Shown here piece after piece: positions 1 to 64,000 of a DNA stretch of 64,000 nt (within the stretch, counting starts at the first letter, position 1; each line of letters begins with the position of its first letter). Under the pieces are notes generated by a model. That model was not told the origin of the DNA, did not search any database, and saw nothing but the letters and a program-made list of their open reading frames with translations. Origin of the DNA: Streptomyces sp. NBC_00271. GTDB taxonomy: Bacteria > Actinomycetota > Actinomycetes > Streptomycetales > Streptomycetaceae. The stretch lies in contig NZ_CP108070.1 of assembly GCF_036178845.1 (NCBI RefSeq), forward strand, positions 9,920,001-9,984,000. Direction: 5' to 3'. A program made the translations under genes and the position numbers.

Positions 1-713
1 GACTCATCGCCCAAGGCTATCCGTTGATGAACGCCGCCTACTCCCTCTACCTCGTCCGCGGCGGCTTCCACACCGACACGAAGGCGCTGTACGACCAGAG
101 CTGGGACCCGCGCAGTTTCGAGGGCGAGAAGCTCGCCTCACGCGCGGGCGTCACCGGGGCGAAGATCAGCCTCTGGCCGGACAACGGGCGCGGGGAGACC
201 GAGAACGAGGTCGCGACGGCCATGGACCCGGCCCTGCGGCACCTCGCCCAGGTCACCTGGAGCTCGGCACACCCCGACCCGACGTACGCCGAGTTCACCG
301 CGCGCGGTGTGGCCGTGGGGCACGCGCCCGGGTGGCGGGACCTGACCCGCGTGCCGGTGGCCGAAGGGACGTACACCTTCCGCGGTGGGGCCGCGACCGT
401 CGATCTCCAGGTCCGGCGGACCACGGACGGCTATGTGACCCTGCGGTCCACGACGAGCGGCGGCTGTCTGGAGGTGAGCGGCGGAAAGCTCACGCTGAAC
501 GTGCCCCTGGACCCCGGTGTCGAGGTGACCGAATCGCCGTGCGTCGCCGCGGACACCTTGCAGCGCTGGGAGCTGGATCCGGTGCGCGGCGGCGGATACC
601 GGCTCGTCAACGCGATCACACGGATGGCGGTGCACGTGACGGACGCGGGGCGGCTCCTCCAGTACCCGCCGGACCAAGAGCCGCCTTCCGTCTGGCAGTT
701 GACCATTCACTGA
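1..713 (+). CDS. GH20 glycosidase with C-terminal ricin-like lectin module (5' truncated by window)
   Basis: A family 20 glycoside hydrolase would remove terminal N-acetylhexosamine or lacto-N-biose from glycans outside the cell. The window opens inside the gene: the reading frame enters at base 3 and ends at the TGA at 711-713, so about 236 C-terminal residues are present. The first ~95 residues (YDQSWDP, ISLWPDNG, TWSSAHPDP) look like the end of a GH20 barrel, close to lacto-N-biosidase types. The last ~130 residues look like a beta-trefoil lectin, with a GGCLEV stretch and QxW-type signatures (QRWEL, VWQL). The fucosidase gene begins 19 bases downstream, so the two are probably one operon. 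The GH20 assignment rests on recalled family appearance and the active site lies outside the window, so exact specificity is unknown. Confidence 0.72.
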   Translation, partial: LIAQGYPLMNAAYSLYLVRGGFHTDTKALYDQSWDPRSFEGEKLASRAGVTGAKISLWPDNGRGETENEVATAMDPALRHLAQVTWSSAHPDPTYAEFTARGVAVGHAPGWRDLTRVPVAEGTYTFRGGAATVDLQVRRTTDGYVTLRSTTSGGCLEVSGGKLTLNVPLDPGVEVTESPCVAADTLQRWELDPVRGGGYRLVNAITRMAVHVTDAGRLLQYPPDQEPPSVWQLTIH

Positions 714-732
714 GGTGAGGACACCCGACCCC

Positions 733-2265
733 ATGGCCATCTCCAGACGCCTCTTCGTCCTGGCATCCACCGCCCTCGTCGCGTCCACCGGCACATCCGT
801 CGCCCTCGCGGCCCCCGGCGAGGCTCCCTCCCGCATCCCCGTCAGCCCCTCCGACACCGAGGACGACCTGGTCCGCAAGGCCTCCCAAGTCCGGCCCACT
901 GCACGGCAGATCGCCTGGCAGAACCTCGGACGCACCGCCTTTCTGCACTTCGGCGTGAACACCTTCACCGGCCTGGAGTGGGGCACCGGTGACGAGGACC
1001 CGGACGTCTTCCAGCCCGTCGGTCTCGACACCGACCAGTGGGCCCGCGCCCTGCGCGACGGCGGCTTCGAGCTCGCCATCCTCACCGTCAAGCACCACGA
1101 CGGGTTCGTCCTGCACCCGTCGCGCTACACCGACCACTCGGTGGCGTCGAGCAGTTGGCGCGGCGGGCGGGGCGACGTGCTGCGCTCCTTCGCCGACTCG
1201 ATGCGCCGCCACGGGATCAAGGTCGGCGTCTACGTCTCACCGGCCGACGAGAACCAGTACCTGCACGGCGTGTACGCCAACGGCAGCGCGCGCACGGAGC
1301 GCACCGTCCCGACGCTCGTCGACGGCGACGACCGTACGAACCCGAGGACGTTCACGCTGGACGCCACCGACTACGGCGCCCATATGCTCAACCAGCTCTA
1401 CGAAGTGCTCACCGAGTACGGACCCGTCGACGAGGTGTGGTTCGACGGAGCACAGGGCCGCATTCCGCCCGACAAGGTGGAGAAGTACGACTGGGACAGC
1501 TGGTACGCGCTGGTGCGGGCCCTCGCCCCCGACGCCTCGATCGCGGTGTCCGGGCCCGATGTGCGCTGGGTCGGCAACGAGGGCGGGCTCGCCCGCGAGG
1601 ACGAGTGGAGCGTCGTACCGGTCACGGAGAAGGACAACGGCCGCACGGACTACGCGCTGGCCTACGACGCACCCGACGAGGGCAGCCGGGCCGCGCTCGT
1701 GGCGGCCCGGCCGGTGGCCGACTATCTCCAGTGGTGGCCGGCCGAGTGCGATGTGTCCATCCGCGACGGCTGGTTCTACCACGCCGACCAACAGCCCAAG
1801 AGCGTGGACGAGTTGACCGACATCTACTTCCGCTCGGTCGGCCGCAACTCGGTGCTGCTGCTCAACATCCCACCCGACACGCAGGGATTGCTGCCTGCCG
1901 CCGACGTGGTGCGGCTGCGCGAGTTCCGCGAACGCGTCGAGGCGGAGCTGCCGGAGGATCTGTCCCGTGGGGCCGTGGTCCGCTCCTCCCCGAGGATCTT
2001 CACCGTCGACCTCGGTACGGAGCACGAGGTGGACCGGATCCGGCTCGCGGAGGACATCCGGCACGGCCAGCAGGTGGAGAGCTTCGTGGTCGAGGCGTAC
2101 GGAGCGGGCGCCTGGAGCCGCGTGGCCGGGGCGGGCACGATCGGAGCGAGCCGGATCCTGCTGCTCCCGGTGCCCGTACGGGCCCGGCACTGGCGCCTTC
2201 GAGTGACGGGGGCACGGCAGACCGCGCGGATCGCGGAGTTCGCGCTGTATCGCTCACGGAGCTGA
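733..2265 (+). CDS. Secreted alpha-L-fucosidase (GH29) with C-terminal discoidin-like domain
   Basis: Hydrolyses alpha-L-fucosides, releasing L-fucose from glycans. The 510-residue protein starts with a twin-arginine signal (SRRLF then a hydrophobic run ending near ALA), so it is probably exported folded by Tat. The GH29 barrel shows VKHHDGF and the EVWFDGA motif, whose Asp (about residue 238) is the expected nucleophile. Residues from about 410 look like an F5/8 type C (discoidin) carbohydrate-binding domain. I chose ATG 733 because it places the Tat signal at the N-terminus and has GAGGTGAGG at 712-720; an upstream in-frame GTG at 715 would overlap that ribosome binding site. It lies just after the GH20 gene, 14.6 kb from the fucose catabolic operon that could use its product. 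Confidence 0.93.
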   Translation: MAISRRLFVLASTALVASTGTSVALAAPGEAPSRIPVSPSDTEDDLVRKASQVRPTARQIAWQNLGRTAFLHFGVNTFTGLEWGTGDEDPDVFQPVGLDTDQWARALRDGGFELAILTVKHHDGFVLHPSRYTDHSVASSSWRGGRGDVLRSFADSMRRHGIKVGVYVSPADENQYLHGVYANGSARTERTVPTLVDGDDRTNPRTFTLDATDYGAHMLNQLYEVLTEYGPVDEVWFDGAQGRIPPDKVEKYDWDSWYALVRALAPDASIAVSGPDVRWVGNEGGLAREDEWSVVPVTEKDNGRTDYALAYDAPDEGSRAALVAARPVADYLQWWPAECDVSIRDGWFYHADQQPKSVDELTDIYFRSVGRNSVLLLNIPPDTQGLLPAADVVRLREFRERVEAELPEDLSRGAVVRSSPRIFTVDLGTEHEVDRIRLAEDIRHGQQVESFVVEAYGAGAWSRVAGAGTIGASRILLLPVPVRARHWRLRVTGARQTARIAEFALYRSRS

Positions 2266-2273
2266 CACGTACG

Positions 2274-2303
2274 GGGGTGGATGCCCCGCACGGCGTCCAC
2301 CCC
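2274..2303. terminator. Bidirectional hairpin between fucosidase and lacI-type gene
   Basis: Bases 2274-2285 (GGGGTGGATGCC) pair with 2292-2303 (GGCGTCCACCCC), giving 12 pairs including one G-T, around a 6-base loop. It sits between two convergent genes and has no U tract, as is usual for GC-rich actinomycete terminators. Confidence 0.65.
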
Positions 2304-2339
2304 GCACCGTCGCCGGCTCCGCGTCCACCCCTCACCCGC

Positions 2340-3383
2340 TCAAGCCCCGCAGAGCCCCGTACTCTCCCGTTCGATCAGCCGCGGCACCGGTACCTGCACC
2401 GTCCGGGCCGGACCGCCGTCCAGTAGTGCGGTGAGTTCCTGGGCGGCCGTGCGGCCGAACTGGACGGTGTCGCGGGAGAGGGCGGACAGCCAGGGTTTGA
2501 CCATGCGGCACAGGGGCGAGTCCTCCCAGGCGACGACCGAGACGTCGCCCGGCACGGAGAAGCCGAGTTCCGTGGCGGCGGCGACGCCGGCGACGGCCAT
2601 CACGTCGTTGTCGTAGACCAGCGCGGTCGGCGGGGTGCCGCTCTCCAGGACGCGGCGGGTGACGGCGGCGCCCTCCGCGTCCGAGTAGTCCGTGGGGACC
2701 GAGCGCACCTCCGTCAGCCCCCGCCGCTCGGCCTCCGCGCGCAGGGTGCGGATCCGGCGCTCGGTGTGGGCGAGCCCCGGCAGGCCCGCGATGTGCACGA
2801 TCCGACGGTGGCCGCGCGCGTACAGCTCGTCCACCACCGCAGCCATCGCGCCCGCGTCGTCCGCCCAGACGGTGGAGATCCCCGGGTGCCCCGCGTCCGG
2901 TACACCGCCGATCACCACGGCGGGCAGACCCAGCTCCTCGAGGAGGTCCGGGCGCGGATCGTCGGTCCGCGGGTCGACGACCATGACTCCGTCCACACGG
3001 TGCTCGGCCCACCAGCGCCGGTAGACCCCGCACTCGTCGGCCACGTCCTCCACCACCTGGAACAGCAGGCCGAGATGGCGCTCGGCCAGCACCTCCTGGA
3101 TGCCGGAGATCAGCTGCAGGAAGAACGAGTCCACGCCCAGGGTGTCGGCGGGGCGGGCCACCACGAGACCGACCGTCGCCGCGCCCTCGCCGGACAGCTG
3201 GCGCGCCGCCGTACTCGGCCGCCAGCCCAGCTGTTCGGCCACGCGACGGACCCGGTCGCGGGTGATCTCGGAGACCCCGGGCCGGTCGTTGAGCGCGAAG
3301 GAGACCGCGCTCTCGGAGACCCCGGCGCGCTGTGCGATGTCCTTCATCGTCGGTCGGCGCGCGGGTGACCGCTTGGCTGGCAA
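2340..3383 (-). CDS. LacI-family transcriptional regulator of the N-glycan locus
   Basis: DNA-binding repressor of 347 residues with the standard LacI layout. The N-terminal helix-turn-helix reads MKDIAQRAGVSESAVSFALN, followed by the hinge (RPSTAARQLSG) and a periplasmic-binding-protein-like effector domain (GVDSFFLQLISGIQ, YDNDVMAVAGVAAA). I used the TTG at 3383 because GGGGA lies about 6 bases upstream; an internal ATG at 3347 is the alternative. It is divergent from the sugar ABC transporter, and the shared upstream region holds two LacI-type operators, so it probably represses the transporter and glycosidase operon and itself. The effector is unknown; a mannose- or GlcNAc-containing oligosaccharide is my inference from the genes it faces. 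Confidence 0.93.
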   Translation of the reverse strand: MPAKRSPARRPTMKDIAQRAGVSESAVSFALNDRPGVSEITRDRVRRVAEQLGWRPSTAARQLSGEGAATVGLVVARPADTLGVDSFFLQLISGIQEVLAERHLGLLFQVVEDVADECGVYRRWWAEHRVDGVMVVDPRTDDPRPDLLEELGLPAVVIGGVPDAGHPGISTVWADDAGAMAAVVDELYARGHRRIVHIAGLPGLAHTERRIRTLRAEAERRGLTEVRSVPTDYSDAEGAAVTRRVLESGTPPTALVYDNDVMAVAGVAAATELGFSVPGDVSVVAWEDSPLCRMVKPWLSALSRDTVQFGRTAAQELTALLDGGPARTVQVPVPRLIERESTGLCGA

Positions 3384-3412
3384 CCCTGTTCCCCGTTCTG
3401 CTGAGCTGGTGT

Positions 3413-3452
3413 ACTAATGCGCTTGAGCTGAGGCAATCTAAAGCGCATTAGT
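3413..3452. promoter_or_regulatory. Paired LacI-type operators in the divergent promoter region
   Basis: ACTAATGCGCTT (3413-3424) and AAGCGCATTAGT (3441-3452) are perfect inverted copies. Each arm lies inside a 14-base LacI-like palindrome with a GCGC centre: CTAATGCGCTTGAG (3414-3427, one mismatch) and CTAAAGCGCATTAG (3438-3451). The two centres are 24 bp apart. A weaker relative, CTAATGAATTTAG, occurs at 3504-3516. The arrangement suits cooperative binding or a small loop by the adjacent repressor. Confidence 0.78.
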
Positions 3453-3530
3453 GATCGATTGCAAGAGGCTGGGGGAACGTCTGTGACCAGCCATGTTGTG
3501 GCACTAATGAATTTAGCTGAGCCAAATCCA

Positions 3531-3560
3531 TTGACTTGCCCGGCGAGTTGGCTGCAAGGT
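3531..3560 (+). promoter_or_regulatory. Candidate promoter of the sugar ABC / glycosidase operon
   Basis: TTGACT at 3531-3536 is a good -35 hexamer. An 18-base spacer leads to CAAGGT at 3555-3560, a weak -10. The start codon of the binding-protein gene follows at 3604. The weak third operator-like sequence (3504-3516) lies just upstream. Assigned by eye only. Confidence 0.35.
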
Positions 3561-3603
3561 CTGCCCCGGCACCGTTATCCCTGCTGCAAGAGGAGCCCCA
3601 TCC

Positions 3604-4896
3604 GTGCGCATCTCCCGCAGAGCTCTCGCCGCCGCTGCCACCGTCGCCGTCCTCCTGCCGCTGAGTGCCTGCGGCTCCGGGAGTGACGGCAGTGGTTCGA
3701 CGGACGCCTCCGGCAAGGTCGAAGGCGACATCACCTTCCAGACCTGGAACCTGAGGGCCAACTTCAAGCCGTACTTCGAGGGCGTGATCGCCGACTTCGA
3801 GAAGAGGTACCCCGGCACCCATGTGAAGTGGGTCGACCAGCCCGCCGAGGGCTACGCCGACAAGATCAGCGCGGACGCGGCCGGCGGCACCCTGCCCGAC
3901 GTCGTCAACGTCTCGCCGGACCTCGTCGCCCCGCTCGCCAAGGCGGGCCTCGCCCTCGACCTCGACAAGTCCGCCGGGCAGTACAAGAAGGAGTACCTGG
4001 ACGGCGCCTGGGCCAGCCACCAGATACCGGGCATGACCGGCACGTACGCCTTCCCCTGGTACCTCAACACCGGCCCGCTCTTCTACAACAAGTCCCTGTT
4101 CAAGGAGGCCGGCCTCGACGCCTCCAAGCCGCCGACGACGTACGACGAACTCTTCGCCGACGCCCTGCAGCTGGCGAAGAAGAGCGACGGCAAGGTCGCC
4201 ACCCTCGCCAACGTGCCCACCGTCGAGGACTTCGGCCGCTACGGCGTCGAGCTGATGAACAAGGAAGGCACCGCCTTCGCCTTCAACGACGCCAAGGGAG
4301 TCGAACTCCTCACCAAGTACAAGGAGTTGTACGACGCGAAGGCGCTCGACCCGCAGGCGCTGACCGCGACCCCGGAGTCCTCGGGCAAGAAGTTCCTCAC
4401 CGAGGCCGTCGCCATGAACCCCGGCAGCGCCCTGGACCTCGGCAACTTCAAGAAGCAGGCCCCGAACCTCTACAAGAACATCGGCATCACGGACCAGATC
4501 ACCAGCACCGGCAAGGTGAACATGTACGTGATGGGCGTGATGGTCAACTCGCGCACCAAGCACACCCCCGCCTCGGTCGCCTTCGCGCACTTCGTCACCG
4601 ACGCGCAGAACCAGATGTCCTTCGCCAAGAAGGTCGCGATCTTCCCGAGCACCGCGGGCTCGCTCGACGACCCGTACTTCACCAAGGAGGACGGCACCGA
4701 CGAGACCCGCGTGCGGATCGCCGCCGCCAAGTCCTTGAAGAACGCGGTCAACTACACGCCGGTCCTGTTCAGCGAGCAGATGAAGACCGCGCTGCGCAAC
4801 GAGGTCGCGAAGGCCCTGCAGGGCAAGGAGAGCCCCAAGACGGCTCTTGACAACGCTGTCAAGGCCTGCGACACGCTGCTCAAGCAGCAGGGCTGA
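3604..4896 (+). CDS. Sugar ABC transporter solute-binding lipoprotein (CUT1 type)
   Basis: Extracellular receptor of 430 residues that would capture oligosaccharides for import. It has a lipoprotein signal: Arg-rich start, hydrophobic core and LSAC lipobox with the lipidated Cys near residue 22. The rest resembles family 1 extracellular solute-binding proteins (ITFQTWN, MNPGSALDLGNF). GTG 3604 is preceded by AAGAGGAG at 3588-3595. Two permease genes follow directly, then three glycosidases, indicating one operon under the divergent LacI repressor. No ATPase is encoded here; Streptomyces CUT1 systems commonly share the MsiK ATPase encoded elsewhere. The ligand is not readable from sequence; N-glycan-derived oligosaccharides are inferred from context. 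Confidence 0.92.
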   Translation: MRISRRALAAAATVAVLLPLSACGSGSDGSGSTDASGKVEGDITFQTWNLRANFKPYFEGVIADFEKRYPGTHVKWVDQPAEGYADKISADAAGGTLPDVVNVSPDLVAPLAKAGLALDLDKSAGQYKKEYLDGAWASHQIPGMTGTYAFPWYLNTGPLFYNKSLFKEAGLDASKPPTTYDELFADALQLAKKSDGKVATLANVPTVEDFGRYGVELMNKEGTAFAFNDAKGVELLTKYKELYDAKALDPQALTATPESSGKKFLTEAVAMNPGSALDLGNFKKQAPNLYKNIGITDQITSTGKVNMYVMGVMVNSRTKHTPASVAFAHFVTDAQNQMSFAKKVAIFPSTAGSLDDPYFTKEDGTDETRVRIAAAKSLKNAVNYTPVLFSEQMKTALRNEVAKALQGKESPKTALDNAVKACDTLLKQQG

Positions 4897-4904
4897 GCGG
4901 GGCC

Positions 4905-5797
4905 ATGGCGAGTTCCTCCAGCACCGCCCGGGTACGGCGCCAACTGCCGACCAGCCCCTGGCTGTTCGCCGCTCCCGGCCTCCTGGTCGTGGGCGTGTTC
5001 ATCCTCTATCCGTTCGTCTCGACCGTGGTCAACGCCTTCACCGACCGCCGCACCCTGATCCCGGGCACGTTCGTGGGCCTCGCCAACTTCCGCGAACTGC
5101 TGCACGACGACATGTTCTGGATCGGGCTGCGCAACAGCACGCTGTACGTCCTCGGGGTCGTCCCCGCGCTCGTCCTGCTGCCGTTGCTGCTCGCGCTGCT
5201 GGTCCAGAAGAACATCCCCGGCATCACCTTCTTCCGGTCGGCCTTCTACACCCCGGTGGTCGCGTCCATCGTCGTGGTCGGCCTGATCTGGGTGTGGCTC
5301 CTGGACGAACGCGGCCTGGTGAACTCGCTGTTGGAGTCGATCGGCGTCGGCAGGGTCGGCTTCCTCAGCGACCAGTGGCTGCTCCTGCTGAGCGCCATGG
5401 CCGTCACGGTCTGGAAGGGCCTCGGCTACTACATGATCATCTATCTCGCCGCGCTCGCCAACGTGCCACGCGAGCTGCACGAGGCAGCGTCGGTCGACGG
5501 CGCGGGCGCGGTCCGTCGCTTCCTCACGGTCACCGTGCCCGCCGTCCGCTCCACCATGGTGCTGGTCGCCGCGCTCTCCTCGGTCGCCGCCTTCAAGGTG
5601 TTCTCCGAGGTGTACCTGATGGCGGGCCCGGACGGCGGCCCGGCGGGCGAGGACACCACCCTCGTCATGCTCGTCCAGCGCACCGGCACCGGACTGACCG
5701 GCCGGGTCGGCTACGCCTCCGCCATCTCGGTCGTCGTCTTCGTCGTCACCGTCGCGCTGATGCTGCTCGTGCTGCGCGCCGACCGCAAGGAGGACGC

Positions 5798-5801
<4 letters not shown>
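4905..5801 (+). CDS. Sugar ABC transporter permease, MalF/UgpA type
   Basis: Integral membrane subunit of 298 residues with about six hydrophobic segments. The EAA loop that contacts the ATPase reads ELHEAASVDGAGAVRRFL, around residues 188-205. The gene begins 8 bases after the binding-protein stop. Its TGA overlaps the first possible GTG of the next permease gene (GTGA), so translation is probably coupled. Confidence 0.93.
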
Positions 5802-6763
<962 letters not shown>

Positions 6764-6800
6764 CCTCCCGTACCCCCGATTCGCTTCGCGAGGATCCCGC

Positions 6801-8060
6801 ATGCCTTCTGCCGTGCGCTTCGGCGTCAACTACACGCCCAGCGAAGGGTGGTTCCACCACTGGCTCGACTTCGACCTCGACTCCGTACGCGCCGACCTCG
6901 ACTCCATCGCCGCGCTGGGCCTCGACCACATCCGGGTCTTCCCGCTGTGGCCCTACTTCCAGCCCAACCGCGCGCTGATCCGCCCGCGCGCCGTCGAGCA
7001 ACTGCTCCAGCTCGTCGACGCGGCCGGAGAGCGGGGGCTCGACGTCAACGTGGACGGTCTGCAGGGGCACCTGTCGAGCTTCGACTTCCTGCCCGCGTGG
7101 ACGCGGACCTGGCACCGGCGCAACCTGTTCACCGACCCGGAGGTCCTCGACGGCCAGGCGGCCTATCTGCGCACGCTCGCCGCGGCCCTCGCCGACCGCC
7201 CGCACTTCATCGGCATGACGCTCGGCAACGAGGTCAACCAGTTCTCGGCGGGCCCGCCCCATCCGGACCCCGACCGGGCGAGCAGCGCCCAGATCGACGA
7301 CTGGCTGGAGCGGATGCTCGCCGCCTGCGAGGAGGGCGCCCCCGGCAGGCTGCATCTGCACGCCGAGTACGACGCCACCTGGTACCAGGACGACATGCCG
7401 TTCACCCCGGCCCAGGCCGCCCGCCGCGGCGCCGTCACGGCCGTACATTCCTGGGTCTTCAACGGCACCGCCCAGCGGCACGGCCGTACCTCCGTGCCGA
7501 CCGAACACCACGCCGCGTATCTGATCGAGCTGAGCAAGGCCTGGGCCGACGACCCGCACCGGCCCGTCTGGCTCCAGGAGGTCGGCGCGCCCGCCCCCCT
7601 GATCCCGCCCGAGCACGCCGCGTCCTTCACCGAGGCCACCGTCGCGGCCGCGCTGGACTGCCCCGACCTGTGGGGCATCACCTGGTGGTGCTCCCACGAC
7701 GTCTCGCGCGACCTCGCCGACTTCCCCGAACTCGAATACGGGCTAGGCCTGTTGACCAACGACCGGCGCCCCAAGGACAGCGCGCGGGCGCTGGCCCGCG
7801 CGGCCCGCGAGCACCACCACACGCCCGCCCCCCGCACCACGGCGCTGATCGTCCCCGCCGACCCCGCCGTCCGCTCGCTCTGCGCCCCGGGTGGCCCCGT
7901 CTTCGAGGCGTTCTTCCGGCTCACCGCCGACGGCGCCCGCCCCACCACCGTCCTCGACGCGCGCGCGGACGACAAGGAACACCTCACCGCGCGCGGCATC
8001 ACCGAAGTCGTCAGTCCCGATCAGGTACTCCCCCTCACACAAGGAGAAACCCGCTCGTGA
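6801..8060 (+). CDS. GH5-like glycoside hydrolase, candidate N-glycan core beta-mannosidase (GH5_18)
   Basis: Cytoplasmic-looking 419-residue clan GH-A hydrolase with no signal peptide. The beta-4 acid/base motif is LGNEVNQF (Glu about 144) and the beta-7 nucleophile motif is VWLQEVGAP (Glu about 260). Length and context match GH5_18 beta-mannosidases, known in bifidobacteria to split Man-beta-1,4-GlcNAc, the core left after alpha-mannose removal. That subfamily call is inference. ATG 6801 has GAGGAT at 6790-6795. The gene lies 37 bases after the permease gene and overlaps the GH85 start by GTGA. Lack of a signal fits hydrolysis after import. Confidence 0.8.
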   Translation: MPSAVRFGVNYTPSEGWFHHWLDFDLDSVRADLDSIAALGLDHIRVFPLWPYFQPNRALIRPRAVEQLLQLVDAAGERGLDVNVDGLQGHLSSFDFLPAWTRTWHRRNLFTDPEVLDGQAAYLRTLAAALADRPHFIGMTLGNEVNQFSAGPPHPDPDRASSAQIDDWLERMLAACEEGAPGRLHLHAEYDATWYQDDMPFTPAQAARRGAVTAVHSWVFNGTAQRHGRTSVPTEHHAAYLIELSKAWADDPHRPVWLQEVGAPAPLIPPEHAASFTEATVAAALDCPDLWGITWWCSHDVSRDLADFPELEYGLGLLTNDRRPKDSARALARAAREHHHTPAPRTTALIVPADPAVRSLCAPGGPVFEAFFRLTADGARPTTVLDARADDKEHLTARGITEVVSPDQVLPLTQGETRS

Positions 8061-10069
8061 ACCCCACCAGACGCACCGTCCTGCTCGCCGGCGCGGCCGC
8101 CGCGCTGCTGCCCGCCCTGCCCGGTCTGCCCGCGGTCGCGGCGACCGAGGCCGCCGCGACCGCGGCACCGCCGTACGCCTCCTACTGGTACCCCGACTCG
8201 CTGCCCTCGGGCACCCCTGGCACCGGCATCACCTGGCGCAGTCTCAAGGCATGGAGCGCCGCCACCGACGCCGACCTCGCGTTCAACGCCTCGACCGTGC
8301 CGCTCGCCGCGCGCTTCGCGCCGACCCCGGCCAACACGACCGCCCGCAGCGGCCAGGCCCGTATCCAGTCCCTCGTCTCCTTCGGCCCCACGTCGAGCAA
8401 CCCCTCGCAGGGCGCCGCCACCGCCGACTACTACGCCCTCACCCACTGGGCGTACCTGGATGAACTCGTCTTCTGGGGCGGCTCGGCGGGCGAGGGCCTG
8501 ATCCTCGCGCCGAACGCCCCGATCGTCGACGCGGCCCATCGGCACGGCGTGCCCGTCCTCGGCAATGTCTTCCTGCCGCCCGTCGCCTACGGCGGACAGC
8601 TCCAGTGGACCCGCGACCTGGTGCAGAAGGACTCCACCGGGCACTACCCCCTCGCCGCGCAGCTCGTCGCGGTGGCGGCGGCGTACGGCTTCGACGGCTG
8701 GTTCATCAACGCGGAGACCAGCGGCGGGAACACCGCGCTCGCCGCCGCCATGCGCGGCTTCATGAACGAACTGAAGACGCTCGGGACGGCCCAGGGTCAG
8801 CGCGTCACCTGGTACGACGCGATGACCGTGAGCGGCTCGGTGAGCTGGCAGGGCGCCCTGAACAACCAGAACAAGACGTTCTTCCAGGCCGCCGACTCCA
8901 TGTTCGTCGACTTCCGCTGGTCGCAGAGCAGCCTGGCCTCCTCCGCGACGACCGCCCAGCAACTCGGGCGCAGTCCCTACGAGTTGTGGGCGGGCGTCGA
9001 CGTCGAGGCCAATGGCACCGGCGCGTCCGTCAATTGGGACGCCATCGTGCCGAGCACCAAGGCCCACGTCACCTCGCTCGGCCTCTACCGGCCCGAGTGG
9101 ACCCGCAACCACCTGCCCGCGACCCGTACCCCCGGCGACTTCCACGCCGCCGACGACCTGTTCTGGACCGGCTCCTCGCTCGACCCCTCCAAGCCCAGCA
9201 CGAGCGCGAGCTGGCGGGCCCCGGCCGTCTCCGTCGCCGACCGCTCGACGGTCGCCTCGCTTCCGTTCGCGACCGTCTTCAACACCGGCCACGGGCTGAA
9301 GTGGTACGAGGACGGCGAGGCCACCTCGGACAAGCCCTGGAACCACCTCGGCCTCCAGGACCGGCTGCCCTCCCGCCGCTGGGTCGTGCGGACGAACGGA
9401 CAGCGCCCCGCCGTCACCTTCGACTTCGCGGACGCCTGGCGGGGCGGAAGCAGCCTGCTCGTCGACGGCGCCCTCGACGCGCCCACCACGCTGGACCTGT
9501 ACGCGACGAGGCTGCCGCTCACCGCGGACACGGTGGTCGAGCTCACCTACCGCACGGACGCGGGCGCCGCCGCCGTGGAGCTGGCCGTCGCCACCGCCGA
9601 GCCGAGCGCGGCGGGCGGGGCGCCCCCGTACTCGTACTTCCCGCTCACGTCCTCGGGCGACGGCTGGCAGACCGTCACAGTGCCGCTGACCGGACTCACC
9701 GGGACCGTGCACGCGCTGGGCGTGCGGCTGACGGCGAGCAGTGGTCCGGTGCGCTGGCGTCTCGGCGGGCTCGCGGTGCGTGATGCCATGCTCACCCCCG
9801 CCGCACCCACCGACCTGCGCGTCACCGGCGCCGACGGCGGCAACCTGCGCTTCGCCTGGCAGGGCGCCCCCGGCGCAGTACGCCATTACGAGCTGTACCG
9901 GACGCTCCCCGACGGCACCCGCCGCTTCCTCGGCGGCACCTGCCAGAGCGCGTTCTACGTCGGCGGTCTCACCGCCGAGCAGGGCGAGTCGTCCGGGGGG
10001 TTCGAAGTGCGCGCGGTGGGGGAGCTGTTCACCGTCTCGACCGCCGCCACGACCACCCACACCTGGTAG
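8057..10069 (+). CDS. Secreted endo-beta-N-acetylglucosaminidase (GH85)
   Basis: Cleaves the GlcNAc-beta-1,4-GlcNAc bond in the core of N-glycans, freeing the oligosaccharide from its protein. The 670-residue protein has a signal peptide (NPTRRTVLLAGAAAALLPAL, Tat-like RR) ending near residue 30. The GH85 catalytic pair lies in FINAETSGG: Asn218 and Glu220. From about residue 430 come beta-rich accessory modules, including a discoidin/CBM-like region and a C-terminal fibronectin-III-like segment (APTDLRVTGADGG, HYELYRTLPDG). GTG 8057 overlaps the GH5 stop and has AAGGAG at 8041-8046. It is the only clearly exported enzyme of the three-hydrolase block, so it would act first. Confidence 0.92.
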   Translation: MNPTRRTVLLAGAAAALLPALPGLPAVAATEAAATAAPPYASYWYPDSLPSGTPGTGITWRSLKAWSAATDADLAFNASTVPLAARFAPTPANTTARSGQARIQSLVSFGPTSSNPSQGAATADYYALTHWAYLDELVFWGGSAGEGLILAPNAPIVDAAHRHGVPVLGNVFLPPVAYGGQLQWTRDLVQKDSTGHYPLAAQLVAVAAAYGFDGWFINAETSGGNTALAAAMRGFMNELKTLGTAQGQRVTWYDAMTVSGSVSWQGALNNQNKTFFQAADSMFVDFRWSQSSLASSATTAQQLGRSPYELWAGVDVEANGTGASVNWDAIVPSTKAHVTSLGLYRPEWTRNHLPATRTPGDFHAADDLFWTGSSLDPSKPSTSASWRAPAVSVADRSTVASLPFATVFNTGHGLKWYEDGEATSDKPWNHLGLQDRLPSRRWVVRTNGQRPAVTFDFADAWRGGSSLLVDGALDAPTTLDLYATRLPLTADTVVELTYRTDAGAAAVELAVATAEPSAAGGAPPYSYFPLTSSGDGWQTVTVPLTGLTGTVHALGVRLTASSGPVRWRLGGLAVRDAMLTPAAPTDLRVTGADGGNLRFAWQGAPGAVRHYELYRTLPDGTRRFLGGTCQSAFYVGGLTAEQGESSGGFEVRAVGELFTVSTAATTTHTW

Positions 10070-10112
10070 CAGGACCACCTTCCCGCATCATCTTCACCCC
10101 ACGGAGCACCCC

Positions 10113-13100
10113 ATGCATGACGACCGCACCCTGGTCGAAGCCCGCCTCAAGCGCGTCCTCGACGAGCGCATCCGACCCGCCGTGTACCCCGAGTCCGTGC
10201 CGCTGGACGTCGCGGTCTGGCACGCTCCCGGTGAGCCGGTGCCCGTCGCCGAGGGGCTCGCGGCCACACCCGAGCCGATCGAGGTGGGTGCGCGCTGGGG
10301 CGCTCCGTGGGGCACCAGCTGGTTCCGGGTCACCGGGACCGTCCCCGAGGCGTGGGCAGGGAAGACCGTCGAGGCCCTGCTGGACCTCGGCTTCGACGAG
10401 AACATGCCCGGCTTCCAGTGCGAGGGGCTCGTCTACCGGCCCGACGGCACTCCGGTGAAGGGCCTCAACCCACGCAACCAGTGGGTGCGCATCGGCGCCC
10501 CGGTCGAGGGCGGCGAGGAGGTCCGGCTGCACGTCGAGGCCGCCTCCAACCCGGTGATCCTCGACTACCACCCCTTCCTGCCCACCCAGTTGGGCGACAA
10601 GGAGACCGCGGGCAGCGAGCCGCAGTACACCCTCACCCGGATGGACCTCGCCGTGCTCGACGAGACCGTGTGGGAGCTGGTGCTCGACCTGGAGGTCCTC
10701 GGCGAGCTGATGGCCGAGCTGCCGGTGGAGTCGGCGCGGCGCTGGGACATCCTGCGCGCGGTGGAGAAGGCGCTCGACGCGGTCGACCTGCAGGACGTGG
10801 GCGCGACCGCCGCCGCGGCCCGCGAACGGCTGGCCGGGGTGCTCGCCGAGCCCGCCGTCCCGTCCGCGCACCGCATCAGCGCCGTCGGGCACGCGCACAT
10901 CGACTCGGCGTGGCTGTGGCCGCTGCGCGAGACCGTCCGCAAGGTGGCGCGGACCACCTCCAACATGACCGCGCTCATCGAGGACGAACCCGAGTTCGTC
11001 TTCGCGATGTCCCAGGCCCAGCAGTGGGCCTGGGTGAAGGAGCACCGGCCCGAAGTGTGGACGCGGGTGAAGAAGGCGGTCGCGGAGGGGCGGTTCGTGC
11101 CCGCGGGCGGTATGTGGGTCGAGTCGGACACCAACATGCCGGGTTCGGAGGCGATGGCCCGTCAGTTCGTGCACGGCAAGCGGTTCTTCCTCGACGAGTT
11201 CGGCATCGAGAACGACGAGGCCTGGCTGCCGGACACCTTCGGCTTCGCCGCCGGACTTCCGCAGATCATCAAGGCGGCGGGCTCCAAGTGGCTGCTCACC
11301 CAGAAGATCTCGTGGTCCCAGACCAACAAGTTCCCGCACCACACCTTCCAGTGGGAGGGCATCGACGGCACTCGCATCTTCACCCACTTCCCGCCCGTCG
11401 ACACCTACAACTGCTCCATGCGGGGCAGCGAACTCGCCCACGCGGCCAAGAACTTCAAGGACAAGGGCGTCGCCCGGCACTCCCTCGCCCCCACCGGCTG
11501 GGGTGACGGAGGCGGCGGCACCACCCGCGAGATGGTCGCCAAGGCGGCCCGGGTCCGTGACCTCGAAGGCTCCGCCACCGTGGTGTGGGAGACCCCGACG
11601 GAGTTCTTCAAGAAGGCCGAGGCCGAGTACCCGAACGCCCCCGTCTGGGTCGGCGAGTTGTACCTCGAACTGCACCGCGCCACCCTGACCAGCCAGGCCA
11701 AGACCAAGCAGGGCAACCGCCGCAGCGAACACCTCCTGCGCGAGGCCGAACTCTGGGCGGCGACCGCGGCCGTACGGACCGGATTCCCTTACCCGTACGA
11801 GGAGTTGGACCGCATCTGGAAGACGGTCCTGCTCCACCAGTTCCACGACATCCTGCCCGGCTCGTCCATCGCCTGGGTGCACCGGGAGGCCCGTAGGACG
11901 TACGAGCGGGTCGCCGAGGAGCTGACCGGCATCATCGACGCGGCGCAGCGGGCGCTGGCGGGCGAAGGCGGCACGGAGCTCGTGTTCAACTCCGCCCCGC
12001 ACCGCAGGGACGGGGTCCCGGCGGGCGGGGCCCAGCCCGCCGCCGTGGCGAGCGAGGTGACGCTCGCGCCGCGCGTAGGCGGCGGCCACGTCCTCGACAA
12101 CGGCCTGCTGAAGGTCGAGATCGACGCCCGGGGCCTGGTCGTCTCCGCGTACGACATCGACGCCGACCGCGAGACGATCGCCCCGGGACGCGCCGCGAAC
12201 CTGCTCCAGATCCACCCCGACTTCCCGAACATGTGGGACGCCTGGGACGTCGACGAGTTCTACCGCAACACCGTCACCGACCTGCTCGACGCGGACGAGG
12301 TCTCGCCCGGTGAGGACGGCGTGTCGGTGCGGATCGTACGGTCCTTCGGCGCGTCGCGGGTCACCCAGGTGCTGTCGCTCGCACCGGGGGAGCGGCGGCT
12401 CGGCATCGACACCGAGGTCGACTGGCACGAGACGGAGAAGTTCCTGAAGCTCGCCTTCCCGCTCGACATGCACGCGGAGCGGTACGCCTCCGAGACGCAG
12501 TTCGGGCACTTCTACCGGCCGACGCACACCAACACGTCCTGGGAGGCGGCCAAGTTCGAGGCGTGCAACCACCGGTTCGTGCACATCGAGGAGCCGGGCT
12601 GGGGTGTCGCGCTCGTCAACGACTCGACGTACGGCCACGACGTGACCCGTACCGTCCGGGACAGCGACTCGGGTACGACCACCACCGTGCGCGTCTCGCT
12701 GCTGCGTGCCCCGCGCTTCCCCGACCCCGAGACCGACCAGGGCGTCCACCGCTTCCGGCACGCGCTGGTGCCGGGGGCCGGCATCGGGGACGCGGTGCGC
12801 GAGGGGTGGCGGATCAACCTGCCGGAGCGCCGGGTGAGAGGCGAACGTGAGGTCGCGCCCCTGGTGGAGGTGGCGCAGGACGCGGTCGTGGTGACCGCGG
12901 TCAAGCTCGCCGACGACGGCAGCGGGGATGTGGTCGTACGCTTCCACGAGTCCCGGGGCGGGCGCACCAGGGCCACGCTGACGGCCGGGTTCGAGGTCGG
13001 GGACGTCACCGTGACCGACCTGCTGGAGCGGCCCCTCGCGGACGCCGCCGCGCCGCGGCGCGACGGTGACCGGGTCACCCTGTCGCTGCGCCCCTTCGAG

Positions 13101-13130
13101 CTGGTCACCCTGCGGCTGACACGCGCCTGA
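10113..13130 (+). CDS. Alpha-mannosidase (GH38)
   Basis: Retaining alpha-mannosidase of 1005 residues, a normal length for the family, with no signal peptide, so likely cytoplasmic. The zinc-site motif GHAHIDSAWLWP is at about residues 259-270 (His260, Asp264). The nucleophile is Asp339 in the VESDTNMPGSEA motif. C-terminal beta domains (LVFNSAPHRR onward) follow. ATG 10113 has CGGAG at 10102-10106; the frame is open upstream but lacks a better start. As last gene of the operon it would trim alpha-linked mannoses after import, before the GH5 enzyme attacks the core. The opposite strand is open for over 1,100 codons here, a GC-bias artefact. Confidence 0.95.
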   Translation: MHDDRTLVEARLKRVLDERIRPAVYPESVPLDVAVWHAPGEPVPVAEGLAATPEPIEVGARWGAPWGTSWFRVTGTVPEAWAGKTVEALLDLGFDENMPGFQCEGLVYRPDGTPVKGLNPRNQWVRIGAPVEGGEEVRLHVEAASNPVILDYHPFLPTQLGDKETAGSEPQYTLTRMDLAVLDETVWELVLDLEVLGELMAELPVESARRWDILRAVEKALDAVDLQDVGATAAAARERLAGVLAEPAVPSAHRISAVGHAHIDSAWLWPLRETVRKVARTTSNMTALIEDEPEFVFAMSQAQQWAWVKEHRPEVWTRVKKAVAEGRFVPAGGMWVESDTNMPGSEAMARQFVHGKRFFLDEFGIENDEAWLPDTFGFAAGLPQIIKAAGSKWLLTQKISWSQTNKFPHHTFQWEGIDGTRIFTHFPPVDTYNCSMRGSELAHAAKNFKDKGVARHSLAPTGWGDGGGGTTREMVAKAARVRDLEGSATVVWETPTEFFKKAEAEYPNAPVWVGELYLELHRATLTSQAKTKQGNRRSEHLLREAELWAATAAVRTGFPYPYEELDRIWKTVLLHQFHDILPGSSIAWVHREARRTYERVAEELTGIIDAAQRALAGEGGTELVFNSAPHRRDGVPAGGAQPAAVASEVTLAPRVGGGHVLDNGLLKVEIDARGLVVSAYDIDADRETIAPGRAANLLQIHPDFPNMWDAWDVDEFYRNTVTDLLDADEVSPGEDGVSVRIVRSFGASRVTQVLSLAPGERRLGIDTEVDWHETEKFLKLAFPLDMHAERYASETQFGHFYRPTHTNTSWEAAKFEACNHRFVHIEEPGWGVALVNDSTYGHDVTRTVRDSDSGTTTTVRVSLLRAPRFPDPETDQGVHRFRHALVPGAGIGDAVREGWRINLPERRVRGEREVAPLVEVAQDAVVVTAVKLADDGSGDVVVRFHESRGGRTRATLTAGFEVGDVTVTDLLERPLADAAAPRRDGDRVTLSLRPFELVTLRLTRA

Positions 13131-13170
13131 GCGGTCGCGTGTCCGACCCCTTCCCGGGCTGCGGATCCGG

Positions 13171-13872
13171 CTACTGCGTGAGCTGGGTCCGCAGCCACTG
13201 CTCCACTTCGCCCACGTGCGCGGCGGCGGCAGCCCTGGCCGCCTCCGGGTCGTGGGCCACCAGCGCGCGGTGGATCGCCGCGTGCTCGCGGCGCGTGCGC
13301 TCGAAGGCGCCCTCCTCCTGGTAGCCCCGCCAGACCCGGGCACGGAAGGTGCGCGAGGACAGGCCCTCCAGGATGGCGGCCATGGTCTCGTTGCCCGCGG
13401 CGGCCGCGATCTCGCGGTGGAAGGCCAGATCGTGGGCGAGGATCTCCTCCGGGTCGTCCGTCGCGTTCATCGCCAGCAGGTGTTTCTCGACCTCGGCCAG
13501 CTGGTCCGCCGTGATCCGAGCGGCGGCCAGCGCGGTCGCGGTCGACTCCAGGATCCGCCGCACCTCCAGCAGCTCGACCAGCTGCGGCCCGCGCGAGAGG
13601 TCGGCCACCACGCCGAAGGTCTCCAGCAGGTCCCCGGCCTCCAGCTGGGTGACGTAGATGCCCGAGCCGTGCCGGGCCTCCAGCACACCGAGGACCGTGA
13701 GCGCACGGATCGCCTCGCGCATCGAGCTGCGGGACATGCCGAGCTGGGCGGCGAGATCACGCTCGGTCGGCAGCCGCTGCCCGGGCTCCAGCCGGCCCTC
13801 GCCGATCATCGCCTTGATCCGCTCGATGGCGCGCTGCGTCACGGTGCCCTTCTGCGGGGCCGACTCGTCCAC
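13171..13872 (-). CDS. GntR/FadR-family regulator of the L-fucose operon
   Basis: DNA-binding regulator of 233 residues. The N-terminal winged helix (RLPTERDLAAQLGMSRSSMREAI) is typical of GntR proteins. The all-helical C-terminal FCD domain (LLEVRRILESTATALAAAR, HDLAFHREIAAAAGN) usually binds small organic acids through a metal site. GTG 13872 is preceded by AGGAGGAG. It is divergent from the ribose-type transporter, and a palindrome fitting a FadR-subgroup operator lies between them. A fucose catabolite such as L-fuconate is a plausible effector (inference). Confidence 0.93.
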   Translation of the reverse strand: MDESAPQKGTVTQRAIERIKAMIGEGRLEPGQRLPTERDLAAQLGMSRSSMREAIRALTVLGVLEARHGSGIYVTQLEAGDLLETFGVVADLSRGPQLVELLEVRRILESTATALAAARITADQLAEVEKHLLAMNATDDPEEILAHDLAFHREIAAAAGNETMAAILEGLSSRTFRARVWRGYQEEGAFERTRREHAAIHRALVAHDPEAARAAAAAHVGEVEQWLRTQLTQ

Positions 13873-13917
13873 GCCGTCTCCTCCTGTCGCCGGGTGCGCC
13901 GCAGTCTAACCACCGGA

Positions 13918-13930
13918 GTGGTCGGACCAC
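13918..13930. promoter_or_regulatory. FadR-type GntR operator
   Basis: GTGGTCGGACCAC is a perfect palindrome with 6-base arms around a G. It matches the TnGTnnnACnA form known for FadR-subgroup regulators. It lies 45 bases upstream of the gntR start and about 140 bases before the transporter start. A half-site, GTGGTCTGATAA, recurs at 13982-13993. It probably controls both divergent promoters. Confidence 0.75.
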
Positions 13931-14071
13931 TACGGCTGATAACGCGGAAATTTTGGCGCACGGGGGTGTTGCGGAGGTGAAGTGGTCTGATAAATATTCG
14001 TCCCGGTTGAGCGGGACGCTCGGCCACGCACCGTCACCCCCGATCGATCTCGCTCAACGAGGAGCCGTCAG

Positions 14072-15139
14072 ATGGCCGGCAGAAACGTGCGGAACACGCG
14101 AATTGCGTCGCGGGCAGTGCGTGCGGCGGCTGCGGCCGCCTGCGCGACCCTCGTGCTCGCGGCATGCGGCAGCACCAAGGACTCCGTGTCGTCGGGCGGC
14201 GGGGGCACCGGCAAGGTCGGGGTGATCCTGCCCCTGCTGACCTCGCCGTTCTGGCAGTCCTACAACGACTACGTGCCGAAGATGGCGAAGTCCGAAGGGG
14301 TCGACGCCCTCAAGACCGTCAACTCCAACAGCGACCCGTCCCAGCAGATCACCGACATCAACAACCAGCTCAACCAGGGCGTGAAGGGCCTCGTCGTGGC
14401 CCCCCTGGACAGCGCCGCGATCGCCGCCGGGCTCGACCAGGCCGAGCGCAAGGGCGTTCCCGTGGTGGCCGTCGACGTGGCGCCCGAGAAGGGCAAGGTC
14501 GCCATGGTCGTACGCGCCAACAACGTCGCGTACGGCGAGAAGGCCTGCGAGTACCTCGGCAAGCAGATCCCCTCCGGCAAGGTCGTGCAGATCATGGGCG
14601 ACCTGGCCTCGGTCAACGGCCGGGACCGCTCCGAGGCCTTCCGCACCTGCGTGCAGAAGAACTACCCGAAGCTGAAGGTCCTGGAGATCCCCGCCAAGTG
14701 GGAGTCCGACACCGCGGCCTCCAAGCTCGACACCCTGCTGAACGCCAACCCCGACATCAAGGGCATCTACATGCAGGCGGGCGGCGTCTACCTCGCGCCG
14801 ACCCTGCAGACGCTCAAGTCCAAGGGCATGCTGAAGAAGGCCGGCCAGGCGGGCCACATCGCGATCGTCTCGAACGACGGCATCCCGCAGGAGTTCGACG
14901 CGATCCGCAAGGGCGAGATCGACGCCACCGTCTCCCAGCCGGCCGACGCCTACGCCAAGTACGGCATGTACTACATCAAGGCCGCGATGCAGGGGAAGAC
15001 GTTCAAGACCGGCCCGACCGACCACGACTCCGAGATCGTCAAGCTGCCCAGCGGCATCCTGGAGGACCAGCTGCCCGCGCCGCTGGTGACCAAGGACAAC
15101 GTCGACGACCCCAAGCTCTGGGGCAACACGGTCAAATGA
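14072..15139 (+). CDS. Sugar ABC transporter substrate-binding lipoprotein (RbsB type), probably for L-fucose
   Basis: Extracellular receptor of 355 residues. The lipobox LVLAAC puts the lipidated Cys near residue 32. The periplasmic-binding-protein type 1 fold follows (VGVILPLLTSPFWQSYNDY, GLVVAPLDSAAI, GRDRSEAFRTC). GAGGAG at 14059-14064 supports ATG 14072. Its stop overlaps the ATPase start (ATGA). This is a CUT2 system, which carries its own ATPase, unlike the upstream importer. L-fucose as ligand is inferred from the downstream enzymes. Confidence 0.92.
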   Translation: MAGRNVRNTRIASRAVRAAAAAACATLVLAACGSTKDSVSSGGGGTGKVGVILPLLTSPFWQSYNDYVPKMAKSEGVDALKTVNSNSDPSQQITDINNQLNQGVKGLVVAPLDSAAIAAGLDQAERKGVPVVAVDVAPEKGKVAMVVRANNVAYGEKACEYLGKQIPSGKVVQIMGDLASVNGRDRSEAFRTCVQKNYPKLKVLEIPAKWESDTAASKLDTLLNANPDIKGIYMQAGGVYLAPTLQTLKSKGMLKKAGQAGHIAIVSNDGIPQEFDAIRKGEIDATVSQPADAYAKYGMYYIKAAMQGKTFKTGPTDHDSEIVKLPSGILEDQLPAPLVTKDNVDDPKLWGNTVK

Positions 15140-16629
15140 GCACCCCACTGGTGGAGGCGCGGGGGGTGGCCAAGCGGTACGGCCCCACCGTCGCCCTCCA
15201 AGACGGCCGGCTCACCGTTCTCCCCGGTGAGTCCCACGCCCTCGTCGGGCGCAACGGCGCGGGCAAGTCCACCCTCGTCACCATCCTCACCGGCCTCCAG
15301 GCCCCCGACGAGGGCGAGGTCCGCTTCGACGGCGAGCCCGCGCCCGCGCTCACCGACCGCGACGCCTGGCGCCGCAAGGTGGCCTGCGTCTACCAGAAGC
15401 CCACCGTCGTACCGGAGTTGACGGTCGCCGAGAACCTCTTCATCAACCGGCAGCCCGTCGGGCGCGGTGGCTTCATCAGCTGGCGCAGGCTGCGGGCCGA
15501 GGCGGCGCAGGTCCTGGACACCTGGGACGTGCACGTCGACCCGGAGGCCCGCACCGCCGACCTCAAGGTCGAGGACCGCCAAATGGTCGAGATCGCCCGG
15601 GCGCTCAGCTTCGGCGCCCGGTTCATCGTCCTCGACGAGCCGACCGCGCAGCTCGACAACCGGGAGATCGAACGGCTCTTCACCCGGATGCGCGCGCTCC
15701 AGGAGTCCGGTGTCACCTTCCTGTTCATCTCGCACCACCTCCAGGAGGTGTACGAGGTGTGCCAGACGGTCACCGTACTGCGCGACGCCCGCTGGATCAC
15801 CACCGCGCCGGTCGCCGAACTCCCCCGCACGGCCCTGGTGGAGGCCATGGCGGGGGAGTCGATCGCCGAGCGGACCGTCACGCACCAGTCCGTCGCGGCG
15901 GACGCCCCGGTGCTGCTCGACGCCCGGGGGCTCACCTCGGACGCGTACGAGGACATCGACCTCACCGTCCGCCGCGGCGAGGTCCTCGGCCTCGCCGGCT
16001 CCAGCGGCAGCGGCAAGATCGAGCTTGCCGAGTCCTTCGCCGGACTGCACGCCCCGACCGGCGGAACGGCTCGACTCGACGGCGAGCGGCTGCCGTTCGG
16101 TGACGTGCAGGCCGCGCTCAAGGCGGGCGTCGCCTGTGTCCCGCGCGACCGGCACGAGCAGGGTCTCGTCTCCGGCATGACCATCGGCGACAACACCACC
16201 ATGAGCGTCCTGAACCGGCTCGGCCGCTACGGCTTCATCGCCGCCGCCCGCAAGCGGGGCTTCGCCACCGAGCTGATCGAACGCCTCGACATCCACACCG
16301 AGGGCCCCGAACAGCCCGTCTCCGACCTCTCCGGCGGCAACGCGCAGAAGGTCGTCATGGCCCGCGCCCTCGCCTCCGACCCCCGCCTCCTCGTCCTCAT
16401 CAACCCCACCGCGGGCGTCGACGTGAAGTCCAAGGAGTCACTGCTGTCCCGGATGGACAACGCCAGCGAGGACGGCACCGCCGTACTCGTCGTCTCCGAC
16501 GAACTCGACGACCTGCGCCGCTGCGACCGCGTCCTCGTCCTCTTCCACGGCCGTGTCGTCGCCGAGCACCCGGCGGGCTGGCACGACCACGAGCTGATCG
16601 CCTCCATCGAAGGAGTGGACCATGGCTGA
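15136..16629 (+). CDS. Sugar ABC transporter ATPase, two nucleotide-binding domains (RbsA type)
   Basis: ATP-hydrolysing subunit of 497 residues with two fused ABC domains. Domain 1 has Walker A GRNGAGKST and Walker B FIVLDEPT, but its signature region is altered (LKVEDRQMVEIARAL). Domain 2 has an intact signature (LSGGNAQKVVMARAL) but degenerate Walker A (GSSGSGKIEL, Ile for Ser/Thr) and Walker B (LLVLINPT, no Asp-Glu). Asymmetry is usual in the CUT2 family, though here the second site looks catalytically dead. It overlaps the neighbours at both ends (ATGA upstream, 8 bases downstream). Confidence 0.93.
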   Translation: MSTPLVEARGVAKRYGPTVALQDGRLTVLPGESHALVGRNGAGKSTLVTILTGLQAPDEGEVRFDGEPAPALTDRDAWRRKVACVYQKPTVVPELTVAENLFINRQPVGRGGFISWRRLRAEAAQVLDTWDVHVDPEARTADLKVEDRQMVEIARALSFGARFIVLDEPTAQLDNREIERLFTRMRALQESGVTFLFISHHLQEVYEVCQTVTVLRDARWITTAPVAELPRTALVEAMAGESIAERTVTHQSVAADAPVLLDARGLTSDAYEDIDLTVRRGEVLGLAGSSGSGKIELAESFAGLHAPTGGTARLDGERLPFGDVQAALKAGVACVPRDRHEQGLVSGMTIGDNTTMSVLNRLGRYGFIAAARKRGFATELIERLDIHTEGPEQPVSDLSGGNAQKVVMARALASDPRLLVLINPTAGVDVKSKESLLSRMDNASEDGTAVLVVSDELDDLRRCDRVLVLFHGRVVAEHPAGWHDHELIASIEGVDHG

Positions 16630-17656
16630 CACGAAGGCCCCGTCGGCCTCGTCGCCCACCTCCGCGCGCGTCCCCGACGCACGGGCCGCCAAGACCGTAC
16701 TGCTCCGCAGGGCCCGCGAACTCGCCCTCGTGCCCGCCTTGCTGGTGCTCCTGGTGCTCGGCGCGATCGTCAACGACTCGTTCCTCACCGAACGGAACCT
16801 GATCTCCATCCTGGGCGCCTCGGCGGCGCTCGCGATGGTGGTCCTCGCCGAGTCGCTGGTGCTGATCACCGGCAAGATCGATCTGTCACTGGAGTCGGTG
16901 GTCGGCATCGCGCCCGCCGTCGGCGCCCTGCTGGTGCTGCCGTCCGCGCAGTCCGGCTGGGGCACGGAGTGGTCGGCCGCGCTCGCCCTCGTCGCGATCC
17001 TCGTCGTGGGCGGAGTCATCGGCGCCTTCAACGGCATCCTCGTGGTGAAGTTCAAGCTCAACGCCTTCATCGTCACCCTCGCGATGCTGATCGTCCTGCG
17101 TGGCCTGTTGGTCGGCGCCACCAAGGGCAAGACACTGTTCGGCATGCCCGACGCGTTCTTCCAACTGGCCACCTCCACCTTCCTGCGGGTCCCGCTGTCG
17201 GTGTGGCTGGCCGCGGTCGCCTTCGGCGTCGCCGGACTGATCCTCAAATACCACCGCGTCGGGCGCGCCCTGTACGCCATCGGCGGCAACACGGAGGCGG
17301 CCCGCGCCGCCGGTATCCGCGTCGACCGGATGCTGCTCGGCGTCTCCGTCGTCGCCGGCGTCCTCGCCTCGGTCGGCGGGATCATGCAGACCGGATACGT
17401 CGGCGCGATCAGCGCCAACCAGGGCAACAACATGATCTTCACGGTGATGGCGGCGGCGGTCATCGGCGGCATCAGCCTGGACGGCGGCAAGGGCACCATG
17501 TTCGGCGCCCTGACCGGCGTCCTCCTCCTCGGCGTGGTGCAGAACCTGCTCACGCTCGCCCAGGTGCCGTCCTTCTGGATCCAGGCCATCTACGGCGGAA
17601 TCATCCTGGTCGCCCTGATGATCGCCCGCGTGACCACCGGCCGCGCCCAGGACTGA
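16622..17656 (+). CDS. Sugar ABC transporter permease (RbsC type)
   Basis: Membrane channel subunit of 344 residues with 8-10 hydrophobic segments and the BPD_transp_2 features of ribose-type systems ([44 protein letters not shown]). It overlaps the ATPase gene by 8 bases. The enzyme genes begin 85 bases downstream. Confidence 0.93.
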
Positions 17657-17741
17657 CCTCCCTTCGTCTTCGTACGGATCCAAGGACCCACGGATCCACG
17701 GAACCCTCCGTACGCCCCTGTCCCGGACCGAAAGGCCTCCC

Positions 17742-19112
17742 GTGTCCCCAACTGCCGCCCGTATCACCGCGGTCGACACCTACGACATCCGTTTCCCCAC
17801 CTCGCGCGAGCTCGACGGCTCCGACGCGATGAACCCGGACCCCGACTACTCGGCGGCGTACGTCGTGCTGCGCAGCGACGCGGCCGACTGTCCCGAGGGG
17901 CACGGCTTCACCTTCACCATCGGGCGGGGCAACGACGTCCAGGTCGCCGCGATCGAGGCGCTGCGCGGGCATGTGGTCGGACGCTCGGTCGAGGAGCTGT
18001 GCGCGGACCCGGGCTCTCTCGCCCGGGACCTGATCGGGGACAGTCAGCTGCGCTGGCTCGGGCCCGAGAAGGGCGTGATGCACATGGCGATCGGCGCCGT
18101 CGTCAACGCCGTGTGGGACCTGGCCGCCAAGCGTGCCGGGAAGCCCCTGTGGCAGCTGCTCGCCGACGCCGAACCGGAGTGGCTGGTCCGCCAGGTCGAC
18201 TTCCGCTACCTCACGGACGCCCTCACCCCCGAGGAGGCGCTCGAACTGCTCCGTCGTGGCCGGGAGGGCGCCGCCGAGCGCGCCGCGATCCTCCGGGAGA
18301 GGGGCTTCCCCGCCTACACCACCTCGCCCGGCTGGCTCGGCTACAGCGACGAGAAGCTCACCCGCCTCGCCGCCGAGGCCGTCGCCGACGGGTTCCGGCA
18401 GATCAAGCTGAAGGTGGGTGCCGATCTCGCGGACGACGTACGCCGCTGCCGGGTCGCCCGCTCGGTGGTCGGCCCCGACATCCGGATCGCCATCGACGCC
18501 AACCAGCGCTGGAACGTGGACGAGGCGATCACCTGGACCAAGGCCCTCGCCGAGTTCGAGCCCTACTGGATCGAGGAGCCCACCAGCCCCGACGACGTCC
18601 TCGGCCACGCCGCCGTCCGCGAGGCCGTCGCCCCCGTCAAGGTCGCCACCGGCGAACACGTCCAGAACCGTGTCGTCTTCAAACAGCTCCTCCAGGCCGG
18701 CGCCATCGACATCCTGCAGATCGACGCCGCCCGTGTCGCCGGCGTCAACGAGAACCTCGCCATCCTGCTTCTCGCGGCCAAGTTCGGCGTGCCGGTCTGC
18801 CCGCACGCGGGCGGGGTCGGCCTGTGCGAACTGGTCCAGCACCTGTCGATGTTCGACTTCGTGGCGCTCTCCGGCACCACCGACGACCGGGTCATCGAAT
18901 ACGTCGACCATCTGCACGACCACTTCCTCGACCCGGTGGTGATCAGGCAGGGTCACTACACGGCACCCACCGCGCCGGGCTTCTCCGCGACCATGCGGCC
19001 GCAGTCCATCGCGGAGTTCACCTACCCCGGCGGCACCTTCTGGGCCGCCGACCTCGCCCACCAGAAGTCCGGCAGTCGGCCGAGCGACAAGCAGAAGGGG
19101 GAAGCCGCGTGA
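17742..19112 (+). CDS. L-fuconate dehydratase (enolase superfamily)
   Basis: Removes water from L-fuconate to give 2-keto-3-deoxy-L-fuconate, the third step of the oxidative fucose pathway. The 456-residue protein is of mandelate-racemase/enolase type: KxK at IKLKVG (second Lys the likely base), metal ligands in [18 protein letters not shown] and VATGEH, and the diagnostic [15 protein letters not shown] of fuconate dehydratases and human ENOSF1. GTG 17742 has GAAAGG at 17730-17735. It is the first enzyme gene after the transporter and its stop overlaps the next start (GTGA). Confidence 0.93.
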
Positions 19113-19867
19113 GCGCCGACTTCGAAGGACTCAAGGCACTGGTGACCGGTGGCGCCTCCGGCATCGGCCGCGCCACCGCCGAGCTGCTCGCCGCCCGTGG
19201 GGCACGGGTCGCCGTCCTCGACCTGGACCCCTCGACGGTCGAAAAGCCCCTGCGTGGTTTCCGCGCCGACGTCACCGACGACGCCTCCGTACGCGAGGCC
19301 GTGGCCGCGGCCGTCGCGGATCTCGGCGGACTCGACGTGCTGATCAACAACGCCGGGATCGGCGCCCAGGGCACCGTCGAGGACAATGCCGACGACGAGT
19401 GGCACCGGGTCCTGGACGTCAATGTCGTCGGCATGGTCCGTACCGCCCGCGCCGCCCTGCCCCACCTGCGGGAATCCGCACACGCGGCGATCGTGAACAC
19501 CTGCTCCATCGCCGCCACCGCCGGGCTCCCGCAGCGCGCCCTGTACTCCGCCACCAAGGGCGCCGTCCTCTCCCTCACCCTCGCCATGGCCGCCGACCAC
19601 CTCCGCGAGGGCGTCCGCGTCAACTGTGTGAACCCCGGCACCGCCGACACCCCCTGGGTCGGCCGCCTCCTCGACGCCGCCGCCGACCCGGCCGCCGAGC
19701 GGGCCGCGCTGGAGGCCCGCCAGCCCTCCGGCCGCCTCGTCTCGGCGGACGAGGTCGCCGGCGCCATCGCCTACCTGGCGAGCCCGCTGTCCGGCGCCAC
19801 CACCGGCACCGCCCTCGCCGTGGACGGCGGCATGCAGGGACTGCGACTGCGGCCGGTGGGCCAGTGA
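19109..19867 (+). CDS. SDR oxidoreductase, likely 2-keto-3-deoxy-L-fuconate dehydrogenase
   Basis: NAD(P)-dependent short-chain dehydrogenase of 252 residues, probably oxidising 2-keto-3-deoxy-L-fuconate to the 2,4-diketo acid. Visible motifs: TGGASGIG cofactor loop, NNAG, and YSATK active site (YxxxK), with a Ser in the preceding strand (CSIAAT). GTG 19109 and TGA 19865-19867 form GTGA overlaps with both neighbours. The substrate is assigned from operon context. Confidence 0.87.
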
Positions 19868-20877
19868 GCACGCTCGGAAGGGGCACGCTCGGGAACAGCG
19901 GTGTCGAGGTCAGTGCCCTGTCCTTCGGCGCCGCGGGCATCGGCAACCTGTTCACCGCCGTCAGTGACGAACAGGCGTACGAGACCGTGGACGCCGCCTG
20001 GGCCGGGGGCATCCGCTACTTCGACACCGCCCCGCACTACGGCATCGGCCTCTCCGAACGCCGTCTCGGCGCGGCCCTGCGCGATCGCCCCCGCTCCGAC
20101 TACGCCATCTCCACCAAGGTGGGCCGCCTCCTGGAACCCACGGGCGCGGACACGGGCGGCGACGACCTGGCCGACGGCTTCGCGGTGCCCGCCACGCACC
20201 GCCGCGTCTGGGACTTCAGCGCCGAGGGCGTACGACGCGGCATCGAGGCCAGCCTCGAACGCCTGGGCCTGGACCGCGTGGACATCGTCTACCTGCACGA
20301 CCCTGACGACCACGCCGAACAGGCCTTCCACGAGGGCTATCCGGCCCTGGAGCGGCTGCGCTCGGAAGGCGTGGTCGGCGCGATCGGCGCGGGCATGAAC
20401 CAGGCAGAGATGCTTACCCGCTTCGTCCGCGACACGGACGTGGACGTGGTGCTGTGCGCGGGCCGCTACACCCTGCTCGACCACGCCGCGCTGACCGAGC
20501 TGCTCCCCGCCGCCGAGGAACGCGGCACATCGGTCGTCATCGGCGGCGCCTTCAACTCCGGCCTGCTGGCCGACCCAAGACCCGGAGCGACGTACAACTA
20601 CGCGACCGCTCCGGCGGAGTTGCTGGACCGCGCCCTGCGACTGAAGGAGATCGCGGAGCGGCACGGCACCACCCTGCGCGCCGCCGCGCTGGCCTTTCCC
20701 GCCGCCCACCCGGTCGTCGCGAGCGTCCTGGCCGGCGCCCGCTCGGTGCACGAAGTCCGCGACTGCGTCGAGCAGTTCACGACACCGGTGCCGGAGGACT
20801 TCTGGCGGGAACTGCGCGAGGCGAAGCTGCTGCCCGAGGACGCCCCCGTACCCGTACCCCCACAGGACCCGTCATGA
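19864..20877 (+). CDS. Aldo/keto reductase, likely L-fucose (D-threo-aldose) 1-dehydrogenase
   Basis: Predicted to oxidise L-fucose to L-fucono-lactone, the entry step of the pathway. The 337-residue AKR barrel shows the family tetrad region: FDTAPHYGIG (Asp, Tyr), STKVGRLL (Lys) and VYLHDPD (His). It resembles D-threo-aldose dehydrogenases of the Pld1/FucDH type. It starts with GTG at 19864 overlapping the SDR stop, and its own stop overlaps the mutarotase start (ATGA). Confidence 0.88.
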   Translation: MSTLGRGTLGNSGVEVSALSFGAAGIGNLFTAVSDEQAYETVDAAWAGGIRYFDTAPHYGIGLSERRLGAALRDRPRSDYAISTKVGRLLEPTGADTGGDDLADGFAVPATHRRVWDFSAEGVRRGIEASLERLGLDRVDIVYLHDPDDHAEQAFHEGYPALERLRSEGVVGAIGAGMNQAEMLTRFVRDTDVDVVLCAGRYTLLDHAALTELLPAAEERGTSVVIGGAFNSGLLADPRPGATYNYATAPAELLDRALRLKEIAERHGTTLRAAALAFPAAHPVVASVLAGARSVHEVRDCVEQFTTPVPEDFWRELREAKLLPEDAPVPVPPQDPS

Positions 20878-21188
20878 GAGTCGCCCTGCACACCAAGGTC
20901 CGCGCGGACCGCGTCGCCGCGTACGAGGCCGCCCACCGGGAGGTCCCCGAAGAGCTCACCAGGGCCATCCGCGCCGCCGGAGCCACCTCCTGGACGATCT
21001 GGCGCAGCGGCACCGACCTCTTCCACGTCCTGGAGTGCGAGGACTACGGGCACCTGCTCGCCGAACTGGAGAAACTGCCGGTCAACATCGCCTGGCAGGC
21101 ACGCATGGCCGAACTCCTCGACGTCGTCCACGACTACTCGGGCGAGGGCGCTCAGGCCGGGCTGCCCGTCGTGTGGGAGCTGCCGTGA
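20874..21188 (+). CDS. L-fucose/L-rhamnose mutarotase family protein
   Basis: Small (104-residue) protein of the RhaM/FucU-like mutarotase family, which interconverts alpha and beta anomers of 6-deoxy-L-sugars. It has the short ferredoxin-like form of RhaM with HTKVRADRVAAYEAAHREV near the start and SWTIWRSGTDLFHVLE in the middle (putative His and Trp ligands). ATGA overlap upstream and GTGA overlap downstream show tight coupling with the dehydrogenase and the lactonase. Confidence 0.88.
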   Translation: MRVALHTKVRADRVAAYEAAHREVPEELTRAIRAAGATSWTIWRSGTDLFHVLECEDYGHLLAELEKLPVNIAWQARMAELLDVVHDYSGEGAQAGLPVVWELP

Positions 21189-22024
21189 CGGTGGACGCGC
21201 ACCACCACGTGTGGGACCTCTCGGTCCGCGACCAGGACTGGATCACCGGGCCCGAACTCCAGCCACTGCGACGTGATTTCGGCGTGGCGGACCTCGCACC
21301 GCAGGCACGGGCCGCCGGCGTCGACCGCACGGTCCTCGTACAGACGATCACCGTGCCCGAGGAGACCCCGGAGTTCCTCGCCCTCGCGGCGCGGAGCGAG
21401 CTGATCGCGGGTGTGGTCGGCTGGACCGACCTGACCCGGCCGGACGTCGCCGACGAGCTGGCCCGGCTGCGGGAGCTGCCGGGCGGCCGCCATCTCAAGG
21501 GCATCCGCCACCAGGTACAGGGCGAGACCGACCCGGAGTGGCTGCTGCGTCCGGACGTACGGGACGGGCTCGCCGCCGTCGCCGAGGCGGGCCTCGTCTA
21601 CGACCTGGTCGTGCTGCCGCACCAACTGCCGGCCTGCGTCCGAGCCGCCGCCGACCACCCCGGACTCACCTTCGTCCTCGACCACTTGGGCAAGCCACCG
21701 ATCGCCACGGGCGCGCTGAATCCGTGGGCGACGGCCGTCCGGGCGCTGGCCCAGCTCCCCAACACCGTGTGCAAACTCTCCGGCATGGTCACCGAGGCGG
21801 ACCACGCGAAGTGGACGGTCGACGGGCTGCGCCCCTACGCGGACACGGTCCTGGACGCCTTCGGACCCGGCCGGCTGATGTTCGGCTCCGACTGGCCGGT
21901 GTGCACGCTGGCGGCGTCGTACGGCCAAGTGGTCGATGCGGCCGAGGAGTTGACCGGGGGACTTGGCGCGGAGGAACGCGCCGAGGTCTTCGGCGGCACC
22001 GCCACCCGCGTCTACCGGCTCTGA
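21185..22024 (+). CDS. Amidohydrolase, likely L-fuconolactonase
   Basis: Opens L-fucono-lactone to L-fuconate. The 279-residue protein is an amidohydrolase-2 barrel: the metal motif HHHVWD occurs at residues 6-11, with later signature residues in VLDHLGKP and the conserved FGSDWPVC near the C-terminus (metal/catalytic Asp). It is the last gene of the operon and converges on the LMF-like gene. A hydrolase that would split the final diketo product is not in the operon. Confidence 0.9.
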   Translation: MTVDAHHHVWDLSVRDQDWITGPELQPLRRDFGVADLAPQARAAGVDRTVLVQTITVPEETPEFLALAARSELIAGVVGWTDLTRPDVADELARLRELPGGRHLKGIRHQVQGETDPEWLLRPDVRDGLAAVAEAGLVYDLVVLPHQLPACVRAAADHPGLTFVLDHLGKPPIATGALNPWATAVRALAQLPNTVCKLSGMVTEADHAKWTVDGLRPYADTVLDAFGPGRLMFGSDWPVCTLAASYGQVVDAAEELTGGLGAEERAEVFGGTATRVYRL

Positions 22025-22065
22025 CCGACCGGTCCGATCCGCCGAGTCCGATCTACCGGCTCTGA
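22011..22065. repeat. 14-base direct repeat spanning two convergent gene ends
   Basis: TCTACCGGCTCTGA occurs at 22011-22024 and again at 22052-22065. The first copy encodes the last residues and stop of the lactonase; the second covers the last codons and the stop of the convergent LMF-like gene. It may be a small duplication that arose at the 3' junction; no clear terminator hairpin is visible here. Confidence 0.7.
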
Positions 22066-23474
22066 TCCACCCACTCCAGCCGCATCGGCGGCAGGAACTC
22101 GCGCACATACGTCCGGTGCCAGCACGCGCCCGTCTCCCGCAGCTCATGCCACGTCGTGTAGCGGTAGCGGTAGAGGCGGGCGCGGACGTACCGGGGCGGA
22201 GCGTCCGCCGGGAACGGGCAGCGGCGCAACAGCCGCAGTGTGTCCCGGTCGTTCTCCAGGAGCCGTTCGACCAGGCCCGTGAACCAGGAGGCGGCGTACG
22301 CGGGGGAGAGCGCCGCGAACCACATCAGCCAGTCGAGCCGCAGATGGTACGGCGCGTACTGGCGCGGCCAGTGGCGGGGATCGCCCGGTTTGCCCTTGAA
22401 CTCGTACTCCTTCCACTCCGAGTCCTCCCGCGGCACGGGGTCCGCCGTGCCCTCGACGACCACCTCGTGGCGCACCCGGCTGACGCTGCCGAACGCGCCG
22501 TAGGTGTTGACCAGGTGCAGCGGGTCGAAGGAGCGGTTCATGACCTGGCGCCGGGAGATCAGGTTGCGGGCGGGGCGGTAGCTGAGGGCCACCAGACCCG
22601 TCGCGACCGCGAGGACCACGATCTCGTACCAGAGGGGCGGGCCTGCCACGCGCGGGGCAGTGGTGGGGAACTCGATCGCGGAGAGGGCGAGCACGATGGT
22701 GGTCCAGTTCAGCCAGGAGAAGTTGCCGGACAGGACCAGCCAGAGCTGGGTGAGGACCATCAGCGACGCTGCCGCCGTCGCGATCGGCTGCGGGGTGAAG
22801 AGGAGGACGGGCACGACGAGCTGGGTGAAGTGGTTCGCCGCCACCTCGGCCCGGTGGAAGGGCTTGGGGAGGTGGTGGAAGAACCAGCTCAGCGGTCCCG
22901 GCATCGGCTGCGTCTCGTGGTGGTAGTCGAGGCAGGTCAGCTCCCGCCAGCAGGAGTCCCCGCGCATCTTGATCAGCCCGGCGCCGAACTCCACGCGGAA
23001 CAGCACCCAGCGCAGCAGGAAGAGGACGACGACCGGCGGGGCCACCTCGTCGTTGCCGAGGAACACGGCGAGGAAGCCGACCTCCAGGAGCAGGGACTCC
23101 CAGCCGAACGCGTACCAGGTCTGGCCCACATTGACGATCGACAGGTACATCGCCCAGGGCACCAGCCACAGCACCATGGCCCCCCAGAGCGGGAGCCGCT
23201 GGTCCAGGCCGGCGATCAGCGCCACCGACACCGCGCAGCCCGCCCAGGCCCAGGCCGCGAAGAAGCGGTCCGAGTAGCGCAGGTGGAACACGCTCGGCGC
23301 GTCGCGGAACGCGACCCGCGCCAGGAACCGCGGCACCGGAAGCATCCCCCGCTCCCCGATCAGCGCACGGAACTGGAGCGCCGCGCCCAGGAAGGCGACG
23401 AGGTACACCACGGCCAGGGCCCGCTGGAAGACCAGCCGGCTCAGCCAGTAGTCGGGGGCGACGAACCACTCCAC
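22053..23474 (-). CDS. Lipase maturation factor (LMF1/2)-like membrane protein
   Basis: Polytopic membrane protein of about 473 residues with six or more hydrophobic segments in its first ~300 residues and a soluble tail. It carries LMF-family features: LIGERGMLPV, a QTWYAFGWESLLLEVGFLA segment, and FGAGLIKMRGDSCWRELTCL. In animals LMF proteins help lipases fold in the ER; the bacterial role is unknown. I prefer GTG 23474 (then EWFVAPDYW) because AGGAG ends 7 bases upstream. In-frame GTG 23483 and ATG 23504 are alternatives, but the ribosome binding site would then lie inside the coding region. Confidence 0.88.
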   Translation of the reverse strand: MEWFVAPDYWLSRLVFQRALAVVYLVAFLGAALQFRALIGERGMLPVPRFLARVAFRDAPSVFHLRYSDRFFAAWAWAGCAVSVALIAGLDQRLPLWGAMVLWLVPWAMYLSIVNVGQTWYAFGWESLLLEVGFLAVFLGNDEVAPPVVVLFLLRWVLFRVEFGAGLIKMRGDSCWRELTCLDYHHETQPMPGPLSWFFHHLPKPFHRAEVAANHFTQLVVPVLLFTPQPIATAAASLMVLTQLWLVLSGNFSWLNWTTIVLALSAIEFPTTAPRVAGPPLWYEIVVLAVATGLVALSYRPARNLISRRQVMNRSFDPLHLVNTYGAFGSVSRVRHEVVVEGTADPVPREDSEWKEYEFKGKPGDPRHWPRQYAPYHLRLDWLMWFAALSPAYAASWFTGLVERLLENDRDTLRLLRRCPFPADAPPRYVRARLYRYRYTTWHELRETGACWHRTYVREFLPPMRLEWVDQSR

Positions 23475-23596
23475 GCGAGCCACTCCTCTTCCCTTGTCTT
23501 CCATTGTGACGCTGGGTGACCGTCTCCGCTTGCGTGTGCCAACTGGGCGACGCAGACAATAGTGGACGAAATGCCCTGAACGGCCGGCAGGTCGTG

Positions 23597-23653
23597 GTGC
23601 AACGGGAGGAAGCAGTGCAACGGGAGAACGTGGTGCGACAGGAGAACAGCGTG
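23597..23653 (+). repeat. Three tandem 18-base units, each GTG plus Shine-Dalgarno-like GGGAG/AGGAG
   Basis: The units begin GTGCAACGGGAG (23597), GTGCAACGGGAG (23615) and GTGCGACAGGAG (23633), and a further GTG falls at 23651. All GTGs share the lipoprotein frame. As at 5787-5848, the start region has been repeated in frame, so translation could begin at several GTGs. Confidence 0.8.
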
Positions 23654-24907
23654 GTGCACATACCCACCCGAGCCTTCGTCATGGCCTGCGCGCTCTCGGC
23701 GGCGCTCCTCGTCGCCGGGTGCGGCGGCCGAGGCGGCGAGAGCGCGGAGTCCGGGGCCGACGGCAATGAGGTCTTCCTGCAGTCGGTCGCCGGCGGTGGC
23801 CGCGACCCGTTCACCGCGTCCACGGCCGCCGACTCGCCGTTCATCACCCGAATGCCGTACCCGGCGACACCCGCGAACCGTGGCTCCGCCCCGCAGGGCG
23901 TGCGCTCCTTCCCCGGCTCCACACCCGGCCTCTACGGCGGCACCCGGGCCGTCGGCAGCTGTGACGTCGAGAAGCAGATCGGCTTCCTCTCCTCGGACCC
24001 AGCCAAGGCGCGCTCCTTCGCGCAGGCGGCGGGCGTACGGCAGGCGACCGTCCCGGACTTTCTGCGCGCCCTGACCTCGGTCGTGCTGCGCGCCGACACA
24101 CAGGTCACCGACCACGGCTTCCGTGACGGCCGGGCGACCAGCTTCCAGTCGGTGCTCCAGCGGGGCACCGCGGTCCTCGTCGACAACCGGGGCATGCCGC
24201 GGGTGCGCTGCGCCGGCGGCAACCCGCTGAACCCGCCCGTCGTGTCCAGGACGACCCCGGGGACCCAGGGGCAGCCCTGGTCCGGTTTCCGTCCTGGCAA
24301 CGTTGTCGTCGTGACCCCGGCGTCCACCGCGATCAGGAACATCACGATCATCGACATCGTCGACAGCAGGTGGATCGAACGGCGGATGGGGGACGACGGT
24401 CACCGGGACGTCGTCCTGCGGCCGACGGTCGCGGCCGCGAGCCCCGGCCGTCGCACCGACACGACGAGCCCCGGCACAAATCCCAGTGCGAGTCCCAGTA
24501 CAAGCCCGAGCACGGTCCCGGAGCAGAGCCCGCGGACGGACCCCTTCGCGGACGAGCCGCCGTCCGACTGTGTGACGCCCACCCTGACCGTCACCCCGGA
24601 GGGAACCTCGGGCATACCGGATGGCGGCGCGCCGACGGAGGCTCCGGTGGCCGCGGTGTCGGGCTGTCTCCCGCCCACCACGACCGCCCCGCCGACGGTC
24701 CCGCCGACCCCCGACCCCAACTCCACGGAGAGCGACCGGAACGCCCCGCAGGATCCCCTCGCCCCGCTGGACCCCTCGGAGGACGAGATCGGCCCCGACA
24801 CCGTTCCGGAGATCCCCGACCTGCCCGACGGCGGTGGTCTGATCCCCGACGAGTCGCCCGACGCGGGCACCGTCTTCGACGCCCCTACGGACGTCTTCGA
24901 CGGCTGA
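23651..24907 (+). CDS. DUF6777-type lipoprotein with Pro/Thr-rich C-terminal region
   Basis: Probable surface lipoprotein of 418 residues and unknown function. From GTG 23651 the signal is short, with hydrophobic ALSAALLVAGC and the lipidated Cys near residue 23. The DUF6777-like core is GSCDVEKQIGFLSSDPAKAR, LRADTQVTDHGFRDG, GTAVLVDNRGMPRVRC. From about residue 260 the protein is low complexity, rich in Pro, Ser, Thr and Asp (TTTAPPTVPPTPDP). AGGAG at 23640-23644 supports 23651 (23654 is an equal alternative); earlier GTGs at 23597-23633 would only add repeat-encoded residues before the signal. Confidence 0.83.
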   Translation: MVHIPTRAFVMACALSAALLVAGCGGRGGESAESGADGNEVFLQSVAGGGRDPFTASTAADSPFITRMPYPATPANRGSAPQGVRSFPGSTPGLYGGTRAVGSCDVEKQIGFLSSDPAKARSFAQAAGVRQATVPDFLRALTSVVLRADTQVTDHGFRDGRATSFQSVLQRGTAVLVDNRGMPRVRCAGGNPLNPPVVSRTTPGTQGQPWSGFRPGNVVVVTPASTAIRNITIIDIVDSRWIERRMGDDGHRDVVLRPTVAAASPGRRTDTTSPGTNPSASPSTSPSTVPEQSPRTDPFADEPPSDCVTPTLTVTPEGTSGIPDGGAPTEAPVAAVSGCLPPTTTAPPTVPPTPDPNSTESDRNAPQDPLAPLDPSEDEIGPDTVPEIPDLPDGGGLIPDESPDAGTVFDAPTDVFDG

Positions 24908-24924
24908 GCGCCGAGCGGTCGGGG

Positions 24925-24995
24925 GAGGCCGAATCCGGACTCCCCCGAGGTCGAATTCCGGACTTCCCAGAAGTCGAATAATCGGCCGAATGCTG
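24925..24995 (+). repeat. Degenerate ~22-base direct repeats upstream of phosphatase gene
   Basis: GAGGCCGAATCCGGACTCCCC (starting 24925) is followed by GAGGTCGAATTCCGGACTTCCC (starting 24947) and a partial third copy (GAAGTCGAATAATCGG). The copies lie just upstream of the SpoIIE-type gene and could be regulatory half-sites or a slippage remnant. Confidence 0.55.
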
Positions 24996-25008
24996 GCAAG
25001 GTGGGCGC

Positions 25009-27084
25009 ATGGTTGATCGGGGAGCGAGCGCCCTGTCACTCCCGGACGACTGGCCCGCCCACCCGGATCCGATCCTGGCGCTCAACCGCATGGGCAGTTT
25101 CGAATGGGACCTGGACTCCGGTCTGATGCAGATGGACGCCCAGGCCCACGAAGTCTTCGACGTGCGTCCCGAGGAGTACGACGGCCGCCCCGAGACCCTG
25201 TCCCTGCGGGTGCCCGCGACCGAGGGCATACGTCTCGACACGCTGGTCTCGCACGCCCTCAAGGACGGCAGCGACAACTACGGCGCCTACTTCCGCATCC
25301 GCTGCCGCGACGGCTCACTGCGCTGGACCCACACCCAGGGCTACATCCGCCGCGACGGAACGGGCCGGCCGCGCCGGATCATCGGCATCGTCCGCGACGC
25401 CACGCAGGAGCTCGGCGAGAGGGCTGCGCGCCGCGAACAGGCGGCCCAGGACGAGGCGCGGCGCCAGCAGACGAACGTCGTGCAGATCACCACGGCCGCC
25501 CTCGCCCACGCCCGCACCGTCCAGGACGTCATCGACGTCCTCAAGGACTCCCACGGCCTCACCCACCTCGGCGCGACGAGCCTGGTCATGGGCCTGGTCG
25601 AGGCCGGACGCATACGGCTGGTCGCCGAGGGTCCCGAAGGCAGCTTCGTCCCCGGCACCATGATCACCCGCATCGACGAGCAGTACCCGATGAGCGAGGT
25701 CGTACGCACCCTCGCACCGCGCTTCATCGAGTCGCCCGAGGACTTCGCCGACTCGTATCCGCTGCTGTGGCCGCACATCACCGACCTCATGATCACCTCG
25801 GCCGCCTATCTGCCGCTCATCGTTCAGGCCCGCCCCATCGGCGCCATGGGACTGCTCTACAACGACCGGCGCGGCTTCTCGTCGGAGGAGCGCAACGTCC
25901 TCGTCGCGCTCGGCAGCAGCATCGCCCAGAGCCTCCAGCGGGCCATGTTCTACGAGCAGGAGAAGGACCTCGCGCAGGGCCTCCAGCAGGCCATGCTGCC
26001 GCGCTCCATACCGAACGTGCCCGGCGCCGACATCGCCGTCCGCTACCGTTCCGCCTCCCTCGGCCGCGACATCGGCGGCGACTGGTACGACGTGATCCCG
26101 CTGCCCGGTGGTCGCGTCGGCGCCGTCATCGGGGACGTCCAGGGCCACGACACCCACGCCGCCGCCGTCATGGGCCAGTTGCGGATCGTGCTGCGGGCCT
26201 ACGCCGCCGAGGGGCACACCCCCGCCACCGTGATGGCCCGCGCCTCGGTCTTCCTGCACGAACTCGACACCGACCGCTTCGCGACCTGCCTGTACGCGGA
26301 GGCCGACCTGTCCACCGGGGTCGTCCAGCTGGTGCGGGCCGGCCACATCGACCCGGTGATCCGGCAGAACGACGGCACCTGCCGCCGGCAGTCCGTCCAA
26401 GGGGGCCTGCCGCTCGGCCTGTCCGCCTTGTTCGGGCGCCTCGAATACCCCGTCGACACGGTCGAACTGGACCCCGGGCAGACCCTGGTGCTGTGCACCG
26501 ACGGCCTGGTCGAGCAGCCCGGCGTCGACCTCGACGAGGGCATGCACACCCTCATGGAGCTGATCCGCTCGGGCCCCGACGACGTACGCGACCTCGCCGA
26601 CCGGCTCATCGACGTGGCCGAGGAACGCGGCGGCGACGACGACGTGGCCCTGCTGGCGCTGCGCCGCCGCGGCCCCGGGCCCCAGCAGTCCGGCGGGCGG
26701 CTCCAGCAGCATGTGGCGCCCGGCGACCCCGAGGCGCTCACCGAGGCCCGGCACATGATCCGGGCCGCGGTCCGCGCCTGGGGCGGGGGCGAGCGCGCCG
26801 ACGAGGTCGAACTGGTCGCCGACGAGCTGATCACCAACGTCCTCATGCACACCGAAGGCGCCGCGATCGTCACCCTGCGGGTCCTCAGCGGTCCGGGCCG
26901 ACGGCTGCGTGCGGAGGTCGAGGACTCCTCCAGCGCCCTGCCGCGCCGCCGCGAGGCGGGCGAGTCCGGCGTCTCCGGCCGCGGACTCCTCCTGGTCGAC
27001 CGCCTCGCCGACGTCTGGGGCGTGGAGGCGCGCGGCGGCGGCAAGTGCGTGTGGTGCGAGTTCCTGGTCCCGGAACGGAGCTGA
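25009..27084 (+). CDS. SpoIIE-family phosphatase with PAS, GAF and HATPase domains
   Basis: Cytoplasmic signalling protein of 691 residues that joins a serine phosphatase to an anti-sigma-type kinase. Domains in order: PAS fold (about 20-130, SFEWDLDSGLMQMD), GAF (about 160-315), PP2C/SpoIIE phosphatase (about 340-550, metal motifs DIGGDWYDV near 356 and GDVQGHD), and a HATPase_c RsbW-like domain (about 575-690, ELITNVLMHTEGA and SGRGLLLVDRLADVWG). Such Streptomyces proteins act on STAS anti-sigma antagonists in partner-switching. AAGGTGG at 24998-25004 precedes ATG 25009. No partner gene is adjacent. Confidence 0.93.
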   Translation: MVDRGASALSLPDDWPAHPDPILALNRMGSFEWDLDSGLMQMDAQAHEVFDVRPEEYDGRPETLSLRVPATEGIRLDTLVSHALKDGSDNYGAYFRIRCRDGSLRWTHTQGYIRRDGTGRPRRIIGIVRDATQELGERAARREQAAQDEARRQQTNVVQITTAALAHARTVQDVIDVLKDSHGLTHLGATSLVMGLVEAGRIRLVAEGPEGSFVPGTMITRIDEQYPMSEVVRTLAPRFIESPEDFADSYPLLWPHITDLMITSAAYLPLIVQARPIGAMGLLYNDRRGFSSEERNVLVALGSSIAQSLQRAMFYEQEKDLAQGLQQAMLPRSIPNVPGADIAVRYRSASLGRDIGGDWYDVIPLPGGRVGAVIGDVQGHDTHAAAVMGQLRIVLRAYAAEGHTPATVMARASVFLHELDTDRFATCLYAEADLSTGVVQLVRAGHIDPVIRQNDGTCRRQSVQGGLPLGLSALFGRLEYPVDTVELDPGQTLVLCTDGLVEQPGVDLDEGMHTLMELIRSGPDDVRDLADRLIDVAEERGGDDDVALLALRRRGPGPQQSGGRLQQHVAPGDPEALTEARHMIRAAVRAWGGGERADEVELVADELITNVLMHTEGAAIVTLRVLSGPGRRLRAEVEDSSSALPRRREAGESGVSGRGLLLVDRLADVWGVEARGGGKCVWCEFLVPERS

Positions 27085-27170
27085 CCGGGGGCGCGGGGGA
27101 CCGGCCGCCGTTGCCCCAGGAGGTGGGCGGTTCGGCTGGTGTTGTCGGTGGGGGGTGGCACTCTGGAGCC

Positions 27171-28031
27171 ATGCCGGAACTGCCAGAGGTCGAAGCGCTC
27201 AAGGACTTCCTGGCCGACCATCTCGTCGGCCGCGAGGTCGTGCGCGTGCTGCCCGTCGCCATCAGCGTCCTGAAGACCTACGACCCGCCCGTCACCGCCT
27301 TCGAGGGCCGCGAGGTGACCGCCGTGCGCCGGCACGGCAAGTTCCTCGACATCGAGGCCGACGGACTGCACTTCGTGACCCACCTGGCCCGCGCGGGCTG
27401 GCTGCACTGGAGGGACACGCTGCCCGACGGCCCGCCCCGCCCCGGCAAGGGCCCGCTCGCGCTGCGTGTCGCCCTGGAGACCGGCGAGGGCTTCGACCTC
27501 ACCGAGGCCGGCACCCAGAAGAGACTCGCGGTGTACGTCGTCCGGGACCCGGCGGAGATCCCCGGCGTGGCCCGCCTCGGCCCCGACCCGCTCGCCGCCG
27601 ACTTCGACGAGGCACGGTTCGCCCGGCTGCTCACGGGTGAGCGCCGCCAACTCAAGGGCGCACTCCGGGACCAGAGCCTGATCGCCGGTGTGGGAAACGC
27701 GTACAGCGACGAGATCCTGCACGCCGCCAGGATGTCCCCCTTCAAGCTGGCCGCCTCACTGACCCCCGAGGAGACGACCCGCCTCTACGAGGCGCTGCGC
27801 TCCACGCTCACCGAGGCGGTGGAGCGCTCCCACGGGCTGGCCGCGGGGCGCCTCAAGGCGGAGAAGAAGAGTGGGCTGCGGGTGCACGGCAGAACGGGCG
27901 AGCCGTGCCCGGTGTGCGGCGACACCATCCGCGAGGTCTCCTTCAGCGACTCCTCGCTGCAGTACTGCCCGACCTGCCAGACGGGAGGCAAGCCACTCGC
28001 GGACCGCCGGTTGTCCCGGCTGCTCAAATAG
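27171..28031 (+). CDS. Fpg/Nei-family DNA glycosylase (base excision repair)
   Basis: Removes oxidised bases and cuts the abasic site. The 286-residue protein begins MPELPEVE (Pro2 nucleophile, Glu3), contains the RRHGKFL loop with its catalytic Lys and the helix-two-turn-helix (LKGALRDQSLIAGVGNAYSDEI), and ends with a C4 zinc finger: Cys246-x2-Cys249-x16-Cys266-x2-Cys269. The finger ends CQTGG rather than the CQR of canonical MutM, a variant common in Streptomyces paralogues. It lies 86 bases after the phosphatase gene and converges on the anti-sigma gene. Confidence 0.93.
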   Translation: MPELPEVEALKDFLADHLVGREVVRVLPVAISVLKTYDPPVTAFEGREVTAVRRHGKFLDIEADGLHFVTHLARAGWLHWRDTLPDGPPRPGKGPLALRVALETGEGFDLTEAGTQKRLAVYVVRDPAEIPGVARLGPDPLAADFDEARFARLLTGERRQLKGALRDQSLIAGVGNAYSDEILHAARMSPFKLAASLTPEETTRLYEALRSTLTEAVERSHGLAAGRLKAEKKSGLRVHGRTGEPCPVCGDTIREVSFSDSSLQYCPTCQTGGKPLADRRLSRLLK

Positions 28032-28059
28032 TCCGGGAGCAGCGGGGAACAGCCCGGGA

Positions 28060-28716
28060 TCAGTGGGGCGTGACGGTCACCAGGTGCTTGCCGTCCGCCG
28101 TGCGCACCTCGAACCGGCTGATCTCGTCGGACTTGAGCGCGGCGCCGCCCTGCAGGGTGGTCGCCTCGCCGTCGTGCGCGGGCACCATCCAACTCGTCAC
28201 CGTCTGCTGCGAACCGTCCTTGCCGATGGCGACGAGCTGACAGGGGCGCGGGCCCCCGGCGTCCTTGACCTCGACCTCGACCTGGCTGCCCCAGATGCGG
28301 TCCGCGGTGGTGACCTTGGCCCATACGCCGGTCTGCGCGTCCGTCGAGGCGACCGCGGCCGTCTGTGACCCGGAACCGTGCGACGTGACCATCGCGATCG
28401 ATGGACCGCCCACCGCGAGCACCACGGCGGCGGCCACCGCGTACAACCAGCGCCTGCGCCCGGCCCGGTGCCGGGTCGCCACCTCACTGAGGAGTTTGTC
28501 CATCAGGCGCGGCCCGGGGGCGGCGAAGGGGTGCACGGAGCGCGGGGTGGCATGCCGGTACAGCATCAGCTGCCGCGTGGCGGGCCTGAACTCACTCACG
28601 TGCGCCGCGCACTGGGGGCACTCCATGAGGTGATCCTCGAAGCGGAACGCCTCCGCCTCGTCCAGCACGCCGAGCGCGTAAGCGCCGACGTCGCGATGCC
28701 GTTCCAGGGACCTCAT
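28060..28716 (-). CDS. Membrane-anchored zinc-finger anti-sigma factor
   Basis: Likely holds an ECF sigma factor inactive at the membrane. The 218-residue protein has an N-terminal ZAS-type zinc motif (His29-x3-Cys33-x2-Cys36, in FEDHLMECPQC), one hydrophobic membrane segment at about 88-108 (YAVAAAVVLAVGG), and an extracytoplasmic C-terminal sensor domain of RskA type (VWAKVTTADRIWGSQVEVEVK). ATG 28716 gives the usual start, eight residues ahead of the first helix; GAGG is somewhat far upstream. The probable partner sigma gene lies two genes upstream on the same strand. Confidence 0.88.
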   Translation of the reverse strand: MRSLERHRDVGAYALGVLDEAEAFRFEDHLMECPQCAAHVSEFRPATRQLMLYRHATPRSVHPFAAPGPRLMDKLLSEVATRHRAGRRRWLYAVAAAVVLAVGGPSIAMVTSHGSGSQTAAVASTDAQTGVWAKVTTADRIWGSQVEVEVKDAGGPRPCQLVAIGKDGSQQTVTSWMVPAHDGEATTLQGGAALKSDEISRFEVRTADGKHLVTVTPH

Positions 28717-28960
28717 ACCGAATACCGAATCCTCGTGGCGATGGTGCGGGGGTGGGAGTGGTGTTGCTGTTGCTGTTGCCCACGGGTACGCACCAGACCG
28801 TCGAATCACTCAAGACTCGTTCGGAATCGCGGCCAAGACATTCGGAGCGGGTGGGCTCGCGGATTGGTGCGAGCCCGAAAAAAGTTGTGCGGAAAACTTG
28901 TTTGGCGGAGTGCGGAGCCCTGAACAGGGGTTACCGGCGGTCCGCCCGGTGTCGTGGCGA

Positions 28961-29476
28961 TCAGAAGAGATGGATCGCCAGATGTCCCAGGGGCAGACCC
29001 AGTCGCCAGGCCGGTGTCCACACCTTCGGACCGTCGTCCTCGCCCGGGATCGGCCCGCCGCCGGGCACGGCGTCCAGGTCCGGGGCGAGCAGTTCGGTCT
29101 CCTCCAGCCAGCGCCAGGCCGCCGTCGCCAGTTCCAGGTCCGGGGCGGGGCCGCCGGACTCGACCGCCTCGGCCGAGCGCCGCGCCATGTGCTCGCGCAC
29201 CCAGTCCTGCCACGGCTGGTCGTACGCCGTCAGCGAGAGCCAGGTCTCCAACTGCGAGACGACCCGGATGCCCGAGAGCTCGCCGTCGGTGTCGGAGAGG
29301 AAGATGGTCAGCGCCAGGGCGTCACGCCCGGCGCGGAACTCGAAGGACGTGGGCGGCATCAGGTCGCCGGTCCGCAGCAGCTCGTCGGCGATGTACTCGG
29401 CGTACAACCACGCCATGGGGACGGTGAGTTCCCCACCGCCGGTGCCGTCCGTGCTCTCTTGGCCTCTGTGCAGCAT
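28961..29476 (-). CDS. Conserved hypothetical protein between ECF sigma and anti-sigma genes
   Basis: Unknown function. The 171-residue, acidic, Trp-rich soluble protein has no signal peptide or membrane segment. Its N-terminal half looks beta-rich (SFEFRAGRDALALTIFLSDTDG); a helical middle (WQDWVREHMARRSAEAV) and a short C-terminal motif (WTPAWRLGLPLGHLAIHLF) follow. ATG 29476 is chosen because AGGAAGG lies directly upstream; an extension to 29578 is possible but lacks a ribosome binding site. Its position between a sigma factor and an anti-sigma factor suggests it belongs to the same regulatory unit (inference). Confidence 0.75.
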   Translation of the reverse strand: MLHRGQESTDGTGGGELTVPMAWLYAEYIADELLRTGDLMPPTSFEFRAGRDALALTIFLSDTDGELSGIRVVSQLETWLSLTAYDQPWQDWVREHMARRSAEAVESGGPAPDLELATAAWRWLEETELLAPDLDAVPGGGPIPGEDDGPKVWTPAWRLGLPLGHLAIHLF

Positions 29477-29628
29477 CCCTTCCTGCCTTCCTCCGGTTTG
29501 CGTGCGCGTCGCCCGATCCCGAGCCCTTGGGGGTTTCCCCCCAATCCGGAACACGGATGAGGACAGCTGATTGCTCAACCATGGTCCTCAGCAAGGCGCT
29601 TTACGGAGGTTTGACTCGGCCTTCGGTT

Positions 29629-30168
29629 TCACCGCAGGTCGGCCGCGTATCCCGGAAGAACCCGGCGCAGGGCGCGCAGCGCGTAGTACGCACGAGACTT
29701 CACGGTACCGGGCGGAATCCCGAGCGCCGCGGCGGCCTCCGGCACACTCGCCCCCTGGAAGTACACCAGCACCAGGACTTCACGGTGCTCGGGAGTGAGT
29801 GTCTTCACAGCCTCCCGCACATCGAGCGTCGCCGCCGACCTTTCGGCGTGATCCGCGCAGACCCGCGCACTTTCCAGCACCGCGTCCCCGACCTCCGGCG
29901 GACGCGCCTGGCGGGCCCGCCGCGCATCGATCGCGAGCCGCCGCCCCACGGTGAGCAGCCAGGGGCGTACGGAGTCGAAGTCGTCGGCGCGCAGCGCCTC
30001 GGGGTGCTGCCAGGCGCGGACGAGCGTCTCCTGCAGCAGATCCTCGGCGCGTTGGCGGTCGCCGTCGGAGAGCCGCAGGAGCAGGGCGAAGAGGGGCCGG
30101 CCGTGCTCGCGCTGCAGCGCGGCCAACTCGTGTTCGGCGGTCGTCTTGGTGGTGGTTCCGGCCGTCAT
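29629..30168 (-). CDS. ECF-family RNA polymerase sigma factor
   Basis: Directs RNA polymerase to a specific promoter set. The 179-residue protein has sigma region 2 (AEDLLQETLVRAWQHPEAL then RPWLLTVGRRLAIDARRAR) and region 4 (LTPEHREVLVLVYFQGASVPEAAAALGIPPGTVKSRAYYALRALR). It lacks extra domains. ATG 30168 gives a normal N-terminus; a GTG at 30216 would add 16 residues. The downstream zinc-finger anti-sigma gene on the same strand (28060-28716) is its likely controller. Confidence 0.93.
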   Translation of the reverse strand: MTAGTTTKTTAEHELAALQREHGRPLFALLLRLSDGDRQRAEDLLQETLVRAWQHPEALRADDFDSVRPWLLTVGRRLAIDARRARQARPPEVGDAVLESARVCADHAERSAATLDVREAVKTLTPEHREVLVLVYFQGASVPEAAAALGIPPGTVKSRAYYALRALRRVLPGYAADLR

Positions 30169-30409
30169 GGCGTGTATGCCAGCGGGTGCCGCTCCGCTGG
30201 GACAGGCCCGGGGCACGGGTCTGCGGTGGGCGGTCGATGCCGTCGGTGAACGGCGCGGTGAACGGTTCAGCGGGGCCCGGTGGCGCCCCGACGGGCGGTT
30301 CCCCGAGGGCCGGACGGGCTACGGACGCGCGTTGCTTCTTGACTCCATCCTTTCGATTGGATGAATTTGTCCCACTTCCTACTTAAATATGACTACATCG
30401 AGGCTGGGC

Positions 30410-31570
30410 ATGATCACACGTAGTCGACTGGCCGCCATCGCTCTCGCGGCCGTACTTGTCGTGGGCGCCGGCTGCCGGGCCGACCAGCAGCCGTCGGCCC
30501 GGAGCAGTAGCAGTGGGCAGCCGGGCGCGCCCCTCACCCCCCACGCATTCACCCTCGTCGCCTCCGGCGGCGTGCTGGCGCACACCTCGGTCATCGAGCG
30601 GGCGAACGCCGACGCGGGCGGCACCAGGTACAACTTCCTGCCGATGTTCGAAGGCGTGAAACCCTTCGTCTCCCGTGCCGACCTGGCGATCTGTCACATG
30701 GAGACCGTGTACGGGGCCGACGGCGACCACACCGGCAACCCGGCCTTCAAGATGCCACCGCAGGTGGCCGACGGGCTCGCGGCGACCGGGTACGACGCCT
30801 GCTCCACCGCCTCCAACCACTCCCTGGACGACGGCGCCGCGGGCGTACGGCGCACTCTGGACGCCCTCGACCTCGCCGGCGTACGGCACGCGGGATCGGC
30901 GCGCACGGAGCAGGAGGCGTATGTGCCCACCCTCCTGCGCGCGGGCAACGCGATGGTCGCCCACCTCGCCTACACCTACGGCACGGACGGCTTCCCGATG
31001 CCCCAGGGACAGCCCTGGAGCGTCAACCTCATCGACCGCCACCGGATCCTCGCGGACGCCCGGGCCGCCAGGAAGGCGGGCGCCGACGTGGTCGTCGTGT
31101 CCCTGCACTGGGGCACCGAATGGCAGGAACAGCCCGACACCCAGCAGACGACGCTGAGTCGGGAGCTCACCGCCTCGCGCACGGACGGGCGGCCCGACAT
31201 CGACCTGATCCTCGGCACGCACGCGCGTGTCCCGCAGGCCTACGAGAAGGTCAACGGCACGTGGGTCGTCTACGGGATGGGTGACCAGATCACGGGCGAG
31301 ATGTTCAACCGCCAAGGTCTCCAGGACTCCCGGGGCAACGAGAGCACCCTCGCCCGCTTCACCTTCGCCCCGCCCGCGCACAAGGGAGACCGCTGGGAGG
31401 TCACGAAGGCGGAGTTCGTACCGCAGCTGTTCGACATCGACGCCGGGCGGGTCGTCGACATCAACGCGGCACTGGCCCAGGGCGCCGACCTGGCCGGTGT
31501 ACGCGACCGCATCCGTGACGTGGTACTCAGCCGCGGCGCGGCCCACGACGGCCTGATGATGGCGCAGTAG
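30410..31570 (+). CDS. CapA/PGA_cap-family lipoprotein (metallophosphatase-like)
   Basis: Exported lipoprotein of 386 residues with lipobox VVGAGC (Cys near residue 22). The body is a CapA-type fold related to calcineurin-like phosphoesterases: VASGGVLAH, ICHMETVY, STASNHSLDDG, SLHWGTEW and LILGTHARVPQAYE. The family is known from poly-gamma-glutamate capsule systems, but here there are no other capsule genes and the role is unknown. ATG 30410 is used because GAGG at 30400-30403 has a 6-base spacer; the upstream ATG at 30389 would place the ribosome binding site inside the gene. Confidence 0.88.
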   Translation: MITRSRLAAIALAAVLVVGAGCRADQQPSARSSSSGQPGAPLTPHAFTLVASGGVLAHTSVIERANADAGGTRYNFLPMFEGVKPFVSRADLAICHMETVYGADGDHTGNPAFKMPPQVADGLAATGYDACSTASNHSLDDGAAGVRRTLDALDLAGVRHAGSARTEQEAYVPTLLRAGNAMVAHLAYTYGTDGFPMPQGQPWSVNLIDRHRILADARAARKAGADVVVVSLHWGTEWQEQPDTQQTTLSRELTASRTDGRPDIDLILGTHARVPQAYEKVNGTWVVYGMGDQITGEMFNRQGLQDSRGNESTLARFTFAPPAHKGDRWEVTKAEFVPQLFDIDAGRVVDINAALAQGADLAGVRDRIRDVVLSRGAAHDGLMMAQ

Positions 31571-31601
31571 GACCCACGGAGTCCATGGACTCCGTGGGGT
31601 C
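31571..31601. terminator. Bidirectional hairpin between capA-like and uspA-like genes
   Basis: CCCACGGAGTCCA (31573-31585) is followed directly by its exact complement (31586-31598), a 26-base perfect palindrome. A further A-T and G-C pair extend the stem around one bulged G. It lies between two convergent stops. Confidence 0.75.
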
Positions 31602-32065
31602 TATGGGACGACCGTGACCGGCCAGCGGCCCGCCTTCACCAGCCGGATCGCCACTGACCCGATGATCCGGTGCCCCGCCTGCTCGGAGGCACCGACCACC
31701 ACGGCGTCCGCCTTGAGCTCGTCGGCCGCCGTCACCAGACCGTTGTAGGGATCGCCGCGGAAGGTGTGGAACTCCCAGCGCACCGCGAATATGTCCTTGA
31801 CCCGCTCGGCGGCGTCCCGGATCTGCGCGACGAGGTCCTCGGCGATCTGGTCGGTCGTCTCGGCGACCGGCGCCCCGAGTGCCGCTCCGGCGGCCATGAC
31901 GGGCTGCACGTACACGACGGCGAGCAGCGAGTGCTGCCGCCTGGCCAGCCCGCCGGCGTAGGACGCCGCGCGCAGCGACGAGTCGGAGCCGTCCACGCCG
32001 ACGACGATGACCTTGGGACCGTCCGTGCCACGCTCGAACCGGTGCGAGGGTTGTTGTTCCGCCAC
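31601..32065 (-). CDS. Universal stress protein (UspA family)
   Basis: Single-domain Usp of 154 residues. The start of the fold reads VIVVGVDGSDSSLRAASYAGGLA, and the C-terminal nucleotide-binding motif is DAVVVGASEQAGHRIIGSVAIRLVKAG (GxxG-9x-G[S/T] type), which suggests ATP binding. I used GTG 32065 (then AEQQPSHRF); no good ribosome binding site is visible and the start is uncertain. It is divergent from lysX. Confidence 0.87.
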   Translation of the reverse strand: MAEQQPSHRFERGTDGPKVIVVGVDGSDSSLRAASYAGGLARRQHSLLAVVYVQPVMAAGAALGAPVAETTDQIAEDLVAQIRDAAERVKDIFAVRWEFHTFRGDPYNGLVTAADELKADAVVVGASEQAGHRIIGSVAIRLVKAGRWPVTVVP

Positions 32066-32253
32066 ACCACCGAGGCTATCGGAAGCCGCAGGTCGGGGGC
32101 AGGGCGGGCCCGCGGTGCCCCGCATGGGACGGAACGGGTGATGTGTCCGCCGCCACGGCCCGCCAGGACCCGCCACGACCGCCGTCCGCGTCGGCGACGA
32201 GGGGCACGGCGCTCGACGGGCGCCTGCCGCCGGGGCTTCCTAGAGTCGACACC

Positions 32254-35200
32254 ATGAGCGCCACCGTGGAGGCCCGCGGACCGAGGGACGCCACGGGTCC
32301 CGTACCGCCGTCCCGGGTCGGCTTCCTCAGCAAGGTGCCCGAAGGCTTCGCGGCCTTCTTCGGCGCCCTCTCGCTGCTGTGCGTCCTGCTGGCCTTCTTC
32401 GCCCCCGTGCGCCGTCTGCTGCACCCCGTCGTGGCCTTCCTCGACCTGTTGATCGTGCCGGTCAGCGCCAACCTCGCGTACGCCGTCTTCCTCTTCCTGC
32501 TCGCCGCCGCGACCGCCGCCCGCAAGAGGATCGCCTGGTGGCTGGTCGTGGTCTACCTCGGTCTGCTGGTCTTCTTCGACATCGTCGGCCTGGCGATGGG
32601 CCTGTACGCCGAGTCGCTGCCGTCCTTCGTCGCCTGCGGACTGCTGCTGGTCCTCCTGATCGTGGCGCGCCGCGAGTTCTACGCCGACTCCCGGCGCGGC
32701 GCCGTATGGCGCGCCCTGGCCGTACTGCTCGTCGGACTCGCCGTGGCGATCCTGATCGGCTGGGGCCTGGTCGAGTGGTTCCCCGGCACGCTGGCCTCGG
32801 AGGAACGGCTGCTGTGGGCGGCCAGCCGGGTGTGCGGCGGGCTGGTCCCCAGCAGTTCGTTCAGCGGGCGCCCGCCTCGCAAGCTCTTCTTCGTCCTCGG
32901 CCTTCTCGGCGCCCTCGCCCAGCTCAACGCCGTCGCCACCCTCTTCCGCTCCCAGCGCCTGGAGGCGGCCCTGCGCGGCGACGAGGAGGCCCGCATCCGT
33001 GCCCTCCTGCGGGCGTACGGCGCCGACGACTCCCTCGGCTACTTCGCCACCCGCCGCGACAAGGCCGTCGTCTTCTCACCCAGCGGCAAGGCCGCCGTCA
33101 CCTACCGCGTCGAAGCCGGCGTCTGCCTGGCCAGCGGCGACCCCGTCGGCGACCGCGAGGCCTGGCCGCACGCCATCGAGGCCTGGCTCGACCTGGCCCG
33201 CCGCTACGCCTGGGCGCCCGCCGTCATGGGCACCTCGGAGGACGGCGCCAAGGCCTTCGTGCGCGCCGGGCTCGGCGCGCTCGAACTCGGCGACGAGGCG
33301 ATCCTGTACGTCGCCGGCTTCGACCTGGACGGCCGCGACATGCGTGTCACCCGCCAGGCCGTGCACCGCGTACGGCGCACCGGCGCCACCTGCCGGGTAC
33401 GCCGTCACTCCAGCCTCACCGACGAGGAGATGGAGGAGCTCATCGACAGGGCGGACGCCTGGCGCGACACCGAGACCGAGCGCGGCTTCTCCATGGCGCT
33501 GGACCGGCTCGGCGACCCCGCGGACGGCGACTGCCTGCTCGTCGAGGCCCTGACGCCCGAGGGCAAGCTCCTCGCGCTGCTGTCCTTCGTGCCCTGGGGC
33601 AAGGACGGCATCTCGCTCGACCTCATGCGCCGCGACCGCAGCGCCCCGAACGGCGTCATGGAGTTCATGGTCGCCGAGGTGTGCGCGGCGGCCGGGACGT
33701 TCGGCGTACGGCGCATCTCCCTCAACTTCGCGGTGTTCCGGTCGGTCTTCGAGGAGGGCGCCCGGATCGGTGCGGGGCCGGTGCTCCGGCTCTGGCGCGG
33801 GCTGCTGCTGTTCTTCTCCCGGTGGTGGCAGCTGGAGGCCCTCTACCGGTCCAACGCCAAATTCCAGCCCGAGTGGTACCCCCGCTTCATCTGTTACGGC
33901 GACACCGGCTCCCTAGCCCGCATCGGCCTGGCGTCCGGCATCGCCGAGGGCTTCGTCTCCGTGCCCTCGCTGCGCAAGCTCTGGGGCAAGGGGCACCCGC
34001 GGACCGGACCCCAGCCCGCGAGCACCGCGGGCCTGCCCTCGCTCTCGGCCCTCGGCCTCGACGAGGGCGAGGCGGCGGCCACCGATCCGACCGCGGGCCT
34101 GCCCGAACAGATCCGCCTCCGCCACCGCACACTCGACCGGCTGCGCGCCGACGGAGTCGACCCCTACCCGGTGGGCGTCCCGTCCCGCACCCACACCCTC
34201 GCCGAGGTCCGCGCGGGACCGGCGGGACAGCAGGTGAATATCGCCGGGCGCGTCGTCCTCGTACGGGACTTCGGGGGGATCGTGTTCGCCGTCCTGCGCG
34301 ACTGGTCCGGCGATCTCCAGCTCGCCCTCACCCGGCTGGAGTCCGGACCCGAGCTCAGGCGTTTCCGCCAGGACGTCGACATCGGCGACCACATCACCGC
34401 CGAGGGCCTCGTCGGCGTCAGCGACCTGGGCGAACCGACCGTCTTCGTCTCCTCCTGGCAGCTCACCGGCAAATGCCTGCGCCCGCTGCCCGACAAGCGC
34501 CGGGGCCTCGCCGACCCCGAGGCGAAGGTGCGCCGCCGCTATCTCGACCTGGTGTCCAGCCCCGACGCCCGCGAGGTCCTGCGGACCCGCTCCACCGCCG
34601 TACAGGCGCTGCGCCAGGGCCTGCTGGACCGGGGCTATCTCGAGGTCGAGACGCCGATGCTCCAGCAGATCCACGGCGGCGCCAACGCCCGCCCGTTCAC
34701 CACCCACATCAACGCCTACGACCTGAACATGTACCTCCGCATCGCTCCCGAGCTCTACCTCAAGCGGCTGTGCGTGGGCGGCCTGGAGAAGGTCTTCGAG
34801 ATGGGGCGCACCTTCCGCAACGAGGGCGTCTCCCACAAGCACAACCCCGAGTTCACCATGCTGGAGGCCTACCAGGCGTTCGCCGACTACGACGTGATGC
34901 TCGACCTCACCCGTGAACTGATCCAGGGCGCCGCGACCGCCGCCTTCGGCGCGCCCGTCGCCCGCAAGGACGGCACCGAGTACGACATCTCCGGCCCGTG
35001 GCCGGTCAAGACGGTGTACGGCGCGATCTCGGAGGCCCTGGGGGAGGAGGTGGACCCCGGCGCGTCCGTGCCGGACCTGCACCGGCTGTGCGACGGCGCG
35101 GGAGTGCCGTATCGGCCGGACGACGGACAGGGCGACGTCGTACTGGAGATGTACGAACGACTGGTCGAGGAGAAGACCCTGCTGCCCACGTTCTACAAGG

Positions 35201-35538
35201 ACTTCCCGACCGATGTCTCCCCGCTCACCCGGCAGCACCGCACCGACCCGCGCCTCGCCGAGCGCTGGGACCTCGTCGCCTTCGGCATCGAACTGGGCAC
35301 CGCCTACTCGGAGTTGGCCGACCCCGTGGAGCAGCGGCGGCGGCTGACCGCGCAGTCGCTGCGGGGCGCCGGGGGAGATCCCGAGGCGATGGAACTCGAC
35401 GAGGACTTCCTCGACGCGCTGGAGTACGCGATGCCGCCGACCGGCGGGCTCGGCGTAGGCGTGGACCGCCTGGTCATGTTCCTCACGGGGCTGACGATTC
35501 GGGAGACATTGCCGTTCCCCCTGGTGCGTCGGCGCTGA
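32254..35538 (+). CDS. lysX: Bifunctional lysyl-tRNA synthetase / lysylphosphatidylglycerol synthase (LysX)
   Basis: Charges tRNA with lysine and transfers it to phosphatidylglycerol, adding positive charge to the membrane. The 1094-residue fusion has an N-terminal membrane part (several hydrophobic segments within residues 30-230), an MprF-like DUF2156 transferase domain (about 250-570; LRAYGADDSLGYFATRRDKA), an OB-fold anticodon domain from about 660 (INIAGRVVLV-like) and a class II LysRS catalytic domain with motif 2 (FEMGRTFRNEGVSHKHNPEF) and motif 3 (GLGVGVDRLVMF). This is the actinobacterial LysX arrangement; a separate housekeeping LysRS is expected elsewhere. Confidence 0.94.
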   Translation: MSATVEARGPRDATGPVPPSRVGFLSKVPEGFAAFFGALSLLCVLLAFFAPVRRLLHPVVAFLDLLIVPVSANLAYAVFLFLLAAATAARKRIAWWLVVVYLGLLVFFDIVGLAMGLYAESLPSFVACGLLLVLLIVARREFYADSRRGAVWRALAVLLVGLAVAILIGWGLVEWFPGTLASEERLLWAASRVCGGLVPSSSFSGRPPRKLFFVLGLLGALAQLNAVATLFRSQRLEAALRGDEEARIRALLRAYGADDSLGYFATRRDKAVVFSPSGKAAVTYRVEAGVCLASGDPVGDREAWPHAIEAWLDLARRYAWAPAVMGTSEDGAKAFVRAGLGALELGDEAILYVAGFDLDGRDMRVTRQAVHRVRRTGATCRVRRHSSLTDEEMEELIDRADAWRDTETERGFSMALDRLGDPADGDCLLVEALTPEGKLLALLSFVPWGKDGISLDLMRRDRSAPNGVMEFMVAEVCAAAGTFGVRRISLNFAVFRSVFEEGARIGAGPVLRLWRGLLLFFSRWWQLEALYRSNAKFQPEWYPRFICYGDTGSLARIGLASGIAEGFVSVPSLRKLWGKGHPRTGPQPASTAGLPSLSALGLDEGEAAATDPTAGLPEQIRLRHRTLDRLRADGVDPYPVGVPSRTHTLAEVRAGPAGQQVNIAGRVVLVRDFGGIVFAVLRDWSGDLQLALTRLESGPELRRFRQDVDIGDHITAEGLVGVSDLGEPTVFVSSWQLTGKCLRPLPDKRRGLADPEAKVRRRYLDLVSSPDAREVLRTRSTAVQALRQGLLDRGYLEVETPMLQQIHGGANARPFTTHINAYDLNMYLRIAPELYLKRLCVGGLEKVFEMGRTFRNEGVSHKHNPEFTMLEAYQAFADYDVMLDLTRELIQGAATAAFGAPVARKDGTEYDISGPWPVKTVYGAISEALGEEVDPGASVPDLHRLCDGAGVPYRPDDGQGDVVLEMYERLVEEKTLLPTFYKDFPTDVSPLTRQHRTDPRLAERWDLVAFGIELGTAYSELADPVEQRRRLTAQSLRGAGGDPEAMELDEDFLDALEYAMPPTGGLGVGVDRLVMFLTGLTIRETLPFPLVRRR

Positions 35539-35619
35539 GCTGGTCCCAACGGGTGCTTTCCCGAGTCCGCACCGGTGTTGCTCAGCCGCGTCACGCTTCC
35601 GCTGAGCGACTGATTAATC

Positions 35620-36453
35620 ATGAAAAAGGATAAGCTGTTCACGCGGCGCCGGGCGTTGATCGCCGGCGCCGCCGTCCTGTCGGCTGCGGGCGCCCGCGTC
35701 CTCGCCGCCGATCCGACCGGGAGCCCGGTGCGCGGCACGCCCGCGGCCGGGGGCCCGCAGGCGCGCAAGGCACTCAAGCCCTCCACGTACCGCCTCGAGC
35801 CGATGACCGGAGCCACTCCGCCGCGCCCGACGCCCGGCAAGCCCCCTGTCCGGCGTGAGCCGATCATGCGGGTGAGCGGGCGCGGCCACGCGATGGTGCT
35901 GACCTTCGACGACGGACCCGATCCGCGCTACACCCCGAGCATTCTGCGCACGCTGCGCAAGCACGACGTACGGGCGATGTTCTTCGTCTGCGGGGAGATG
36001 GCCGTCGACAACAAGGACCTGCTGGCCGAGATGGCCGACGACGGGCACGTCGTCGGCAACCACACCTGGACGCACCCGTTGCTGACGGGGCTCCGGCGCT
36101 CCGAGATCCGCTCCGAGATCGCGCGCACCAGCGACGTCATCGAGGACGCCTACGGCAAACGGCCAGTCTGGTTCCGCGCTCCCTACGGGGCCTGGAACCG
36201 GGCGACCTTCCAGATCGGCGCCGACCTCGGCATGGAACCGATGGCCTGGACGGTCGACAGCCTCGACTGGACCACCCCGGGCACCGCCACCATCATCGAC
36301 CGGGTGCAGGAGGGCGCCGCCCCCGGCGTCGTCGTCCTCTCCCACGACGCGGGCGGCGACCGCTCCCAGACCGTCCGCGCCCTGCGCGACTACCTGCCCG
36401 TACTCCTCGACTCCGGCTACCACCTCACGGTGCCGCACCGCCAGGACTTCTGA
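35620..36453 (+). CDS. Secreted polysaccharide deacetylase (NodB/CE4 family)
   Basis: Zinc-dependent deacetylase of 277 residues, probably acting on peptidoglycan or chitin-like amino sugars. A twin-arginine signal (FTRRRALIAGAA) indicates Tat export. The five CE4 motifs are present: TFDDGPDP (base and metal Asp), HTWTHP (metal His pair), RAPYGAWN, then WTVDSLDW and VVLSHDAGG (catalytic His). No obvious ribosome binding site precedes ATG 35620, so the transcript may be short-leadered. It lies just after lysX and converges on the sortase gene. Confidence 0.92.
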   Translation: MKKDKLFTRRRALIAGAAVLSAAGARVLAADPTGSPVRGTPAAGGPQARKALKPSTYRLEPMTGATPPRPTPGKPPVRREPIMRVSGRGHAMVLTFDDGPDPRYTPSILRTLRKHDVRAMFFVCGEMAVDNKDLLAEMADDGHVVGNHTWTHPLLTGLRRSEIRSEIARTSDVIEDAYGKRPVWFRAPYGAWNRATFQIGADLGMEPMAWTVDSLDWTTPGTATIIDRVQEGAAPGVVVLSHDAGGDRSQTVRALRDYLPVLLDSGYHLTVPHRQDF

Positions 36454-36482
36454 GCGGGGAGCGGGCGCGGTCGCCCCCGACT

Positions 36483-36522
36483 CCGCCGACGGGCCCGGGG
36501 ACACCGCCCGGGCCGTCGGCGG
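36483..36522. terminator. Bidirectional hairpin between deacetylase and sortase genes
   Basis: CCGCCGACGG-G-CCCGGG (36483-36499) pairs with CCCGGGCCGTCGGCGG (36507-36522): 16 pairs with one bulged G and a 7-base loop, located between two convergent stops. Confidence 0.75.
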
Positions 36523-36528
36523 GGAATC

Positions 36529-37191
36529 TCAGCGGACCTCGACCAGGCGGGCGAACACGACGACGTTCCCGTCGTAGCCGTGTTGCTTGGAGAAACCGCC
36601 TCCGCAGGTGATGACCCGCAATTCAGGGGTGCCCTTGCTGCCGTACACCCGGTCACCGGGGAAGTTCTTCTTCGCGAATACTTCGACGCCGTAGATCTCG
36701 AAGGTGGCGGTCTTCCCGTCCTTTCGCTGGACCTCGACCCGGTTTCCCTTCTTGAGAGAACCGAGCCCGTAGAAGACGGCCGGTCCCCGCGTGTTGTCCA
36801 CATGGCCCACGATCACGGCCGTGCCCTTCTCGCCGGGCGACACCGCACCGGTGAACCAGCCCGCGAGATTGGCATTGTCGGGCGGCGGCGCGTCGACCCA
36901 GCCGGCCGAGTCGAGACCCACCGGCACGACCGGGGCGTTCACCTGGATCGCCGGGATCCTGACCCGGTCCACCACGGAGTACGGCAACGCGGCGGGTCCG
37001 TTGGAGAAGGTGGCGACGGGCGTCCTGCTGTCCGCTGCTGCCGCCGTCGCGGGCTGCGGAGGGCCCACGTCGAACTCACCGGAACCATTCCGAATGAGTG
37101 CGAGGCCGGTCAGCAGAACAAGCGCTATTACGCCCCACGGGGCGCGCTTCTTCTGCCGCTCCTCCTCTTCGGCAACCTCGGACGCAAACAT
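36529..37191 (-). CDS. Class F sortase
   Basis: Membrane-anchored cysteine transpeptidase that would link surface proteins to the envelope. The 220-residue protein has a short N-terminal membrane segment (about 20-35, WGVIALVLLTGLAL). The sortase core contains the catalytic His in VIVGHVDN, the catalytic Cys in VITCGGGF, and the C-terminal Arg region (VVVFARLVEVR). ATG 37191 has GAGGGGA just upstream; ATG 37236 is possible but lacks a ribosome binding site. The two nearby surface proteins (37524-38459 and 38569-39150) have sorting-signal-like tails but no LPXTG, which makes them candidate unusual substrates. Confidence 0.92.
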   Translation of the reverse strand: MFASEVAEEEERQKKRAPWGVIALVLLTGLALIRNGSGEFDVGPPQPATAAAADSRTPVATFSNGPAALPYSVVDRVRIPAIQVNAPVVPVGLDSAGWVDAPPPDNANLAGWFTGAVSPGEKGTAVIVGHVDNTRGPAVFYGLGSLKKGNRVEVQRKDGKTATFEIYGVEVFAKKNFPGDRVYGSKGTPELRVITCGGGFSKQHGYDGNVVVFARLVEVR

Positions 37192-37523
37192 TCGCAATCC
37201 CCTCTCGACGCGGCCGTCGCCGCGTCCGTCGCGCATACCGGAACGCTAAGTGCAGCATGCCCGGCGGGCGACGGGGCGCGGGCGAACGGGTGTCGGGGCA
37301 TCCGCGTGGTGAGCCATCCGAGTTGCCGAGGGCAGGAAATTTCTGACGGTCCGTGACCTGCGGCAATATCCGATTGTGTGGAAATCCTTCGGCGTGTCTT
37401 CTCACCAGGACGGACCATTCTCGAAATGCGTCCCTGTGCGCCGCATCTGAGGGTCTGTATGGGAGGCGCTTTCTCGCCGATCGACCGGGGACGGTTCCCG
37501 GGGCGTCTTCCGCGGAGGATCAC
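37192..37523. other. 332-base divergent intergenic region
   Basis: Separates the sortase gene from the divergent repeat-rich surface protein. CGGAGGAT at 37513-37520 is the ribosome binding site for ATG 37524. I see no small gene, hairpin or clear operator. Confidence 0.6.
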
Positions 37524-38459
37524 ATGCGTACAACTCGTGCCCTGGCGGTCTCTGTCGCCGTGGTCGCCGCGGTGGGGTTCGCCGCCCCGGTGGCGACGGC
37601 ATCGAATGAACCTGGCAGCAATGAGTCGAGCAACAACGAGCCGAGCAACGACGAGTCGAGCGGAAACGAGCGACTGGGCAACCCCGGTGGACCGGGCAAC
37701 GGCACAGGGCTGAGCAACGGCGGTGGAGTCGTCGGCGGCGGCGGGGTGGTCGGTGGCGGTGGGGTGGTCGGCGGCGGTGGCGTGGTCGGTGGCGGCGGGG
37801 TGATCGGCGGCGGTGGCGTCGTCGGCGGCGGTGGCGTGGTGATCGGCGGCGGTGGCGTGGTCGGGGGCGGCCGCCCGGGTGACAACGGTCGGTTCAATGG
37901 CAATGGCCGGTTCAATGGCAATGGCCGGTTCAACGACAACGGTCGGTTCAACGACAATGGCCGATTCAACGACAACGGCCGGTTCAACGACTACGGCCGC
38001 TTCGACGACAATGGCCGGTTCAACGACTACGGCCGCTTCGATGACTTCGGCCGCCGCGAGGTGCGGAACATCATCGTCCGGCCCAGTGTCATCGCGCGGG
38101 GCGGCCAGCTGACGATCACCGTGGAGGGCGAAGCGTGCCTGAGGCCCGGCAGCACGGTCTCCTCGCGAGTCTTTCGCACCACTCTGCTGCGCCGAGCGGG
38201 CGGTGACACGTCCATCGCGACGGTCGTCGTCGACCGTGACGCGCACCCGGGGTCGTACGACGTCACGGCCCGCTGTGACGGCCGAAGGCTGACTCGGCCC
38301 GCCGCCTTCACCGTCATCGGCAGTGTCCACGCTGGTCTGGGTGGCAGCGTCGGCGGAGCGGCGCCCGCCGACGTCGCGATCGGCAGCGGACTGCTGACCG
38401 CCGGCGTCGTCGGCGGCGGGCTGTTCTGGCGGCGCCGCAGGTCCGAGCGGCGGATCTGA
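37524..38459 (+). CDS. Repeat-rich surface protein with Ig-like domain and sorting-signal-like tail
   Basis: Secreted 311-residue protein, unknown function. It has a signal peptide (RTTRALAVSVAVVAAVGFAAPVATA), an Asn/Ser-rich linker, a GGGGVV repeat (about 66-116), nine GRFNDN-type repeats (about 120-176), a beta-sandwich-like domain with paired Cys (C205, C251) and a C-terminal VHAGLGGSVGG (268-278), a hydrophobic stretch and RRRR. The Cys domain and tail clearly match the convergent neighbour at 38569-39150. The layout resembles a sortase substrate without LPXTG, and the class F sortase is next door. CGGAGGAT precedes ATG 37524. Confidence 0.85.
   Translation: MRTTRALAVSVAVVAAVGFAAPVATASNEPGSNESSNNEPSNDESSGNERLGNPGGPGNGTGLSNGGGVVGGGGVVGGGGVVGGGGVVGGGGVIGGGGVVGGGGVVIGGGGVVGGGRPGDNGRFNGNGRFNGNGRFNDNGRFNDNGRFNDNGRFNDYGRFDDNGRFNDYGRFDDFGRREVRNIIVRPSVIARGGQLTITVEGEACLRPGSTVSSRVFRTTLLRRAGGDTSIATVVVDRDAHPGSYDVTARCDGRRLTRPAAFTVIGSVHAGLGGSVGGAAPADVAIGSGLLTAGVVGGGLFWRRRRSERRI
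37719..37872 (+). repeat. 18-base repeats encoding GGGGVV
   Basis: About eight tandem imperfect 18-base units (GGCGGCGGTGGCGTGGTC type) inside the surface-protein gene. One unit has an inserted Ile (VVIGGGG). The encoded Gly/Val segment is low complexity and probably elastic or disordered. The GC-rich tract is prone to slippage. Confidence 0.85.
37881..38052 (+). repeat. 18-base repeats encoding GRF[N/D]xx
   Basis: Nine tandem 18-base units (GGCCGGTTCAACGACAAT type) encode GRFNGN, GRFNDN, GRFNDY and GRFDDN variants. They follow the GGGGVV repeats directly. The Arg/Phe/Asn-rich pattern suggests a low-complexity, possibly amyloid-like or ligand-binding spacer. Copy number probably varies between strains. 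Confidence 0.85.
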
Positions 38460-38511
38460 TCGGTGCCCTCACCCTTGGCGGTGCCCCGCGTGCCACGCGT
38501 CTGACAGGCCT

Positions 38512-38545
38512 TCGCCCCGGACCTTTTCGCCGAGATCCGGGGCGA
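38512..38545. terminator. Bidirectional hairpin between the two surface-protein genes
   Basis: TCGCCCCGGA (38512-38521) pairs perfectly with TCCGGGGCGA (38536-38545) across a 14-base loop containing CCTTTT. The genes on both sides converge here. Confidence 0.65.
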
Positions 38546-38568
38546 GGAGGGCCCCGAGCGGTGAGCGG

Positions 38569-39150
38569 TCACGACTCCTCGTCCGTGACGCGGCGGCGCG
38601 TCATGGACCACGCGGTGCCGACACAGCCGGCGATGAGCGCGGTTCCCAGGCCGATCTCCTTGAGGTCGAAGCCACCGCCGGAGCTCCCACCGACACCGGC
38701 CTTGACGCCTCGCTGCACGGAGGCCGGGACCTGGACCTGGGTCGGGTCGGAGTAGGTGGTGCCGGAGCGGCCGGGGGCGATGGTCAGCTCGGTGTGGCCG
38801 CTCTCGTTGCCGCACTGGAACGTCACCTGGTACACCGAGCCCGCTCTGGCGTCCCCGTCGATCAGGGCCGTCGCAGACGACTGACCCTTGGGGATCGTGA
38901 CCGTGTCGAAGACTTCCGAGGAGACCCTGGCGACGGAGTCACAGCTCTCCGCGGTCAGCCGGAGCCGGCCGCCCGCCGCGATGCTCTGCGGCTGCACGTT
39001 GAAGCCGAACGACGTGATGTTGTTGCCCCGGCCACTGTCACGGCCGCCGTCACTGTCTCCGTCGCTGTTTCCAGCGAGAGCGGCGGTTGCGGAAAGAGTG
39101 AGGGCGGACACGCCCAGCAGTGCGGCCGAAGCGACGCGTATCGCGTGCAT
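38569..39150 (-). CDS. Secreted Ig-like surface protein with sorting-signal-like tail
   Basis: Short (193-residue) paralogue of the repeat-rich neighbour. It has a signal peptide ending near ALA (26), an Asp/Gly/Ser linker, a beta-sandwich-like domain with two Cys (C70, C113), then VKAGVGGSSGG (149-159), a hydrophobic segment (GTALIAGCVGTAW) and TRRR. Aligned with the neighbour, the domain shares the pattern GG-L-T-E-C, VSS-VF-T, DGDA-GS-Y-VT-C. GGAGG precedes ATG 39150. It may be anchored by the nearby class F sortase (inference); otherwise it would be a simple C-terminally anchored membrane protein. Confidence 0.83.
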   Translation of the reverse strand: MHAIRVASAALLGVSALTLSATAALAGNSDGDSDGGRDSGRGNNITSFGFNVQPQSIAAGGRLRLTAESCDSVARVSSEVFDTVTIPKGQSSATALIDGDARAGSVYQVTFQCGNESGHTELTIAPGRSGTTYSDPTQVQVPASVQRGVKAGVGGSSGGGFDLKEIGLGTALIAGCVGTAWSMTRRRVTDEES

Positions 39151-39374
39151 GGTGAGCCTCCGGGTCCCCGAGGAGCCTTGCTGCGGACCTTCCGCCTGCG
39201 TCTGAAATGCGCCTCGATGTTCGAAACGCTAGGAAGGCGTGCACGTGGGCGCGATCGCAGTAGTGCGAATGGGGTAATCCGGTGGGCCGTACGGGGGAAT
39301 GTGGGTGCGCGAGCGGGGGACGAACGCGGGCGTGGCGTCCGTCCCCCGATCCTCCGGCCGCTAAGGGAGGCCGG

Positions 39375-40139
39375 TCACTTCGGAAGGTGTGGGAACAGTG
39401 CCGTGAACGGCTCCGCCGAGGCTGTGATTCCCCGACTGTAGGGCGCGTCGAAGTCCCAGATCAGGAAGAGCAGGAACGCGATCAGGGCGGAGAAGAGCCC
39501 GGCGAGGATCAGTTCCCGCTTGGTGCGCCGGATCTGGAGCGCGAACACCATCCCGATGGTGACCACGGCTCCGGTGATCAGCCCGAACCACACCACGCCC
39601 GGCATGGTCGCGTCCGTCGAGCCGGCGCGGGCGTTGCGTGCCGCGTCGGCAGCGGTCACCTGGTCGACCAGCGGCTGGTAGGTCTGGGCCTCGAAGTCCG
39701 ACCTCGGCTTGTAGCCGCTGACGTCCTGGCGGACGACCTCGAAGAGCCGGCCGCCCTTGTCGGTGACGTGGCCGTGGTCGGCCATGGTCTTCCACTCGGT
39801 TTTGACGACGTATCCGACGTACGCGTCGACGTCGCCGCGAATACGGTCGCGCACGTCCGGCGGGTAGACGCGGACCCGCTCCGAGATCTCGTGCAGGGCC
39901 TGGGCCTCCGCCTGCACATGGTCCTGGGCGCCACTGCGGGCCTCCCAGACTCCGGCGATGGCCAGTCCCAGGACGATGGCGTACACCACGCCGATCATCA
40001 TGGTCATGTATTCGATCACGTCCGGGGTTTCGGACGGATCCTCGTCGTCGGGGGCCCGGCGGGTGCGTACGAGGGACACGACGAGGACGACGACACACGC
40101 CGCCGCCATCGCGAGGACGAGAACAAGCCATTCCGACAA
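39375..40139 (-). CDS. DUF4239-type (bestrophin-like) membrane protein
   Basis: Integral membrane protein of 254 residues and unknown function. It has an N-terminal segment (LVLVLAMAAACVVVLVVSLV), a second at about 47-65 (TMMIGVVYAIVLGLAIAGVW), a soluble middle of about 120 residues, and two C-terminal segments (GLITGAVVTIGMVF, LFSALIAFLLFLIW). This is the DUF4239 pattern; some relatives are called bestrophin-like channels, unproven here. TTG 40139 is chosen because GGAGG lies 6 bases upstream. Confidence 0.82.
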   Translation of the reverse strand: MSEWLVLVLAMAAACVVVLVVSLVRTRRAPDDEDPSETPDVIEYMTMMIGVVYAIVLGLAIAGVWEARSGAQDHVQAEAQALHEISERVRVYPPDVRDRIRGDVDAYVGYVVKTEWKTMADHGHVTDKGGRLFEVVRQDVSGYKPRSDFEAQTYQPLVDQVTAADAARNARAGSTDATMPGVVWFGLITGAVVTIGMVFALQIRRTKRELILAGLFSALIAFLLFLIWDFDAPYSRGITASAEPFTALFPHLPK

Positions 40140-40154
40140 GGATGCCTCCAGGGG

Positions 40155-40736
40155 TCAGCGCGGACGCAGCGCCGCGACGGCGAGCAACGCGGGCACGGTG
40201 ACGAGCAGGGTGAGCGAGACCAGGGACGGTCCGCTGCGGGGCGAGTGCTTGCGCGTCGGGGCGTGGTAGGCCGGATAACTCACCGGGGTCGCCGACGGTT
40301 TGGGCCGCGCCTTGGGCGTGGGCGAGGGCGTCGGTGTGGGCTTCGGCTTCGGCGCCGGCGGAGGTGCCGGCCTCGGCGGGGGCGCCACGGCAGGGGGTCG
40401 CGGGGTCGGCGAGGCGGGCGGAGGCGGTGGCGGGGGAACCGGCGGCGGGGGCTTCGGCCTGGGCTTGGGCGGAGGCGCCGGGGGTGGTGGGGGCGGCGGT
40501 TTCGGAGTGGGTGGAGGCGTGGGCGACGGGGGCGGCGGGCTGATGGTGCAGAGGTCGCCGCCGGCCACCGCCACCGCGTCCGTGCCGTCCGGGCCGATGG
40601 AGGCGTACGCGCAGGAGTCGGCGACCGCCGCCGAGGCCGGCGCGCCGCCGATGATCCAGGTCAGCGTCAGCAGCGCCAACACCCGTATGACGAGGGCGGA
40701 CCGGGTCCGCTGTGGTCCATGCACGACGGAGATCAT
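40155..40736 (-). CDS. Proline-rich secreted or membrane-anchored protein
   Basis: Unknown function, 193 residues. A signal peptide (VIRVLALLTLTWIIGGAPASA) is followed by a short domain with two Cys (SCAYASIGPDG, GGDLC), a ~90-residue Pro/Lys/Thr-rich region (PKPPPPPPPAPPPKPRPKP), and a C-terminal hydrophobic segment (LVSLTLLVTVPALLAVAAL) ending RPR. The Pro-rich region probably spans the cell wall. ATG 40736 was chosen by signal-peptide position; no convincing ribosome binding site. The DUF4239 gene starts 15 bases downstream on the same strand, so the two may be co-transcribed. Confidence 0.75.
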   Translation of the reverse strand: MISVVHGPQRTRSALVIRVLALLTLTWIIGGAPASAAVADSCAYASIGPDGTDAVAVAGGDLCTISPPPPSPTPPPTPKPPPPPPPAPPPKPRPKPPPPVPPPPPPPASPTPRPPAVAPPPRPAPPPAPKPKPTPTPSPTPKARPKPSATPVSYPAYHAPTRKHSPRSGPSLVSLTLLVTVPALLAVAALRPR

Positions 40737-41005
40737 GAGGCGTATCGCGCCCGCGCACGCCGGAGCCGACGGGTTTGCCCCCGAACGAAGGACGTCCGGC
40801 TCGCACCGGTTTGACGCCCCCTCGGGACACGGCCACCGGGGTGGGAACAGATGCGCGAGATGCATGCCGACGCGGGGTGTGTCACAGCGTTCCGAAAGTT
40901 TTTTGTGCGGCCGTTGAACACATCCGCCACTCCCGCCCGTACCTAGGGCCATGCGCGGCGCAGCAGGGCGCTGCAACCCTTAACGCGAACAGTGGGAGTT
41001 ACCCA

Positions 41006-41953
41006 ATGAAGACCTCCTGGCGGAGCGCCTCACTCGTAGCGACAGCTGCGGCCGTGCTGGCGCTCACGACGGCGTGCGGTCAGGAATCGGGCACCCAGTC
41101 GACGGGGAGCCAGAACGTGGGCGCCGCCGCGGCTGCCAACGGTTACGGTCAGGCCACCAGTAGCAGCACCACTTCTCCCAACGGCTACGGCGCCGACCAG
41201 CAGAGTGCCGCCCCCAAGGCGGAATCCGCAGGTCAGCTGGCCGTCGCGGAAAGCACGACGCTCGGCAAGGTGCTGACCGACAGCGCCGGATTCACCCTGT
41301 ACCGCTTCGAGAAGGACACCGCCGAGCCGCCGAAGTCGAACTGTGACGGCGACTGCGCGACCGCTTGGCCGCCCGTTCCCGCCGACGGCGCCGTGGCCGC
41401 CACCGGTGTGGACAAGGCCCTGCTCGGCGAGGTCACCCGCTCGGACGGCACCAAGCAGCTGACGATCGGCGGCTGGCCGATGTACCGGTACGCCAAGGAC
41501 ACCAAGGCCGGTGACACCAACGGCCAGGGTGTCGGCGGTACTTGGTACGCCTCCGCCCCCGATGGCAAGAAGGCGACCCTGGCCTCCCTGCCGGGCCTGT
41601 CGACCCGCAACGACCCCAAGCTCGGCGAGATCGTCGTCGACAAGAACGGCCGGACGGTCTACCGCTTCCTGAAGGACCAGGCCTGGCCCGTCCCGAAGTC
41701 CGCCTGCACCGGTGCCTGCCTGGAGAAGTGGCCCGTCGTGGCCCCGGTCTCCGCCAGTGACACCAAGGGCGTGCAGAAGAAGGGCCTGATGGGATTCACC
41801 CGCCCGGACGGCGCCAAGCAGATGACCGTCAACTGCTGGCCCATCTACACCTTCTCCGGTGACAAGGCGGCCGGGGACACCAACGGTCAGGGCGTGGGCG
41901 GCACTTGGTACGCCGTCGCCCCCGACGGAAAGCCGGTCGGCGCGCCGAAGTAG
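41006..41953 (+). CDS. SCO0930-family lipoprotein with two Lipoprotein_15 repeats
   Basis: Exported lipoprotein of 315 residues and unknown role. The lipobox LTTAC puts the Cys near residue 19. A Ser/Tyr/Gly-rich linker (ANGYGQATSSSTTSPNGYG) precedes two copies of the secreted repeat PF03640, each with a Cys pair and the GDTNGQGVGGTWYA motif: copy 1 about residues 80-190 (CDGDCATAWPP), copy 2 about 200-310 (CTGACLEKWPV). GGGAGTT at 40994-41000 supports ATG 41006. A strong terminator follows. From memory, its synteny with a methyltransferase and RmdA matches S. coelicolor SCO0930-0928. Confidence 0.88.
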   Translation: MKTSWRSASLVATAAAVLALTTACGQESGTQSTGSQNVGAAAAANGYGQATSSSTTSPNGYGADQQSAAPKAESAGQLAVAESTTLGKVLTDSAGFTLYRFEKDTAEPPKSNCDGDCATAWPPVPADGAVAATGVDKALLGEVTRSDGTKQLTIGGWPMYRYAKDTKAGDTNGQGVGGTWYASAPDGKKATLASLPGLSTRNDPKLGEIVVDKNGRTVYRFLKDQAWPVPKSACTGACLEKWPVVAPVSASDTKGVQKKGLMGFTRPDGAKQMTVNCWPIYTFSGDKAAGDTNGQGVGGTWYAVAPDGKPVGAPK

Positions 41954-42410
41954 AGGATCACCTCCCCAGGGTTGATCGATCTCGCCCGGAACAACGCGTA
42001 CGACCTGGGTCCGCCCCCTCCGCACCGCACGGAGGGGGCGGACCTCTTGGCGTACCCGGAACGCGCGGGGCGGGCGGATCGGACGACGCGAGGCACGCGG
42101 ATCACGACGCGGTTCACTTGCCGAACGAACGCCCGGGAGTTTTCCACACCGGGGATACCCGACCCCTCGATACCGTCGCGACGCTTCGTAACTCCCGTGA
42201 ACTTTTTGGAATGCTTCGCATCGATTTCGCGGTGACAGCGGACGGCGTGTTCGACTGACCTGCACCGGCGGCCAATTCGGCACATGCCCGAGGCAGTGAC
42301 GGTGAACGGACGGTCAATTTCCGTTTTGACTCGCCCCTTTGGCGGACGATCAGTAGCCTCAGCTCGAACACCGGATCGCCTACGTCGTCGACTACGCCTT
42401 GGAGAGATAG
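41954..42410. other. 457-base intergenic region
   Basis: Contains the lipoprotein terminator at 42008-42044. A TTGACT at 42326-42331 could be the -35 element for the methyltransferase/rmdA transcript, but the -10 is unclear. I find no supported small gene in the remainder. Confidence 0.55.
42008..42044 (+). terminator. Strong GC-rich hairpin terminator after lipoprotein gene
   Basis: GGTCCGCCCCCTCCG (42008-42022) pairs perfectly with CGGAGGGGGCGGACC (42030-42044): a 15-bp stem and 7-base loop, followed by TCTTGG. Confidence 0.85.
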
Positions 42411-43223
42411 ATGGAGCGTCCCGCCTGGGCCCCCCGAAGCATTGACATCTCGGTGCCGAGCGTGTCCCGTATCTATGACTACTACCTGGGCGGTTCGCAC
42501 AACTTCGAGGTCGACCGGGAAGCCGCGCGCAAGGCGATGGAGTTCATGCCGGGACTGCCCAAGGTGATGCAGGCGAACAGGGCGTTCATGCGCCGTGCCG
42601 TGCGTTTCGCGGCCGACGAGGGCATCGACCAGTTCCTCGACATCGGCTCCGGCATCCCGACCTTCGGCAACGTCCACGAGATCGCCCAGACGGCCAGGCC
42701 CGGCGCGCACGTCGTGTACGTGGACCACGACCCGGTGGCCGTCGCGCACAGCCAGGCCGTCCTGCGGGACAACGAGGACGCGGACGTGGTCGCGGCCGAT
42801 CTGCTCAAGCCCCAGGAGATCCTGGCGACTCCCCAGGTGCAGCGGTTGATCGACCTGAACCGTCCGGTGGCCCTCCTCCTCGTTGCCATACTGCACTTCG
42901 TGGAGGACGCGGACGACCCGTACGGTGCGGTGGCCGAGCTGCGCGACGCGCTGGCGCCGGGCAGTCTGCTCGTGCTCACCCATGCGTCGTACGAGGGAAT
43001 CCCGCTCCCGCCGGAGCGGGCCGAGGGCGCGGTCGACGTGTACAAGGACATCCGCAACCCGCTGATCATGCGCTCGCGCGAGGAGATCGCGCGGTTCTTC
43101 GAGGGGTACGACATGGTGGAACCCGGTCTGGTGCCGATGCCGATCTGGCGGCCCGACACGGCGCCCGAGGACGAGGATCCCTATTCCTTCTCGGGGTTCG
43201 CGGGTGTGGGGCGCACGGCGTGA
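42411..43223 (+). CDS. SAM-dependent methyltransferase (PF04672, DUF574 type)
   Basis: Predicted methyltransferase of 270 residues with unknown acceptor. Family marks are RIYDYYLGGSHNFEVDR near the start, the SAM-binding FLDIGSGIPTFGNVHEIA, and DHDPVAVAHSQAVL. GGAGAG precedes ATG 42411. Its stop overlaps the rmdA start (GTGA), implying coupled expression with a c-di-GMP enzyme. The family is expanded in Streptomyces and its substrates are largely unknown. Confidence 0.9.
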   Translation: MERPAWAPRSIDISVPSVSRIYDYYLGGSHNFEVDREAARKAMEFMPGLPKVMQANRAFMRRAVRFAADEGIDQFLDIGSGIPTFGNVHEIAQTARPGAHVVYVDHDPVAVAHSQAVLRDNEDADVVAADLLKPQEILATPQVQRLIDLNRPVALLLVAILHFVEDADDPYGAVAELRDALAPGSLLVLTHASYEGIPLPPERAEGAVDVYKDIRNPLIMRSREEIARFFEGYDMVEPGLVPMPIWRPDTAPEDEDPYSFSGFAGVGRTA

Positions 43224-45355
43224 CGGGCGAACCGGACGGGCCGGAGGACAGACTGCGCAGGTTCGCGACGATCTGGAGCCGGGCGGTCTTCCCGGTCACC
43301 TCCACGTCGCTGACCCGGCCGGAGCTCGAGCAGCAACTCCTGCCGCTCGCATGGCGGTTGAGTGACGCGCTGAAGGCCAGGACCTTCGACGCGGCCGCGG
43401 GTCAGATGGTCGGCGCCGCGCTGGTCGCCGCGCACTGCACCGACCCCGAGGCGCTCAGCCGCAGCCTCGACTGCGTCGACGCCTATCTGGTGCTCTACTG
43501 CGGCGAGGACGGCCATCAGGAGGCCCTGCGGACCCGCTCGGCGCGCCTGCAGCACGCCATGGCGGCGGGCTTCGCGGGGGCACTGCGGGAGCGGACGCTC
43601 GCCGAGCAGGAGGCCATCTCCCAGGCGGCGTTGAACGCGCGCAGCACGGTGGCCGAGGCGCTGCACGCGAGCGAGGCCCGGTTCCGCGCGGTCTTCGAGG
43701 GCGCGGCCATAGGAATCGGCATCGCCGACCTCGAAGGCAACATACTGCAGGTCAATGGAGCCCTGCTGCGTATGTTCGGCGGTTCCGAGCAGGGCGTGCG
43801 CGGCCGCAAGGTCCCCGAGTGGACGCATCCCGAGGACGCGCCCCAAGTCTGGCGGCTGTACGAGGAGTTGGTACGCGGCGAGCGCGAGCACTACCACGTC
43901 GAAAAAGCCTTCTACCGGCCCGACGGCACCGCCCTGTGGACCAACCTGACGGTGTCCCTGCTGCGCGACGCGGACGGCCGGCCGCAGTACCAGCTCGCGC
44001 TGATGGAGGACACCACCGAGCGGCGGCTGCTCAACCTGCGGCTGCGCTACGAGGCCACCCACGACGCGCTCACCGGTCTGCCCAACCGGACCCTCTTCTT
44101 CGAACGCCTGGAGAAGGCGGTGTCCGGGGGCAGCGACCAGCGCTTCGGCCTGTGCTACCTCGACCTCGACGGCTTCAAGACCATCAACGACAGCCTCGGG
44201 CACGCCGCGGGCGACCGGCTGCTCGTCGAGGTCGCCGACCGGTTGCAGTCCTGCGCGACCGCACCCGGCGAGATGGTCGCCCGGCTCGGCGGCGACGAGT
44301 TCGTGGCCCTCACCACCGGACCGGACACCGAGCGCGAGGTGGACGCGCTCGCCGACCGCATCATGAACGCCCTCGTCACCCCGGTCCGTATCGACGGCCG
44401 GGAACTGACGGTCCGCGGCAGCATCGGCATCGTCGAGGGTCCGGCGGGTGAGCGCGGCCCGGCGGAGGTGCTGCGCAGCGCCGACATCACGATGTACCGC
44501 GCCAAGTCCGCGGGCGGCAACCGCTTCGAGCTCGCCGATCCCGAGGCCGACGCCCGCGCCATCACCCGGCACGGGCTCACCACGGCGCTGCCCGCGGCCC
44601 TGGACCGGGGCGAGTTCTTCATCGAGTACCAGCCGCTCGTGCACCTCGGTGACGGCAGTGTGCACGGCGCGGAGGCGCTGGTGCGCTGGCTGCATCCGCA
44701 GCACGGCGTGCTCGGCCCCGACCGGTTCATCCCGCTCGCCGAGCACACCGGGCTGATCGTGCCGCTGGGCCGGTGGGTCCTGGAGCAGTCGGTCCGCCAG
44801 GCCCGCCAGTGGCAGGAGCGGCACGCCGACTCGGGCCCGCTGCGGATCAACGTCAACCTGTCGCCCTGCCAGCTGACCCACCCGGGTCTGGTCCAGGACA
44901 CGGTCGACATCCTGGAGCGTGAAGGTCTCGACGCCGAGGCGCTGTGTCTGGAGGTCACCGAGTCCGCGCTGATCGGCGCCGACGACGATCTGCTGAAGCC
45001 GCTGCGGCGCCTGGCCGAGATGGGCGTCGACATCGCCCTCGACGACTTCGGCACCGGCTACTCCAACCTCGCCAATCTCCGCCGCCTGCCCGTGAGCATC
45101 CTCAAGCTGGACCGCTCCTTCACCCAGGGCATGCAGCAGTTCCCGGCCGACCCCGTCGACCTCAAGATCGTCGAGGGGATCGTTTCGCTCGCCCACAGCC
45201 TCGATCTCGCGGTCACCGTAGAGGGCGTCGAAACGGGCGCACAGGCCGAGCAGTTGCGGATCCTGGGCTGCGACACGGCCCAGGGCTGGTACTACGCCCG
45301 CCCGGGCCCACCCGAGCGGCTGCACGAACTGGCCCTGGTGGACGCCACAGGCTGA
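43220..45355 (+). CDS. rmdA: c-di-GMP turnover protein with PAS, GGDEF and EAL domains (RmdA)
   Basis: Controls the second messenger c-di-GMP. The 711-residue cytosolic protein has an N-terminal helical region (1-150), a PAS/PAC sensor (about 155-265, RFRAVFEGAAIGIGI), GGDEF domain with intact GGDEF at 357-361, and EAL domain with intact EAL at 485-487 plus the DDFGTGYSNL loop. Both active sites look complete. Architecture, size and neighbours match S. coelicolor RmdA (SCO0928), a regulator of development reported to have phosphodiesterase activity. GTG 43220 overlaps the methyltransferase stop. Confidence 0.85.
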   Translation: MTGEPDGPEDRLRRFATIWSRAVFPVTSTSLTRPELEQQLLPLAWRLSDALKARTFDAAAGQMVGAALVAAHCTDPEALSRSLDCVDAYLVLYCGEDGHQEALRTRSARLQHAMAAGFAGALRERTLAEQEAISQAALNARSTVAEALHASEARFRAVFEGAAIGIGIADLEGNILQVNGALLRMFGGSEQGVRGRKVPEWTHPEDAPQVWRLYEELVRGEREHYHVEKAFYRPDGTALWTNLTVSLLRDADGRPQYQLALMEDTTERRLLNLRLRYEATHDALTGLPNRTLFFERLEKAVSGGSDQRFGLCYLDLDGFKTINDSLGHAAGDRLLVEVADRLQSCATAPGEMVARLGGDEFVALTTGPDTEREVDALADRIMNALVTPVRIDGRELTVRGSIGIVEGPAGERGPAEVLRSADITMYRAKSAGGNRFELADPEADARAITRHGLTTALPAALDRGEFFIEYQPLVHLGDGSVHGAEALVRWLHPQHGVLGPDRFIPLAEHTGLIVPLGRWVLEQSVRQARQWQERHADSGPLRINVNLSPCQLTHPGLVQDTVDILEREGLDAEALCLEVTESALIGADDDLLKPLRRLAEMGVDIALDDFGTGYSNLANLRRLPVSILKLDRSFTQGMQQFPADPVDLKIVEGIVSLAHSLDLAVTVEGVETGAQAEQLRILGCDTAQGWYYARPGPPERLHELALVDATG

Positions 45356-45448
45356 GGCTTCGGGCGCGGCATGGTCTCCTGGAACGGAGGCTGTGCCGCT
45401 GTCCGCGCATCCGTGACCGTAGCGCAGCAATTGAAGGAGCTGAGAAGC

Positions 45449-46228
45449 ATGGGCACGGAACTCCAGGGCAGGACCGCCGTCGTCACCGGCGCGAGCAAGG
45501 GCATCGGACTGGCCGTCGCCGAGGCGCTGGCCGGGGCGGGGGCGACGGTGATCGCCGGGTCGCGGACCACGACGGCGGGTCTCGACGCGCTGGTCAAGCA
45601 GGGCGGCGTCTCCTGGGTACCGGTGGACCTGGCCGAACCCGGTGCCGCCGAGCGCCTCGTGGCGGCGGCGGACGGTCGGGTGGACATCCTGGTCAACAAC
45701 GTCGGAGCGGCCCCCGCCCGCATGGGCGGATTCCTGTCGGTGACCGACGAGGACTGGCAACGCACGGTCGATCTGAACCTCCTCACGGCCGTACGGGTCA
45801 CCCGCGCCGCCCTGCCCCTGATGCTGTCCGCCGGGCAGGGCTCGGTCGTAACGGTCGCCTCGGTCAACGCCACCCTGCCCGACCCGATGGTGATCGACTA
45901 CAGCGCGGGCAAGGCCGCGCTGGTCGCCTTCTCCAAGGCGCTGTCCAAGGAGGTCGGCCCCCAGGGCATCCGGGTCAACACCGTCAGTCCGGGCCCGGTG
46001 GAGACCGAGCTGTGGCTCGGCGGCGACGGGGTGGCGGCCACGGTCTCGGCAGCCGCCGGGATCACCCCGGACGACGTGGTCGCCCAGGCGTCCGGTGCCA
46101 CGGTCACCGGCCGCTTCTCCCAGCCGTCCGAGGTCGCCGACCTGGTCCTCTTCCTCGCCGGCGACCAGTCCCGCAACATCACCGGCAGCGACTTCGTCAT
46201 CGACGGCGGCTTCATCCCGACCTGGTGA
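45449..46228 (+). CDS. SDR-family oxidoreductase
   Basis: NAD(P)-dependent short-chain dehydrogenase of 259 residues, substrate unknown. It has TGASKGIG, NNVGAAP and the YSAGK active site, with the Ser in VASVN. The C-terminus ends SDFVIDGGFIPTW. AAGGAGC at 45434-45440 supports ATG 45449. It stands 93 bases after rmdA and converges on the LysR gene; LysR regulators often control nearby oxidoreductases, but here LysR is also divergent from sdhCAB. Confidence 0.88.
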   Translation: MGTELQGRTAVVTGASKGIGLAVAEALAGAGATVIAGSRTTTAGLDALVKQGGVSWVPVDLAEPGAAERLVAAADGRVDILVNNVGAAPARMGGFLSVTDEDWQRTVDLNLLTAVRVTRAALPLMLSAGQGSVVTVASVNATLPDPMVIDYSAGKAALVAFSKALSKEVGPQGIRVNTVSPGPVETELWLGGDGVAATVSAAAGITPDDVVAQASGATVTGRFSQPSEVADLVLFLAGDQSRNITGSDFVIDGGFIPTW

Positions 46229-46262
46229 CGTACCGACCCGGCTCCTGAGCCCGCCGCGCCGG

Positions 46263-47144
46263 TCAGCGTTCCAGCAGCATCCGCTGGAGTTCGCGGGCCG
46301 CGCGAGGCGGAGCCACATCGCTGCGGTGGGCCAGGGCGATGACGCGGTGGAGTCCGGGGCGTGCGAGCGGTGTCACCCGCAGGCCGCGTCCCGAGCGCGT
46401 CGCGACCATGCGCGGGACGACGGCCACGCCGAGCCCCGCCCTGACGAAACCCAGCACCGCGTCCATCTCGCCGCCCTCGACGGCGAAGTCCGGCTCGAAG
46501 CCCTCGGCGCGACAGGCGGCGACGGTCAGTTCCCGCAGGTCGTAGCCGTGCCGGAACATCACGAGGCGTTCGCCCTCCAGGTCGGGGATGCGCACGGTGC
46601 GCCCGGTCCCCGGCGCGGGCGCGTCCGGTGACGACACCACGACCAGGTCCTCGCGCAGCAGCTCCACCGTCGTCAGCGCGGGGGAGGGGGTGGGCAGCGG
46701 GAGTACGACCAGGGCGAGATCCAACGCGCCGCGTGCGAGTTCCCGTACGAGATCGTGGGAGCCGCTCTCCTCGATCAGCAGCCGGATACCGGGATAGCGG
46801 TCGTGGAAGGCACGCAGGACGTCCGGAACCAGGCCGGTGCACAGGCTCGGCGTCGCGCCCAGCCGGACCCGGCCGCTGCGCAGCTGGGCCAGTTCCTGCA
46901 CCTCGTGCCGGGCCGTGTCCGCGTCGGCCAGGATGCGCCGGGCCAGGGGCAGCAGCGCCTCGCCCGCGTCCGTCAGCGTGATGTTGCCCCGCGCGCGGAG
47001 AAAGAGGTCCGCCCCCAACTCCCGTTCCAGCGCCTTGATCTGCTGGGACAGGGACGGCTGGGCGACATGGACCAGATCGGCGGCCCGGGTGAAGTGCCGG
47101 GTCTCGGCGACCGCCACGAAGTACTGGAGCTGCTGGAACTGCAT
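46263..47144 (-). CDS. LysR-family transcriptional regulator
   Basis: 293-residue regulator with an N-terminal winged helix (LQYFVAVAETRHFTRAADLVHVAQPSLSQQIKALE) and a two-lobed effector domain (LRLGATPSLC-like start, FRHGYDLRELTVAACRAEG, VRAGLGVAVVPRMVA). ATG 47144 gives the standard LysR start. It is divergent from the succinate dehydrogenase operon, and a LysR-type palindrome lies in between, so sdhCAB is the likeliest target. Confidence 0.92.
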   Translation of the reverse strand: MQFQQLQYFVAVAETRHFTRAADLVHVAQPSLSQQIKALERELGADLFLRARGNITLTDAGEALLPLARRILADADTARHEVQELAQLRSGRVRLGATPSLCTGLVPDVLRAFHDRYPGIRLLIEESGSHDLVRELARGALDLALVVLPLPTPSPALTTVELLREDLVVVSSPDAPAPGTGRTVRIPDLEGERLVMFRHGYDLRELTVAACRAEGFEPDFAVEGGEMDAVLGFVRAGLGVAVVPRMVATRSGRGLRVTPLARPGLHRVIALAHRSDVAPPRAARELQRMLLER

Positions 47145-47153
47145 CCACCCATC

Positions 47154-47168
47154 ATAGGCTCCAGCTAT
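47154..47168. promoter_or_regulatory. LysR-type T-N11-A box between lysR and sdhC
   Basis: ATAGGCTCCAGCTAT has perfect ATAG/CTAT arms around 7 bases and fits the T-N11-A rule (T 47155, A 47167). It starts 10 bases upstream of the lysR start codon and 60 bases upstream of sdhC. Confidence 0.6.
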
Positions 47169-47227
47169 TGAAACGAGCCGTACCATGTCTTGGACCGATC
47201 GGCACCCGCGGCCCTAGCTTCTGAGAC

Positions 47228-47935
47228 ATGGCTCTGGCAACGCGGACGGACCGACGACCGTCGATGACGCGCACCGTGTGGGACAGCTCCGTCGGGAAGA
47301 AGACCGTGATGGCGGTCAGCGGCCTGATCATGCTGATGTACCTGGTCGTACACATGCTCGGCAACCTGAAGATCTTCTTCGGTTCGGGCGACTTCAACCA
47401 CTACGCCCACTGGCTGCGCACCCTCGGTGAGCCCTTCCTGCACTACGAGTGGGCCCTGTGGATCATCCGCGTGGTCCTGGTCGTCGCCGTCGTCGCCCAC
47501 GCCACCGCCGCGTACCAGCTCAGCCGCCGCGACATCAGGGCGCGCCCGAACAAGTACGTCCACAAGAAGCCCAGGTCCAGCTACGCGACCCGCACGATGC
47601 GCTGGGGCGGGATCATCCTCGGCCTGTTCATCGTCTGGCACATCCTCGACCTGACGACCGGCACCGCGCACCCCGGCGGCTTCCAGTCCGGACACCCGTA
47701 CCAGAACGTGATCGACACCTTCTCGACCTGGTACGGCGACGTGATCTACATCGTCGCGATGCTCGCGCTCGGCCTGCACATCAGGCACGGCTTCTGGAGC
47801 GCCGCGCAGACCCTGGGCGCCGGCAACCGCACCCGCGACCGCGCCCTCAAGACCATCGCCGACGTCCTCGCGCTGGTGCTGACGGTGGGCTTCATCTCCG
47901 TACCCGTCGGTGTCATGACCGGATTGGTGAGCTGA
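47228..47935 (+). CDS. sdhC: Succinate dehydrogenase / fumarate reductase cytochrome b subunit
   Basis: Membrane anchor of complex II, 235 residues with five hydrophobic segments and conserved His residues ([40 protein letters not shown]) likely binding two hemes. This is the class of actinobacterial single-anchor, menaquinone-linked enzymes. The sdhA ATG begins one base after its stop. Confidence 0.93.
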
Positions 47936-47936
47936 C

Positions 47937-49891
<1,955 letters not shown>

Positions 49892-49895
<4 letters not shown>

Positions 49896-50641
49896 AGCTC
49901 ACCCTGCGCGTCTGGCGCCAGAAGAACGCCGACGCCGACGGAGCGATGTCCACGTACGAGGTGGACGACATCTCGGCCGACATGTCCTTCCTGGAGATGC
50001 TCGACACCCTCAACGAGGAACTCATCCTCAAGGGCGAGGACCCCGTCGCCTTCGACCACGACTGCCGCGAGGGCATCTGCGGCGCCTGCAGCCTGGTCAT
50101 CAACGGGGACGCCCACGGACCCGAGCGCACCACCACCTGCCAGCTGCACATGCGGTCCTTCCAGGACGGCGACACCATCGACGTCGAGCCCTGGCGCGCC
50201 TCCGCCTTCCCGGTCGTCAAGGACCTCGTCGTGGACCGCTCGGCCTTCGACCGGATCATCCAGGCCGGCGGGTACGTCACCGCCCCCACCGGCGCCGCGC
50301 CCGAGGCCCACGCGACGCCCGTACCGAAGCCGGACGCCGACTTCGCGTTCGAGCACGCCGAGTGCATCGGCTGCGGTGCGTGTGTGGCCGCCTGCCCCAA
50401 CGGGGCCGCGATGCTCTTCACCTCGGCCAAGGTCAACCATCTGAACGTGCTGCCGCAGGGGGCGCCCGAGCGGGAGACGCGGGTGCTGGACATGGTGGCG
50501 CAGATGGACGAGGAGGGGTTCGGGGGGTGCACGCTGGCCGGGGAGTGCGCCACCGCTTGCCCGAAGGGGATTCCGTTGGTTTCCATCACCGGGATGAACA
50601 AGGAGTGGCTGCGGGCTGCCCGTAAAACCGGGCGGCGCTAG
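49892..50641 (+). CDS. sdhB: Succinate dehydrogenase / fumarate reductase iron-sulfur subunit
   Basis: Electron-transfer subunit of 249 residues. A [2Fe-2S] site lies in [18 protein letters not shown], with a later Cys in TTTCQLH. The C-terminal [4Fe-4S] and [3Fe-4S] clusters use [12 protein letters not shown] and [15 protein letters not shown]. It ends the sdhCAB operon. A second, SDH-like complex II is normally present elsewhere in Streptomyces genomes, so this one may serve particular growth conditions (inference). Confidence 0.95.
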
Positions 50642-50954
50642 GGAGACTTCGGCTGCGGGTCGGATGTGGCTGGTCGCGCAGTTCCTCGCGCCCCTTTCGG
50701 GCGCGCTCCAGCCGAGGTCACTTGTTAAGAAAACGTTCGCCGGATCTGTGCGGACGGGCGGGGCCGGGAGTGGTGCTCATTCCCGGTCCCGTCTCGCATT
50801 CGGGGGAATCTCCTGGCATTCAACATCCCCACATCCTGGCTCCTGGCACACGTCACGCGCCGGCCAACCGGCATCGGAAGAACAGGAGCGCGCGGGCCGT
50901 ACCGAACCGGTCTGCCGCCGCTGTGCCGAACCGGCCCGTGACCAGGAGAGTGCC
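50642..50954. other. 313-base intergenic region between sdhB and olsB
   Basis: Carries the dispersed repeat at 50651-50707 near sdhB. The rest has no supported gene. AGGAGAG at 50944-50950 is the ribosome binding site for the next gene. A promoter for olsBA is expected here but I cannot place it firmly. Confidence 0.6.
50651..50707 (+). repeat. Dispersed Streptomyces intergenic repeat with hairpin
   Basis: The segment beginning GGCTGCGGGTCGGATGTGG and continuing TGGTCGCGCAGTTCCTCGCG matches, from memory, a short sequence found in many copies between genes in Streptomyces chromosomes. It ends in a hairpin: CGCGCCC (50687-50693) pairs with GGGCGCG (50699-50705). It begins 10 bases after sdhB and may terminate that operon. 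Only one copy is in this window. Confidence 0.7.
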
Positions 50955-51725
50955 ATGACCGGCGTTTCCACCCTCGACAGCCCCCCGCAGCCCCTGGCCC
51001 CCACCCGTTACACCGTCTCCCTCGCTCGTTCCGAGGCCGACGTCCGGGCCGCGCAGCGGCTGCGGCACGACGTCTTCGCCGGGGAGATGGGCGCCCTGCT
51101 GACCACGCCGCAGCCGGGGCTCGACATCGACGCCTTCGACGCCTACTGCGATCATCTGCTGGTCCGTGACACGCTGACCGACCAGGTCGTCGGCACCTAC
51201 CGCCTGCTGCCCCCGGAGCGCGCCGCGATCGCCGGCCGGCTCTACTCGGAGGGCGAGTTCGACGTGAGCCCGCTCGACGCGATCCGCCCGGGACTCGTCG
51301 AGGTCGGGCGCTCCTGCGTGCACCCCGACCACCGCGACGGCGCCGTCATCGGCCTCATCTGGGCCGGAATAGCCCGTTACATGGTCGAGGGCGGCCACGA
51401 GTGGCTCGCGGGCTGCTGCTCGATCCCGCTCGCCGACGGCGGCGAGCTCGCGGCCGGAACCTGGGACCGGGTGCAGGCCAAGCACCTGGCACCCGAGGAG
51501 TACCGGGTACGACCGCTGCTGCCGTGGACCGCGGAGGGTGTCACCCGCCAGCCCCGCACCGAACTGCCCCCGCTCCTGCGCGGCTATCTCCGGCTCGGCG
51601 CCTGGGTCTGCGCCGCACCCGCGCACGACCCGGACTTCGGGGTCGCGGACCTGTTCGTGCTGCTGTCGATGCGCCGGGTCAACCCGCGCTATCTGCGGCA
51701 CTTCCTCTCGCTCGTCCCGGCCTGA
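50955..51725 (+). CDS. olsB: OlsB-like ornithine N-acyltransferase (GNAT-related)
   Basis: Predicted first enzyme of ornithine-lipid synthesis, joining a 3-hydroxy fatty acid to ornithine. The 256-residue protein belongs to the Acetyltransf_5/autoinducer-synthase-like group: VSLARSEADVRAAQRLRHDVFAGEMG, VVGTYRLLPPERAA and VEVGRSCVHPDHRDGAVIGLIWAG. AGGAGAG precedes ATG 50955. The stop overlaps the acyltransferase start (TGATG), forming an olsBA pair; from memory the same pair in S. coelicolor (SCO0921/0920) makes ornithine lipid. Confidence 0.82.
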   Translation: MTGVSTLDSPPQPLAPTRYTVSLARSEADVRAAQRLRHDVFAGEMGALLTTPQPGLDIDAFDAYCDHLLVRDTLTDQVVGTYRLLPPERAAIAGRLYSEGEFDVSPLDAIRPGLVEVGRSCVHPDHRDGAVIGLIWAGIARYMVEGGHEWLAGCCSIPLADGGELAAGTWDRVQAKHLAPEEYRVRPLLPWTAEGVTRQPRTELPPLLRGYLRLGAWVCAAPAHDPDFGVADLFVLLSMRRVNPRYLRHFLSLVPA

Positions 51726-52534
51726 TGAGCGTCTGGCTGCCCAGCGCGCCCTGCACCCCCAGGGCGTGCGTCGAGGCGACGGGGTCCGCCACGGCCGTAC
51801 CGCGTGCCGTGCTGCGGCTCGCGGCGGTCCTGGTCGTGGTCGCCACCGGGGTCGTGCTGTTGCCGCTCGGCGGGCGGATTCCCGCCGAGCCGGTACGGCA
51901 CTGGTGCCGGGCGATCGTGCGGGCCGCGGGCGTCCGCGTCCGGATCACCGGCCCCGCCGTCCCCACCGGCGGGCTGCTGATCGTCGCCAACCACATCTCC
52001 TGGCTGGACATCCCGCTCCTCGCCGCCGTCCGGCCGGCCAGGATGCTCGCCAAGTCCGAGATCCGGCAGTGGCCGGTCGCGGGACCGCTGGCCGCGCGCG
52101 GCGGCGTCCTGTTCATCGAACGCGACCGGCTGCGCGCGCTGCCGGACACGGTGGCGCGGATCGCCGGGCTGCTGCGTGACGGGGCGGCCGTCGTGGCCTT
52201 CCCGGAGGGCAGCACCTGGTGCGGCAGGGCACAGGGCCACTTCCGGCGGGCCGTCTTCCAGGCCGCGCTCGACGCGGGGGTGCCGGTCCAGCCGGTGCAC
52301 ATCCACTACCGGCTCGCCGGGGGAGTGGCGAGCACCGCGCCGGCCTTCGTCGGGAACGACTCGCTGCTCGCCTCCCTGTGGCGGGTGGCCTCGGCACGCG
52401 GACTGGTGGCGGAGGTCGAGGTACGGCCCACGCTCGACCCGGGCAGCCACCCGGATCGACGGGAGCTGGCCCGCGCGGCGCAAGGAGGGTTGCATTCCCA
52501 AGGGGCACGCGCGTCGGCCCTCGGCCATCGCTGA
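51725..52534 (+). CDS. olsA: OlsA-like lyso-ornithine-lipid / lysophosphatidate acyltransferase (PlsC family)
   Basis: Predicted second acylation enzyme for ornithine lipid. The 269-residue PlsC-family protein has a hydrophobic N-terminal segment (AVLRLAAVLVVVATGVVLLPL), the catalytic block ANHISWLDIP (HxxxxD), the substrate block FIERD, and FPEGSTWCG. The coupling with the olsB-like gene argues for ornithine lipid rather than general phosphatidate synthesis, but the latter cannot be excluded. Confidence 0.83.
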   Translation: MSVWLPSAPCTPRACVEATGSATAVPRAVLRLAAVLVVVATGVVLLPLGGRIPAEPVRHWCRAIVRAAGVRVRITGPAVPTGGLLIVANHISWLDIPLLAAVRPARMLAKSEIRQWPVAGPLAARGGVLFIERDRLRALPDTVARIAGLLRDGAAVVAFPEGSTWCGRAQGHFRRAVFQAALDAGVPVQPVHIHYRLAGGVASTAPAFVGNDSLLASLWRVASARGLVAEVEVRPTLDPGSHPDRRELARAAQGGLHSQGARASALGHR

Positions 52535-52564
52535 CGTATCAGGACGAGGCGACCTGAAGGGACA

Positions 52565-52600
52565 GGGGCCGGTGGCCGGCGGTACGGGCCTACCGGCCCC
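52565..52600. terminator. Hairpin at the convergent olsA / uvrA-like ends
   Basis: GGGGCCGGT (52565-52573) pairs with ACCGGCCCC (52592-52600), with further GC-rich pairing possible in the 18-base loop. It overlaps the last codons of the uvrA-like gene. Confidence 0.6.
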
Positions 52601-54938
52601 GAGCGAGTGCCCGGGTGAGGTACGGAGCCGTCGTGCTGCCCTCCGCCCGCGCCACCTCGGCCGGGGGGCCCGCGGCCACGATCCGGCCGCCCGCGTCCCC
52701 GCCGCCAGGACCCAGGTCGATCACCCAGTCCGCGCCCGCGACCACCGACATGTCGTGCTCGACGACCACGACGGTGTGTCCCGCGTCGACCAGGCCGTGC
52801 AACTGGCGCATCAGCACCTCGACATCGGCGGGGTGCAGCCCGGTCGTCGGTTCGTCGAGGAGATAGAGGGTGTGCCCCCGGCGGACCCGCTGCAACTCGC
52901 CGGCCAGCTTGATGCGTTGGGCCTCGCCGCCGGACAACTCCGTGGCGGGCTGGCCGAGTCGCAGATAGCCCAGACCCACGTCGAGGAGCGTGGCGAGGCT
53001 GCGGGCGACGGGCGCGGTGTCGGCGAAGAACTCCGCCGCGGCCTCCACCGTCATGTCCAGGACCTGCGCGATGTTCCGTCCGCGGTATGTCACCTCGAGC
53101 GTCTCGGGGTTGTAGCGCGCCCCGTCGCAGTCCGGGCAGGGAGCGTAGGTGCTCGGCAGGAACAGCAGCTCCACGCTCACGAATCCCTCACCCTGGCAGG
53201 TCTCGCAGCGCCCGCCCGCGACGTTGAAGGAGAAGCGCCCCACCCCGTAGCCGCGCCTTCGCGCCTCCTTCGCCCCGGCGAAGACCTTGCGCACGACATC
53301 GAAGAGGCCCGTGTAGGTGGCGAGATTCGAGCGTGGGGTACGGCCGATGGGCCTCTGGTCGACGGAGACGAGCCGTCCCACGCCCGCCAGCTCCTCGGTC
53401 ACCTCGCCGATGAGGGTGGACTTGCCCGAGCCGGAGACACCCGTGACGGCGGTGAGCACACCGAGCGGGAACGCGGCGCTCACCCCGCACAGGTTGTGGC
53501 GGCTCACCGGCCCCACCTTCAACTGCCCTTGTGGGGAACGCACTTCACGTTGCGGCGCGGGGTAGCGGTCGAAGAGGAAGCGGGCCGTGGCCGACTCCGC
53601 CACCCCGGCCAGCGCCGCCACCGGACCGCTGTGCAGCACCCGCCCGCCGTGCTCACCCGCCCGCGGACCGACGTCGACGAGCCAGTCGGCACCCCGCACG
53701 ACATCCAGATGGTGCTCGACCACGAACACCGAGTTGCCCGCCGCCTTCAGTCGGTCCAGCACCGTGAGCAGGGCCTCCGTGTCCGCCGGGTGCAGACCCG
53801 CGGACGGTTCGTCGAGGACGTACACGACACCGAACAGACCGGAGCGCAACTGCGTGGCCAGCCGCAGTCGTTGCAGCTCGCCCGCGGAGAGGGTCGGGGT
53901 GGCCCGGTCGAGGCTGAGGTAACCGAGGCCGAGTTCGACGACGGGGACGATCCGTGCCCTCAGGTCGTCGGTGAGGACGCGGGCCGCCTCTCCCCGGGGC
54001 TCCAGGGTCCCGGCCAGCTCCGACAGCGGCAGGGCCGCCAGTTCGGCGATCGTGCGGCCCGCGACGGTCACCGCCAGCGCCTCGGGACGCAGCCGGCTGC
54101 CGCCGCACACCGGGCACGGGGCGCTGGTCAGGAACCGTTCGGCCCTGGCCCGCAGCGTCGCGCTCTTCGAATCGGAGAACGTCTTCATGACGTAGCGCCG
54201 GGCGCTCATGTACGTGCCCTGGTAGGGACGTTGGATCCGGTCCGCGTCCCGTACCGGATGCACGGTGACGACCGGCTGCTCGTCCGTGAACAGAATCCAC
54301 TCCCGCTGCTCGGCCGGCAGCTCGCGCCACGGCCGGTCCACGTCGTACCCCAGCGCGTCGAGGACATCGCGCAGGTTCTTGCCCTGCCAGGCGCCGGGCC
54401 ACGCCGCGATCGCGCCCGCGCGGATCGACAGCGACGGGTCCGGGACCAGCGACTCCTCGGTCGTACGGTGGACCTGGCCGAGACCGTGACACTCCGGGCA
54501 GGCGCCGGCGGCCGTGTTCGGCGAGAAGGCGTCCGAGTCGAGGCGTTCGGCGCCCCGCGGATAGTCGCCCGCGCGTGAGAACAGCATCCGCAGGGAGTTG
54601 GAGAGGTTGGTGACCGTGCCCACGGACGAGCGCGAGGTGGGCGCCGAGCGGCGCTGCTGGAGCGAGACCGCGGGCGGCAGCCCGGTGATGTCCCCGACCT
54701 TCGGCGCCCCGACCTGGTGGATCAGCCGTCGCGCGTACGGCGCCACCGACTCGAAGTAGCGGCGCTGGGCCTCCGCGTAGATCGTGCCGAACGCCAGCGA
54801 GGACTTGCCCGAGCCCGAGACCCCGGTGAAGACCACGAGGACATCGCGCGGGATGTCGACGTCCACACCCTGGAGATTGTGCTCGCGGGCGCCCCGCACA
54901 CGGACGTACGCGTCGTGGCGGCGGTGCGGGTCGGACAT
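52590..54938 (-). CDS. Class II UvrA-like ABC ATPase
   Basis: DNA-damage-type ABC protein of 782 residues, about 170 shorter than housekeeping UvrA. Both nucleotide sites are intact: GVSGSGKSSLA with LSAGELQRLRLA, and GVSGSGKSTLI with LSGGEAQRIKLA. Zinc modules are visible (CPECHGLG, CPVCGGSRLRP, CETCQGEG, CPDCDGARY). The region between the first Walker A and the first zinc module is short, consistent with loss of the UvrB-binding domain, as in class II UvrA (UvrA2/DrrC-like) proteins tied to drug or damage tolerance. ATG 54938 has CAGGAG 8 bases upstream. Confidence 0.88.
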   Translation of the reverse strand: MSDPHRRHDAYVRVRGAREHNLQGVDVDIPRDVLVVFTGVSGSGKSSLAFGTIYAEAQRRYFESVAPYARRLIHQVGAPKVGDITGLPPAVSLQQRRSAPTSRSSVGTVTNLSNSLRMLFSRAGDYPRGAERLDSDAFSPNTAAGACPECHGLGQVHRTTEESLVPDPSLSIRAGAIAAWPGAWQGKNLRDVLDALGYDVDRPWRELPAEQREWILFTDEQPVVTVHPVRDADRIQRPYQGTYMSARRYVMKTFSDSKSATLRARAERFLTSAPCPVCGGSRLRPEALAVTVAGRTIAELAALPLSELAGTLEPRGEAARVLTDDLRARIVPVVELGLGYLSLDRATPTLSAGELQRLRLATQLRSGLFGVVYVLDEPSAGLHPADTEALLTVLDRLKAAGNSVFVVEHHLDVVRGADWLVDVGPRAGEHGGRVLHSGPVAALAGVAESATARFLFDRYPAPQREVRSPQGQLKVGPVSRHNLCGVSAAFPLGVLTAVTGVSGSGKSTLIGEVTEELAGVGRLVSVDQRPIGRTPRSNLATYTGLFDVVRKVFAGAKEARRRGYGVGRFSFNVAGGRCETCQGEGFVSVELLFLPSTYAPCPDCDGARYNPETLEVTYRGRNIAQVLDMTVEAAAEFFADTAPVARSLATLLDVGLGYLRLGQPATELSGGEAQRIKLAGELQRVRRGHTLYLLDEPTTGLHPADVEVLMRQLHGLVDAGHTVVVVEHDMSVVAGADWVIDLGPGGGDAGGRIVAAGPPAEVARAEGSTTAPYLTRALARGR

Positions 54939-54981
54939 CGACGGGACTCCTGGCGTGGGGCTCGGGGCAAACCCCACGATT

Positions 54982-55971
54982 CTAGGGCCTGGTCAGTCCC
55001 GCGACCCGGGCGAGCCTCCGGAAGGAGTCCAGCAGGGCCTCGCGGTCGTACGTACTGGTGGTGACCAGCACCTCCTGCGCGCCGGTCTCCTCGATCAACA
55101 TCTCCAGCTCGTGCTCGACCTGTTTCTCGGTGCCCGCGATCTGCCCCGCGAGCGCCGACTCGTAGAAATGCCGCTCCTTGCCGTTCATCGGGAGATCCTC
55201 GACCCGCTCGGCGGGCGGCAGCGGCGGGAAGGTGCCGTGCGTGCGGGCGTACGCCATCGACCACGCCTCGGGGAGCAGCAACCGCATCGCCTCGTCCGGG
55301 GTCTCGGCGACCGCGACGGCGCCGGACACGACGACGTACGGCTCCGCCGCCCACACGGAGGGGCGGAACGTCGCGCGGTAGTGGTCGATCCCGCGCCGCA
55401 TCTTCTCCCGGTTCCTGAAGTCCCCGATGACCAGGGGCAGGCCCGCGCGCGCCGCGATCGTCGCGCCCTCGTTCAGGGCGAGTACGAAGGGTGGCACGGT
55501 CAGCCCCTCCGAGGGGCGCGCGTGCACCCCCGTCGACGACGGGCCGCGGAACCAGCCGAGCAGCTCGTCGAGCTGCCCCGCGAAGTCGTCGGCGACGTCC
55601 TTGTCCCGCCCCAGCGCCCTGCGCACCCCGTCCGTGAAGCCGACCGAACGCCCGAGCCCCATGTCGATCCGGCCGGGGAACAGGGACTCGAGCACACCGA
55701 ACTGCTCGGCCACGATCAGGGGCTGGTGGTTGGGCAGCATCACCCCGCCGGTACCGACCCGGATCGTCCGGGTGGCGGCGGCGACCGCGGCGGCCAGCAC
55801 GGTGGGAGCGGATCCGGCGACCCCGGGCACGCCATGGTGCTCCGAGACCCAGATCCGGTCGTATCCGAGCCCTTCCAGCTCCTGGGCCAGACGCACGGTG
55901 TCCCGCAGGGCCTCGGCGGCGTCGTGCCCCTCGCGGGTGCGCGAGCGGTCAAGGACGGAGAAACGCGTCAC
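54982..55971 (-). CDS. LLM-class flavin-dependent oxidoreductase (MsnO8-like)
   Basis: Luciferase-like monooxygenase of 329 residues with unknown substrate. Family marks are FSVLDRSRTREG at the start, RIWVSEHHGVPG, the GTGGVMLPNHQPLIVAEQFGVL strand, and RIDMGLGRSVGF. GTG 55971 is used; the ribosome binding site is weak (GAAGA). It lies 43 bases upstream of the uvrA-like gene on the same strand, so the two may be co-expressed. Confidence 0.88.
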   Translation of the reverse strand: MTRFSVLDRSRTREGHDAAEALRDTVRLAQELEGLGYDRIWVSEHHGVPGVAGSAPTVLAAAVAAATRTIRVGTGGVMLPNHQPLIVAEQFGVLESLFPGRIDMGLGRSVGFTDGVRRALGRDKDVADDFAGQLDELLGWFRGPSSTGVHARPSEGLTVPPFVLALNEGATIAARAGLPLVIGDFRNREKMRRGIDHYRATFRPSVWAAEPYVVVSGAVAVAETPDEAMRLLLPEAWSMAYARTHGTFPPLPPAERVEDLPMNGKERHFYESALAGQIAGTEKQVEHELEMLIEETGAQEVLVTTSTYDREALLDSFRRLARVAGLTRP

Positions 55972-56005
55972 TCTTCGGATGATACGGACCTCGCCGCACC
56001 CGCGG

Positions 56006-57220
56006 TCACAGGGCCTCGTGGGAGATGGTCAGCAGATAGGTGCCGTAGAAGAGGGAGAAACCGGCCAGGCCGATGAGCAGGACGACGACCGTGCGCCGCC
56101 GGGCGCGGGCCAGAGAGAGGGCGAACGGCAGCAGCAGGGGGAAGGCGGGCAGCAGCAGTCGGGGTCTGCTCGTGAAGAAGTGGGCATCACCGAGGGCGAT
56201 GACGAGGAGAATCCCCGAGTACACGAGAAGCGGCAGCGGCTGTCGGTCCAGGACGCCGAGGACGAACAGCAGGACGCAGCCGAGGACGATCGCGGCGGAG
56301 AGATAGACGACCAGGGTGTCGTGCCCGACGATCAGGTGCTTGAACATGTGCGCGGTGTAGTGACCGAAGTCGAACCGTGAGCCCCACAGACTCTGCACCC
56401 GGAAGTAGCCGGTCAGGTCGTGGGTGCGCAGCCCCACCCAGGCGACGTAGCCGAGCCACCCGACGGGCGCCAGGAGCATGGCCACCCAGGCGCGCGGGAC
56501 GGTGGGTCTCCCGTCGCGGCGGCGCTGCCAGAGGTGGGCGGCGGCGGCCGTGACGACGGCGGCGGCCACGGTGAAACCGTTGGGGCGGCACAGCCCGGCC
56601 AGCGCGGCCAGCGTCCCGGCGGTCAGCCAGCGGTGGGTCAGCGCCGCGTAGAGCGCCCAGGCGGCGAAGGCCGTCATGAGGGACTCGGTGTACGCCATGG
56701 TCAGTACCACGGCGTGCGGCAGCAGCGCCCACAGTGCCACGAGCGCCAGCCCGACCCGCCGTCCGTGCAGCAGCTCGCCGACCGCGTACACGCCCCAGGC
56801 CGCCACGGCGGCGGCGATCCAGGAGATGACGAGCGCCGCGTTGACCGGGCCGATCGGCAGGACCGTGTTCAGGCCGTGGATCAGTCCGGGGAAGAGCGGG
56901 AAGAACGCCAGGTCGTTGTAGATGACCCCGTGACCGGACTTGGCGGCGACGATCGTGCCGTAGCCGTACCGGGCGATGTGCCAGTACCAGCCGCCGTCCC
57001 ATTCCAGACCGAGCACGTTGCGCGGGTGCCGGCCCAGGTACAGCGACCAGGCGGTCACCATGACCACGCCCGACAGCCGCGCGGCGGCGAACACCCACAG
57101 CGCCGGCAGCGCCCGCTTCAGTTCGCCCCGCCATCGCCACACCTCGGGCGAGGCGGCAGGCGACGCGGGCACGAGCTCCCGCGGGGGTCTGCCGCTCACC
57201 GTCTGGGGGCCGTCTTCCAT
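56006..57220 (-). CDS. PIG-V/GPI mannosyltransferase-like GT-C membrane protein
   Basis: Polytopic glycosyltransferase-like protein of 404 residues with about ten hydrophobic segments. The first external loop has the acidic motif VLGLEWDGGWYWHIARYGYG (WDGxWY type), as in PIG-V-like mannosyltransferases that use polyprenyl-phosphate sugars. Arg-rich loops (HLWQRRRDG, LARARRRT) lie on the cytoplasmic side. GAGGAGG precedes ATG 57220. The LLM oxidoreductase lies 34 bases downstream on the same strand. Its acceptor is unknown. Confidence 0.85.
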   Translation of the reverse strand: MEDGPQTVSGRPPRELVPASPAASPEVWRWRGELKRALPALWVFAAARLSGVVMVTAWSLYLGRHPRNVLGLEWDGGWYWHIARYGYGTIVAAKSGHGVIYNDLAFFPLFPGLIHGLNTVLPIGPVNAALVISWIAAAVAAWGVYAVGELLHGRRVGLALVALWALLPHAVVLTMAYTESLMTAFAAWALYAALTHRWLTAGTLAALAGLCRPNGFTVAAAVVTAAAAHLWQRRRDGRPTVPRAWVAMLLAPVGWLGYVAWVGLRTHDLTGYFRVQSLWGSRFDFGHYTAHMFKHLIVGHDTLVVYLSAAIVLGCVLLFVLGVLDRQPLPLLVYSGILLVIALGDAHFFTSRPRLLLPAFPLLLPFALSLARARRRTVVVLLIGLAGFSLFYGTYLLTISHEAL

Positions 57221-57381
57221 ACCGACCTCCTCGTCGCCCTGCTAGAGGGAATGGCCGGGGACGGGGTTCCACCGGTGGGAAGATCCCGACTTCATGGGAC
57301 ACGACGGTCCCGGACAGCGCATCCCGGCCCGGCACGGAAGGGTGATGAGGTCGCCGGGTTCGAGCCGCTCGAGCGGCTCGC

Positions 57382-58284
57382 TCAGTCGTTGAAGTAGTGG
57401 CCTGCTTCGAGGTCCGGGACGAGTGCGGGGTGCACGGGACGCCATCCGAGCAGCTTCTGGGTCAGGACGCTCGAGGTCGGGTTGTCGAGGGGCACGGCGG
57501 CGGCGAGGAAGCCGAAATGCCGGCTCGCGTCCTCGGTGGTGATCCCGACGGTCGGCAGCTTCAACCGGCGGCCGATGAGCTCGGCGATGTCACGCAGGGG
57601 CACGCCCTCTTCGGCGGCCCCGTGCAGGATCGAGCCGGCCGGGGCGGCTTCCACCGCCAGCCGGAACAGGTGCGCCGCATCGAGCCGGTGCACGGCGGGC
57701 CAGCGGTTCGATCCGTCGCCGACGAAGGCCGACACGCCACTCTCGCGGGCGATGTCGATCAGGCTCGGGACGAAGCCCTTGTCGCCCTCGCCGTGCACGG
57801 TCGGTGAAAGCCGCACGACCGAAGCGCGCACCCCACGCGCGGCCAGCGCCATGGCCGCGCTCTCCGATGCGATCCGGGGTGCCCCCGACCCGGGATCGGG
57901 CGCGATCTCCTCGGTCCCGAGGCGACCCGGCGCCATCATGGTGAGCATCAAGGTCCCCGAGGTCACCACGAGGGGCTTGCCGGTTCCTTCGAGCGCCGCT
58001 CCGAGAGCCTCGACGGCACGCAGGTCCAGCTTGCCGCTCGCGACGTAGTCCGAGAAGTCGTGGTTGAAGGCCAGATGGATGACGCCGTCCGCCGCGGCGG
58101 CACCCTCGTGCAGGCTGTCCGGATCGTCGAGAGAGCCGCGGTGCGCCTCGGCGCCGACGGCCGTCAGCGCCGCGGCGGCGGTGTCCGAGCGGGCGAGGCC
58201 GACGACCTGATGCCCCGATTCGAGGAGTTCACGGACGACGGCGGAACCGATGAATCCGGTCGCGCCGGTGACGAATACGCGCAT
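57382..58284 (-). CDS. NAD-dependent epimerase/dehydratase-family protein (extended SDR)
   Basis: 300-residue Rossmann-fold oxidoreductase. MRVFVTGATGFIGSAVVRELL is the cofactor motif (GxxGxxG). It lacks the canonical YxxxK after SSGT-like SGTLML and has APRIASESAAMALAARG at that place, so it is an atypical extended SDR of the NmrA/aldehyde-reductase-like kind. AAGGAA precedes ATG 58284. It is divergent from the aldo/keto reductase gene. Substrate unknown. Confidence 0.88.
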   Translation of the reverse strand: MRVFVTGATGFIGSAVVRELLESGHQVVGLARSDTAAAALTAVGAEAHRGSLDDPDSLHEGAAAADGVIHLAFNHDFSDYVASGKLDLRAVEALGAALEGTGKPLVVTSGTLMLTMMAPGRLGTEEIAPDPGSGAPRIASESAAMALAARGVRASVVRLSPTVHGEGDKGFVPSLIDIARESGVSAFVGDGSNRWPAVHRLDAAHLFRLAVEAAPAGSILHGAAEEGVPLRDIAELIGRRLKLPTVGITTEDASRHFGFLAAAVPLDNPTSSVLTQKLLGWRPVHPALVPDLEAGHYFND

Positions 58285-58626
58285 GGTGCATTCCTTCGAC
58301 AGGACGAACAGGGTCCACCCCGGTGCGGCACCGGGGCGGTGATTCCACCCTGCGCGCGGGACGCCTTCCGGGTCCAAGACCTGTTTCGCATCCGGCGATA
58401 CGTATGAGGCATCACCACAGCTCAGACCGTGGCACACACCCATGCCGCCACGCAGTCCACCCACGCCCGCCGACCGTCGTACGCACTCCTCGGCGGCAAG
58501 TACTGCGCCGCACCCCCGCGACTAAGCGAACGGCGATCGGGAATGGCTTTCCCGGAGCTTTTGTCGGCGGCTCGCCGCGGCCGGGTCGGCGGGAGCCCTT
58601 CCACCCCACGGAAAGCAGGAGTGAAC
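58285..58626. other. 342-base divergent intergenic region
   Basis: Lies between the SDR gene and the aldo/keto reductase gene. AGCAGGAG at 58613-58620 serves ATG 58627. Reading frames here lack coding character and start signals. I see no clear operator. Confidence 0.55.
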
Positions 58627-59581
<955 letters not shown>

Positions 59582-59595
<14 letters not shown>

Positions 59596-61444
59596 CGCGC
59601 GGCGCGGCGCCGCCCGCGCAGTCGTCCTCGGCGGCGTAGGCGGCCAGCCACGCCAGCGGCGCGTTCCAGTTGATGGCCACCTCGTTCGTCGAGTACGAGC
59701 CGATGTCGTCGATGTAGCAGGCCTGGGGCGCGCAGCCGGGCAGGTGCTCCTGCGCGACCGGGTCCTGCAGCCCGCTGTTGGGCCCGCCCGCGAGGGAGCC
59801 CGCCGGCGGGTGCGGCAGCGAGGGGTCGTACTGGTGCGCCCAGAAGCGGTGGTGCTGGTTGTCGGAGTACCGCTCCCCGTATCCGGTCACGTACGACCGG
59901 CCCAGGGCGTTGCGGCCCAGCAGGTAGTCCATCGACTCCAGCACTCCGGCGCGGTAGCGCGGGTCCCCGGTCAATTCCTGGGCGGTGGCCATGACGATCG
60001 CGTTGTCGGTGACCGCGCTGTTGGAGCCCCAGACGTACCCGGTGGCGGGGATCGGGACGGCGTATCCCTGCCCGGCCATGGTGGACAGATAGCCGTCCGC
60101 GGCGGCGGTCACGGAGGCGCGCATTCGCCGGAGGTCGGCCGTGGGCAGCCCGGTGCGCACGGTCGCCAGCGTCAGCCTGCCCAGCGCTGCGGTGTCGGCC
60201 CAGCTGAAGCCGCCGGACGTGAAGGCGTTCGCGGCGGTGTGCCAGGGCGAGGAGGTCACCGCGTCCCGGTAGGCGCGCTCACCGGTCGTGGCGTACAACT
60301 CGGCGGCCGCCCAGTAGAACTCGTCGGTGACCTGGGTGTCGCCATAGGCCCCACCGCCGGTGCTGTCCGAATCCGGCGCGTACATCGCCGGGTTGGCCCG
60401 CGCCGCCGTCCAGGCCTTGCGGGCGGAGGTGAGGCAACGGTTCGCGAACGCGGTGTCGTAGGACCGGAAGACACGGGCGCACTGGGCCGCCGTCGCCGCC
60501 AGGTTGAGGGTGGCGGCGGTGGACGGCGGGTGGAGCTCACGCGGCTGGGCGTCCTGCTCGGGCCGGGTCGGCAGACCGGTCCAGGCGGCGTCGTGGACTT
60601 TGTGGAACGCCATTCCCGCGTACGGCCTGCCGTCCGGGACCTGCATCCGCATCAGGAAGTCGAGCTCCCAGCGTGCCTCGTCCAGGACGTCGGGGACGCC
60701 ATTGCCGCGCTCGGGAACGCGCAGCGTCGAGTCGCCGAGCGCGGACGCGGTGCCCGCCCTCTTCGCCCGTTCGAAGGAATTGACGAGCAGCCAGGTGGAA
60801 ATGCCGCCGTTCACGACGTATTTGCCCTGGTCGCCCGCGTCGTACCAACCGCCCCTGACGTCCTGCGTGTAGCCGCACACCCCGGACTGACAGGGCACGT
60901 TCGTGTCACCCTGATTGGGAGCGACTCCGAGATGCCCGGCGGGCCGCGCATAGGCGGAACCCACCAGGGAGGCTTCGATCGGTATACCGCTGCGCTGGTG
61001 GTAGAAGAACGCCAGCGTGTCGGAGCGCAGCCCGTCGTAGAGATCCGCGCGAATGTCGAAGGGATCGCTGGCCGTTCCGTCGACCGTCAGGACGTAACCC
61101 GTACCGGTCCGCGCGTACGAGGAGAAGTCGGCGACCTGGGTCGGTTGCCCGGACGCGGTGTCCGGGCCCCGGCCGACGGTCGACCCCGAGGCGACCACCG
61201 TGCCCGAGGCGGTGCGCAGCCGCCAGGTGAGCGCCTCCGCGGCGGAGGTGACCACGGTCGCGCGCTTGGGACCGTCCGGCAGATAGCCGACTTGGTTGAC
61301 CCGTAAGGCGGTTGTCGCCGTGGCGGCGGTGGCGAGCCCCGCCGCGGAGGGGGCGGTCGCGAGGCCCCCGACGAGTAATGCCCCCGCCAGCAAGGCGGCC
61401 GTCAGGTGTCTTTGGCGGCGGTGGGGCAACGGGAAAGCGGACAT
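59582..61444 (-). CDS. Secreted GH9 cellulase with N-terminal Ig-like domain
   Basis: Glycoside hydrolase of 620 residues predicted to cut cellulose or related beta-glucans outside the cell. A signal peptide (about 1-40) is followed by an Ig-like CelD_N domain ([15 protein letters not shown]) and the GH9 barrel: [13 protein letters not shown] (catalytic Asp pair), [10 protein letters not shown], and the acid motif [15 protein letters not shown] near the end. No cellulose-binding module is present. Codon 47 is TTA (61304-61306), a rare Leu codon that makes translation dependent on the bldA tRNA. GGGAGCC supports ATG 61444. A perfect CebR operator lies 63 bases upstream. Confidence 0.92.
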
Positions 61445-61506
61445 GAGCGGCTCCCAGCGGTGAGGTGAATCCTGTGCCGCGGCCACGCGAGGTGGACGAC
61501 GGAGAA

Positions 61507-61520
61507 TGGGAGCGCTCCCA
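61507..61520. promoter_or_regulatory. CebR operator (cellobiose-responsive repressor site)
   Basis: TGGGAGCGCTCCCA is the exact 14-bp palindrome recognised by CebR, the LacI-family repressor of cellulolytic genes in Streptomyces, released by cellobiose. It lies 63 bases upstream of the cellulase start codon, where it could block the promoter. Confidence 0.88.
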
Positions 61521-61905
61521 ATGTGGAGCATTGCATGGGCATGCCAGGCCGTCAATGGGTCGGTGAAGGCCTTTTCGCTCTTCGGAGGCCTGGTCGGGGG
61601 CTTGCGTTTGACCGCTCGCCGATGGTTGTAGGGGATTCAGAATTCCCTTTGTGGGGACCGTGGCTGACGTTTGGTCAATCCGTCCGAGCGCGACGTAAAA
61701 CGGAAGGTGACGAGATCTCTTGTTTCGGCTCGGCGCACTGTGCAAAGGTGTGCCCTGTTGGCGTGCAGACAATTCGCTTCCTTCTGTACGCGCACGGTGT
61801 GCCCGCGCGCCGCCCCTCGCTTCAAAAGAGCTGTCGGAGAGGGCGATTGCGGTAACAAACCCCCCATGGGTAGTCCCTCCGCTTCGGCGGGCGGGCTACA
61901 TACCC

Positions 61906-61921
61906 ATTGGTATGGACTAAT
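61906..61921. promoter_or_regulatory. Possible DasR-type (GlcNAc-responsive) site
   Basis: ATTGGTATGGACTAAT is a near palindrome (ATTGGT / ACTAAT, one mismatch) that agrees with the DasR consensus at 11 of 16 positions, keeping TGGT and GAC. It lies 30 bases upstream of GTG 61952. Moderate evidence only. Confidence 0.4.
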
Positions 61922-61951
61922 TCCTGCGTTACCTTTGGGAGGAAAGCGGAC

Positions 61952-63901
61952 GTGAATGACGCAGCGGTGTCTCATTCCCCAACGCCCCGTCGCTTGTTCG
62001 AGGTTTCGGATGAACGGCTCGCGGCGGACCTGAAGAAGAGCTCGGGGAACACGCCCGCGCACCATCCCGTCGGGGAACTCCTTGACCGTCACTGGGAAGC
62101 GGTCTTCGCCTACGCGCGCCTGTGCACCAACGGTGTGCGTCCCGCCGGAATGCTCACCACGGCCGCATTCACCCGGCTGTTCGGTGAATCGCTGCGGCAG
62201 ACCGGGCCGACGGCCGCCTGGCGGCCGCAGTTGCTGGTCACCGTACGGCGTATGACCGCCGAATGGCTCGGGGACCAACGGCGGGAGATGCTTCATCCCG
62301 AATTGCTGGCCGATTCCGACAGCCGTGACCGGGTCATGGCGCGGCTTCTGCCGCCGGAGAACAGACGGCAGTTGTCCCGCGCGTTCCAGCGGCTTCCCGA
62401 GCTCGCCCGCTGTCTGCTCTGGCACACCGAGGTCGAAGCCGAGCAACTCGCCGTACCCGCAGGGCTGTTGGGCATCGGCGACGACGACGCCCTGGTGGAA
62501 CTGCGGCGGGCCCGGGAACGCCTGCGCGAGGGCTGCCTGGAAATCCACCGTGAACTGGCCCCGGAGGAGGAGTGCCGCCGCTTCCACCGGATGCTCGATG
62601 TGTCCCTGCGCCGCGGCGGCCTCGACCTCGACGCCGATCTGAGCAGGCACATGGGCCGGTGCCGTCACTGCCGTCACACCGCCGACCAGTTGAGCCGGTT
62701 CAACGGCGACCTCGCGCTGGCCCTGGCCGAGGCCCTGCTCGGCTGGGGCGCCGCGGCCTACCTCGACTCCCGCCCCGGACGCGTCGACGCGATCGTGGAA
62801 GTGACGGAAGTCCCGGACAGCGTCCCGGCCGCGCACAGAATCCCTCCCCTTCCCAGCCACGCGCCCCTCGTTCCGGGCGAGCCCCCGCGCCCCGCGCCGC
62901 GCAGCCGCGCTTCCGGTCACTCCCGCCCGCCGACGCACAAGGCGCCCCGACGCTCCTCCCGCCGCGCCCCGCGTCGCAACAACATCGCGCTGGCCGCGCT
63001 GACCGTGAGCGGAATGATCCTGGTCCCGCTGGTCCTGTGGGTCACCCAGAGCTCGGACGGCGCGCCCGGCATCGCCGACGGCGCCGGACCCTCGGGCTCG
63101 CCCAGTTCGGGCCCGGTCAAGGCGCCCGGATCGAACCCGTCCTGGATAGGCACCGGCGACACGTCGAAGGGCGGCGTGCGCGGCCGGCTGCGCAACACCG
63201 AGACCGGGCTGTGCATCGGCATCGTGAGCAAGAAACCGGCGAAGGGCGTGGAGACCGCGCTCACGCCGTGCTCCTCGGCGGCGAGCCAGGAATGGTTGTA
63301 CGAGGACGACGGACTGCTGCGCGACCTGGCCGCCCCCGACCTCTGCCTCGACTCCCACCTCGGCTACTCGGTCCAACTCGCGCCCTGCACCGGCGCGTCG
63401 CAACCAGGCACCAAGAACGTGCGCTACGACTTCACCCTCCAGGGCATGGTGGTGCCCCGCTGGAACCAGGACCTGGTCCTCACCCCCGCCTCCACCAAGG
63501 GCGAGGCGTCCGTGGTCCTCAAGGTCCGGGGGGAGGAGTCCGACCAGCACTGGACGATGGACACCTCGTCGCCCTCGCTCCAGATGGAGGCGGTCAACTG
63601 GGACTCCGCCGGGCAGACGAAGACATCGTCGGGTCACGCCTCTCCCGAGCCGTCGAAGTCACCGTCGGCGACCGTGCCCAAGTCGTCGCCCCGGCCCTCG
63701 GCCGAGCCCTCGACGCCCGCGCCCTCGTCACCCGCCGACAGCTGCTCCCCGTACTACTACTGCGCGCCTTCGAGCGGACAGTACGGCGATCCCGGGTACG
63801 GCTACGGAGATGGCTACGGCGGCTACGGCGGTTATGGGTACGGCGGTTACGGGGGATACGGCGGTTACGGACACGGCGGCGGCCAGGGCGGCCATCGCTG
63901 A
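61952..63901 (+). CDS. Fusion of sigma-factor-like domains, ZAS zinc motif, membrane helix and ricin-type lectin
   Basis: Single 649-residue chain. Residues ~42-106 resemble ECF sigma region 2 (RHWEAVFAYARLCTN, WRPQLLVTVRRMTAEWL) and ~119-191 resemble region 4 (LPELARCLLWHTEVEAEQLA). Then comes an anti-sigma-like zinc motif, His233-x3-Cys237-x2-Cys240, a Pro/Arg-rich linker, a membrane helix at ~345-366 (IALAALTVSGMILVPLVLW), a ricin-type beta-trefoil at ~405-530 (GLCIGIVSK, QEWLYEDDG, LCLDSHLGY), a Pro/Ser stalk and a Gly/Tyr tail. It looks like a membrane receptor that senses a carbohydrate outside. GTG 61952 has GGGAGGAAAG upstream. Confidence 0.8.
   Translation: MNDAAVSHSPTPRRLFEVSDERLAADLKKSSGNTPAHHPVGELLDRHWEAVFAYARLCTNGVRPAGMLTTAAFTRLFGESLRQTGPTAAWRPQLLVTVRRMTAEWLGDQRREMLHPELLADSDSRDRVMARLLPPENRRQLSRAFQRLPELARCLLWHTEVEAEQLAVPAGLLGIGDDDALVELRRARERLREGCLEIHRELAPEEECRRFHRMLDVSLRRGGLDLDADLSRHMGRCRHCRHTADQLSRFNGDLALALAEALLGWGAAAYLDSRPGRVDAIVEVTEVPDSVPAAHRIPPLPSHAPLVPGEPPRPAPRSRASGHSRPPTHKAPRRSSRRAPRRNNIALAALTVSGMILVPLVLWVTQSSDGAPGIADGAGPSGSPSSGPVKAPGSNPSWIGTGDTSKGGVRGRLRNTETGLCIGIVSKKPAKGVETALTPCSSAASQEWLYEDDGLLRDLAAPDLCLDSHLGYSVQLAPCTGASQPGTKNVRYDFTLQGMVVPRWNQDLVLTPASTKGEASVVLKVRGEESDQHWTMDTSSPSLQMEAVNWDSAGQTKTSSGHASPEPSKSPSATVPKSSPRPSAEPSTPAPSSPADSCSPYYYCAPSSGQYGDPGYGYGDGYGGYGGYGYGGYGGYGGYGHGGGQGGHR
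63795..63885 (+). repeat. Gly/Tyr-coding tandem repeat at the C-terminus
   Basis: Imperfect GGCTACGGCGG/GGTTACGGCGG units encode a GYGGYGG-type tail ending in HGGGQGGHR. The last domain before it is a Ser/Pro stalk with a Cys pair (DSCSPYYYCAP). Similar Gly/Tyr tails occur in sticky cell-surface proteins. Confidence 0.8.
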
Positions 63902-63920
63902 CCCGTTCTGGACGTCACAC

Positions 63921-63957
63921 CGACCGCGGCCGGGCCACGCGCGCCCGGCCGCGGTCG
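63921..63957 (+). terminator. Strong hairpin terminator after the fusion gene
   Basis: CGACCGCGGCCGGGC (63921-63935) pairs perfectly with GCCCGGCCGCGGTCG (63943-63957): a 15-bp stem and 7-base loop, 20 bases after the stop codon. Confidence 0.85.
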
Positions 63958-64000
63958 TGTGCGTAGTGGTGGTCGGCGTCGGAGTCGTCAGGAACTCGCC

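Follow-up and report, generated by a model that had tools for sequence, protein, structure and literature searches.

The locus described here raises the question of what a class F sortase recognises. According to the available text of PMC6998099 and PMC13251363, the function or role of this class is unknown; PMC5148588, in the part consulted, names sorting signals for no class beyond A to E, while counting five class F sortases in S. coelicolor, and PMC13257024, to the same extent, gives the LPXTG of Cutibacterium acnes as the only signal known for class F. In the 64,000-nucleotide stretch of Streptomyces sp. NBC_00271 DNA that was analysed (the window), a sortase gene (36529-37236, minus strand, 235 aa) adjoins genes for two putative surface proteins, A (37524-38459, plus strand, 311 aa) and B (38569-39150, minus strand, 193 aa). 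An earlier note on this DNA had placed these genes and their tails next to the sortase and described A and B as convergent with each other. Both statements were confirmed, positions included, and A was found to be divergent from the sortase. The earliest possible start of the A reading frame is a GTG at 37353, and the Met of the signal peptide lies at 37524.

The enzyme scored 208.7 bits against the curated cut-off of 166 for NF033748 and also matched PF04203. It has an N-terminal membrane helix at residues 35-48, and His145 and Cys211 occupy catalytic positions, with Asn224 (Cys+13) at the usual place of the catalytic Arg. When 128 class F sortases were aligned column by column, His and Cys were each found in 127 at the catalytic columns, and the Arg place held Asn in 124 and Ser in 4, compared with Arg in all four class E sortases. 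No class F sortase retaining Arg was present among the 128, or was seen by eye among those of 20 further loci with the active site shown. This change from Arg to Asn in actinobacterial class F sortases was already stated in PMC6998099, as far as its available text goes. A PDB sequence search returned no relative of the window sortase at the thresholds used. Given such a substitution, the class F enzyme could act as a sortase-like hydrolase or chaperone, which trims or releases proteins and does not anchor them. However, the catalytic His and Cys are kept, and the C. acnes SrtF is reported in the consulted part of PMC7913060 to be very similar to SrtA in activity. We consider a role without anchoring improbable.

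Both A and B carry a signal peptide, a conserved Cys-pair domain and a sorting-like tail, and A has a Gly/Asn-rich repeat spacer in addition. The Cys pair that had been noticed in the common domain was located at residues 205 and 251 of A and 70 and 113 of B; a third Cys of B lies inside its tail helix. Pfam and NCBIfam searches gave no domain match for either protein, and a PDB sequence search gave no credible match for the common domain, so that the Ig-like fold named for it in the earlier note stays putative. For B, 477 homologues were obtained at E up to 0.001. The tail of A (38322-38453, plus strand) consists of SVHAG-LGGSVGG (38322-38357), a hydrophobic helix (38376-38429) and an Arg cluster (38430-38453), and that of B (38590-38709, minus strand) of GVKAG-VGGSSGG (38674-38709), a helix (38608-38658) and RRR (38590-38598). 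The proposed order of AGxGGSxGG, helix and Arg cluster thus holds, as VHAGLGGSVGG, helix and RRRRSERR in A and as VKAGVGGSSGG, helix and RRR in B. LPXTG is absent from both proteins, as had been claimed, and so is LAXTG. As A and B are homologous over the Cys-pair domain (33%, E 2e-5 in pairwise comparison), the likeness of their tails within the window was not taken as two independent observations.

The same arrangement recurs across Streptomyces. Among 80 named Streptomyces loci of the window-type sortase, an A-type gene adjoins the enzyme in 79, and B with an intact tail is found in 65. With the window included, G-x-G-G was present in 80/80 A and 66/66 B tails counted, the set having been pre-filtered on G-x-G-G, with two B tails (L026 and L027) dropped, both out of frame. 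Of 91 A/B-family matches, at least 77 (52 of 71 Streptomyces genomes) have a class F sortase no more than 3.5 kb away, and 14 lie away from the class F sortases among the matches listed. In the genome of the window itself, each of the five class F sortases that pass the cut-off, among the matches listed, has an adjoining tail protein; the tails are those of A and B, HTGGG, NTGVGG, HAGGGG and a weaker DTGVTPT. An early scan with a strict motif had found tails in few loci and was superseded by homology and motif finding.

These tails could also belong to uncut proteins anchored in the membrane by their C termini, with the Gly-rich stretch as a flexible linker and the neighbourhood due to hitch-hiking. 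A and B are paralogues, whose common tail can be plain descent, and their cleavage is a prediction. However, all 146 A/B tails counted retain G-x-G-G, while the spacer of A varies freely. Further evidence came from 124 class F loci, namely 120 places from 53 other genomes and 4 of the window's genome, in which tail-anchored ORFs within 1.5 kb of the sortase were taken as near (n=116) and 72 tail ORFs as far. Motif finding from random starts yielded P-x-G-[GA]-[VPA]-x-[TA]-G-x-G. When each tail was scored with its own genome left out, 97 of the 116 near tails, in 90 of the 124 loci, outscored the best of the 72 far tails, the starting seed of these leave-one-out runs having been picked on all data. 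A score of 8.5 bits was reached by 92/116 real near tails, compared with 1% of shuffled ones. Moreover, [TA]G.GG occurred in 59 of the 116 near tails (shuffle expectation 8.4) and in 0/72 far tails, and LPxTG or LAxTG in 0/116 near and 6/72 far tails. With a looser tail filter, which was not cross-validated, a motif tail lay within 1.5 kb in 99/124 loci and was lacking in 25/124, and 113/254 near ORFs passed against 1/341 far ORFs. In a further set of 20 class F loci, whose sortases fell below the cut-off in 17 cases, eight lacked a tail of at least 10 bits.

After removal of the tails, the bodies of 109 motif-scoring near proteins fell into 44 groups unlinked by BLASTP at E 1e-4, and the best motif reached at least 10 bits in 34 of the 44; these tails are not independent, as a single group holds 31 of the 109, and some of the short ones resemble spurious ORFs. 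Since proteins unlinked to A and B by sequence carry the motif, the common origin of these two was rejected as insufficient to be the whole explanation. The presence of the motif on unlinked bodies, its rarity in shuffled tails and its tracking of class F rather than class E sortases argue against uncut anchors as well, and we regard that reading as unlikely. The genomic link between motif and class F sortases, on which the earlier note had made its proposal depend, was accordingly found in many actinobacterial genomes. Of the new recognition motif proposed there, the core stands: gene context strongly supports the view that class F sortases would read a non-LPXTG sorting signal. AGxGGSxGG itself is real, but it is a lineage-specific form of a broader signal, P-x-G-G-V-x-[TA]-G-x-G, whose G-V-x-[TA]-G part takes the place of LPXTG.

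This general signal is already modelled in NCBIfam as NF058571 (GVDTG_CTERM) and hence is not wholly new, contrary to what had been supposed. Among the matches listed, 26 of 27 NF058571 matches above the cut-off have a class F sortase within 3 kb, and outside the class 10 of 13 of those listed were seen by eye to have a class F match no farther than 1 kb away. GVDTG matches at E up to 1e-3 were found within 3 kb of 50/101 class F sortases among the matches listed and of 0/58 class E sortases over the cut-off; the original count covered 100 of these 101, a place in G094, whose genome has no such GVDTG match, having been overlooked, and two class E matches in G117 that fell short of the cut-off were dropped. 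A search of openly accessible literature found no paper on the general class F signal, and the uses of 'GVDTG' in the literature searched were unrelated, as judged by title and start of abstract.

The separation between the two classes bears on another explanation, namely cutting of the tails by a different enzyme, be it a class E sortase or a rhombosortase-like protease as in a GlyGly-CTERM-like system. The genome does encode four class E sortases, and a Gly-rich motif, helix and basic cluster is the GlyGly-CTERM order too. However, GVDTG matches stay away from class E enzymes, neither A nor B matched a GlyGly-CTERM model, and the enzyme adjoining them is of class F. Cutting by another enzyme is thus very improbable. 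Observed directly are the genes, how the tail is ordered and conserved, and the association of such tails with class F rather than class E sortases.

A and B gave no match to NF058571 at E up to 10 and so fall below its 29-bit cut-off; their variant escapes the model. This cut-off is passed beside the window-type sortase in four other Streptomyces (G116, G086, G016 and G106), and a neighbour of another class F sortase in the own genome scored 31.3 bits. The model, named 'GVDTG sorting domain-containing protein', describes a tripartite tail and a pentapeptide place as in A and B, which likewise end in motif, helix and basic cluster; they differ in having Ala for Thr and in lacking Pro five residues before Val-x-Ala-Gly. 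The tail of A scored 13.7 bits with the class-wide motif and 6.5 bits with one trained on 67 non-Streptomyces tails alone, and that of B scored 11.6 and 4.8 bits, respectively. With the latter motif the scores are modest, the best far tail having 3.1 bits and 9.1% of shuffled A/B tails exceeding this value. The two tails are best read as a Thr-less variant of the class F signal, SVHA/G and GVKA/G, with the slash at the place where LPXT/G is cut.

In the case of A, two further features were characterised. A GGGGVV array (37718-37870, plus strand, 8.3 copies) and a GRFNDN array (37881-38039, plus strand, 8.8 copies), both with an 18-nt period, were detected with Tandem Repeats Finder. These had been suggested to be wall-spanning or adhesive; a spacer fits, but adhesion found no support. 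As at least three GRF[ND] units are present in 3/80 A proteins, window counted in, the long repeats represent a rapidly changing spacer specific to its clade and not a conserved part. Upstream of A, a conserved non-coding leader with a putative regulatory role (37333-37523, plus strand) showed a mean column conservation of about 84-85%, no codon periodicity and in-frame stops in 61/70 aligned sequences, some of these non-orthologous. No RNA structure is claimed, because two-sided covariation was absent in 28 predicted pairs; an Rfam search gave nothing at gathering scores, and a sigma-70 scan found no promoter.

Taken as a whole, the locus probably comprises a class F sortase together with A and B as its cognate, wall-anchored substrates. 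Both proteins would be exported, by Sec to judge from their signal peptides, and their C-terminal helix and Arg cluster would hold them in the membrane. Cys211 of the sortase would then cut the Ala-Gly bond of (S/G)-V-(H/K)-A-/-G-x-G-G-S, predicted to lie between Ala270 and Gly271 in A and between Ala151 and Gly152 in B, and the proteins would be joined via Ala to a peptidoglycan amine. We infer the cleavage, the exact bond, the acceptor and the pairing of sortase and protein from gene context and tail order. More tentatively, class F might form a separate specificity class, with an Asn-for-Arg active site that cuts [TA]-Gly in glycine-rich signals free of Leu-Pro, and with a separate signal variant for every paralogue within a genome; A and B would then be cases where Thr has gone and G-x-G-G has stayed. 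This is a serious possibility rather than our expectation. Counting against the reading of A and B as class F substrates, in the available text of the sources, are the action of C. acnes SrtF on LPXTG (PMC7913060, PMC13257024) and the lack of a phenotype in Actinoplanes missouriensis after deletion of its full set of four class F sortases (PMC13251363).

As glycine-rich tags stand beside class F sortases in many actinobacteria, this class, which lacks an agreed target, can now be put to the test; a defined signal and likely partner pairs make its function directly testable. A sortase without Arg and with a different signal could moreover serve as an orthogonal ligation enzyme. Among known systems, rhombosortase/GlyGly-CTERM also has a helix and basic tail that follow a glycine-rich motif, but the enzyme linked here is a cysteine sortase, and A and B have no NCBIfam match to GlyGly-CTERM. 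The chaplins, substrates of Streptomyces class E SrtE1/SrtE2, are described in the consulted part of PMC5148588 with a C-terminal pentapeptide, helix and basic cluster, as in A and B. Class E, however, combines LAXTG with a catalytic Arg, whereas none of the 116 near tails had LPxTG or LAxTG and none of the 128 class F enzymes had Arg. The C. acnes SrtF shares the class name with the window sortase, but, as far as the available text goes, its recognised signal is unlike the A/B tails. Searches for substrates by LPXTG-like pentapeptides alone overlook such proteins: in the 2026 Actinoplanes study (PMC13251363, available part), the neighbours of SrtF1 and SrtF4, AMIS_11010 and AMIS_36440, were named as possible class F substrates and taken no further, because no known, LPXTG-like pentapeptide was found in them. 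Compared by description, both have a signal peptide, a C-terminal helix and basic residues, as do A and B.

The class F sortase gene of the window (36529-37236, minus strand; 208.7 bits with the NCBIfam model NF033748 against a cut-off of 166) lies beside two genes for paralogous secreted proteins. Protein A (37524-38459, plus strand) starts 287 bases upstream of the sortase and diverges from it, and protein B (38569-39150, minus strand) is transcribed towards A. The genome is 12.28 Mb, and the named relatives of the window's proteins are Streptomyces, S. mirabilis being nearest. At the N terminus, A and B each carry a signal-peptide-like stretch; the C terminus of each runs from a glycine-rich motif through a hydrophobic helix to an Arg cluster, and LPXTG is absent from both. 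The genes and common tail described in the earlier note were found in place. As the two proteins are homologous across their common, putatively Ig-like domain (33%, E 2e-5), their likeness alone was no proof of sorting. Two arrays with an 18-nt period in A encode GGGGVV and GRFNDN units. Among 80 A proteins (median ORF 221 codons), at least three GRF[ND] units were present in 3 and at least three Gly4-type matches in 4, the window included in both counts; the repeat insert is a fast-changing spacer.

The surroundings were also inspected. The non-coding leader 5' of A (37333-37523) showed a mean column conservation of approximately 84-85% in 70 aligned sequences, 54 of which passed a stricter orthology filter; codon periodicity, an Rfam match and two-sided covariation were not found in it. 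It is a conserved region with a putative regulatory role. Past B, the next gene encodes a Bestrophin-like membrane protein (39375-40139; PF14023, 197 bits), and a proline-rich ORF (40155-40976) closes with a hydrophobic segment plus Arg-Pro-Arg. Similar tails, also rich in proline, were seen in other Streptomyces loci at a distance of about 2.4 kb from the window-type sortase.

Conservation was determined in 80 loci from named Streptomyces, retrieved through the sortase and ranking best among the 223 that encode a relative. An A-type gene adjoined the sortase in 79, the exception being L048, where the sortase lies close to a contig edge. B had an intact tail in 65 loci and an out-of-frame tail in two more (L026, 1158-1829; L027, 1163-1837). 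G-x-G-G was present in 80/80 A and 66/66 B tails, window included, in a set pre-filtered on this motif, the filter having removed only the two out-of-frame tails. The next residue was Ser in 78/80 A and Ser or Thr in 63/65 B tails, and the B tail of L077 lacks it. A B profile gave 91 matches in 52 of 71 Streptomyces genomes, at least 77 of which had a class F sortase no more than 3.5 kb away; for the other 14, no class F sortase among those listed lay this close.

The link between tails and class F sortases was then evaluated across the bacterial class, where NF033748 matched 92 of 118 genomes and exceeded its cut-off in 54. Stretches around 120 over-cut-off places, a subset of those listed, were combined with four from the genome of the window; the resulting 124 loci represent 54 genomes and hold 128 sortases. 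Fixed rules on helix, basic end and codon bias defined the tail ORFs. [TA]G.GG occurred in 59/116 tail ORFs within 1.5 kb of a class F sortase (shuffle expectation 8.4) and in 0/72 farther away, while LPxTG or LAxTG occurred in 0/116 near tails versus 6/72 far ones. Motif finding from random starts converged on P-x-G-[GA]-[VPA]-x-[TA]-G-x-G. In leave-one-genome-out scoring, with a seed selected using all data, 97/116 near tails, located in 90/124 loci, scored above the best far tail. A looser filter, without cross-validation, placed a motif tail in 99/124 loci and gave more than 8.5 bits in 113/254 near versus 1/341 far ORFs. When 109 near proteins above 3.7 bits were compared by BLASTP without their tails, 44 groups were obtained (largest, 31), unlinked at E 1e-4 but possibly of distant kinship, and some small ones resemble spurious ORFs; the best motif reached at least 10 bits in 34 of them. 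In 20 further loci, 17 under the cut-off, a tail of at least 10 bits lay within 2.5 kb in 12. The earlier note had proposed AGxGGSxGG as a class F recognition motif: the class F link held for non-LPXTG glycine-rich tails, and AGxGGSxGG itself proved to be a divergent form.

The NCBIfam model NF058571, "GVDTG sorting domain", describes this signal. Across 30 genomes, 27 matches exceeded its cut-off, in 17 of the genomes; 26 of these matches had a class F sortase at a distance of up to 3 kb, and a class E sortase was near none of them. The five of the 30 genomes without a class F match had no over-cut-off match to NF058571. At E up to 1e-3, the proportion was 47/59, and such a neighbour accompanied 50/101 listed class F versus 0/58 class E sortases over cut-off. 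Of 149 genomes drawn from the phylum, 11 had over-cut-off matches. Outside the class, 13 matches were listed in 11 genomes. All 11 genomes have a class F match with E no higher than 1e-10, over the cut-off in 10 of them, and by-eye comparison placed 10 of the 13 matches within 1 kb of one.

NF058571 did not match A or B, and it was passed by proteins beside the window-type sortase in four other Streptomyces. With a motif trained solely on 67 tails from outside Streptomyces, A scored 6.5 and B 4.8 bits (far maximum, 3.1), and 56/80 A and 59/68 B types exceeded that maximum, the 68 including the two out-of-frame tails; 9.1% of shuffled A/B tails also passed. At the Thr position, A and B have Ala and the majority of A types have Gly; the Pro upstream of it is missing. 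A and B are thus divergent members of the wider class F signal.

The window's genome has 10 sortase-domain matches, including four class E and five class F. Beside all four remaining class F sortases lies a tail-like protein, with HVNTGVGGALG (L093), MHTGGGALA (L092), VHAGGGGTAH (L094) and APDTGVTPT (L091, the weakest). The A/B tail profile found two more proteins in this genome (E near 9e-6; L098, 985-1647, GGLGGS; L099, 448-1647, GGAGGT) with none of the 10 sortase matches nearby; they are candidate substrates in trans.

GVxTG occupies the place of LPXTG and preserves the residue-Gly bond cleaved by sortases; Ala270-Gly271 in A and Ala151-Gly152 in B are therefore the likely scissile bonds. 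The window sortase retains His145 and Cys211, with Asn224 at the Arg place. This place holds Asn in 124 and Ser in 4 of 128 aligned class F sortases and Arg in 4/4 class E; the actinobacterial class F Arg-to-Asn change is already reported in PMC6998099. We hypothesize that this Asn and the unusual signal belong together. That the locus comprises a sortase and its likely substrates, whose signal is a variant of one described by a database model, is well supported by these sequence comparisons.

PMC5148588 gives signals for sortase classes A-E and counts five class F enzymes in S. coelicolor. PMC10924467 states that at least one sortase of class E and one of class F are usual in Streptomyces genomes and that the SrtE signal is LAETG. 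LPXTG is reported for C. acnes SrtF in PMC7913060 and PMC13257024. In PMC13251363, Actinoplanes showed no phenotype after deletion of four class F sortases, and two neighbours without a known pentapeptide were set aside; the authors describe these as possible class F substrates. No published naming of such an actinobacterial class F signal was found in the open-licence literature; the signal is already in a database model.

At five divergent class F loci (L229, L234, L235, L236 and L238), neighbours carry RIDAG, GVPAGEAG, GVPSGTGG and SVPAGNAG, which are perhaps sub-class signals. Three other loci (L117, L121 and L122) have two class F sortases and two to three different tail proteins nearby, with GGAQTGAGG, GGAATGGGG, and GGADTGVG or GGAQTGEA, and the layout of these two-sortase loci is reminiscent of pilus clusters.
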